Part shown: positions 1 to 36,701 of the stretch, one piece after another | How positions within the stretch are numbered: the stretch's first letter is position 1 | Layout: every line of letters starts with the position of its first letter | Assembly: GCA_030698405.1 (NCBI GenBank) | Contig: JAUYMU010000036.1 | Location: 1-36,701 of the forward strand | Length of the DNA stretch: 36,701 bases | Direction of reading: 5' to 3' | Origin: Bacteroidota bacterium | GTDB lineage: Bacteria > Bacteroidota > Bacteroidia > Bacteroidales > Prolixibacteraceae | The notes under the pieces: generated by a model | Database searches by the model: none | Told to the model about the DNA's origin: nothing | The model's input: only the letters and a program-made list of their open reading frames with translations | Position numbers and translations under genes: made by a program

Positions 1-56
1 AACTTCAGAAGAAATGACCTCAAACAATGAATATTAGCAGGATATTCAATTAAATA

Positions 57-98
57 ATTGATAATAAGAACAAAGTAGAGTCATAAATAATTATCAAT
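57..98. repeat. AT-rich inverted repeat left of the IS element
   Basis: ATTGATAAT at 57-65 and its exact reverse complement ATTATCAAT at 90-98 are separated by 24 nt. It lies just outside the left terminal repeat of the IS element. It has no U-tract or gene context that would make it a terminator, and its function is unknown. The rest of 1-105 shows no coding signal. Confidence 0.4.
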
Positions 99-107
99 AA
101 CAAAATT

Positions 108-128
108 TTAGGATTTAAAAAAGATACC
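108..128 (+). repeat. Left terminal inverted repeat of the IS element
   Basis: This 21-nt stretch pairs with the reverse complement of 2382-2402 at 16 of 21 positions. It lies 22 nt upstream of the transposase start codon. Confidence 0.55.
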
Positions 129-150
129 TATTTTTGGAAAAAAGAAAAAA

Positions 151-2403
151 ATGCCACAAGCTCGTTTACCATTTTTCCCAGAGGAAATTACACTAATAAA
201 CCAACATATAGGTTTTCAAAAAAAGAATGGAATAGTATGGTATTTCAATGGAATGATGCCGGTATTCCAACATCAAGAAAACGACTATTTGAGTTTTCAT
301 TTATTTACAAGTCAACTTGTAGTAAATGGAAATTGCAAGCAATCAGAAATAGTCAAGGCATTTAATATTAGTGCTATAAGCGTAAAGCGGTGGGTGAAAA
401 AATTTAGAGAACAAGGTTCGGAATCTTTTTTTATAAAAAAACACAGTAAAAAAAAAATAGTATTAACGCCGGAGAAGATACTTGAAATACAAGAATTAAG
501 CCGACAAGGTTTCGACATTCCAGAAATAAGTTCCCGAAGTAATATAAAAGTCAACACCTTACAAAAAGCCATACGCAGTGGTCAAATACTTATGCCGGTT
601 CCAAGCCCCGAATCGCAAATGGTTATCACAAAAAGTGACCGCAATATACAAGACTCTCAAACAGGAATGGGCAAATCTTGCACCAACGAATTAGAACGCG
701 TATTGGCAAGCAAAACCGGAATAAACTGTCCGATAAATTTTTCAACCCAGATAGACCTAAGTAAAGCAGGCGTATTACTATCATTACCAGCCTTATTATC
801 AAATGGATTGTTATACGGCTCCGATAGTTTCAATTATAAAACAGGCTATTATTCAGTAGAAAGCGTATTTATTAGCCTGGCCTTTCTTTCCCTGTTACGC
901 ATCAAGACCTTGGCACAATGCGGTAGTATTTCTACAGGCGAATTAGGCCGTGCATTAGGCTTAGATCGCATTCCCGAAGTAAAAACCTTACGAAAAAGAA
1001 TAGCCGCCTTTAGCGATACGGGCAAAGTAGAGCCATGGGCATTGGAACTAAGTGGAATGTGGATGGCTAATCAGCCCGAATTATCAGGAATAGCTTATAT
1101 TGATGGACATGTAAATATTTATTACGGGCATCAAACCCAAATGCCCAAACGCTATGTAAGTCGCTTACGCCTGTGTATGAGTGGCAGTACCGATTACTAT
1201 GTAAATGATGCAATTGGCCAACCATTTTTTGTAGTGAGCAAAGAAGTAAATTCGAGTATGATAGAAACCATAACAAATGAAATTATACCCCAACTTGATA
1301 AAGACATACCCAACCAACCAGATGCCGCACGATTAGAATCTAATCCGTTGATTTGCAAATATATGCTTGTATTTGACAGAGAATGTAGCAGTACCGAATT
1401 TTTTGACCAACAATGGCAAGCCCGAAGAGCCATATGCACCTATAAAAAAAATGTAAAAGATAAATGGGACGATGCGGAATTTACAGAATATGAAGATGTA
1501 GCCCCTGGGGGAGTAACAACCAAAGCAATGCTGGCAGAAAGAGGCGTATTACTGGAATATCAGAAAAAAGATACAGAAACAGGCAAAAGCGAAAAGAAAA
1601 AACTATGGGTACGCGAAATACGCAAGAAATCAGAATCGGGGCACCAAACAGCCATAATAACAACAAATTTTATGCTCAGTATGATATTAATAGGCCTGTA
1701 TATGTTTGCCAGATGGTCGCAGGAGAATTTTTTCAAATACATGATAGAAAACTTTGGTATAGATACACTTGTAAGCTATTTAAAAACAGAGGTAAATGAT
1801 ACCACTCAATTAATTAATCCACAATATAGAGAAATTGAAAGTGAGCAAAAAAAGCTAACCTCGAAATTAAACGTTCGCAAAACTAAGTTTGCCAGTTTAA
1901 TAATTGATAATGAAACAATAGAAGAAAATAGAATGAAAAAATTTTTACTGAAAAAGGCAGACCTCAAAGAGGAGATGACGATTTTAGAAAAGGAAATAGA
2001 ATCAGTAAAAGAAAAAAAAGCGATGATAAGCAGAAAAATAACTTATGCAGAACTTCCTGAAAAAGATAAATTTACCAATGCCGTTAATCAACGTAAACAT
2101 TTTTTAGATACTATAAAAATGATAGCCTATCGTGCAGAAACAGCTATGGCAAATATGATAAAAAAAGATATGTCCAACCCTGACCAAGTAAGAATGTTAC
2201 TCAAAAAAATATATGGTTCGGATGCGAATATAAAACCCGATTACGAAAAAAAGGTTTTAACAGTAGAACTGCATCGTCTGAACACATGGAAAGAGGATAT
2301 AATAAAACAAAAATTATGCGACGAATTAAATCTGACAGAAACAATTTTTCCTAACACTAATCTGACCATTTTCTATAAACTGGTATCAATTCAAAATCCT
2401 TAG
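151..2403 (+). CDS. DDE-type transposase with N-terminal helix-turn-helix domains and a coiled-coil tail
   Basis: Predicted transposase of 750 aa. Two helix-turn-helix-like segments lie at about residues 62-90 and 106-144 and would bind the element ends. The middle carries a plausible RNase H-fold catalytic triad: D318 in YIDGH, D409 in LVFDRE, and E525 in the YMFARWSQENFFK segment. That last segment resembles the Y-R-E-K signature of IS4-type enzymes. Residues of about 545-680 are rich in K and E and look coiled coil; such a long C-terminal extension is unusual for IS4 relatives. The ATG follows an A-rich leader (GGAAAAAAG). The stop overlaps the convergent antiporter stop by a few bases. 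Family placement is inference from motifs; the catalytic glutamate is the least certain residue. Confidence 0.75.
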   Translation: MPQARLPFFPEEITLINQHIGFQKKNGIVWYFNGMMPVFQHQENDYLSFHLFTSQLVVNGNCKQSEIVKAFNISAISVKRWVKKFREQGSESFFIKKHSKKKIVLTPEKILEIQELSRQGFDIPEISSRSNIKVNTLQKAIRSGQILMPVPSPESQMVITKSDRNIQDSQTGMGKSCTNELERVLASKTGINCPINFSTQIDLSKAGVLLSLPALLSNGLLYGSDSFNYKTGYYSVESVFISLAFLSLLRIKTLAQCGSISTGELGRALGLDRIPEVKTLRKRIAAFSDTGKVEPWALELSGMWMANQPELSGIAYIDGHVNIYYGHQTQMPKRYVSRLRLCMSGSTDYYVNDAIGQPFFVVSKEVNSSMIETITNEIIPQLDKDIPNQPDAARLESNPLICKYMLVFDRECSSTEFFDQQWQARRAICTYKKNVKDKWDDAEFTEYEDVAPGGVTTKAMLAERGVLLEYQKKDTETGKSEKKKLWVREIRKKSESGHQTAIITTNFMLSMILIGLYMFARWSQENFFKYMIENFGIDTLVSYLKTEVNDTTQLINPQYREIESEQKKLTSKLNVRKTKFASLIIDNETIEENRMKKFLLKKADLKEEMTILEKEIESVKEKKAMISRKITYAELPEKDKFTNAVNQRKHFLDTIKMIAYRAETAMANMIKKDMSNPDQVRMLLKKIYGSDANIKPDYEKKVLTVELHRLNTWKEDIIKQKLCDELNLTETIFPNTNLTIFYKLVSIQNP
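2382..2402 (-). repeat. Right terminal inverted repeat of the IS element
   Basis: This is the reverse-complement partner of 108-128 (16 of 21 matches). It overlaps the last codons and stop of the transposase. On the opposite strand it provides the premature stop codon of the antiporter ORF. Confidence 0.55.
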
Positions 2404-3773
2404 AAGGGCATGGTTATGAACTTATTGTCCCGCTGAATAATAGAGATCAATGTGGTCTTGGGCAATCCCAGTTCAACAATCTGTTTTCCAACAGAATTAC
2501 AATCATTCGGGATGATCATTTCGGTTAGCATTTCTTTGATGGTATCCGACAATTCAATATCAGTTTGGGTCAATTGTTTTGCACTTTCAGGAATAGTGAG
2601 CTTTAACCATTTGGCCACAACCGAAAGTGTGGAGCCTTGTATTAATACTGAAGTCAGTGAGATAAAGAATACAATATTGAATATCATGTGCGCTTTTTCG
2701 GCTCCTGCAATGAGCGGATAGGTTGCAAAAACAATGGGCACAGCGCCGCGCAAACCAACCCACGAAATAAACAGTTTGCCTCTTTTTTGCCCTTTAAAGA
2801 AGATTAAGCTTGAAAAAACACCTATCGGTCTGGCAATCAGGATTAGAAATATGGAAATAACCATTCCAATGCCGATCACCGGAAGTATTTCGCTTGGAAA
2901 TACCAGAAGTCCCAATGTAAGGAACAGTACAATTTGCATCAGCCATGCAAAACTATCGAACGATTTGATAAACTTCTTTTTATGGATCAGATCGTGATTG
3001 CCCAGGTAAACCGCACAAATATAGACTGCCAAAAATCCGTTTCCACCAACAAAATCGGTTGCCGAGAAGCTGAAAAACATAATGGCGATAATCAATACAA
3101 TGTACAAACCTTCAAAATCGAGCTTGATTCCGTTGATGATTATTTTTCCAAGCTTTCCAAAAGCAAAACCAAGAACGCCACCGATTAATAACTGTTTCAG
3201 CAGAAAAGGAATTGTGCTTAAAAAACTGGCATCCTGACTAACGACAAACCCAGTCAATACAATGGTCAGAACATAGGCCATTGGGTCGTTGCTTCCGCTT
3301 TCGAGCTCGAGTGTAGGCCGAAGATTGCCTTTAAGGGCAATACTTTTTGATCGTAATATAGAAAATACAGCCGCCGAATCGGTTGACGAAACAATTGAAC
3401 CCAGCAGCAATCCTTCATAAATGGTGAAATCGGTAACCGCCCAAACGAAGACACCGACAGTCGTAGCAGTGATCAGCACACCCAGGGTTGACAAGGAGAT
3501 TCCATGCCAAAGAATGGGTTTTACAGTTTTCCAGTCGGTATCAAAACCACCCGAAAAGAGAATGAAGTTCAGGGCTATGATTCCAATAAACTGGGCGGTT
3601 TTCGGATTGTCGTAGTTGATACCGCCAATTCCTTCAGAGCCGGCCAGCATACCAATGGCCAGGAATAATATAAGTACCGGAACTCCGAATTTATACGAAG
3701 TTTTTCCCGCAAAAAGAGATATGAAGAGCAGTATCGAGCCTATCAGTAATATGTTTTCTGTGGTTAAATTCAT
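2400..3773 (-). CDS. Potassium/proton antiporter (CPA1, CvrA/NhaP2-like), C-terminally truncated
   Basis: Inner-membrane cation/proton antiporter of 457 aa that would exchange K+ or Na+ for protons. Twelve or so hydrophobic segments span residues 5-395. Family motifs include a GSIVSSTDSAAVFSI segment with the conserved ST-D pair, ELESGSNDPMAYVL, and SWVGLRGAVPIVFATYP. Residues from about 412 begin a cytoplasmic TrkA_C regulatory domain (VGKQIVELGLPKTTLISIIQR). It stops abruptly after DNKFIT with the foreign tail MPF, where relatives continue for about 30 more residues (TP-G-T-I--GD-L-VL). The missing end coincides with the right end of the IS element, so the gene has been truncated by insertion. 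The membrane part is intact and may still work, but ligand or dimer control by TrkA_C is probably lost. The ATG start is well placed. Confidence 0.9.
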   Translation of the reverse strand: MNLTTENILLIGSILLFISLFAGKTSYKFGVPVLILFLAIGMLAGSEGIGGINYDNPKTAQFIGIIALNFILFSGGFDTDWKTVKPILWHGISLSTLGVLITATTVGVFVWAVTDFTIYEGLLLGSIVSSTDSAAVFSILRSKSIALKGNLRPTLELESGSNDPMAYVLTIVLTGFVVSQDASFLSTIPFLLKQLLIGGVLGFAFGKLGKIIINGIKLDFEGLYIVLIIAIMFFSFSATDFVGGNGFLAVYICAVYLGNHDLIHKKKFIKSFDSFAWLMQIVLFLTLGLLVFPSEILPVIGIGMVISIFLILIARPIGVFSSLIFFKGQKRGKLFISWVGLRGAVPIVFATYPLIAGAEKAHMIFNIVFFISLTSVLIQGSTLSVVAKWLKLTIPESAKQLTQTDIELSDTIKEMLTEMIIPNDCNSVGKQIVELGLPKTTLISIIQRDNKFITMPF

Positions 3774-3970
3774 AATTTCACTTTACTGTTTCATTTTTTA
3801 AAGATAAAAAATCTGGTCAAGTTATACCAAATGCATTTAAATCATTCCAAACCTATTCCGGTATAATGCCGATGAGTTGAAATATTCAGTCCAATCGAGT
3901 GTGCGAAGATTGGATTGTTATATTTCTTCAATCGGTGTTGGCTTGTTCGATTGTGTTAAAAGTAGCTGAA
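3774..3970. other. Intergenic region upstream of the antiporter; weak promoter candidate
   Basis: No coding sequence is seen. On the minus strand a TTTG (complement of 3848-3851) lies 21 nt before TATAACTTG (complement of 3818-3826), a loose match to the Bacteroidota TTTG/TAnnTTTG promoter that would drive the antiporter. A 7-bp hairpin (TCCAATC at 3890-3896, GATTGGA at 3908-3914) is also present but has no T-tract. Confidence 0.35.
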
Positions 3971-4009
3971 ATAAAAAAGCCGTCTCTGAATCGCTTCGGA
4001 GACGGCTTT
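3971..4009 (-). terminator. Intrinsic terminator downstream of der
   Basis: An 11-bp perfect stem pairs 3976-3986 with 3999-4009 (AAAGCCGTCTC with GAGACGGCTTT). Read on the minus strand it is followed by a T-rich run (TTTTTTATTT). It lies about 63 nt past the der stop codon on the same strand. Confidence 0.85.
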
Positions 4010-4021
4010 CTCTATTCGGTT

Positions 4022-4054
4022 ACTCAGCAGGTGACTTGGAGTCACCTGCTGAGT
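4022..4054. repeat. Solitary REP-like palindrome next to der
   Basis: A perfect palindrome with two 15-nt arms (ACTCAGCAGGTGACT and its reverse complement) around a 3-nt spacer TGG. The same arms recur around the RAYT gene at 24.3-25.3 kb, where the spacer is CAA or TTG. It sits between the der stop codon and the der terminator, in the 3' untranslated part of the transcript, where a stable hairpin could protect the mRNA 3' end (inference). Confidence 0.9.
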
Positions 4055-4071
4055 ATTGCTCAATTTCCCAT

Positions 4072-5379
4072 TTATTTCTTCCTGATGTAAATCTGAACCG
4101 GAACTCCCGAGAAATTAAAATTCTCGCGTATTTTATTCTCAAGATACCGGCGGTACGGATCTTTAACGTATTGTGGCAAATTGGCGAAAAACGCAAAACT
4201 TGGCGTTTGGCTTGGCAACTGAACCACATATTTAATCTTCACGAATTTACCTTTGATGGCCGGTGGCGGATAGGCTTCAATGGCTTTCAGCATAACCTCA
4301 TTCAATTCCGAAGTTTTAATTTTTTTGCTGCGGTTGTCATAAACCTCCACAGCAGTTTCAAGCGCTTTCAGGATTCGTTGTTTGCTTAGCGCCGAAATAT
4401 ATACAATCGGAACGTCCACAAACGGTGCAATCCGTTCTTTAATTAGTTTGGTGAAATCGTTGGTGCTCGCGTTGTCTTTCTCAATCAAATCCCACTTGTT
4501 CACCAGAATTACCACACCCTTTTTATTGCGCACCATCAGGTTGAAAATCGACACATCCTGCGCTTCCATATTGCGGGTGGCATCCAGCATCAGCATACAA
4601 ACATCCGAATCTTCGATGGTTCGCACCGAGCGCATCACCGAATAAAATTCAACGTCTTCCTTCACCTTGGTGCGTTTGCGCAATCCTGCGGTATCGACAA
4701 GGAAAAAATCATGTCCGAATTTATTGTAGCGGGTATGAATGGCATCGCGGGTAGTTCCGGCAACGTCGTTCACAATGTTTCGTTCTTCGCCGGTAAGCGC
4801 ATTGATGAACGATGACTTGCCAACATTCGGGCGGCCAACCACTGCAAAACGCGGAACATTGTCTTCAATTAATTCTTCAACTTTCTCCGGAAATTCCTTC
4901 ACGATTGCATCGAGCAATTCTCCGGTTCCACTTCCCGTCATCGACGAGATGCAGTATATTTCGCCCAAACCGAGTGAATAAAATTCGTGCGAATCAATGA
5001 TGCGCTTGTTGTTGTCAACTTTATTGACAGCTACGAATATTTTTTTTGATGAACGGCGCAGCACGGCAGCTACTTCTTCGTCCATATCGGTAATGCCGTT
5101 TTCAACATCAACGATAAATAAAATCACATCGGCTTCTTCGATGGCCAGCATCACCTGTTTGCGTATTTCACCTTCGTAAATATCTTCTGAATTGACTGCA
5201 TATCCACCGGTATCGATAATCGAAAAGTCGATACCATTCCAAACACCCTTACCATACTGACGGTCGCGGGTTACCCCAGCCGATTCGTCAACAATGGCTT
5301 TTCTTGATTCGGTCATCCGGTTAAAAAGGGTCGATTTCCCTACGTTTGGCCTTCCAACTATTGCTATTATATTACTCAT
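4072..5379 (-). CDS. der: Ribosome biogenesis GTPase Der (EngA)
   Basis: Essential double GTPase needed for 50S ribosomal subunit maturation; cytoplasmic and ribosome-associated. At 435 aa it has the usual family length. The first G domain has GRPNVGKST (residues 9-17), DTGG (56-59) and NKVD (119-122). The second has GRPNVGKSS (182-190), DTAG (229-232) and NKWD (294-297). The C-terminal KH-like domain covers about 350-435. The start is supported by a purine-rich GAGGAGA a few bases upstream of the ATG, a clear Shine-Dalgarno match that is uncommon in this phylum. It lies downstream of era on the same strand, separated by 299 nt of palindrome-rich DNA, and ends in a strong terminator. Confidence 0.98.
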
Positions 5380-5560
5380 TTTTGTCTCCTCGTGTACCGC
5401 GGGCGGGACACTATCATTTATTGTTTATTTTCTGTTTTTTTTCCTGAAAGTTGATCCCAAGATAGAAATCCAATGATCAACATTTTCACTTGCGGCGCAT
5501 ACAAAATTTTTGTTTCAATTCAGATTTTTTGATGCGCCTTATCTCCTTTTCCATTTTCTG

Positions 5561-5606
5561 CCCCGGGTTTTACCCGGGGTTATTGATATTTTACCCTTTC
5601 AGGGTA
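5561..5606. repeat. Double hairpin: CCCCGGGT stem followed by TACCCT stem
   Basis: The first stem pairs 5561-5568 with 5572-5579 (CCCCGGGT/ACCCGGGG, 3-nt loop). The second pairs 5592-5597 with 5601-5606 (TACCCT/AGGGTA, 3-nt loop). Both are perfect. Two compact adjacent hairpins with 3-nt loops suggest a mobile palindromic repeat unit rather than a simple terminator. Confidence 0.7.
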
Positions 5607-5639
5607 TGGAAACAGCCATCTTCAATGCGATTTTTTAAG

Positions 5640-5658
5640 CCCTCCCTTGTGGGGAGGG
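5640..5658. repeat. CCCTCCC/GGGAGGG hairpin downstream of era
   Basis: A perfect 7-bp stem pairs 5640-5646 with 5652-5658. It lies about 20 nt past the era stop on the minus strand. The minus-strand sequence after the stem is A-rich, not T-rich, so it is a poor terminator for era. Confidence 0.55.
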
Positions 5659-5678
5659 TTTGGGTGGGGCTTTGCTTT

Positions 5679-6563
5679 TTACTCCATATCGTATCCAAAT
5701 CCGCCCAATGTGCGGTCTTTGTCGCGCCAGTCTTTGTTCACTTTCACGAATAACTGGAGGAATACTTTTTTCTGAAAGAATTCTTCCATGTCCAGCCGGG
5801 CTTCAGTTCCAACTCTTTTTAGCGCCTGTCCCTGATGTCCGATGATGATTCCTTTCTGACTGTCGCGGTTCACATGAATCACGCACATCAGGTTCAGAAT
5901 CTTATCTTCTTCTTTAAATTCTTCCACTTCCACTTCCACCGAATAAGGAATTTCCTTGTCGTAATAGAGCAGAATTTTTTCGCGGATGATTTCGCTCACA
6001 AAGAAACGTTCGTTGCGGTCGGTCATTTCGTCTTTCGGGAAATAGGCGGGACCTTCGGGCAACAATTCCAGAATCCGGTCGAAAATAGGGGCAACGTTGA
6101 ATTTTTCGAGTGCTGAAACCGCATACACATCGGCAAGTGGTAATTTTTCGCGCCAGTAGTTGTACAATTCCATCACTTTTTCCTGATCCGACAGGTCGAT
6201 CTTGTTGATCAGCACAATCACTGCAGCTTCCGAGCTTTTTACCCGTTCAATGTATTCTTCGTTCTTTTCAGGACTTTCAACCACATCGGTCACATAAATA
6301 ATCACGTCAGCATCAATCAAAGCGGTGTTCACAAACTTCATCATTGTTTCCTGAAGCTTGTAATTCGGTTTCAAAATTCCGGGTGTGTCGGAGTAAACAA
6401 TCTGGAAATCATCGCCATTGACGATTCCTTTGATTCGGTGACGGGTAGTCTGCATTTTAGAGGTGATGATCGACAAACGCTCGCCAACCAGCACGTTCAT
6501 GATGCTCGATTTCCCGACATTGGGATTTCCGATGATGTTTACAAATCCGGATTTATGTGCCAT
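5679..6563 (-). CDS. era: GTPase Era
   Basis: Cytoplasmic GTPase that binds the 3' end of 16S rRNA and promotes 30S assembly. At 294 aa it has the normal length. The G domain shows GNPNVGKS (12-19), DTPG (59-62) and NKID (120-123). The C-terminal KH domain has GIIIGHQGQALKR (238-250), the RNA-binding GxxG-type loop. The next gene on the strand is der, so two ribosome-assembly GTPases sit side by side, as is common in Bacteroidota. The ATG start leaves the canonical MAHKSGFVNIIG N-terminus. Confidence 0.98.
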   Translation of the reverse strand: MAHKSGFVNIIGNPNVGKSSIMNVLVGERLSIITSKMQTTRHRIKGIVNGDDFQIVYSDTPGILKPNYKLQETMMKFVNTALIDADVIIYVTDVVESPEKNEEYIERVKSSEAAVIVLINKIDLSDQEKVMELYNYWREKLPLADVYAVSALEKFNVAPIFDRILELLPEGPAYFPKDEMTDRNERFFVSEIIREKILLYYDKEIPYSVEVEVEEFKEEDKILNLMCVIHVNRDSQKGIIIGHQGQALKRVGTEARLDMEEFFQKKVFLQLFVKVNKDWRDKDRTLGGFGYDME

Positions 6564-6713
6564 TTATGTATGAATGAAGGTTTTAAAAATCTGCGCAAAG
6601 ATAGTTAATTAATTAGCTTATCGGCAAATGCCCTATTTCCGACTTCACGAATTAACAAATTGATTGAAAGGGAGATTTTTGTATTTGCAGGTCGGGGTTT
6701 CACTTTTTGCAGA

Positions 6714-6744
6714 GTCAGGGTTTCACTTTGAGTGAAGCCCTGAC
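6714..6744. repeat. Long hairpin downstream of the START-like gene
   Basis: A 14-bp stem with one G-U type mismatch pairs 6714-6727 with 6731-6744 (GTCAGGGTTTCACT with AGTGAAGCCCTGAC). A direct echo of one arm (GTCGGGGTTTCACTT) lies just upstream at about 6691. No T-tract follows on either strand. It is either a weak terminator of the minus-strand gene or a small palindromic repeat. Confidence 0.55.
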
Positions 6745-6783
6745 TGATTTGAACGCAGATGTTGGAGATGAAGGATCAAAAAT

Positions 6784-7323
6784 CTATTGTTCAAGCAATG
6801 TTTTTAAGTTTTCGAGTCCATTTTGTAAATCAGGCGCAAGCATTTCTTCCATGTCCATAAACAGCAGCATCAGGTTCATGGGGTATTTCATTTTGCCGTC
6901 AAGTCCCCATTTTACCGTGGTCACAGAGTCATTGACGGCTTCAGTGGTCAGGTATGCAAAATCGGTTGATTCAAAAGGTTCAATGAAATGCAATTCATAG
7001 TCGATACGTTGTCCATCATTGATTTTAATTATTTTTTGTTCGCCTTTCCCGGCTTTTGGGTCTTCGCTGTCCCATGCCGAAACAAACCCAACAGTTCCGT
7101 CTTCGCCCCGAAATTCCTTCTTCATTGCCGGGTCGATCTTTGCCCAGACACTAAAATTGTCCTGATTCTTCAGGTACTTAATGTAATCAAAAACTTCCTG
7201 TTTCGGTTTGTTGATGGTTACTTCGCGTTCTACATCGTATTTGCCATTTACAAACAATCCGGTTACTAAAACCAAAACGAGAAGGGAAACCAATACCAAT
7301 CCAATAATTTTTAGCGCTCTCAT
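6784..7323 (-). CDS. SRPBCC (START-like / polyketide-cyclase-like) membrane-anchored protein
   Basis: 179 aa. Residues 5-25 form one hydrophobic N-terminal segment (IIGLVLVSLLVLVLVTGLFV). An SRPBCC fold of about 145 residues follows, with the typical opening VEREVTINKPKQEVFDYIKYLKN and a WGLDGKMKYPMNL segment near the end. The family binds hydrophobic ligands in a deep pocket; no enzymatic residues can be assigned. The DUF1801 gene lies 18 nt upstream on the same strand, suggesting co-transcription. Confidence 0.8.
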   Translation of the reverse strand: MRALKIIGLVLVSLLVLVLVTGLFVNGKYDVEREVTINKPKQEVFDYIKYLKNQDNFSVWAKIDPAMKKEFRGEDGTVGFVSAWDSEDPKAGKGEQKIIKINDGQRIDYELHFIEPFESTDFAYLTTEAVNDSVTTVKWGLDGKMKYPMNLMLLFMDMEEMLAPDLQNGLENLKTLLEQ

Positions 7324-7341
7324 AAGATAAAGTTTTAAGGG

Positions 7342-7809
7342 TCAATTTGATTTAATTTTGCGATAGTATGATTCGTAAAGATTGATCCATTCGTCCACGC
7401 CCATTTTTTTTACCAATTCACCAATCAGTTCATAGGGAATTTGGTTCACATTTTTAAACCTGATACAGCCTTTGCCCATATCCAGCTTGAGTTTGCTGTG
7501 TTTGGGATATTCTTCGGTGAACCATTTCAATAAGGATTGATTGGCATAAATACCCATGTGGTAGAGGGCGATGAAGTTTTTTTGTGCGGCCAGAGCAAGA
7601 AATGGCAATGGCAGTTTGTCTTTGGTGTGATAACCTTTGGGATAAATACTGAAAGGCACAACGTACCCTATCATTCCATAACTCATTGCTTCCTCATAAC
7701 CTTTGGGCAGATTTTCGAGAATTGTTTTTCGGAGCTGGATGAACGCTTCGTGCTTATCATCCGTAATTTCACTTGCATATTCGTCCGGGGTGGCTGCTTT
7801 TGACTGCAT
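7342..7809 (-). CDS. DUF1801 (YdhG-like) domain protein
   Basis: 155 aa, made up entirely of a DUF1801/YdhG-type domain: an N-terminal helix (PDEYASEITDDKHEAFIQLRK), the SYGMIGYVVPFSIYP segment, and ALAAQKNFIALYHMG in the core. Family members are small cytoplasmic proteins of poorly defined role; some Bacillus relatives have been described as iron chaperones, which cannot be transferred to this protein from sequence alone. It starts with ATG and precedes the START-like gene by 18 nt. Confidence 0.8.
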   Translation of the reverse strand: MQSKAATPDEYASEITDDKHEAFIQLRKTILENLPKGYEEAMSYGMIGYVVPFSIYPKGYHTKDKLPLPFLALAAQKNFIALYHMGIYANQSLLKWFTEEYPKHSKLKLDMGKGCIRFKNVNQIPYELIGELVKKMGVDEWINLYESYYRKIKSN

Positions 7810-7919
7810 GACTGTTGTTTTATCAGAGTAATAAGCTAACTAACAAGTAGGTATAAGCAAAAGTTCAGTAAGAATTTTACTAAAATGATGAGATGGAAAT
7901 TAATGGAAAGAACTTACTT

Positions 7920-8606
7920 TTAATCGGTTCCAGATTCGTCCAGTTCTTTAAGCGTTTCATTCAGTTTAACCAGATAGCGGCCATACAGTTTGTTAAATCC
8001 CCAGCGAAGAAGAAAAAATGTGCCGGCAATCATCGGAATCAAAACTGCCAGACCAACACCGATAATCAGTAAAATTTTTGAAGTGGAAAGGTTTTCCAGC
8101 CCGCCGGTTGCATTCCCGGTACTGAATTTAATTCCTTCATAAAGTCCTGCAGCGAAACTTACACTCATGTTGATCAGCAAAATTATTACGGCCAAATAGA
8201 ACAAGCGACGGTATGTTTTCAGGGTATCCAGAATACTTGTCAGGAATTCTTTCAGATGAAGGTCAACCGAGAAGTTTCGCTTTATTTTCAGGTAACTGAT
8301 TACAAAAAACAGGTAGGTGGCAACAATCAGCACAACTGAAAAAATATCTATCGGAATCATCCATGATGGATAATGAATGGGCTCTTTGATGATGATTTTC
8401 GAAAGGTACAAATCATCAAAAATAACATAGGCGATGTATGCAAGCAGAATACCAATCCCGATCCGAATGTTACGGTCAATTTTCTCAACTAGCGTTTTGG
8501 TTTGGTTGCGTAACAGGTCATTGATAGACTCTTTACCCAGATGATGTTTATCCGCCTCCTGAGAAGAATATGTATTCCAAGCCGATTTTAAATCATTTAA
8601 ATCCAT
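7920..8606 (-). CDS. Membrane protein linked to ECF sigma factor (putative anti-sigma or sensor)
   Basis: 228 aa with a hydrophilic N-terminus (about 45 residues, starting MDLNDLKSAWNTYSSQE) and four predicted membrane segments near residues 49-66, 85-106, 137-158 and 178-203. A short K/E-rich tail follows. It starts 2 nt after the stop of the ECF sigma factor gene, a spacing that implies translational coupling. In Bacteroidota such pairs usually encode a sigma factor and its membrane partner. No ASD zinc motif is visible, so anti-sigma function is inferred from position only. Confidence 0.7.
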   Translation of the reverse strand: MDLNDLKSAWNTYSSQEADKHHLGKESINDLLRNQTKTLVEKIDRNIRIGIGILLAYIAYVIFDDLYLSKIIIKEPIHYPSWMIPIDIFSVVLIVATYLFFVISYLKIKRNFSVDLHLKEFLTSILDTLKTYRRLFYLAVIILLINMSVSFAAGLYEGIKFSTGNATGGLENLSTSKILLIIGVGLAVLIPMIAGTFFLLRWGFNKLYGRYLVKLNETLKELDESGTD

Positions 8607-8608
8607 CT

Positions 8609-9097
8609 CTATCCCTCCGTGATCATTAGCAACTTCAATTTCTTCTTGATGCGATTCATTTTTACCCTTACATAATTTTGAGTAATCCCCGTAATTTCAG
8701 CAATTTCCTCGTATTTTTTGTCTTCCAGAAACAGCAGTATGATTGATTTTTCTATGCCTGTCAACTGCGAAACTGCCTTGTTCAGCATCTTGATCTGATC
8801 TTCTGTCGTCGTATCGTATGCTTCAACCGCCAACTGCAAATTCTCGAACGGAATTCCCGATTTATCCGGTTGCCTTTTCTCTTTCTTGAAGCTGGTAATG
8901 GCCGTGTTCAAGGCCACACGGTACATCCATGTCGAAAATTTGGACTCGTTTCTGAATGAAGAAAATGATTTCCACAATTGCACCAGAATTTCCTGAAATA
9001 AGTCACGCCGGTCTTCTTCCGAATCGCAATAGATGGAGCAAACCTTGTGAATAATTCCCTGGTTCTCTGTGATTATTTGTAAAAACTCTTTCTCCAA
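8609..9097 (-). CDS. ECF-type RNA polymerase sigma factor
   Basis: 162 aa. Sigma region 2 is recognisable at about residues 12-75 (RRDLFQEILVQLWKSF, then FSTWMYRVALNTAI). Region 4 covers about 105-155 (IEKSIILLFLEDKKYEEIAEITGITQNYVRVKM). It would direct RNA polymerase to a small regulon controlled by the membrane protein encoded right after it. No ATG is available before region 2; the best start is TTG at 9097, giving the N-terminus MEKEFLQIITENQG. No Shine-Dalgarno match is seen. Confidence 0.88.
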   Translation of the reverse strand: MEKEFLQIITENQGIIHKVCSIYCDSEEDRRDLFQEILVQLWKSFSSFRNESKFSTWMYRVALNTAITSFKKEKRQPDKSGIPFENLQLAVEAYDTTTEDQIKMLNKAVSQLTGIEKSIILLFLEDKKYEEIAEITGITQNYVRVKMNRIKKKLKLLMITEG

Positions 9098-9136
9098 AAT
9101 GTGGTTTATTAGTCTGCAAAAACTGATTTCATTACA

Positions 9137-9925
9137 TTAACTCATTTTCAGGAAATTAACTTCCTGCGGAGTTAGAAAGCGGTAGCGTCCGCGTGGCAAA
9201 TCTTTTTTTGTGAGTCCGGCAAAAAGTACACGGTCGAGTTTTTCAACATGGTAACCAAAATGCTCAAAAATGCGGCGCACAATTCGGTTTTTTCCTGAAT
9301 GGATTTCGATTCCAACCTGCCGGGCATCGTCGGCATCAATAAATTGAATGTCGTCGGCAGCAATCAATCCGTCTTCAAGTTCAATTCCGTTGGCGATTTT
9401 TTCCAGATCTTCCCGAAGAAAATCCCGGTCGAGCTGAATATGGTAAACTTTTTTCTTCTCGTAACTCGGATGGGTCAGCTTTTTTGTCAATTCGCCGTCG
9501 TTGGTGAAAAGCAGCAATCCGGTGGTTTGAATGTCGAGCCGTCCGACAGGGTAAATCCTTTCCTGGCAGGCACCCTGAACCAGTTCCATCACAGTTCTGC
9601 CTGCATGTGGATCTTCAAGAGTGGTAGAAAAACCTTTGGGTTTGTTGAGCAAAATATACACTTTGCGCTCCGGATTCAGGCGTTTCCCGTCAAAAATGAT
9701 CTCATCGTCAAGGGTTACTTTTCGTCCGAGTTCTGTAACTACCTCGCCATTTATGGTTACCAAACCCTTGCTGATGAGGTCGTCGGCATCGCGGCGCGAA
9801 CAAACTCCTGCGTTCGAAATGTATTTATTCAGGCGGATCAATCCGTCGCCTGCAGGTTCAGGAGCAGGCTCACTAACTGCTGGTTTCTTCTTTAACGTGA
9901 TTATTTTCTTTGGTAGCTCTTTCAT
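9137..9925 (-). CDS. rluB: 23S rRNA pseudouridine synthase (RluB/RsuA family)
   Basis: Site-specific rRNA pseudouridine synthase. The start chosen is ATG at 9925 (MKELPKK), giving 262 aa. A longer reading back to 10060 would run through the end of the upstream gene and has no family support. After a K/P-rich 25-residue leader comes an S4 RNA-binding domain (about 30-75, IRLNKYISNAGVCSRRDADDLI). The catalytic domain follows, with GRLDIQTTGLLLFTNDG (128-144), where D131 is the conserved catalytic aspartate. The end KNRIVRRIFEHFGYHVEKLDR is typical of RluB/RluE/RluF. The ATG lies 4 nt after the stop of the upstream CarboxypepD_reg gene, so the two are probably co-transcribed. Confidence 0.92.
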   Translation of the reverse strand: MKELPKKIITLKKKPAVSEPAPEPAGDGLIRLNKYISNAGVCSRRDADDLISKGLVTINGEVVTELGRKVTLDDEIIFDGKRLNPERKVYILLNKPKGFSTTLEDPHAGRTVMELVQGACQERIYPVGRLDIQTTGLLLFTNDGELTKKLTHPSYEKKKVYHIQLDRDFLREDLEKIANGIELEDGLIAADDIQFIDADDARQVGIEIHSGKNRIVRRIFEHFGYHVEKLDRVLFAGLTKKDLPRGRYRFLTPQEVNFLKMS

Positions 9926-9929
9926 AATT

Positions 9930-10796
9930 TTAATGTCCTTTCTCCCGGTATATTTTGTATTGTTCTTTAATTGCATTGCGCACATCGTACTCTGTCGATC
10001 TATAGTCAAGTACTTCTTTGCTGTTAAAATAAAACATAAAATCGTCTGCTGCGGAATCACTCAGACCTGTAAGTTTCATTACCAGTTCTTTGTTATAGTA
10101 TTGCGATAAAATTTCCCAGTGTTTTTCGGTAAGGATGGCTTTTCGTGTCTCGCGTTTTTCGCGCTCGCGTTTGCTGGTGTAATATTGCAGAAAACTTACC
10201 GGATTAAAAACTGCGGCCAAAACCGGTGGTTTTTTATTGTATGCGTCGCCACGAAGTTGCGGATCGATGTCAAGCTTTTTAGCCACGGGAACGCCGTGCA
10301 TATTAACTTTTTGCTGTTCGCCCTGAACTTTTACTTCAGGAAGAGCAAACCGGATGGGTTTGGCATACAGGAGCAATACATTCATTTCGTTGTAGTTGGC
10401 AGGAATGCGAACGGTGGTTTTTGAAAACCCAAGAGCCGAAATTGAAAGACTGTCGATGTTCAGTATATCCATTGTAAAACGACCCAGTTCGTCGGTACTC
10501 ACGCCGCTGTTCGTTCTGAAATTGACTACAAATGCAAACGGTACCGGCATTTCATCGTCAAGGTTCAATACTTGTCCTTTCAGCTTGATGGGCATCGGGT
10601 CAATTTCTTCGATTTCCTCCTGTGCAACCAGCTGGAAATGAAAAGAGAACAATATAAAAAACAGTAAAATGATCGTACCATTAATATGTGGACGAAAACG
10701 AACTAACCTGCTATTTTTATATATAGTACTTTTCAACTTTGAACTTTTGACTTTAAATTCCTGATCAGTTTTATGGTTGTGACGACATTCAGGCAA
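9930..10796 (-). CDS. CarboxypepD_reg-like exported protein
   Basis: A signal peptide is visible (HINGTIILLFFILFSFHFQ then LVAQ). A CarboxypepD_reg-like beta-sandwich follows (about residues 70-145: IKLKGQVLNLDDEMPVPFAFV, GRFTMDILNIDSLSISALGF). A charged helical C-terminus carries the FNPVSFLQYYTSKRER pattern often seen after this domain in Bacteroidota. Likely periplasmic or outer-membrane associated; function unknown. No ATG precedes the signal peptide. Possible starts are TTG at 10796 or, more economically, TTG at 10736, so the 5' end is uncertain. It lies 4 nt ahead of rluB on the same strand. Confidence 0.75.
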   Translation of the reverse strand: MPECRHNHKTDQEFKVKSSKLKSTIYKNSRLVRFRPHINGTIILLFFILFSFHFQLVAQEEIEEIDPMPIKLKGQVLNLDDEMPVPFAFVVNFRTNSGVSTDELGRFTMDILNIDSLSISALGFSKTTVRIPANYNEMNVLLLYAKPIRFALPEVKVQGEQQKVNMHGVPVAKKLDIDPQLRGDAYNKKPPVLAAVFNPVSFLQYYTSKREREKRETRKAILTEKHWEILSQYYNKELVMKLTGLSDSAADDFMFYFNSKEVLDYRSTEYDVRNAIKEQYKIYREKGH

Positions 10797-10976
10797 AAGT
10801 AAAAAAATAGAACCAATAACAAGCCAGTCATAACATTCGTTAACCGCTTTTAACAGACCTGAACAAAATAATACTCCGAATTAAACAGCTGAATATTTGT
10901 GTGCTGATTTCTCAATCAGATTGTTTAATTTAACGTATCCAATTTTCGTATACATTCAACACAAAAAATAAAAGTT

Positions 10977-12353
10977 ATGGCACCCAATTCCCGAAAAAGT
11001 ATGAAGAGGCAAATCCTTTGGCCAATAGTTACTTTGCTGATGGCCGGATTGTTATATGGTGTGTATTACATCAATTCGCTACTTCCTATTATCACCGGTT
11101 ATCCGGCCAAGTATTTGTGCTCGGCTGTTTTTGTATCGAACCGGCAACAGGCTGAAGTGGAAGCGATGGATCTGAATTTTTCGTTCATCAAATACACCAA
11201 AAACGAAGTTGATTTTCAGGATTCGAGCGTAACCAGTTCTTTTTTGTGGGGAAAATCGAAAGCCATTTACCGCGACGGATTTGGATGCACGTTAATTCGC
11301 CGCACTGATGAAGCAACGCTGCGGAGCATTAAATTTCCGAAGTTTCCGCCGGCAAACTACAATCAGGATACGATAGCCTGGCCAATGGGAAATATACTTT
11401 CGGATATAAATACCGGAGTTGATAATGTAAAATTAGAGCAGATCACAAAGAAGCTGATGGATGAAAATGGCTACAAAGGAAATGCATTCGCTTTTATGGT
11501 GGTTCACAAAGGTGTTCCGGTAGCCGAAGCATATCAGCCGCAGTTCAATGCCAAAACCCGTTTCCAAAGTTGGTCGATGGCAAAAAGTTTCACCAATACG
11601 CTGGCCGGAATCATGGTAAAAGATGGGAAATGGGACATTGATCAGCCCATTAATATTCCTGAATGGCAAACTGACGACCGCAAACAAATTACCTATAAAA
11701 ACCTGATGTCTGCGGAAAGCGGATTACTTTGGAACGAAGATTACGGCAACCGCTCTGACGTTACTGTGATGCTTTATTGCGAAAATGATTTCGCGCGTTT
11801 TGTATTTGGTCAGCCACTCGAATCTCCGGTTGGCAGTAAATGGTATTATTCATCGGGAAATCCAAACGTGGTTACTTACCAATTACGGCAAACTATTGGC
11901 AACGATCAGGAATATTACCAATTTCCTTATAACCGCTTATTTTATAACATCGGTATGCCCAATGCCGTTTTTGAAGTGGATGCTTCAGGCACTTTTGTTG
12001 GTTCATCATACATTTATGCCACTGCCCGCGATTTTGCCAGGTATGGTTTATTGCACCTTCAGGATGGTGTTTTTAATGGAGAACGAATTTTACCTGAAGG
12101 ATGGGTTTCTTTCAGTACTAGTCCAAATGCACAAAGCAAGGGCGAATATGGCTCTCTGTTTTGGCTGAACAAATCGGGGAAACTTCCATCTGCTCCTGAT
12201 GATATGTATTGGTGTCAGGGGTACGATGGTCAGCGCATTTTTATCATTCCTTCCAAAGAATTGGTCGTGGTTATTTTAGGATTCTCGCATAAACCCAAAA
12301 ATGAAATGAATTGTGATGCACTTTTGGGAGATATTCTGGGAACGATCAATTAA
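10977..12353 (+). CDS. Serine hydrolase, beta-lactamase/class C family (membrane-anchored)
   Basis: 458 aa. A single hydrophobic segment at about 14-35 is probably a signal anchor, so the enzyme acts in the periplasm. The penicillin-binding/beta-lactamase class C fold is shown by S200-M-A-K203 (SxxK, nucleophile and general base) and YYSSGNPN (Y291 in the YxN-like position). A C-terminal QGYDGQRIFIIPSKELVVV strand fits the position of the KTG-type motif. Such enzymes act as esterases, D-aminopeptidases or amide hydrolases; the substrate cannot be told. ATG at 10977 is used; an in-frame ATG seven codons later is also possible. It is divergent from the CarboxypepD_reg gene and convergent with thuA-like. 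Confidence 0.85.
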   Translation: MAPNSRKSMKRQILWPIVTLLMAGLLYGVYYINSLLPIITGYPAKYLCSAVFVSNRQQAEVEAMDLNFSFIKYTKNEVDFQDSSVTSSFLWGKSKAIYRDGFGCTLIRRTDEATLRSIKFPKFPPANYNQDTIAWPMGNILSDINTGVDNVKLEQITKKLMDENGYKGNAFAFMVVHKGVPVAEAYQPQFNAKTRFQSWSMAKSFTNTLAGIMVKDGKWDIDQPINIPEWQTDDRKQITYKNLMSAESGLLWNEDYGNRSDVTVMLYCENDFARFVFGQPLESPVGSKWYYSSGNPNVVTYQLRQTIGNDQEYYQFPYNRLFYNIGMPNAVFEVDASGTFVGSSYIYATARDFARYGLLHLQDGVFNGERILPEGWVSFSTSPNAQSKGEYGSLFWLNKSGKLPSAPDDMYWCQGYDGQRIFIIPSKELVVVILGFSHKPKNEMNCDALLGDILGTIN

Positions 12354-12369
12354 ATATTCCAGTATTACT

Positions 12370-13071
12370 TTATTTTTCTGAAACGTAAGCAATGGCTTGT
12401 TTTACCAATTTCTGATAATTGGGATTGAACCACGAGTTTTTATCGTGACCCGGCTGAATATATACGATGCGCGAATTTTCCTTTTTATGCGTCCAGCCGA
12501 TTATCTTGCTGCTTTGCGGATGATCGGTTGTAAGCAATGGGGTTACGCCTGTCAAAACTTCGGTGTTTCCATAAACTTCATCCAAAATTTCAAAGTCCTT
12601 GATTCCTTTGGTTACCGGATGTTTTTGATCGGTTATTTTTACTTCGAAAGTCACATCGTGCTGATAAGTTGAGGTTTGCGGGGTGTTTTTTTCTTCGTGG
12701 TATTTGCCGCCAACAATGGTTTTATATTCGTTCCACTCTTGATAAGAGCATTGCGAATGATGTAGAAAAACCAATCCTTTGCCCAATTTTAGCAGTTTAA
12801 AATAGCTCTCTTTTTCAGCTTCGGAAATGGTCTTGGGCATATCGTAAAAAACCACTGCATCAAATGTTTTCAGATCAATTGTGCCAAGCTGAAGATTGGC
12901 TTCAGGATGTTTTAACTCCGAATAATTGACACCTTCGAAAGAATCAAACATTTTAAAGAATGATTCGCGGTCGAAATTATGACCGCCGGTTAAAATCAAG
13001 ACATTCAACTTTTTTGCAGAAGCTGAAACAATGAGAAATAGACATAGAATCAATAGTTGAAATCTTTTCAT
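12370..13071 (-). CDS. ThuA-like domain protein (exported)
   Basis: 233 aa with an N-terminal signal peptide (MKRFQLLILCLFLIVSASA). The rest is a ThuA/glutamine-amidotransferase-like fold: LNVLILTGGHNFDRESFF at the start, FDAVVFYDMP, GLVFLHHSQCSYQEWNEY, then IVYIQPGHDKNSWFNPNYQKLV. The family is linked to sugar or trehalose utilisation and is common in polysaccharide-degrading Bacteroidota, but no biochemical activity is firmly assigned. It follows sufS by 9 nt, although the functional link is not obvious. Confidence 0.85.
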   Translation of the reverse strand: MKRFQLLILCLFLIVSASAKKLNVLILTGGHNFDRESFFKMFDSFEGVNYSELKHPEANLQLGTIDLKTFDAVVFYDMPKTISEAEKESYFKLLKLGKGLVFLHHSQCSYQEWNEYKTIVGGKYHEEKNTPQTSTYQHDVTFEVKITDQKHPVTKGIKDFEILDEVYGNTEVLTGVTPLLTTDHPQSSKIIGWTHKKENSRIVYIQPGHDKNSWFNPNYQKLVKQAIAYVSEK

Positions 13072-13080
13072 AGTTGTGGA

Positions 13081-14298
13081 TTAAAACATCGCAATCACCT
13101 TTTTCAAAGCATCAATAAACCGGTCGATTTCTTCCATTGTGTTGTAAAAAGCGAACGAAGCGCGCACGGTTCCCTGAATGCCAAAATGGGCCATCAGCGG
13201 ATCGGCGCAATGGTGCCCGGTGCGGACAGCAATTCCGAATTTGTCGAGCATGGTTCCCAAATCGAAGAAATGAATACCTTCCACATTGAACGAGACTACG
13301 CCTGACTTTTCCTGCTGAGTTCCATAAATCCGCAATCCGTTAATTTTAAGCAATTCGGAAGTAGCATAATTTAGCAATTCATTTTCGCGGGATGCGATTG
13401 TTTCCAAACCTATATTTTGCAGATAATCAATGGCTGCTCCAAAAGCAATTACTCCGCTGATATTGGGTGTTCCGGCCTCAAATTTATAAGGCAATTCGTT
13501 GTAGGTTGTTCCTGCAAAACTGACTTCCGAAATCATTTCGCCACCTCCCTGATAAGGAGGCATTTTGTTGAGCAGTTCTTTTTTCCCGTAGAGAACGCCC
13601 ACTCCATTTGGCCCATACATTTTGTGGGCTGAAAAAGCGTAAAAATCAACATCCAGTTCCTGAACATCAATTTTGAGATGAGGTACTGCCTGGGCGCCGT
13701 CAACCAAAACATGGATTCCACGGGCATGAGCTTTCTCTATAATCAATTTCACCGGATTGATGGTTCCCAGTACATTTGAAATATGCGTTACTGCAATGAT
13801 TCTGGTACGATCAGTTATTAAAGAGTCGAGTTTTTCAACCAGTAAACGGCCGGTGTCATCAATTGGTAACATCACAATTCTGGCTTTTTTGCGTTCAGCC
13901 ATCAGTTGCCATGGAACAATGTTCGAATGGTGTTCCATCTCAGAAACGATTATTTCGTCGCCTTCCTGAATAAAAGTTTCACCATACGAGAAGGCTACCA
14001 GATTTATGCTTTCAGTAGCTCCTTTTGTGAAAATAATCTGCTCACGGGTTTCTGCATTGATCAGGTTTCGTGCCTTTTCGCGGGTATCTTCATAAGCCAA
14101 GGTTGCCTTGTCGGCCAGAAAATGTGCTGCACGGTGAATGTTTCCGTAGTATTCGGTGTAGGTTCTGTTCAACGCGTCAATCACCTGTTGCGGCCGTTGT
14201 GTGGTGGCTGCATTGTCGAAATAAACCAGTGGCCGGTTGTATATTTTTTGGTTCAGGATCGGAAAATCCTGACGTATTTTGTTGATATCGAAACTCAT
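13081..14298 (-). CDS. sufS: Cysteine desulfurase SufS
   Basis: PLP enzyme that takes sulfur from L-cysteine to build Fe-S clusters. The start chosen is ATG at 14298 (MSFDINKIRQDFPIL), giving 405 aa, the standard SufS length; the longer reading to 14385 has a non-homologous leader. K226 in SAHKMYGP is the PLP lysine and C364 in RTGHHCADP is the persulfide cysteine. The latter motif marks group II (SufS/CsdA). FDNAATTQRP at the N-terminus is typical. No other suf gene is nearby, so it is separated from a suf operon here. Confidence 0.95.
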   Translation of the reverse strand: MSFDINKIRQDFPILNQKIYNRPLVYFDNAATTQRPQQVIDALNRTYTEYYGNIHRAAHFLADKATLAYEDTREKARNLINAETREQIIFTKGATESINLVAFSYGETFIQEGDEIIVSEMEHHSNIVPWQLMAERKKARIVMLPIDDTGRLLVEKLDSLITDRTRIIAVTHISNVLGTINPVKLIIEKAHARGIHVLVDGAQAVPHLKIDVQELDVDFYAFSAHKMYGPNGVGVLYGKKELLNKMPPYQGGGEMISEVSFAGTTYNELPYKFEAGTPNISGVIAFGAAIDYLQNIGLETIASRENELLNYATSELLKINGLRIYGTQQEKSGVVSFNVEGIHFFDLGTMLDKFGIAVRTGHHCADPLMAHFGIQGTVRASFAFYNTMEEIDRFIDALKKVIAMF

Positions 14299-14344
14299 AA
14301 TTAATGCAATTATAGAATAAATAACAATTATAGTTTGAATATTC

Positions 14345-14506
14345 CTAACTTTTGTTTTCTTTTTCGCGGGTAGCTCCGCTTTCATTAATGGGTTTTATTA
14401 CTTCAAGGCTTTGGAAGAAGAGCAGAATACGATCAATGGCAGTGTGTTGGCCTTTCCAGTATAGGCCGGGTGACAGTTCTTGTTCGTTGGTGATATTACC
14501 GTTCAT
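14345..14506 (-). CDS. Small ORF (53 aa) overlapping the end of the DUF1016 nuclease gene
   Basis: ATG at 14506, stop at 14345. The first 11 nt overlap the last codons and stop of the nuclease gene in another frame, an arrangement typical of translational coupling. The predicted peptide starts MNGNITNEQELSPGLYWKG and ends in a charged tail (ATREKENKS). The middle (TAIDRILLFFQSLEVIKPI) could form a helix. I recognise no family. It may be a real small partner of the nuclease or the remnant of a longer gene. Confidence 0.4.
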   Translation of the reverse strand: MNGNITNEQELSPGLYWKGQHTAIDRILLFFQSLEVIKPINESGATREKENKS

Positions 14507-15626
14507 ATTCTTTGAGTTGCTTTTTAATAAATAGTTCCAATTCTTTTTTGTCGGGCAAAGCTACGAGATATTTCGAAACAAATACTTTTTGTTCAATTCC
14601 TGCTGTGGCAAACTCCACATGTTCCTGGTCTTTGTCGGAACACAGCAATATGCCAACAGGAAGATTATCACCTTTATTCATTTCATACTTTTTATAGTAT
14701 TCGATGTATGTGTTGAGCTGGCTTGCATGTGAATGGTGAAAACGTTCCATTTTAAGGTCAATCAGCACATGGCAATGCAGTATGCGGTGGTAAAAAACGA
14801 GGTCAATAAAATCATATTCATTATCAATGAGCACACGCTTTTGCCTTGCTTCAAAGCAAAACCCTTTGCCTAATTCGAGTAGGAATTCCTGCAAATGATC
14901 GAGAATGGCTTTTTCGAGTTCTTTTTCGCGAAACACATCGCTTTGCTTCAAACCAAGAAACTCGAAGATATAGGGATCTCTAATGATGTCAGAAAATTTG
15001 GGTTGAAGCTCATCGCTTTTTAAAGAGTTTAAAAGCAATTCTTTATTTTTAGATAAGCCTGTACGTTCGTAAAGCAAAGAACCTATATGCCTCTTCAATT
15101 CTTTGACGCTCCATGTATTTTTGACACATTCGTTTTCATAAAATAAACGCATCAAAGGTTCATCAATGCGAATTAGTTCAACAAAATGAGAATAGGATAT
15201 AGCCGAAAAGAGCTTTGTGTAATGGTGATCAGGGATATTGAATTCGGGGTTCGTGATCCCCCGAATTAGAAAAGCCTCACTGTTTTTTTCTGAAATATAG
15301 GAATCGGGGTTTATCAACCCCCGAATTGGTAGATTCTTATTAAAAAACTGAGCAGCCATAGGATAAGCGAGATAGAACTGTCGGAAACGGCGCAGCTCTC
15401 TTTCATCGGTATTGGGAATGTTGCGAATTTTTAATTCGGCAGCAATTCGGGCAAGTAATGCTTTGCCATATTCAGCCCGATCCTTCCCTTTTTGTTCGAA
15501 CTCAAAAATCGATAATCCGAAAAACCAATTTCTGAGCGTTAGTGAAAAATTTACTGCTCGAATGCCATGTTCTTTCAGCTCGTTATTAAGTTCAGAAAGT
15601 GTAAGTATGAGTTTATTAAAATCCAT
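14496..15626 (-). CDS. DUF1016 / YhcG-type PDDEXK nuclease domain protein
   Basis: 376 aa. The N-terminal DUF1016_N helical domain (about 5-95) carries LRNWFFGLSIFEFEQKGKDRA and RRFRQFYLAYP. A variable linker (about 96-133) is followed by the conserved YTKLFSAISYSHFVELIRIDEPLMRLFYENE block. The C-terminal nuclease fold has E259, D275 (YDFIDLVFYHR) and the D290-L-K292 signature in VLIDLKMERF, a complete PD-(D/E)xK set. YhcG proteins are often found with restriction-modification or other defence genes; an enzymatic role on DNA is inferred. The linker is encoded by DNA with two palindromes giving two near-identical IRG-x-x-NP peptides. The upstream helical-repeat gene ends 11 nt before it and a 53-aa ORF overlaps its end. 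Confidence 0.88.
   Translation of the reverse strand: MDFNKLILTLSELNNELKEHGIRAVNFSLTLRNWFFGLSIFEFEQKGKDRAEYGKALLARIAAELKIRNIPNTDERELRRFRQFYLAYPMAAQFFNKNLPIRGLINPDSYISEKNSEAFLIRGITNPEFNIPDHHYTKLFSAISYSHFVELIRIDEPLMRLFYENECVKNTWSVKELKRHIGSLLYERTGLSKNKELLLNSLKSDELQPKFSDIIRDPYIFEFLGLKQSDVFREKELEKAILDHLQEFLLELGKGFCFEARQKRVLIDNEYDFIDLVFYHRILHCHVLIDLKMERFHHSHASQLNTYIEYYKKYEMNKGDNLPVGILLCSDKDQEHVEFATAGIEQKVFVSKYLVALPDKKELELFIKKQLKEYER
15241..15324. repeat. Two in-frame palindromes within the DUF1016 nuclease gene
   Basis: The first palindrome has 9-bp arms AATTCGGGG (15241-15249) and CCCCGAATT (15259-15267). The second, exactly 60 bp further, has arms TCGGGG (15304-15309) and CCCCGA (15319-15324). 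Both share a core with one extra C on the right arm, and both encode IRG(I/L)xNP(E/D) on the minus strand. They fall in the variable linker between DUF1016_N and the nuclease part. Confidence 0.7.
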
Positions 15627-15637
15627 GAGTTACAATA

Positions 15638-16168
15638 TTACCAATTACTTTTAATGTTATAAAGCTTTTTCAGCAACTTTCCTCCTCTCGACGAAATTCC
15701 GGCAGAACCGTGATATTCAATTTCATGTTCGATCAGATTGATCAGTTCGCCTGAAAAATCGGGTTCTTTTTGTGCAATATTAAACAGAATTTGCATGGCA
15801 TGAACACGAACCGCAATAGGTTCTTCTGAGTTTGTGAACACCTCAATGCAGAAATTCAATAACAAAGCCACTTTTTCTTCCGGAATATCATGAAGACTGA
15901 TCAGTTTCAACAGATGCCTTTTTTTACTTGCATTTTGCGTGGTCAGTAAAAACTCAGTCATTGCCGGAAGAAATGGCAGAATAAGTTCCGGATGTTTTTC
16001 ATGGATCATTTCTGCCAGATACATTGCCCGCCAACTTTTATCCAGTTGATCATTCAGCGCAATACTCATTAACCGATCTAAATTCTCCGGAAAAATGGAA
16101 ATATGCTGCACCACCAAAGCAATGTTTTCCCATGAAAGAATCAATGTATAAAGCTCATGTTCTGTCAT
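15638..16168 (-). CDS. Uncharacterised all-helical (HEAT-like) protein
   Basis: 176 aa from ATG at 16168 (MTEHELYTLILSW); a TTG 14 codons upstream (16210) could extend it. The sequence is almost entirely amphipathic helices in pairs, such as LDKSWRAMYLAEMIHEKHPEL, ASKKRHLLKLISLHDIPEEK and PIAVRVHAMQILFNIAQ. This is the look of HEAT/armadillo-type repeats that serve as binding scaffolds. It is cytoplasmic, with no signal peptide. It ends 11 nt before the DUF1016 nuclease gene on the same strand, suggesting a shared transcript. No function can be assigned. Confidence 0.65.
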   Translation of the reverse strand: MTEHELYTLILSWENIALVVQHISIFPENLDRLMSIALNDQLDKSWRAMYLAEMIHEKHPELILPFLPAMTEFLLTTQNASKKRHLLKLISLHDIPEEKVALLLNFCIEVFTNSEEPIAVRVHAMQILFNIAQKEPDFSGELINLIEHEIEYHGSAGISSRGGKLLKKLYNIKSNW

Positions 16169-16256
16169 ATAGATGATTTGAGGACTTCTGGAACTTAGGT
16201 TGTTTGCCAAACAATAAATATAACCGATCTTTGGAGAACATTGAAACGAAAATGCA

Positions 16257-16667
16257 ATGATTGATGTTTGCTGTGCATTTATTCTGAAAGAGTCAAAAAT
16301 ACTGGCAGTTCAGCGGGGCCCTCAAAGTAGTCATCCCTGGAAGTGGGAATTTCCCGGCGGAAAAATAAATGCCGGCGAAACTGCTGAGGAATCTATTATT
16401 CGCGAGATCGAGGAGGAACTAACTGTCAGGATTGAAGTTTTGCAACCGCTTGTTCCTGTTGAATTTGATTACGGATCGAAGCAAATACGCCTGATTCCTT
16501 TTGTCTGCAAAATTACTTCCGGAGATATTAAACTTACAGAACATATTGCCAAAAGTTGGCTTTACTTCTATGAATTGGATTCGATTGACTGGTCGGGCGC
16601 CGACCGTGAATTGATTCTGAGAAATCAGGAAAGTTTGAAATTATTGTTTCCGGAAAAAAACCTGTAA
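16257..16667 (+). CDS. Nudix (MutT-like) nucleoside triphosphate pyrophosphohydrolase
   Basis: 136 aa, the normal size for MutT. The Nudix box runs from G35 to V57 (GKINAGETAEESIIREIEEEL). It matches GX5EX7REUXEE with R49-E50 and metal ligands E53-E54; the usual glycine after the box is T56. VQRGPQSSHPWKWEFPGGK before it is typical of MutT/CTP pyrophosphohydrolase enzymes. These clear oxidised or non-canonical (d)NTPs. The gene stands alone, divergent from the helical-repeat gene 46-88 nt away and convergent with the membrane protein gene. Confidence 0.92.
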   Translation: MIDVCCAFILKESKILAVQRGPQSSHPWKWEFPGGKINAGETAEESIIREIEEELTVRIEVLQPLVPVEFDYGSKQIRLIPFVCKITSGDIKLTEHIAKSWLYFYELDSIDWSGADRELILRNQESLKLLFPEKNL

Positions 16668-16710
16668 CTTAACTTGAAACGTTTTTCTTTGTCAGCACTG
16701 CTCTCGCGTT

Positions 16711-17220
16711 CTATTTCACCAGATTAGGAAATATGAGCACAACTGCAACAAATACAGCTGTCCAACTCAGAATTGACAGTACCATGTATGACAACGCGTA
16801 TTTATGTTTCGGGTAATATTTGTTGAGGAGAAAAGCTCCTAAAGGCAACGTTAATATTACGGGAGATAAAATAATGATACCGGACAAACCATATTTTGAC
16901 CTGAATCTGACCATAAACCTGTTCCTTTTTGTGAAGACTCTTTCACCTGTTATTTTCATTCGCCACAAAAGAAGTTGCCGGTATTTCAGACGAAAGGAAA
17001 GAGGAGTATGCTTCCAAAAGAAAGTTTTCAGGTGGTGAAACCGGTTAATGGCAAAACCGCTGAAACGATAAAAGAAATAAAAGCCTGCAATTCCTCCCAA
17101 CGTAACGGCAATCAAGGTTTGCCCGAAGTTTAACCCAATCATTAATGCAAAAGGGAAAGTGAAGGCATATTTTACAGATGCCAACAAAAACACCTCAATC
17201 ATTTTTAACACCTCGATCAT
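16711..17220 (-). CDS. Conserved integral membrane protein, unknown function
   Basis: 169 aa with four hydrophobic stretches: about 8-28, 32-55 (LIAVTLGGIAGFYFFYRFS), 110-131 (GLSGIIILSPVILTLPLGAFLL) and 140-165. A basic cytoplasmic loop (R/K-rich, about 60-105) separates the two halves. The proline-containing SPVILTLPLGAFL segment recalls small-multidrug-export/DedA-like membrane folds, but this is only a resemblance. It starts with MIEVLKMIEV; either Met could be used. Confidence 0.65.
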   Translation of the reverse strand: MIEVLKMIEVFLLASVKYAFTFPFALMIGLNFGQTLIAVTLGGIAGFYFFYRFSGFAINRFHHLKTFFWKHTPLSFRLKYRQLLLWRMKITGERVFTKRNRFMVRFRSKYGLSGIIILSPVILTLPLGAFLLNKYYPKHKYALSYMVLSILSWTAVFVAVVLIFPNLVK

Positions 17221-17303
17221 AATCTACTCAGATTTTAAACTCTAAAATGTAACGCCAAAGGTCGGTAAAATGTTGTAGCGAAAATTTTATATGTACCTGA
17301 TGT

Positions 17304-18470
17304 TTATTTTGATGGAACTATAAAATTTTGCCAGAAAGTCTCATTCTGTTTGGCATTAGCAAAATAATTACGACCGCTAATCGGCCTTGTGAGTTTGGTT
17401 TCCACCTCCAGAACAATTAGTTTCCCCGATTCGAAAACCGACTGATTGTCACCAGAAGTGTATTGTTTCTCTGAATCGATAAAAGAAAGTACATATTTTC
17501 CCTGAACTTTTTTATATCCGGTGGTAATGTTCATCTGTATTTTAGTGACAGGGTTGGTTTTCACTGCCAGCGACCGCCCTTGCTGGTTTGCTTTTGCATC
17601 GGTGAGGTGAATTTCGCTTCGCAAAACAGCATAACTGTATTGCGAGATGTAAATTTTCCCATTGAAGCTTGTTGGATAAAATGATCCGGTATGGGCTAAA
17701 TCCAGCTTTTTCGCCACGTATGAAATGATCCATACTGAATCGCCTTCGAATTTGGTTTTCGATTCCATTCTCAGATCGAAACCGCTGAATAGATTGGGAT
17801 TCAAGATGGTATTCGAAAGCCGGACAAGATCCAATTCAAGAAGTTCGTCGATATCGTTGCTTGCCTCCCGGAATGAATTGGGCGAAACAGAGGTTTGTGA
17901 TTCAATAATCTGATACGAACGATTTTTGAAGGCATCAGCCCAGGAAGGTTGGTTATATCCATTTTTGTCATAAAGATCGACAATGCTTTTTTTAGTAAAT
18001 CGTAATTCATTGACTGATTTCTTTCTATCGTAAAATAGTTTCAGATTTACCGGGCCTGAAACGTAATTTTGCGGAATTCGTTCGAAAGCCGTACGTAAAA
18101 TGCGTTGCAATACTTTTGATTCTGCAGCAACGTCAACCGTCTCAATGTCATACGATTGAGGAACAAGCGCAATCGAAATGTTTTGATTCTGAAGCAAATC
18201 AGGAATGGCAAAACTGTTATTTTTATAACCAATGGCCGAAAAAAACAACGATTTAGTTTTGTGTTCCTCCGGAATTTGCAACTCAAAATAACCTTCTGGA
18301 TTACTGGCTGCACCTGTGGAAGTTCCTTCAATTCCAATACTTACAAATGCAATTCCTTCGTTTTTTTCCTGATCAATAACCCGCCCTTTCAGGATCGTTT
18401 TTGCCGGTTGGGAAAACACTAGTGAATTGAAAAAAAGTAAAATGAAAATACTCGAAAGCAGTTGCTTCAT
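17304..18470 (-). CDS. CarboxypepD_reg-like domain protein, exported
   Basis: 388 aa with a signal peptide (MKQLLSSIFILLFFNSLVFSQ). A CarboxypepD_reg-like domain follows at about 27-110 (TILKGRVIDQEKNEGIAFVSIGIEGTSTGAASNPEGYFEL). A long C-terminal part of about 270 residues contains alternating beta-strand-like stretches (KTKFEGDSVWIISYVAKKL, FNGKIYISQYSYAVLRSEI). This layout is common for Bacteroidota envelope proteins whose function is unknown. It is divergent from the coiled-coil lipoprotein gene across 98 nt. Confidence 0.82.
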   Translation of the reverse strand: MKQLLSSIFILLFFNSLVFSQPAKTILKGRVIDQEKNEGIAFVSIGIEGTSTGAASNPEGYFELQIPEEHKTKSLFFSAIGYKNNSFAIPDLLQNQNISIALVPQSYDIETVDVAAESKVLQRILRTAFERIPQNYVSGPVNLKLFYDRKKSVNELRFTKKSIVDLYDKNGYNQPSWADAFKNRSYQIIESQTSVSPNSFREASNDIDELLELDLVRLSNTILNPNLFSGFDLRMESKTKFEGDSVWIISYVAKKLDLAHTGSFYPTSFNGKIYISQYSYAVLRSEIHLTDAKANQQGRSLAVKTNPVTKIQMNITTGYKKVQGKYVLSFIDSEKQYTSGDNQSVFESGKLIVLEVETKLTRPISGRNYFANAKQNETFWQNFIVPSK

Positions 18471-18568
18471 GGTGGTCTTTATTTTAAAAGTAGTTGGAAA
18501 TATACAAAATTATAAAGGGATAACGTTATTTAGGGGCGTATTCATATTATCTTTATAAAAAAAATGTC

Positions 18569-19225
18569 ATGACCAGAAAAAAAATCCTTTTGTTTGCAGT
18601 TTCAGCATTGATTCTTTTAGCTCCTTCCTGCGTGTCGAAAAAGAAATATTTGGCTTTGGATTCAGCCAAACAAATTTCCGACTCAAAAATATTGGAATTG
18701 AACACTTTGGTTGATGGGAAAAATCAACGCATCGAAAAAATGATTGCTGATTTTGAGCAAATGAAAAATGAATTGATGGAAAGCAATGCCATAAAGAACC
18801 AAACCATTGATTTGCTTTCAGGAGAAGTGAACAAGCTGACCAAAGATGTGAATGTAAAGGAATCGGCAATTGGTCAGAAAGAAAATTCGTTTGAATTTGA
18901 ACGGCGGAAATTAACGGAAGATTTGGCCGGACAAAAGCAATTGCTGGCTAGAAAACAATCGGAACTGAACCAGCTTTCAGACGACTTCCGGAAACTGAAA
19001 GAGGAACTTTCTCAGTTGACTTTTGATTTGAACCGTGAAAAGGATGAAAAGAAAAACCTTCAGGGAAATTTATCGGTTCGCGATACCAAAATAACAGAAA
19101 TGAATGTAGCCACGGACAAGTTGAAAAGTGAAATCCAAAGTCTGAAAAAGGAATTGACAAGCAAAAATGAGACGATTACCCGGCTCGAAAACAATGTGAA
19201 ACTTCTTAAAAAAGAAATAAAATGA
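18569..19225 (+). CDS. Coiled-coil lipoprotein
   Basis: 218 aa. The signal peptide ends in a lipobox with a candidate lipidated cysteine at 21 (LILLAPSC), followed by VSKKKY, so it is predicted to sit in the outer or inner membrane facing the periplasm. From about residue 40 to the end the sequence is heptad-like and very rich in K, E, L, N and Q, predicting one long coiled coil. No enzymatic domain is present; a structural or tethering role is inferred. Its stop overlaps the start of the DUF1080 gene by 4 nt (ATGA), so the two are translationally coupled. Confidence 0.82.
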   Translation: MTRKKILLFAVSALILLAPSCVSKKKYLALDSAKQISDSKILELNTLVDGKNQRIEKMIADFEQMKNELMESNAIKNQTIDLLSGEVNKLTKDVNVKESAIGQKENSFEFERRKLTEDLAGQKQLLARKQSELNQLSDDFRKLKEELSQLTFDLNREKDEKKNLQGNLSVRDTKITEMNVATDKLKSEIQSLKKELTSKNETITRLENNVKLLKKEIK

Positions 19226-19821
19226 GAACATTTTTCCTGATTGCTTTAATTTTTGCAAGCAGTGTGTTTGCAAACGGTCAAAATGCTGCTGATGTGTTAT
19301 TTAATGGTAAAAATCTGGACGGCTGGAAAATTTACGGCACCGAAAAATGGTTCGTCGAAGACGGATTGCTGGTTTGTGAAAGTGGTCCGGACAAACAATA
19401 CGGCTATCTCGCCACAGAGAATTGGTACGGTGATTTTGTGTTGGCGCTCGAATTCAAACAGGAAGCCAATGGCAACAGTGGTGTGTTTTTCAGGTCAACA
19501 ATTGATGGCACAAAAATCAAAGGTTGGCAGGTTGAAGTTGCTCCGCCAAACCACGATACCGGAGGCATTTACGAATCATACGGACGAGGTTGGCTGCACC
19601 AGATTCCTGATGATCAGGAAGGATTCCTGAAAATGGGCGAATGGAACAAAATGAAAATTCAGGTTGTTGGCAATCATGTTACTACCTGGTTGAATGGCCA
19701 TAAAATGACCGACCTGAAAGATGATAAAATTGGTGAAGGCAAAGGATCAATTGCACTTCAGATTCACGATGGCGGCGGAATTAAAGTAAGATGGCGGAAT
19801 ATTCAGATCCAGAAATTGTAG
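19222..19821 (+). CDS. DUF1080 (3-keto-disaccharide hydrolase) family secreted protein
   Basis: 199 aa with a signal peptide (MRTFFLIALIFASSVFANGQ). The rest is one DUF1080 jelly-roll: DVLFNGKNLDGWKIYGTEKWFVEDGLLV, GDFVLALEFKQEANGNSGVFFRS, WQVEVAPPNH, then the closing GSIALQIHDGGGIKVRWRNIQIQ, which is the family hallmark. Some members hydrolyse 3-keto-glycosides; the sequence does not tell whether this one does. It overlaps the lipoprotein gene by 4 nt, and paired hairpins follow. Confidence 0.92.
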   Translation: MRTFFLIALIFASSVFANGQNAADVLFNGKNLDGWKIYGTEKWFVEDGLLVCESGPDKQYGYLATENWYGDFVLALEFKQEANGNSGVFFRSTIDGTKIKGWQVEVAPPNHDTGGIYESYGRGWLHQIPDDQEGFLKMGEWNKMKIQVVGNHVTTWLNGHKMTDLKDDKIGEGKGSIALQIHDGGGIKVRWRNIQIQKL

Positions 19822-19828
19822 TCGGGTG

Positions 19829-19881
19829 ATGCGATTTTTAATCGCATTTTTAAACATAAAGTCAGCGGTTAAAAACCGCTG
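19829..19881 (+). terminator. Tandem hairpins after the DUF1080 gene (likely terminator)
   Basis: The first stem pairs 19829-19835 with 19841-19847 (ATGCGAT/ATCGCAT, loop TTTTA) and is followed by a T-rich run. The second pairs 19863-19870 with 19874-19881 (CAGCGGTT/AACCGCTG, loop AAA). They lie between the convergent DUF1080 and dgt genes. The first is a reasonable terminator for the plus-strand gene; the second resembles a dispersed small palindrome. Confidence 0.6.
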
Positions 19882-19896
19882 CACCCTTATGTCTCG

Positions 19897-21243
19897 CTAA
19901 ACTCCAGGAATATTGATCCCTTTTATCTTTCGGTATAAATCCAAGGCATACAGGTCGGTCATTCCTGAAACAAAATCAACAACCGACTGCACCTTTTCGT
20001 AGGTTGACTCATGATTTCCACCATACTGGTCAGGCATTAGCTGAATTATTTTTCTTGAAAATCCTTCCTTTGGATTCAGGATGGCTTCTACAAATACTTC
20101 GAGCAGTGTGCCAATAATCTGGTAACCCGAAATCTCTATTTCAACCACCGACCGGTCGTTGTAAATGTCTCTGATACTTACCTTTTTAATTTCTTTCATT
20201 GCTGCCAGCGAAGTTGAATGAACCTGGTCAATCAATGGTTTTTGACTACTACCGGATAAAATTTCTTCCTGCTTTTCCCAGAAAACATCGACACATTGTT
20301 TTACCAGTTTCCCGATCACACTTGCACGCAAGTAGGCAATTTGCTCGTTTGGGTCCGACACTAAACCGAGTGTCTCGTTCATTCTGACGATTTGTTTTTG
20401 CTCGGTCTGAGGATCAAAAAATTTCATCAGCAGCGAGCGGGTTTGGTCAAAAGAGTGAATCTTTAATTTATGTGCATCTTCCAGATCCATGAGCTGATAG
20501 CAAATATCATCGGCAGCTTCAACCAGAAATACCAGCGGATGCCTTGTGTATTTTGAAGGATTTTCAGACAATTGCAACAATCCCAGTTCGTTGGCAATAC
20601 GTTCGTAAATTACTTTTTCTGACTGGAAAAAACCAAACTTAGGCTTTTCTGTCAGCATCGATTCGAAGGGATATTTTACTATGGAAGCCAAGGTGGTGTA
20701 AGTTAGGGCAAAACCACCTTCGCGGCGACCGTTAAACTGATGGCTCAGCAAACGGAAAGCGTTGGCATTTCCATCGAATTGGGTGAAATCCCGCCATTCT
20801 GCTTCCGAAAGTTCAGCACGAAGTCGCGGTTCGTTGCTCTTTTTAAAGAATTGCGCAATGGCATCTTCGCCCGAATGTCCGAAAGGTGGATTGCCCATGT
20901 CGTGCGCCAGGCAGGCCGCAGAAACTACCGAGCCGATTTCCTGAAACAAAGGATTTTCGGGAAGTTGATTTTCGCGTTCAGCTTGCTCAACGAACATTGT
21001 GCCAAGTGAGCGGCCAACGCTGGCAACCTCCAGACTGTGGGTGAGCCGGTTGTGCACAAAAACACTTCCGGGAAGCGGAAAAACCTGCGTTTTATTTTGC
21101 ATCCTGCGAAAAGGCGATGAAAATATTATCCGGTCGTAATCGCGCTGAAACTGTGTGCGGCTATGTTTATTGTCGTTTGTTACAAGTTCTTCCTGCCCAA
21201 GTCGGGTGGTCGATATAATTTGATTCCAATTCATTTGGAGCAT
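19897..21243 (-). CDS. dgt: Deoxyguanosinetriphosphate triphosphohydrolase (dGTPase)
   Basis: HD-domain enzyme that cleaves dGTP to deoxyguanosine and triphosphate and so tunes the dNTP pool. 448 aa. RTQFQRDYDRIIFSSPFRRMQNKTQVFP marks the family N-terminus. Metal ligands are H69 (RLTHS), H114-D115 (LAHDMGNPPFGH) and a downstream aspartate in the FLVEAADDICYQLMDLED segment. The start is ATG at 21243, or three codons later at MNWNQII. The YgjP-like metallopeptidase gene ends 2 nt upstream, so the two form an operon. Confidence 0.93.
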   Translation of the reverse strand: MLQMNWNQIISTTRLGQEELVTNDNKHSRTQFQRDYDRIIFSSPFRRMQNKTQVFPLPGSVFVHNRLTHSLEVASVGRSLGTMFVEQAERENQLPENPLFQEIGSVVSAACLAHDMGNPPFGHSGEDAIAQFFKKSNEPRLRAELSEAEWRDFTQFDGNANAFRLLSHQFNGRREGGFALTYTTLASIVKYPFESMLTEKPKFGFFQSEKVIYERIANELGLLQLSENPSKYTRHPLVFLVEAADDICYQLMDLEDAHKLKIHSFDQTRSLLMKFFDPQTEQKQIVRMNETLGLVSDPNEQIAYLRASVIGKLVKQCVDVFWEKQEEILSGSSQKPLIDQVHSTSLAAMKEIKKVSIRDIYNDRSVVEIEISGYQIIGTLLEVFVEAILNPKEGFSRKIIQLMPDQYGGNHESTYEKVQSVVDFVSGMTDLYALDLYRKIKGINIPGV

Positions 21244-21245
21244 AT

Positions 21246-21956
21246 TTAAAAAGTTTGTGTCCTGAAATTATTCATTTCCTTGTCGGCTTTGCGGGCATTC
21301 GGATAATTTTTTTCCAGCAACGACCAGAATTTCGCGCCGTGATTTTTCTCAACAGTATGAGTCAGTTCGTGCAAAAGTACATAATCGATCAGATGTTCGG
21401 GTACACGCATCAAATGTAAGTTTAGGTTGATGTTGTTGGTAAATGAACAGCTTCCCCAGCGTGTTTTTGTATTTTTTATACTCACATCCTGATATTTAAA
21501 TCCGTGTTTTTCAGCCAGTTCTTTCAATCGCTTCGGAAGATAAATTTTTGCTTCCCAGCGCATTACATCAATCAGTGTTTTTTTTATAAACTCCTGAACC
21601 TTTGGCTGTTCGTGGTTTACTTTTTCAGGAATAAAAATCTGAATTACTCCGTTGCCTACCCGGTTATAAACCCGGTCGGTATTTCCTTTTGTAATGGTCA
21701 GTTGGTGAAACCTGGTTTTGAAACAGCTTTCAGGAGCAAACAAAGTTAAACCAGCTTGTATTTTGGTTTGTTGTTTAATGAGCCATTCCGTTTTTGATTC
21801 AACGAAGCGGATGGCATCCCGGTACAGCGCAGTTGGAGGCATTGAAACGACAATTTCACCATCAGATTTTACGCTCAGGCGGATTCTTCGGGAACGTTCA
21901 TTAATTGTGAACGAAACTGAACCAACTTGTTCAATATTTATGTATTTTGTAGTCAT
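21246..21956 (-). CDS. YgjP-like M48/SprT-type zinc metallopeptidase
   Basis: 236 aa. The C-terminal half carries the zinc site HELTH (196-200) with a third ligand in NHGAKFW (H206). It is preceded by the family signature KNTKTRWGSCSFTNNINLNLHLMRVP (about 161-186). The N-terminal half is the DUF45-type beta-rich region (INERSRRIRLSVKSDGEIVVSMP). Cytoplasmic, with no signal peptide. The physiological substrate is unknown. It ends 2 nt before dgt and is divergent from the following unknown gene. Confidence 0.9.
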   Translation of the reverse strand: MTTKYINIEQVGSVSFTINERSRRIRLSVKSDGEIVVSMPPTALYRDAIRFVESKTEWLIKQQTKIQAGLTLFAPESCFKTRFHQLTITKGNTDRVYNRVGNGVIQIFIPEKVNHEQPKVQEFIKKTLIDVMRWEAKIYLPKRLKELAEKHGFKYQDVSIKNTKTRWGSCSFTNNINLNLHLMRVPEHLIDYVLLHELTHTVEKNHGAKFWSLLEKNYPNARKADKEMNNFRTQTF

Positions 21957-22008
21957 TCAATCAAAGGGAATATTTTGCTAAAGTAATCAAACAAAAAAAA
22001 CTAACTAT

Positions 22009-22716
22009 ATGGAACAGAACAAACGATTTGAAGTTTTCGGAACCTTAACAAAAACTGAAACGGTTTTTACAGTCGATCAAAAAATTATCCCCGGCACTTT
22101 GGTTTTTGAAGCGCTGAAACCTTTCCCAGGTTACTATTCTGATTCTCCAACAGGAGGAGCGATTCCGGTTTATATGTATCTGGCGCTGGAAGAGCAATAT
22201 GAACTGGAAGATATCTTGCGGGCATCGCAAAAGGTTCAACTTGAGTTTGATGTTCGTTTCGATGCAGGGAAAGGATTCCTTCAGGTTTATGATACAAAGT
22301 ACAACGTTTTGCGGGTCAGACATTTAAAGGATTATAATTTGCTTGAAAAACTCCAGCGCTCCTTCACTGAAAATGGTATCCGTTTTTTGATGAAGTCGAA
22401 AAAATACAAAGACGAATTGGTGAGAATAAGTATCATCAAATTTTTCTCACTCGAAGAAATTGGTGAAAAGATATACCTCGATAAGCGGGAAAAAAAACAT
22501 GCCTATATTGAAATTCCGAGATATTTGAAATGGGAAGAATTTGAGGCCATCAACAATAAAGTGAAATACAATTGGGTGGAAAGTAAATTTGACGCTGCAA
22601 AGGCTTCGTTTTATTATGAGGGAGAATTGCACGAGGTCGTCCGCATTTATTCCGACAAAATCGGACCTGAATACCTTCAGGAATTGAGAAAGCTATATCT
22701 GGAGAAAATGAAATAG
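22009..22716 (+). CDS. Conserved hypothetical protein
   Basis: 235 aa, hydrophilic, with no signal peptide or membrane segment. The N-terminus looks beta-rich (KRFEVFGTLTKTETVFTVDQKIIPGTLVFEALKPFPGYYSD). The C-terminal half is mixed alpha/beta with aromatic and lysine-rich stretches. I recognise no domain. It stands alone, divergent from the YgjP-like gene and closed by a strong terminator, which supports it being a real monocistronic gene. Confidence 0.75.
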   Translation: MEQNKRFEVFGTLTKTETVFTVDQKIIPGTLVFEALKPFPGYYSDSPTGGAIPVYMYLALEEQYELEDILRASQKVQLEFDVRFDAGKGFLQVYDTKYNVLRVRHLKDYNLLEKLQRSFTENGIRFLMKSKKYKDELVRISIIKFFSLEEIGEKIYLDKREKKHAYIEIPRYLKWEEFEAINNKVKYNWVESKFDAAKASFYYEGELHEVVRIYSDKIGPEYLQELRKLYLEKMK

Positions 22717-22753
22717 TAAAGCAATTCAGGCAAAGGCTCAGGCCTAGAAAAAT

Positions 22754-22792
22754 AGGCGGCTTATTTCAATTTGGAAATGAGCCGCCTTTTTT
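22754..22792 (+). terminator. Intrinsic terminator after the hypothetical gene
   Basis: A 14-bp stem with a single G-U type mismatch pairs 22754-22767 with 22774-22787 (AGGCGGCTTATTTC with GAAATGAGCCGCCT, loop AATTTG). It is followed by a run of six T. Confidence 0.88.
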
Positions 22793-22841
22793 GATGTTCA
22801 GAAACACAAAAAAGCAGCACAGTACAGGATTGCGAATTCAA

Positions 22842-22874
22842 TTGTTATCGTATTTTTATTCAATCTTAGATTTG
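22842..22874 (+). promoter_or_regulatory. Candidate Bacteroidota promoter for the GH29 gene
   Basis: The -7 element TAGATTTG at 22867-22874 matches TAnnTTTG exactly. An upstream TTG at 22842-22844 lies 22 nt before it, slightly more than usual. The start codon is 39 nt downstream of the -7 element. Confidence 0.45.
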
Positions 22875-22913
22875 AAAAATTTAACTCAAACTAAATAATC
22901 TAAAACGCTTACA

Positions 22914-24281
22914 ATGAATAAAATAGTAATGATTGCCTTGTTGCTGGCCCTATTCCTTCAGGAAACAAAAGCGCAGCAAAAACTTTTCGAAGAAACAGAA
23001 GATCAGAAAAAAGAACGGATGGCCTGGTGGACGAACGACCGGTTCGGAATGTTTATTCACTGGGGATTGTATGCCCTCCCTGCCCGGCACGAATGGGTAA
23101 AAAATCAGGAACGCATTACCGACGAAAATTACCAGAAGTACTTCGATAATTTCAATCCTGATTTGTACAACCCACGCGAATGGGCTAAAATGGCCAAAGC
23201 TGCCGGTATGAAATATGCCGTGATTACCACCAAACATCATGAAGGTTTCTGTTTGTTCGATTCGAAATTTACCGATTACAAAGCAACAAAAACTCAGTAT
23301 GGCAAAGATCTCCTGAAAGAATGGGTGGATGCTTTTCGTGCTGAAGGCTTGAAAATCGGTTTTTATTACAGCCTGATCGACTGGCATCATCCTGATTTTA
23401 CGGTTGACCGTGTGCATCCGCAACGAACAGATGATAAAGTCAAATTGGCCGAACTGAACAAAAACCGCGACATGGGCAAATACCGTGAATACCTGCACAA
23501 TCAGGTGCGCGAATTGCTGACCAACTATGGAAAAGTGGACATGCTTTGGCTCGATTATTCGTATCCGGGCGAAAATGGCAAAGACAACAAAGACTGGGAC
23601 TCTGAAAAACTCATCAAAATGGTTCGTCAGTTACAGCCTGCAATTTTGGTGAACGACCGCCTCGACCTGAAAGATTACGAAGATGGCTGGGATTTTACTA
23701 CTCCTGAACAATACAAAGTTGCCAAATGGCCCGAAGTGAACGGCAAAAAAGTGTCCTGGGAAACCTGTCAGACTTTCAGCGGATCGTGGGGTTACTACCG
23801 CGATGAACATACATGGAAAGACACCAAACAATTGCTCGTTTTGTTGATCGAATCGGTCAGCAAAGGCGGTAATTTACTCCTGAATGTTGGCCCAACGGCA
23901 CGCGGAACATTCGACCAACGTGCTGAATCGGCGCTGAACTCAATGGGCGAATGGATGAAATTAAACAACCGGTCGGTTTACGGCTGCACGCAGGCTCCCG
24001 AAGAATTCAAGGCTCCTGAAAACAGTTTGCTCACCTACAATCCAAAAACCAACCGTTTGTATATTCACTTGGTGGATTATCCATTGCAGAATTTTAATTT
24101 GCCTGATTATGCCGGAAAAATCAAATACGCACAATTCCTGCACGATGCTTCCGAAATTAGAATTACAGCCCGTTACGGACATGGAATGAAAGAAGGCGAA
24201 AACCCAACCGATATTAATTTGAGTTTGCCAGTCACCAAACCAAATGTTGAAATTCCGGTGATAGAATTGATTTTGAAGTAG
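22914..24281 (+). CDS. Alpha-L-fucosidase, glycoside hydrolase family 29
   Basis: 455 aa with a signal peptide (MNKIVMIALLLALFLQETKAQ), so it is periplasmic or secreted. The (beta/alpha)8 GH29 fold is shown by WWTNDRFGMFIHWGLYALP (38-56), TTKHHEGFCLFDS (105-117), GFYYSLIDWHH (149-159) and MLWLDYSYPG (210-219), where D214 is the expected nucleophile. SWETCQTFSGSWGY and GGNLLLNVGPTARG are also family blocks. It removes terminal L-fucose from host or algal glycans, possibly other 6-deoxy sugars. The following GH9 gene and GT39-like gene suggest a glycan-related cluster, but no SusC/SusD pair is present here. Confidence 0.95.
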   Translation: MNKIVMIALLLALFLQETKAQQKLFEETEDQKKERMAWWTNDRFGMFIHWGLYALPARHEWVKNQERITDENYQKYFDNFNPDLYNPREWAKMAKAAGMKYAVITTKHHEGFCLFDSKFTDYKATKTQYGKDLLKEWVDAFRAEGLKIGFYYSLIDWHHPDFTVDRVHPQRTDDKVKLAELNKNRDMGKYREYLHNQVRELLTNYGKVDMLWLDYSYPGENGKDNKDWDSEKLIKMVRQLQPAILVNDRLDLKDYEDGWDFTTPEQYKVAKWPEVNGKKVSWETCQTFSGSWGYYRDEHTWKDTKQLLVLLIESVSKGGNLLLNVGPTARGTFDQRAESALNSMGEWMKLNNRSVYGCTQAPEEFKAPENSLLTYNPKTNRLYIHLVDYPLQNFNLPDYAGKIKYAQFLHDASEIRITARYGHGMKEGENPTDINLSLPVTKPNVEIPVIELILK

Positions 24282-24294
24282 ATATGCTGCATGC

Positions 24295-24327
24295 ACTCAG
24301 CAGGTGACTCAAAGTCACCTGCTGAGT
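24295..24327. repeat. Full REP-like palindrome (downstream side of RAYT)
   Basis: Two perfect 15-nt arms (ACTCAGCAGGTGACT and its reverse complement) surround spacer CAA. It starts 14 nt after the GH29 stop codon, so it may also end or stabilise that transcript. It is identical in its arms to the copies at 4022-4054 and 25226-25258. Confidence 0.93.
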
Positions 24328-24511
24328 ATCTGAAAATCATCTGCTTAGAGTGACTCAAAGTCACCTGCTGAGTATCTGAAAATCATCTACTTAGAGTGAC
24401 TCAAAGTCACCTGCTGAGTATCTGAAAATCATCTGCTTAGAGTGACTCAAAGTCACTTGCTGAGTATTTGAAAATCATCTGCTTAGAGTGACTCAAAGTC
24501 ACCTGCTGAGT
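24328..24511. repeat. Tandem array of four 46-bp units carrying half-degenerate REP palindromes
   Basis: Four contiguous 46-bp units start at 24328, 24374, 24420 and 24466 and differ at only a few positions. Each consists of about 21 nt of linker (TCTGAAAATCAT, then CTGCTTAGAG) and the REP core GTGACTCAAAGTCAC with an intact right arm CTGCTGAGT. The left arm ACTCAGCAG has been replaced. The array continues directly from the full palindrome at 24295. Confidence 0.93.
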
Positions 24512-24536
24512 AATCAAAGGCCACCTTCCAGACTTA

Positions 24537-25139
24537 TCAATACACTAACCCAAATTCATTTGCACGGTCTTTATTGATAAGTTTGCCGTTTCTTAAACCG
24601 GCATAATCTCTGGCCGACGAAAATTCCCATTCTTCCTGTATTTTCACAAATCCATCTTTGACCGGATTTGCATGGATATAGTCGAAACATACTTGAGGAT
24701 ATTCCTTTATCGGATCTGAAATGTTGATGATAGCGCCAAAATTTGACTGAAACCATGTTGGAGAAATACCTTCCATCTGGGTTAAGCAGCTTGCCTTTGT
24801 GCGATTTTGAAATAGGCTTCCTGTTAAATTCTCTTGTTTTTGGATAGCTCTGGTGTATGAGCGCAAAATAATTGAAATAGAATCATTGAGCGAACGCCTT
24901 TTAGTGAGCAGGTGACTCAAAGTCACCTGCTCACTAATCTCCACCTCGACATTATTGACATGTACCATTAAATGAAAATGACTTGGCATCAAACACCAGG
25001 AAAGAATATCTGCATGGGGTAAAATGTTTTTCCTGATCTTCTCTAAAAAAAACAGGTAATTTTCCCGATTGAAAAAGATCTTTTGTGAATTGTTGCCACG
25101 GTTGTAAATGTGGTAAAGATGAGATTGTTCGAATTGCAT
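24537..25139 (-). CDS. REP-associated tyrosine transposase (RAYT, HUH/Y1 family)
   Basis: Single-strand DNA transposase of the IS200/IS605-related REP family, which nicks and joins at REP hairpins using a tyrosine. The start chosen is ATG at 25139 (MQFEQSHLYHIYNRGNN), the typical RAYT N-terminus, giving 200 aa; a TTG at 25184 would add 15 unlikely residues. The HUH motif is H54-F-H56 (CLMPSHFHLMVHV) and the catalytic tyrosine is Y154 (FDYIHANPV). GSLFQNRTKA and WEFSSARDYAG are also family blocks. Residues 67-81 (ISEQVTLSHLLTK) are encoded by an in-frame REP palindrome. The gene is flanked on both sides by copies of the same palindrome, consistent with it being the enzyme that recognises them. 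Confidence 0.93.
   Translation of the reverse strand: MQFEQSHLYHIYNRGNNSQKIFFNRENYLFFLEKIRKNILPHADILSWCLMPSHFHLMVHVNNVEVEISEQVTLSHLLTKRRSLNDSISIILRSYTRAIQKQENLTGSLFQNRTKASCLTQMEGISPTWFQSNFGAIINISDPIKEYPQVCFDYIHANPVKDGFVKIQEEWEFSSARDYAGLRNGKLINKDRANEFGLVY
24901..24937. repeat. Variant REP palindrome embedded in the RAYT coding sequence
   Basis: Perfect 17-nt arms pair 24901-24917 with 24921-24937 around spacer CAA. The inner part AGCAGGTGACT is shared with the flanking copies, while the outer bases are changed on both arms together (TGAG/CTCA in place of TCAG/CTGA). It is read in frame as ISEQVTLSHLLTK in the RAYT protein. Confidence 0.93.
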
Positions 25140-25204
25140 TATCTTTTTTGCCGACAAGTTATAGAAATGAATTTCATTCACCAAAAATATTTATGGGACC
25201 TACA

Positions 25205-25219
25205 ACTCAGCAGGTGACT
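25205..25219. repeat. REP half-unit (left arm only)
   Basis: The 15-nt left arm ACTCAGCAGGTGACT is followed by CAA, but its right arm is missing: a second, full palindrome begins 7 nt later. It looks like a truncated copy abutting the intact one. Confidence 0.85.
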
Positions 25220-25225
25220 CAAACT

Positions 25226-25258
25226 ACTCAGCAGGTGACTTTGAGTCACCTGCTGAGT
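25226..25258. repeat. Full REP-like palindrome (upstream side of RAYT)
   Basis: Perfect 15-nt arms pair 25226-25240 with 25244-25258 around spacer TTG. Because the arms are symmetric, the spacer shows orientation: it is inverted relative to the CAA copies on the other side of the RAYT gene. It lies 87 nt upstream of the RAYT start and 78 nt upstream of the GH9 start. Confidence 0.93.
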
Positions 25259-25275
25259 AAACAAAAACTTTCTTG

Positions 25276-25309
25276 TTTGTAGATATTACAATAAGAAAAT
25301 ATATCTTTA
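25276..25309 (+). promoter_or_regulatory. Candidate promoter for the GH9 gene
   Basis: TTTG at 25276-25279 and TATCTTTA at 25302-25309 (one mismatch to TAnnTTTG) are separated by 22 nt. They lie between the REP palindrome and the start codon, which begins 28 nt further on. Confidence 0.35.
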
Positions 25310-25336
25310 TAACCTGAAACATAAACCGAATTAACC

Positions 25337-27820
25337 ATGAAAAAGAAAGCTTTTCTATTTTTTGCCTTTATTTTACTCCTGAATGTTACTACAAAACTTA
25401 GCGCGCAGCCGCTGCAAATAAACGAACACGAGTATTTCGAAAAACCCGGACTGAATGTGATGGTGTTCTTCGATATTTATCCTGAAGGGCATCAGGGAGC
25501 GGTCGGCATTATCCAGAACGGAACACGGGTAGCCACCAACGGCGATTTGCGTTTGGAGCCAACTCCCGGCCAATGGCAGCCCATTCCGAAGGTTGGCAAA
25601 CGCTCGGCCGACCGCACCAAAAACGAAATCAGCGTAAAATGTACTTATCCCGATTCAAGCATCAACCGCAAAGGTTTTAACCCGATTGAATACCCCGATT
25701 TGTATTTCACCTACAATGTTCGGGTGGTGGGTGAAGGGAATAAATTCCGCATTCTGGTCGATCTGGACAAACCACTTCCGGCAGGTTGGGAAAAGAAAGT
25801 CGGTTTCAATTTCGAATTATTTCCGGCTATTTTATTCGGGAAAAGTTGGTACCTCGATCAGCAATCCGGAATTTTCCCCACTCAGCCAAACGGCCCGATG
25901 GAAAAAGATGTGGACGGTGACTGGCAGGCTTTCCCGATGGCAACCGGCAAGAAATTAACCATCGCTCCTGAAACTGCTGCGCAAACAATGGTCATCGAAA
26001 GCAAAGGTCAGCCGCTGCAATTGCTCGACGGACGTTTTTACCACAACAATGGCTGGTTCGTGGTTCGTTCGCTGGTTACTCCAGGAAAAACGGTGGGCGC
26101 CATCGAATGGGTGATCGACTGCAACGTTTTACCCGATTTCCTTTCAAAACCAGTCGTTCATGTCAGCCAGATTGGTTACCATCCCGATCAGCAAAAAATA
26201 GCGGTGATCGAAGTCGATAAAAATGATCCGAAATTGGAGAAGGCCAGTTTATACCGCATTTCAGAAGATGGCGGATTGAAAGAAATCCGTACGGTAGAAC
26301 CTCCGAAATGGGGAAAATTCCTGCGTTTCAACTATTATCAGTTCGATTTTTCGGATATCAAAACTCCCGGTATTTATCAGGTAAAATATGCCGGAAACAC
26401 CACAGAACCTTTCAGGATTAGCCCAACAGTTTACGACCGGCACGTGTGGCAGCCTACGGTTGAATATTTTTTGCCGGTACAGATGTGCCACATGCGCATC
26501 AATGAGGGCTACCGCGTTTGGCACGGCCTCTGTCACATGGACGACGCACTGATGGCTCCGGTTGACACCAATCATTTCGACGGATATGTTCAGGGATCTT
26601 CAACACTCACCAAATTTAAGCCTTTGGATCTGGTTCCCGGGCTAAACCGTGGAGGTTGGCACGATGCCGGTGATTACGATTTGCGGGTTGAATCTCAGGC
26701 TGGCGAAGTATGGATTTTGTCGCAGGCTTACGAATTGTTCAGGCCTGAAATTGACCAAACCACCGTTGATCAGCACCAAAATCTGGTGGAAATTCATTTG
26801 CCTGACGGGAAAAACGATTTGCTTCAGCAGGTTGAACATGGAACCATTTCCATTTTGGCCGGTTACCAAAGCCTTGGCCGTTTGTACCGCGGAATCATTG
26901 AAAACAGTTTGCGGCAATATGTTCATTTGGGCGATGCAGCAACGATGACCGATAACCGGAAATACAATCCAAACCTGAAAAAAGGCGAAGTGACTGCCCA
27001 CGAATCAGGTGTTCTGGACGACCGTTTGGTTTTCACCGAAGAAAATCCGGGACGTGAACTGGATGTAGCCAAATCGCTGGCAACTGCGGCGCGTGTTCTG
27101 AAAGGATTTAACGATACGCTTTCCGGCCAGTCGGTTGCTGCAGCCGAAGCGCTGTACGCGTTGGTGGATGCAAGTAAAAATCAAAGGCTGGCAGGTTCAA
27201 AAATAAATGCAGCCGTGGAATTGCTGATCACCACCGGAAATGAAAAATACAAGCAGGATATTCTGAAATATGCCAATCCTGAAGTGTTGAAAAGAAATGA
27301 AGTAATCGGATATCTGGGCAGGGTTTTGATGCAGATCAACGATGCGAATCTCACCGGAATGGTGGTAACTGCTGCTAAAAATTACAAAGCCGAAGTTGAC
27401 AAGGTACAACTTGAAAATCCGTTTGGCGTGCCTTATCGTCCGCACATTTGGGGCGATGGCTGGACCATTCAGGGTTTTGGCGTCACCCAGTATTTTCTTC
27501 AAAAAGGCTTTCCTGAAATTTACGATTCGAAATACCTGCTGAATGCTTTGAACTTTGTGTTGGGCAACCATCCGGGCGAAAACACTTCGTCGTTTGTTTC
27601 AGGAGTAGGTTCGCGTTCAGTTCTTCAAGCTTATGGCGTAAACCGTGCCGATCGTTCATTCATTCCCGGAGGTTCAGTTTCCGGAACCGGAATCATCCGA
27701 CCTGACTTTCCGGAATTGAAAGAATGGCCTTATTTCTGGCAGCAAACCGAATATGTGATGGGAGGCGGCGCAACCAACTTTATGTTTCTGGTGCTGGCTG
27801 CACAGGAGGTGCTGAAATAA
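25337..27820 (+). CDS. Glycoside hydrolase family 9 protein with extra N-terminal domain
   Basis: 827 aa, secreted (signal peptide MKKKAFLFFAFILLLNVTTKLSAQ). Residues of about 25-268 form a domain I do not recognise, rich in beta-strands and aromatics (PDLYFTYNVRVVGEG, FGKSWYLDQQSGIFPTQPNG). A CelD_N Ig-like domain follows at about 272-370 (VVHVSQIGYHPDQQKIAVIEV to GIYQVKYAGNT). The GH9 (alpha/alpha)6 barrel covers about 378-827. GGWHDAGDYDLRV holds the catalytic-base pair D443/D446; E805 in TEYVMGGGATNF is the best candidate acid, and LGNHPGENTSSFVSGVGSRS is the late conserved block. GH9 enzymes cut beta-1,4-glucans or related glycans; the atypical C-terminus means the substrate may not be cellulose. 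Confidence 0.9.
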   Translation: MKKKAFLFFAFILLLNVTTKLSAQPLQINEHEYFEKPGLNVMVFFDIYPEGHQGAVGIIQNGTRVATNGDLRLEPTPGQWQPIPKVGKRSADRTKNEISVKCTYPDSSINRKGFNPIEYPDLYFTYNVRVVGEGNKFRILVDLDKPLPAGWEKKVGFNFELFPAILFGKSWYLDQQSGIFPTQPNGPMEKDVDGDWQAFPMATGKKLTIAPETAAQTMVIESKGQPLQLLDGRFYHNNGWFVVRSLVTPGKTVGAIEWVIDCNVLPDFLSKPVVHVSQIGYHPDQQKIAVIEVDKNDPKLEKASLYRISEDGGLKEIRTVEPPKWGKFLRFNYYQFDFSDIKTPGIYQVKYAGNTTEPFRISPTVYDRHVWQPTVEYFLPVQMCHMRINEGYRVWHGLCHMDDALMAPVDTNHFDGYVQGSSTLTKFKPLDLVPGLNRGGWHDAGDYDLRVESQAGEVWILSQAYELFRPEIDQTTVDQHQNLVEIHLPDGKNDLLQQVEHGTISILAGYQSLGRLYRGIIENSLRQYVHLGDAATMTDNRKYNPNLKKGEVTAHESGVLDDRLVFTEENPGRELDVAKSLATAARVLKGFNDTLSGQSVAAAEALYALVDASKNQRLAGSKINAAVELLITTGNEKYKQDILKYANPEVLKRNEVIGYLGRVLMQINDANLTGMVVTAAKNYKAEVDKVQLENPFGVPYRPHIWGDGWTIQGFGVTQYFLQKGFPEIYDSKYLLNALNFVLGNHPGENTSSFVSGVGSRSVLQAYGVNRADRSFIPGGSVSGTGIIRPDFPELKEWPYFWQQTEYVMGGGATNFMFLVLAAQEVLK

Positions 27821-27880
27821 TAACTTTCTTTTCGTACCGAATAAAAAGTAAATTTGCTGCTCACCTTAAGTTAATGTCCC

Positions 27881-30040
27881 TTGAACAACCTGAAAAAACA
27901 ATTCATTCCGACGGAAGAAGCGAACGGTCATTCAGCTACGAATGACACATCCGGAACCGGAATTATTTCAGGCGTTGGAAAATATTTTCAGGAACGACGA
28001 AATCTCGTGTTCGTGGTTGTTCCGCTGATGCTTTTCGTTTTGATGCTTTTCAGGGTGGCCGAAATCCACTTTTATTTTCAGGGATGGTACGATCCTGTTT
28101 ATGCATACCTGACAAACGGATTGACTTTTGCCCTCGGATCGAACGACATCGGGCACACTGATCATCCGGGTACGCCGCTGCAATTGTTTATTGCACTGCT
28201 CATTACAGTTATTGGCTGGATGCGCGGCGCAAACGATCTGGCAACCGATGTGCTGACCCATCCCGAAACTTACCTCCGGATTGTTACAATCGCATTGATT
28301 GCCATTAATTGCGCAACGCTTTGGATGCTTGGCTTTTTTGCATATAAAAAACTGAAAAACAGAAACATGGCCGTTGTCATGCAATTGCTGCCGCTTTTGT
28401 CGTTTCAGTTGTTCAATTTCATGGGCGTAATCAATTGCGAAGTGATTATTTCGCTTGCATCTTTTGCCATTGCAGCTTGTATGATTCTATACGACAGAAG
28501 GGAAGAAGGACGAATGAGGTTTCTGGTCATCATCGCAATTTTATCGGCGCTTTCAGTGGCAACAAAAATATCATCAGTTTCCATACTCATTGTTCCTTTC
28601 TTCTTTTTCGAAAAGACCAGATCAAAAACCATTTACCTTTTGCTTTTGCTTTTGTTTATCGTTCTTTTCATCTCACCGGTTATCGGGAAACTTGGAAACT
28701 TTACCGGATTTATTGGCAAACTGGCCACGCACACCGGCCAATATGGTTCGGGCGAGCAGAAGCTTTTCGATACGGCAATCTTTTTTCAGTCGATGAGGAT
28801 GATAGTGCTGAAAGAACTTCCTTTTACACTGCACCTTTTGCTGTTTCCGGTTGGTTGGCTCGTGATTGTAAAACGAAAAATTACCGGATCGCTCAAACGA
28901 TTGTATCTTGGCATCACGGTGGCGACTGTTTTTCAGGTGATTATCGTTGCCCGACATTACGGCTTTCATTACCTGATGCCGGTATTCGCCTTGTTTATGC
29001 CACTTCACGGATATTTCTGGCTGCAGTTTTTCAGGGAGAAAATTGCGGTAGTTTCATCCAGAATTGTTTCTCTGATTGTGATATTACTGATAACAGGCGT
29101 TTTTGCACGCTTAATTATCAGGAATAACTTTGATAAAGGAATCACCAATTCGGTTGAAAAAACTTCTCAAATCGTAAAATCGGAATTGAAAGGAAAGTAC
29201 ATTGTGCTCTCTGATTTCAACAATGGCGCGGCATTTATCGAACCTGCACTAAAATTTGGATACAGCTATTCGGGCAATAGCATGAAAAAGCGTTATGCTG
29301 AAATATTGGCATCGGTTTATCCCGAAAATTACCTTTGGAATATCCGTGACGGTTTTACCAACTGGACTGGCAGCTATCTTTCAACGGATATTTTTTCGAT
29401 GAACGATCCTATTTACATCTATGCCAATACCGGAAATTGTGAGGTTTCGATGTCAAAGATTTCAGAAATGATTGAGTTGGCGGGGATTTCAGGATTTGTA
29501 AACCTGAAAAACGTGTTTCAAAACGAAAAGAGGGGTGAGGTAATTGCACTTGCCATTGTTGATACCGCGATGATTCGGAAACACAGTCAGCCAAAGTTGA
29601 TAATTGAAACCTCCATGGAAGAAATGTCAGAAGATGACGGGTTGATTAAATCGAATATGGACGAATATTCATTTAGGGGCGGGCAGCTTCAATCCGCCCG
29701 GTATGCACGCAGCGGAAATTCATCATTGTTGCTCACCACTGCAAATCAGTTCGGACTCAATATTTCTATCCCGGTTTCACTGGGAAAACGCTACAAGGTT
29801 GAGTTCTGGCAACGAAGTTCCGATCAGAAGCAAACGCTTGTGGTGGCTTCGGCAAGCCAAAGTGATATTTTTTACAAAACATCGTTTCAGGGCGAGAATA
29901 ATTCAGGAGAATGGACCCGTAGCGAACTGAACGTGACACTTCCTGTAAATTATCCCGATGCCAATCTGCAGTTCTATCTTTGGAGTCCGGCATCCGATTC
30001 TGTTTGGGTCGATGATTTTCGGTTGACGGTGTTTGATTAA
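27881..30040 (+). CDS. Multi-pass membrane protein, GT39-like, with C-terminal carbohydrate-binding-like domain
   Basis: 719 aa. Ten or so membrane helices lie between about 38 and 410. The loop after the first contains GWYDPVYAYLTNG, and further on GHTDHPGTPLQLF, resembling the acidic first loop of GT39/ArnT-type polyprenyl-phosphate-sugar transferases. The C-terminal 300 residues are extracytoplasmic. The last part (about 575-719, GGQLQSARYARSGNSSLLL to DSVWVDDFRLTVFD) looks like a beta-sandwich carbohydrate-binding module. It would transfer a sugar from a lipid carrier (inference). Only TTG at 27881 is available as a start in frame. An ATG at 27874 in the neighbouring frame reads MSLEQPEK into a run of six A, so a frameshift near 27894 is possible. 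It follows the GH9 gene by 60 nt. Confidence 0.75.
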   Translation: MNNLKKQFIPTEEANGHSATNDTSGTGIISGVGKYFQERRNLVFVVVPLMLFVLMLFRVAEIHFYFQGWYDPVYAYLTNGLTFALGSNDIGHTDHPGTPLQLFIALLITVIGWMRGANDLATDVLTHPETYLRIVTIALIAINCATLWMLGFFAYKKLKNRNMAVVMQLLPLLSFQLFNFMGVINCEVIISLASFAIAACMILYDRREEGRMRFLVIIAILSALSVATKISSVSILIVPFFFFEKTRSKTIYLLLLLLFIVLFISPVIGKLGNFTGFIGKLATHTGQYGSGEQKLFDTAIFFQSMRMIVLKELPFTLHLLLFPVGWLVIVKRKITGSLKRLYLGITVATVFQVIIVARHYGFHYLMPVFALFMPLHGYFWLQFFREKIAVVSSRIVSLIVILLITGVFARLIIRNNFDKGITNSVEKTSQIVKSELKGKYIVLSDFNNGAAFIEPALKFGYSYSGNSMKKRYAEILASVYPENYLWNIRDGFTNWTGSYLSTDIFSMNDPIYIYANTGNCEVSMSKISEMIELAGISGFVNLKNVFQNEKRGEVIALAIVDTAMIRKHSQPKLIIETSMEEMSEDDGLIKSNMDEYSFRGGQLQSARYARSGNSSLLLTTANQFGLNISIPVSLGKRYKVEFWQRSSDQKQTLVVASASQSDIFYKTSFQGENNSGEWTRSELNVTLPVNYPDANLQFYLWSPASDSVWVDDFRLTVFD

Positions 30041-30126
30041 TCCTTTCAACTTATAGCTTCGTTTATGAACGGCAAATCTATTCTGACGGTCGATTTCCTG
30101 AAGTGCAATTTCTATTTTGATAAAGC

Positions 30127-30158
30127 TTTGTGATTGAATTGGAATAATACTAAATTTG
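30127..30158 (+). promoter_or_regulatory. Bacteroidota promoter of the DUF433/DUF5615 pair
   Basis: TTTG at 30127-30130, a 20-nt spacer, and TAAATTTG at 30151-30158, a perfect match to TAnnTTTG. The antitoxin ATG is only 12 nt past the -7 element, so the transcript would have a leader of about 6 nt or less. Confidence 0.75.
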
Positions 30159-30170
30159 GAATAAAAAAAT

Positions 30171-30404
30171 ATGATTGACTGGACATTACATATAGAATCG
30201 GATCCTGAAAAGTTATTTGGTAAACCGGTAATAATGAATACCCGGATACCGGTGGATTTAATACTTGAAAAACTTGCAGTTGGTGACACCATTGAAGAAT
30301 TAGTGGATGCATACCCCAGCATAACAAAAGATGACATAGCCGCATGTCTAATGTTTGCGGCAGATTCGATTAAGAACGAGATTATTATTTCAAAAGCTTC
30401 GTAA
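30171..30404 (+). CDS. DUF433 antitoxin (VapB-like)
   Basis: 77 aa, composed of a DUF433 winged-helix-like domain: GKPVIMNTRIPVDLILEKLAVGDTIEELVDAYPSITKDDIAACLMFAAD is the complete family pattern. The protein is expected to bind and neutralise the DUF5615 toxin encoded 1 nt downstream and to repress its own promoter. The order (antitoxin first) and spacing fit a type II toxin-antitoxin operon. The leader is very short, so translation may start nearly leaderless. Confidence 0.9.
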   Translation: MIDWTLHIESDPEKLFGKPVIMNTRIPVDLILEKLAVGDTIEELVDAYPSITKDDIAACLMFAADSIKNEIIISKAS

Positions 30405-30405
30405 T

Positions 30406-30762
30406 ATGAATCTTGTTGCAGATGAGAGCGTTGACTTTGGTATTATCTGCCGATTGAGGGAAATAGGAATTGAAGTTATTTCGATATCGGAAGAATTTTC
30501 TGGTATAAAAGACTCCGAAGTTTTAAAAGTTGCTGCTGATTACCAATATTTACTGATTACCGAGGACAAAGATTTTGGAGAACTGGCTTACCGGTTAAAA
30601 CTTGTTCACTGTGGAATATTATTGATTCGCTTGAGCGATATTATAAGAAAAGAGCGAATTGAACTTGTTGCAGAAATAATTGGAAAGCATTTTGAAAAGC
30701 TTCAAGGTAATTTCTCCGTTTTAAGCAAAAGTGGATTAAGAATTAAGACGAAACTATTTTAG
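30406..30762 (+). CDS. DUF5615 PIN-like toxin
   Basis: 118 aa from ATG at 30406 (MNLVADESVDFGIICRLRE); a longer upstream reading overlaps the antitoxin and is unlikely. The PIN-like fold is marked by D6-E7 near the N-terminus, ISISEEFSGIKDSEVLKVAADYQYLLITEDKDFGELAY in the middle (acidic residues including the TEDKDFG block), and the closing LLIRLSDI. DUF5615 proteins act as RNase-type toxins or probable nucleases and pair with DUF433 antitoxins. The start is 1 nt after the antitoxin stop. Confidence 0.88.
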   Translation: MNLVADESVDFGIICRLREIGIEVISISEEFSGIKDSEVLKVAADYQYLLITEDKDFGELAYRLKLVHCGILLIRLSDIIRKERIELVAEIIGKHFEKLQGNFSVLSKSGLRIKTKLF

Positions 30763-30864
30763 TCAAACCTTTTATTTCCCTTTCCAGAACCGGCTTCCTT
30801 CGCTTTGTCTTTTTCTCCATCAGTCGCGGTATTTTTTTTCCTCGTGAATAGCACCTTTAAAAGT

Positions 30865-30945
30865 TAGATAGCAATTGTTTGCAGCATATTCGTAAATATT
30901 GAGGTTGTCATTTTCAAAGCTTCGTGACATGAAATCTTGTTGCGT
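30865..30945 (+). pseudogene. Decayed relic of a second DUF433/DUF5615 junction
   Basis: This sequence aligns with the end of the antitoxin and the start of the toxin at about 30350-30420. The matching blocks are TTTGC-GC-ATTCG, CAAAGCTTCGT and ATG-AATCTTGTTGC. In frame, the upstream part reads NIEVVIFKAS then stop, against NEIIISKAS then stop in the intact gene. The toxin start carries a one-base insertion (ATGAAATC for ATGAATC). Only this junction survives; no further homology is seen to either side (30763-30864, 30946-30966). Confidence 0.65.
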
Positions 30946-31047
30946 ACGGCATGATTTTATCCATATTTGGTTTCTCCATTCGAATTCTGTACATTTCAGT
31001 TTCTATATTTTGTATATCCGCAGAAAGAAAAATATAAATTCTCAGCT

Positions 31048-32616
31048 ATGAAACGAACCGAATCATTGAGGGCAATTCTGCATTCAGCAGATAAAATCTG
31101 GGATGTTGTAGTAATCGGCGGTGGTGCAACCGGACTGGGTGCCGGAGTTGATGCCGCTTCAAGAGGTTTTGAAACCCTGGTGCTCGAACAATATGACTTC
31201 GCCAAGGGAACTTCATCGCGAAGTACAAAACTGGTACACGGTGGGGTTCGTTATCTGGCGGCGGGCGACATTGCCATGGTTTTGGAAGCGCTGAACGAAA
31301 GAGGATTGCTTTTGCAGAATGCGCCGCATCTGGTGCAAAATATGAAGTTCATTATTCCCATTTACGAATGGTGGGACGGGCCTTTTTATACGGTCGGGTT
31401 AAAAGTTTATGATATGATGGCCGGGAAACTGGGATTGGGCCCTTCTATTCATATTTCGAAAGAGGAAACCATGAAAGCCATACCAAACCTAGTGGAAAAG
31501 GATTTGAAGGGCGGGGTGATTTATCACGATGGTCAGTTTGATGACTCAAGGCTGGCCATAAGTCTGGCACAAACCATTACCGACAATGGTGGATATGTGC
31601 TGAATAATTTCGGTGTAACCGGATTGATAAAAAATGAGGAGGGCATGATTTCAGGAGTCCAGTGTTTTGATTCTGAAAACAATAAATCCTATTCAATAAA
31701 AGCAAAAGTTGTAGTCAATGCAACCGGTATTTTTGTTGATTCGATCAACCGCATGGATGAGCCTGCCCATAAAAAAACGATAGTTCCAAGTCAGGGTATC
31801 CATATTATTCTCGACCAGTCGTTTCTTCAGGGCGATTCGGCTATAATGATCCCAAAAACAGCGGATGGACGCGTATTGTTTGCCGTTCCGTGGCATGGAA
31901 AAGTGGTGGTTGGTACAACTGATACACTGGTTGAAAATCCGGAGATTGAACCGCGTGCACTGGATGAGGAAATTAAATTTATACTGACTACTGCCGGGAA
32001 ATACCTGGCCAAAAAGCCAAAGCGAAAGGACGTTTTAAGCATTTTTGCCGGGTTAAGGCCATTGGCTGCTCCTGAAGACAAGAATCGGGAAACCAAAGAA
32101 ATATCGCGCAGTCACAGGTTGATTATTTCGCAGTCAGGGTTAATTACCATGATTGGCGGGAAGTGGACAACCTTCCGTAAAATGGGTGAAGATATTGTTG
32201 ATAAGGCAATCCTTCTGGGTGGCCTGAAGGATAAGGAATGTGTCACTAAAAATATGCCCATTCACGGCTATTTAAAAAATCACAAGAATTACGGGCACCT
32301 GCATGTTTATGGTTCAGATGTTCCAAAGATAAAGGCACTGATTAGTCAGGATCCTGAATTGGCAGAAAAACTCCATCCGGATTTGCCGTACCTGAAAGTG
32401 GAAGTTGTTTGGGCTGTTCGGGAAGAGATGGCGCGAACCATCGAAGATTTTCTTGCAAGAAGAACACGGGCCCTTTTACTCGATGCAAGGGCAAGTATTG
32501 CAATGGCGCCTCTGGTTGCAGAGATTATGGCTGATGAGCTTGGATACAGAAGAAAGTGGCGAAAAGAACAAGTGCGTTTATATACTGAATATGCAACAGG
32601 TTACATCTTAAACTAA
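31048..32616 (+). CDS. glpD: Glycerol-3-phosphate dehydrogenase (FAD-dependent, GlpD/GlpA type)
   Basis: 522 aa from ATG at 31048 (MKRTESLRAILHSADK); a reading from 30967 would add an unlikely 27-residue leader. The dinucleotide-binding motif VVIGGGATGLGAG lies at 21-33. TSSRSTKLVHGGVRYL, the DAO active-site region GVRYLAAGD, RVLFAVPWHGKVVVGTTDT and GKWTTFRKMGED are GlpD/GlpA blocks, and a C-terminal helical domain (VVWAVREEMARTIEDFLARRTRALL) completes it. It oxidises sn-glycerol-3-phosphate to dihydroxyacetone phosphate at the membrane, feeding electrons to quinone. glpF follows 6 nt later; glycerol kinase is not in the window. A -7-like TATATTTTG lies at 31004-31012, 35 nt before the start, with no good partner. 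Confidence 0.92.
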   Translation: MKRTESLRAILHSADKIWDVVVIGGGATGLGAGVDAASRGFETLVLEQYDFAKGTSSRSTKLVHGGVRYLAAGDIAMVLEALNERGLLLQNAPHLVQNMKFIIPIYEWWDGPFYTVGLKVYDMMAGKLGLGPSIHISKEETMKAIPNLVEKDLKGGVIYHDGQFDDSRLAISLAQTITDNGGYVLNNFGVTGLIKNEEGMISGVQCFDSENNKSYSIKAKVVVNATGIFVDSINRMDEPAHKKTIVPSQGIHIILDQSFLQGDSAIMIPKTADGRVLFAVPWHGKVVVGTTDTLVENPEIEPRALDEEIKFILTTAGKYLAKKPKRKDVLSIFAGLRPLAAPEDKNRETKEISRSHRLIISQSGLITMIGGKWTTFRKMGEDIVDKAILLGGLKDKECVTKNMPIHGYLKNHKNYGHLHVYGSDVPKIKALISQDPELAEKLHPDLPYLKVEVVWAVREEMARTIEDFLARRTRALLLDARASIAMAPLVAEIMADELGYRRKWRKEQVRLYTEYATGYILN

Positions 32617-32622
32617 TTTAAT

Positions 32623-33360
32623 ATGAATCCACTGGTTGCGGAATACCTGGGTACATTTATATTGCTCCTGATGGGAAACGGCGTTTGTGCCAACAGTTCA
32701 CTTAAAGGAACATTTGCCAAAGGCGCCGATTGGGTGTTAATAACATTTGGGTGGGGACTTGGTGTTTTCCTGGGCGTTATTGTTGCTGGTCCGTCAAGCG
32801 GGGCGCATTTAAATCCAGCTGTTACAATCGGATTGGCAGTGGCCGGAAAATTTGCATGGGTTGATACACCTTTGTATATTCTAGCTCAAATACTTGGAGC
32901 AATGTCAGGAGCTTTTTTAACATGGGTGCTTTTTGCCGACCATTATAATATTACCGAAGATCCGGGAACAATAAAAGGTACATTTTGTACATCGCCAGCC
33001 ATAAAAAATACTCCCCGAAATGTATTGAGCGAAGTTGTCGGAACTTTTGTCCTGATATTTGTCGTCTTGTTCATTTCAGGTCCGGAGTTCATATCTACCG
33101 GTGTGGGTGAGGTGAAAATTGGATTGGGATCGGTGGGCGCTTTGCCGGTTGCATTGCTGGTGGTAGCAATCGGTATGAGCCTTGGGGGACTTACAGGTTA
33201 TGCGATCAACCCGGCACGTGATCTTGGCCCCCGGATCATTCATTCGCTTGTTCCGATCAAATCAAAAGGTACCAGCGATTGGGGATATGCCTGGGTTCCA
33301 ATTGTCGGACCGGTTACAGGCGCTGTAATTGCTGCGGTGGTCTTTGTCGCAGTGAATTAA
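32623..33360 (+). CDS. glpF: Glycerol uptake facilitator (aquaglyceroporin)
   Basis: 245 aa MIP channel with six membrane helices and two half-helices carrying NPA motifs: HLNPAVTIG (NPA 64-66) and YAINPARDLGPR (NPA 196-198). The aspartate following the second NPAR (D200) is characteristic of glycerol-conducting channels rather than water channels. It imports glycerol across the inner membrane by facilitated diffusion. It starts 6 nt after glpD and is surely co-transcribed with it, giving a short glycerol catabolism operon. Confidence 0.94.
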   Translation: MNPLVAEYLGTFILLLMGNGVCANSSLKGTFAKGADWVLITFGWGLGVFLGVIVAGPSSGAHLNPAVTIGLAVAGKFAWVDTPLYILAQILGAMSGAFLTWVLFADHYNITEDPGTIKGTFCTSPAIKNTPRNVLSEVVGTFVLIFVVLFISGPEFISTGVGEVKIGLGSVGALPVALLVVAIGMSLGGLTGYAINPARDLGPRIIHSLVPIKSKGTSDWGYAWVPIVGPVTGAVIAAVVFVAVN

Positions 33361-33374
33361 ATTTTCACAGCTGA

Positions 33375-34019
33375 CTATTCCGCTACTTTCTGCACCACCA
33401 TTATTCCATCCCGAACCGGAAGGATCACATTTTTTACACGCGGATCAGTTTGCACCAAATCGTTAAACTCCAGGATTCCGCGGGTTTGATCTTCACCGGC
33501 AGCATCGGGATCGGCTACTTTGCCGTCCCACAGAACATTGTCGGCAAGCAAGAACCCGCCAACAGGAATTTTATCAATTATCAAATGGTAATAATCGCAA
33601 TAGTCGCGTTTGTCGGCATCAATAAAAACCAGATCGAATGATTGGTTGATAGCTGGGATGATTTGCCTTGCATCGCCAATATGCTGAACAATCCGGTCGG
33701 CAAATCCCGATTTCAGGAAGTATTTTTGTGCGATGGATTCCAGTTCGTCGTCAATTTCGATGGTGTGTAATTGTCCGCCTTCTGCCAGTCCTTTTGCCAG
33801 GCACAATGCTGAATAGCCTGTAAATGTGCCGATTTCAAGAATGCAACTGGGTTTTATCATGCAACTGATCATACTCAGAATCTGCCCTTGCAGATGACCT
33901 GATAACATACGCGATCCCAATATTTTGATATGTGTTTCGCGGTCAAGTTCACGAAGAAATTCCTCTTCAGGAGAAATGTGGTTTAAAATATACTGGTCGA
34001 GTAAAACAGGATCGGTCAT
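33375..34019 (-). CDS. Class I SAM-dependent O-methyltransferase
   Basis: 214 aa, of the catechol/caffeoyl-CoA O-methyltransferase type. SAM motif I is LEIGTFTGYS (61-70). The acidic post-motif is HTIEIDDELE, and the metal-binding D134 lies in VFIDADKRDY. GGFLLADNVLWDGKVADP carries a second conserved aspartate and asparagine. It methylates small phenolic or other hydroxylated substrates; the actual substrate is unknown. It lies 1 nt after the M16 peptidase gene on the same strand. Confidence 0.92.
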   Translation of the reverse strand: MTDPVLLDQYILNHISPEEEFLRELDRETHIKILGSRMLSGHLQGQILSMISCMIKPSCILEIGTFTGYSALCLAKGLAEGGQLHTIEIDDELESIAQKYFLKSGFADRIVQHIGDARQIIPAINQSFDLVFIDADKRDYCDYYHLIIDKIPVGGFLLADNVLWDGKVADPDAAGEDQTRGILEFNDLVQTDPRVKNVILPVRDGIMVVQKVAE

Positions 34020-34020
34020 T

Positions 34021-35235
34021 TTACTGATAAATTAAAGTACTGCTTTGCGGTTCATCCAATATTTCGTTGGCAATTTCGAGAATTTCGGCGCCGCCAATCG
34101 CTTCAATTTTTTTGAAAATTGTTTCCAGCGTGTCAACCCGATCGAAAAACAAATAACTTTTCCCGATCGAAAGCATCAGATCTTCACGGTTTTCGGTCGA
34201 AATAGCCAATTGACCGATCAGTTGTTTTTTTGCACGGCTCAGTTGCAGAATCCCCATCGGCTGTTCTTTTATTTTCCTGAATTCCTTGTTTACCAGCCGA
34301 AGCGCCTGTTCCATGTTTTCCTTGTCGGTACCGAAATACACGCTGAATTCGCCCGTATCGAAATAACCGGTATAACCCGATTCAACATTGTATGCCATTC
34401 CGTTGCGTTCGCGCAGCACCATGTTCAGGCGCGAATTCATGGATGCCCCTCCCAGAATGTTGTTCAGTAAAACCATTTGCATCCTTTTAGGACTGAAAAT
34501 ATTCGGTGCAAGGTTGCCAATGATGCAATGGGCCTGAAAGGTATCTTTTTGGATAATTCGTCTTTCGGGTCGGTAATTATATTGATCGGACCGCTTTTTT
34601 GTGCGTATTTTCTCTGGAATTCCACCGAAGAATTTCTCCGCCAGATGAATGAATTTCGTCATTGAAATATTGCCCACCGAACTCAAAACAATTTGGTCGG
34701 TGTGGTAATTTTCATCCATAAATTTCAGGATACTATTTTTGCTGAAGGTTTTAATAAGCTCTGGAGTTCCCAGTATATTGCGCGCAATCGGGTGCCCGTC
34801 GAACAGGATTTCTTCAAATTCATCAAAAATAAGTTCCGAAGGATTGTCCTTGTACGAATTGATTTCTTCAATTACCACTTCCTTTTCGAGCTCCAGTTCT
34901 TTTGTCGGGAAAGTGCTGTTAATCAGAATGTCGCTGATCAGATCCATCGAGCGGTGGTAATATTCGCTGAGGAAAGTGGCATAAACAGCGGTTTCTTCCT
35001 TGGTGGTATAGGCATTCAGTTCGCCGCCAACGTCTTCAATGCGGTTTAAGATATGAAAAGCCCTGCGCTTTTGGGTACCTTTAAAAATTACGTGTTCAAT
35101 AAAATGAGCGATGCCTTGTTCGTTTGCCTCCTCATCCCTCGATCCGGTATTGATCAGTACTCCAAAATGCGAAACCGGCGATTTCACTTCCTGATGAATA
35201 ATACGAATTCCATTCTTTAGTACGAATGTTTGCAT
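34021..35235 (-). CDS. M16 family zinc peptidase (processing-peptidase-like)
   Basis: 404 aa, the single-chain length for bacterial PPBP-like M16B proteins. The inverted zinc motif HFIEH (44-48) and the downstream glutamate in VIEEINSYKDNP (E123/E124) are intact, so it should be catalytically active. The second half (QAHCIIGNLAPNI to NSRLNMVLRERNGMAYNVESGY) has the conserved substrate-cleft arginine/tyrosine block. No signal peptide is seen. The O-methyltransferase gene follows by 1 nt. Confidence 0.92.
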   Translation of the reverse strand: MQTFVLKNGIRIIHQEVKSPVSHFGVLINTGSRDEEANEQGIAHFIEHVIFKGTQKRRAFHILNRIEDVGGELNAYTTKEETAVYATFLSEYYHRSMDLISDILINSTFPTKELELEKEVVIEEINSYKDNPSELIFDEFEEILFDGHPIARNILGTPELIKTFSKNSILKFMDENYHTDQIVLSSVGNISMTKFIHLAEKFFGGIPEKIRTKKRSDQYNYRPERRIIQKDTFQAHCIIGNLAPNIFSPKRMQMVLLNNILGGASMNSRLNMVLRERNGMAYNVESGYTGYFDTGEFSVYFGTDKENMEQALRLVNKEFRKIKEQPMGILQLSRAKKQLIGQLAISTENREDLMLSIGKSYLFFDRVDTLETIFKKIEAIGGAEILEIANEILDEPQSSTLIYQ

Positions 35236-35338
35236 CTATTTTCCTGAAAAGTGTAAAAAATTTTGGTTTGCAAAAGTATGAAAAAGAAATGGTTCAATAC
35301 CGAAAGCAAAAAAAATGCAACAGATGAAAACATTTATT

Positions 35339-35368
35339 TTTGTAGTTTAAATAATTGGTCTATATTTG
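35339..35368 (+). promoter_or_regulatory. Promoter of tRNA-Phe
   Basis: TTTG at 35339-35342, an 18-nt spacer and TATATTTG at 35361-35368, an exact TAnnTTTG element. The tRNA begins 75 nt after the -7 element, so a leader of about 68 nt would be removed during processing. Confidence 0.8.
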
Positions 35369-35443
35369 CAACCCGAAAGCGAAACGGAATAGCCAAAAGC
35401 AACTCCGAAAAGCCTAGGAAAAAGTCCGCGCCGGACTCAAAAC

Positions 35444-35516
35444 GGTGCCATAGCTCAGTTGGTAGAGCAATGGACTGAAAATCCATGTGTCCCTGGTTCA
35501 AATCCAGGTGGCACCA
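35444..35516 (+). tRNA. tRNA-Phe (GAA)
   Basis: 73 nt folding into a full cloverleaf. The acceptor stem pairs GGTGCCA with TGGCACC, with discriminator A at 35516. The D arm is GCTCAGTTGGTAGAGC. The anticodon loop CTGAAAA gives anticodon GAA at 35477-35479, and the T arm is CCTGGTTCAAATCCAGG. The 3' CCA is not encoded. A tyrosine recombinase gene in the same orientation begins 144 nt downstream, suggesting the 3' end of this tRNA has served as an integration site. Confidence 0.97.
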
Positions 35517-35519
35517 CAC

Positions 35520-35560
35520 AAAGCGAGTGATGTTTAATTACATCATTCGCTTTTGTCTTT
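35520..35560 (+). terminator. Terminator after tRNA-Phe
   Basis: A 14-bp stem with one wobble pairs 35520-35533 with 35540-35553 (AAAGCGAGTGATG with CATCATTCGCTTT) and is followed by TGTCTTTT. Confidence 0.8.
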
Positions 35561-35603
35561 TAATCAGGCAGTTACAAAATATATTTTTGTTTGAAATCCG
35601 GTT

Positions 35604-35654
35604 AAATTCATTCCGAAAGCATTCACAAGTAAAAATTCATTCCAAATTCATTCC
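35604..35654 (+). repeat. Three 11-bp direct repeats (AAATTCATTCC) upstream of the integrase
   Basis: Copies lie at 35604-35614, 35633-35643 and 35644-35654; the first and third continue with GAAA. They occupy the stretch between the tRNA terminator and the integrase start, where arm-type binding sites of tyrosine recombinases or their excisionases usually lie. Confidence 0.75.
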
Positions 35655-35659
35655 GAAAA

Positions 35660-36568
35660 ATGGCTATTCCAAGACTGTACATTGACGAAAAAAAGAAGAA
35701 AAAAGACGGGTTTGTTTCAATTTACTGCATGGTACATATTGAATCAAAGACAATCAAAATAAATACCAATGTATCTGTACTTTATGAAAGGTTTGATGTA
35801 GTAAAAGGTAGGATTAAAGGCAATACAAAGGAAGATAATGACAATAACCTGATTATTGACCGCTGCTTATCGCTGATCAATGAAATATTTGTTCGGTACC
35901 GGCTGCAAAATCGGGTTTTAACCGCTGATTTATTACTCCTGGAATATAAAAACCCTTCGATGTACATTGATTTTTATACTTTTTTCGACAAAAAAATAAA
36001 TGAACGGATACGGGCCAAAGAAATCGGCGCGGAATCAGGCAAACATCACCGCGTTTTATTGAATAAGCTAAAGGAATTTAAACCGGCTCTTTCATTTGCT
36101 GAAATCGATTTAAAGTTTCTGGTTTCATTTCGTAACTTTTGCAGAATCACAAAGGGAAATTCTGTAAATACCAATCAAAAGACATTTGCATATTTTAGTT
36201 GTTACCTGAACATTGCGAAGCGCGAAGAAATTATAAGCAATAACCCGCTTGAATTGCTCGAATTTAAAAGGATAGATGTACACATGAGTTTTTTAACTGA
36301 AGTTGAATTAAAAAAACTGGTTAAATATTATGACCGGGAAGAATTTCAGGAAAACTTACACAAAATTTTGCGGCATTTTTTATTTTGCTGCCTGACTGGT
36401 ATCAGGAGAAGCGATTTTAAACGGCTGGAAAGAAAACACCTTCATGAAAATACTTTAAAGTTTATACCTCACAAAACCCGAAATCAAAAGGCAAAGGAAT
36501 TACATATACCATTGATTGAAAAAGCAAAAAAGTTAATTCAGGATGAGAATTTTCAAAGTGTTTACTAA
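35660..36568 (+). CDS. Tyrosine recombinase/integrase, C-terminally truncated
   Basis: 302 aa. The N-terminus is an arm-binding-like beta domain (PRLYIDEKKKKKDGFVSIYCMVHIESK). A core-binding SAM-like domain covers about 105-200 (FDKKINERIRAKEIGAESGKHHRVLLNKLKEF). The catalytic domain begins with FLTEVELKKLVKYY and contains the first catalytic arginine in LTGIRRSDFKRL (R249) and K272 in PHKTRNQKAKELHIPL. It stops at 36568, before the HxxR block and the nucleophilic tyrosine, about 90 residues short. A +1 frame from 36555 reads KVFTNISEEK, which fits the expected continuation, then ends at 36614, so a frameshift plus a further break is likely. It lies next to tRNA-Phe in the same direction; probably inactive. 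Confidence 0.85.
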   Translation: MAIPRLYIDEKKKKKDGFVSIYCMVHIESKTIKINTNVSVLYERFDVVKGRIKGNTKEDNDNNLIIDRCLSLINEIFVRYRLQNRVLTADLLLLEYKNPSMYIDFYTFFDKKINERIRAKEIGAESGKHHRVLLNKLKEFKPALSFAEIDLKFLVSFRNFCRITKGNSVNTNQKTFAYFSCYLNIAKREEIISNNPLELLEFKRIDVHMSFLTEVELKKLVKYYDREEFQENLHKILRHFLFCCLTGIRRSDFKRLERKHLHENTLKFIPHKTRNQKAKELHIPLIEKAKKLIQDENFQSVY

Positions 36569-36701
36569 CATTTCGGAGGAAAAATTTCTTGATCCACATG
36601 GGTTTATAGAGTGACAAAATTCGATTACCTACCTCTAAGATTGACATATATATCTGTAATACAATTGTTTATAATGATCTTTCTTTTTTTAGTGGATTAC
36701 G
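36569..36701. other. Window end after the broken integrase; no gene recognised
   Basis: 133 nt, AT-rich. The first 46 nt are open in the +1 frame relative to the integrase. The remainder shows no coding signal or recognisable IS end. A short minus-strand ORF across it (36462-36647) overlaps the integrase and has no recognisable features. Confidence 0.4.

Follow-up and report, generated by a model that had tools for sequence, protein, structure and literature searches.

In-frame insertion of REPs into the genes of their own transposases has been described before. Quentin et al. 2018 (PMC6006769), in the part of the text available to us, reported in-frame REPs inside tnpA_REP genes and stated that they are unique to subclass 2.4. 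The insertions of this subclass generally fall from HuH to Y, where the part between beta3 and alphaC varies in length and was modelled as peripheral, and the genes are also flanked by REPs. In the same account, subclass 2.6 is found in Bacteroidetes and shows atypical hairpins without GT[AG]G, a C-terminal serine motif and a WQ motif. Its 21-aa insertion lies between alphaC and beta4, not before alphaC, and the available text reports no in-gene REP for it. E. coli TnpA_REP (structure 4er8) depends on GTAG for its REPs, and the available portion of PMC8266576 contains no mention of a REP within its gene. Rickettsia palindromic elements are in-frame palindromic repeats of about 150 bp in unrelated protein genes, as far as described in the accessible sections of PMC10969869 and PMC3733652.

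The window, i.e., the whole stretch of DNA analysed here (36,701 nt), is contig C49 of a 5.49-Mb draft genome. It contains a gene for a REP-associated tyrosine transposase (RAYT), whose features are listed in Table 1. The first-pass annotation of the window had described a palindrome in frame inside this transposase gene, with the ORF remaining open, and this description is borne out. The palindrome, 37 nt in length, follows the HUH motif in the 200-aa ORF. Its arms are perfect, and the symmetry is broken only at the bases of the loop, which read CAA on the plus strand. The best-scoring hairpin of the gene reaches 17, whereas 300 dinucleotide shuffles gave at most 12.

Table 1. Positions in the window of the RAYT gene and the REPs associated with it.
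Feature	Position	Strand	Remarks
RAYT / TnpA_REP gene, 200 aa	24537..25139	-	HUH H54/H56, catalytic Tyr154
In-frame REP palindrome	24901..24937	-	Residues 68-80; arms 17 bp, loop 3 nt
REP past the 3' end of the gene, first unit of 46-bp tandem array	24295..24328		Palindrome search
Five REP cores with 46-bp spacing	24304..24512		Copies 2-5: palindrome of just 6-7 bp plus right arm
Half REP (left arm), upstream of the RAYT gene	25205..25223		Palindrome pair I15
Intact REP, upstream of the RAYT gene, 16-bp arms	25225..25259		Palindrome search

The window RAYT scores 47.9 bits against NCBIfam NF047646 (REP-associated tyrosine transposase), and nine members of the group score 47.9-67.9 bits, all under the cut-off of 80 bits, which is a curated naming threshold and no biological definition. 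PF01797 matches the window RAYT only at E 0.011. The predicted structure (mean pLDDT 86) has its best match in the REP transposase 4er8, which is bound to a REP hairpin (Foldseek E 8.3e-08). An HUH fold and the association with REPs are shared with E. coli TnpA_REP as described in the available portion of PMC8266576. H54, H56, Y154, and N158 are invariant in all 130 relatives, the HUH and Tyr motifs being also entry conditions for this set. The gene is flanked by REPs that are dispersed in the genome, here those at 24295-24328 and 25225-25259. In the 46-bp tandem array that adjoins the gene, the left arms of the REP cores are truncated.

The in-gene palindrome is identified as a REP because its core, GTGACTNNNAGTCAC, is repeated 38 times in the 5.49-Mb genome, where the reversed control pattern occurs 0 times; the first-pass annotation had proposed such a genomic search. 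Seven of the 38 belong to the RAYT locus, and the window has one other, at 4031. At least 14 copies were found in 10 of 22 other genomes of the same genus, with 0 or 1 copy of the control pattern in each. One of the genomes, G011, has 20 copies of the core though without a match to P0001 at E 0.001. The first-pass annotation also stated that the in-gene palindrome has the same core as the flanking REPs. This holds for the inner part, which is common to both, but not for the outer arm, which is TTAGTGAG.. in the gene and (T)ACTCAG.. in the flanks (88% identity). The in-gene REP belongs to the family found in the flanks. Dispersed REP copies with the AGTGAGCAGG arm are present in this genome, whereas the RAYT flanks carry the ACTCAG arm instead. 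Elsewhere in the window, another REP of the family of the in-gene palindrome is seen at 4021-4055, and a hairpin of the GGGTTTCACT family, also present at the RAYT loci of relatives, at 6713-6745.

Relatives were collected from genome searches, genome contigs and retrieved stretches. The best-scoring of the listed places were favoured and part of the list was used, so the 130 genes obtained are not exhaustive. Entry required the HUH and Tyr motifs, a profile score of at least 100, and a stop-free frame of at least 110 aa. ORFs without HUH, or with HUH among the first 30 residues aligned, were left out, and genes sharing a 60-aa stretch were merged. From 143 ORFs with HUH, 138 had the Tyr motif; 8 of these scored below 100, and 130 were kept.

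Fifty-five of the 130 distinct relatives contain an in-gene hairpin with a score of at least 11, and the total number of hairpins is 60. In 20 rounds of codon shuffling, the mean number of genes with a hairpin was 0.5 and the maximum was 2. A threshold admitting weaker hairpins (score 9, with two mismatches at most) gave 62 positive genes among the 130. By position, 58 of the 60 hairpins, in 54 genes, fall after HUH and within the first three quarters of the distance to the catalytic Tyr, and the remaining two are at the C-terminal end. Neighbouring ORFs of at least 200 aa contain a hairpin in 12 of 308 cases; 7 of their 13 hairpins start at or before codon 12 of stop-to-stop frames, and these may be extragenic. 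In terms of density, there are 60 hairpins in 76,803 nt of RAYT genes versus 12 hairpin ORFs in 334,656 nt of neighbouring ORFs.

RAYTs of the NF047646 type were used as a control and showed an in-gene hairpin in 0 of 18, a weak comparison in that 12 of 30 loci were unparsed and only 3 of the 18 had flank hairpins. In the plasmid collection, just three remote matches (25-27% identity) were found, giving no sign of a plasmid carrier there. Only one relative was found among 44 pattern matches in viral contigs, giving no sign of a phage carrier in that collection.

The in-gene hairpins fall into 26 sequence families by single linkage. In 35 of the 54 genes, the in-gene REP matches a hairpin in the flanks of its own gene at 0.8 or higher, compared with 4.1 on average and at most 12 in 2000 permutations. 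Flanks extended up to 2 kb, or less where less DNA was available; 46 of the 54 genes have at least one flank hairpin, and eight have none in the available DNA. For the other 19, no hairpin of the flanks reaches 0.8. The in-gene palindrome is a real REP, recurrent, and mostly cognate.

The family of the in-gene REP changes between relatives. Two paralogues from Sunxiuqinia dokdonensis DH1 (L048 and L049) are 88% identical outside the hairpin, and their in-gene REPs are 73% alike. The match to their own flanks is 0.79 for L048, just below the threshold of 0.8, and 0.94 for L049. As this pair shows, close relatives can differ in the in-gene family together with their flanks. On a quick tree built with the loop columns excluded, at least 17 changes between presence and absence of the in-gene hairpin are required, a count made on a tree in which 51 of 127 inner branches are weak. 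Presence in the gene and presence in the flanks were not significantly linked among eight independent pairs on supported branches (median p 0.5). L028 has an in-gene REP that differs from the one nearest in its flanks. It does match a REP at a distance of 1.2 kb, and may have come from another RAYT.

Remnants of older REPs accompany this turnover. In L020 and L031, the left half of a REP of the window type, ATTAGTGA(A/G)CAGGTGACT, lies beside a complete REP of a newer, different family. Pieces of REP arms of 13 nt were found outside the own hairpins in 8 of 124 loops, whereas the two control stretches gave 1 and 3 such hits in 124. Of the eight, those in L040 and L090 are T/A-rich and may be matches by chance. 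L068, the one locus tried as an empty site, was rejected, since it contains half a REP; no clean empty site was found.

The recipient region is a loop of variable length. Alignment of homologues, which the first-pass annotation had suggested as a check, places residues 68-80 in this loop. The stretch from HUH to Y95 is 22-24 aa in the shortest hairpin-less relatives and 32-72 aa in genes with a hairpin. With one hairpin its median is 42 aa, and with two its length is 58-69 aa; hairpin-less genes also reach up to 69 aa. All 58 in-loop REPs are in frame, which carries no evidential weight because the genes were chosen as open frames; in 24 of the 58, only a single frame is open, and it is the one used. 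In the model of the window RAYT, the REP-coded residues are on two strands, 65-71 and 77-83 (pLDDT around 73 for 71-80). The model of the REP-less relative L066 has corresponding strands at 68-70 and 76-78. Judged from strand assignment rather than from coordinates, the REP seems to lengthen a short beta-hairpin that existed before.

The first-pass annotation was not aware of any described REP of this kind, and on this point the report of 2018 (PMC6006769) takes precedence. The basic phenomenon, as given in its available text, has been known since then, and the window case is a variant of it. With subclass 2.4, the present group shares the in-frame REP, its location between HuH and Y in the variable beta3-alphaC region, and the flanking REPs. 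Three features of that subclass were compared. For the WQ motif of subclass 2.4, the column equivalent to W94, placed via the GSLF motif, is F in 122 and W in 2 of the 130 relatives, a placement made uncertain by 41 of the 130 with a W somewhere in the stretch from HUH to 15 residues before Tyr. Subclass 2.4 lacks a C-terminal serine extension, whereas a C-terminal SS (S175) is present in 129 of the 130. The GT[AG]G foot of subclass 2.4 is found within 5 nt of only 2 of 132 flank hairpins and 1 of 60 in-gene hairpins. The present group thus looks like a variant outside subclass 2.4, a provisional placement, since it is set apart by printed features only.

The named relatives, 31 loci, presumably all belong to Bacteroidetes. 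In the feet of the hairpins, the SS motif, and the host phylum, the group is provisionally nearer to subclass 2.6. Alignment A1 has no long insertion before the F110 column, and W is absent there, the column comparison with subclass 2.6 being based on the printed description. Compared with the Rickettsia elements, the REPs here are shorter (around 30-47 nt; 37 nt for that of the window RAYT) and cluster in the gene of the transposase of their own family; the Rickettsia-like feature, in-frame insertion in unrelated protein genes, is seen in 2 of 37 copies examined. In-gene REPs are now seen in a RAYT group without the published features of subclass 2.4 that were compared. The change of the inserted repeat's family over time is what goes beyond the description of 2018. 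The available account of subclass 2.4 (PMC6006769) does not mention turnover or fossils, and no description of family turnover at the in-gene site was found in the open PMC literature searched, as far as its texts were accessible.

The reading we favour, and regard as probable though far from certain, is repeated insertion and overwriting at a permissive loop, by whichever REP family is current. It starts from what the loci display directly, namely the identity of the REP, its position, its match to the flanks, the turnover of families, and the fossils. A copy of the REP family of the genome would have been inserted in frame in the RAYT loop that separates the HUH strand from the following helix, the recipient being presumably the mobiliser of the same family. 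The loop would act as a permissive site, in which the REP is free of stops in the frame used and its peptide is predicted to lie on two strands extending the existing beta-hairpin. The site would receive REPs repeatedly, mostly of the family flanking the gene at that time. Newer insertions would overwrite older ones and leave half-REP fossils. We infer that the RAYT itself performed the insertion and that the palindrome was kept perfect by repeated replacement from the REP pool, or by selection on the hairpin. Simple copying from the flanks is argued against, because the TTAGTGAG.. variant is common to L008 (the window), L015, and L016, and nearly to L048, while their flanks carry ACTCAG...

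Selection on a functional hairpin is an unlikely alternative. The RAYT might bind the REP in its own mRNA or single-stranded DNA, thereby limiting expression or marking the gene, and selection would keep the hairpin; autoregulation of this kind is possible. Consistent with it, the sequence outside the hairpin has changed between the orthologues L008 and L048 at 175 of 564 bases and at 35 of 45 fourfold sites, whereas the hairpin has 2 of its 39 bases and none of its 5 fourfold sites changed. The sense-strand RNA of a 161-nt stretch around the in-gene REP has a fold z of -5.43, and 0 of 200 shuffles are equally stable. In-gene hairpins are as perfect as the best flank hairpins, with no mismatch in 25 of 55 and 26 of 55, respectively. 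However, the constancy of the DNA can be explained either by selection on the hairpin or by exchange of the entire unit for a copy from the genomic pool. Forty-two pairs whose hairpins are alike despite high divergence were picked by this likeness and are not counted as evidence of selection. Among the 80 relatives with a hairpin within 300 nt of the gene, 32 have none inside it, and the in-gene REP is therefore not required. Moreover, L017 and L018, whose proteins are 93% identical to that of the window, have lost the palindrome by six and five changes, respectively, yet their frames are open and their flank REPs intact. Outside the hairpin, each differs from a close gene with an intact hairpin, at 30 of 558 and 29 of 564 positions, respectively.

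Passive tolerance, the view of Quentin et al. 2018, supposes that REPs land anywhere and survive in loops or linkers, the RAYT loop being merely tolerant. We consider this improbable as the whole explanation. REP insertion into unrelated ORFs is in print (PMC3733652, available sections). In the present genome, the surroundings of 37 of the 38 core copies were examined, and two copies besides that in the RAYT are in frame in recognisable genes. One (L147, 1022-1168) lies in a MurF/alanine racemase gene and is followed by around five 24-bp half-REP units, a tandem expansion. The other (L149, 1061-1095) falls in the linker that joins a CusB-like adaptor to an HMA domain. Nevertheless, the excess density of hairpins in RAYT genes over neighbouring ORFs, and the match of in-gene REPs to their own flanks, demand local bias or retention in addition to tolerance.

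It is very improbable that the element uses the in-gene REP as a site of internal nicking or recombination. Between the orthologues L008/L015 and L016, the hairpin differs in the loop trinucleotide alone, which is exactly reverse-complemented (TTG vs CAA) with the arms the same, as cutting and rejoining or recombination between the arms would predict; three point changes could also give this inversion. An ancestral peptide with codons palindromic by chance can be dismissed because of the hairpin score above all shuffles of the gene, the recurrence beyond codon shuffles, the 38 genomic copies, the flank match, the family turnover and fossils, and the constancy of the L008-L048 hairpin at 35/45 fourfold divergence, and nothing was found in its favour. 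Homologues encoding the same peptide with unrelated codons, which the first-pass annotation named as the contrary case, are not what the alignment contains: relatives show either a different palindrome or, although their synonymous divergence is saturated, the same DNA.

In a more far-reaching reading, which we regard as rather doubtful, the in-gene REP might act as a heritable substrate tag. The gene by itself could then seed a REP population, and a switch of family would overwrite the tag and leave half-REP fossils. This reading is suggested because 14 of the 62 genes positive under the weaker criterion have no hairpin within 300 nt in the available DNA, and because the in-gene family of L048 and L049 differs along with the flanks. 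If true, each RAYT gene would carry its current substrate, at the DNA level, within the coding sequence. The action of RAYTs on REPs in living cells is, to our knowledge, still little understood. Successive REP families in the transposase's own gene could serve as a record of the REP handled by a given RAYT, and the 26 families would offer a ready set of pairs of RAYT and likely substrate for biochemistry.

Some REP copies outside the RAYT coding sequence deserve mention. Five further copies in the genome (L130, L131, L140, L142, and L156) lie within short or N-terminal stop-to-stop frames of 97-326 aa and were taken by eye to be extragenic. In L149, the REP is directly preceded by the peptide TPSATQSRARS, which the RAYT paralogue on C43 also has in its in-gene REP. 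L054 has a REP in frame at codon 213 of a 440-aa ORF, which we take to resemble a type I restriction specificity subunit. The open RAYT frames of L062, L065, and L068 run on into a large ATPase/helicase-like ORF, presumably Pif1-like. In L065 and L068, a hairpin sits at the junction of the RAYT frame and this ORF.
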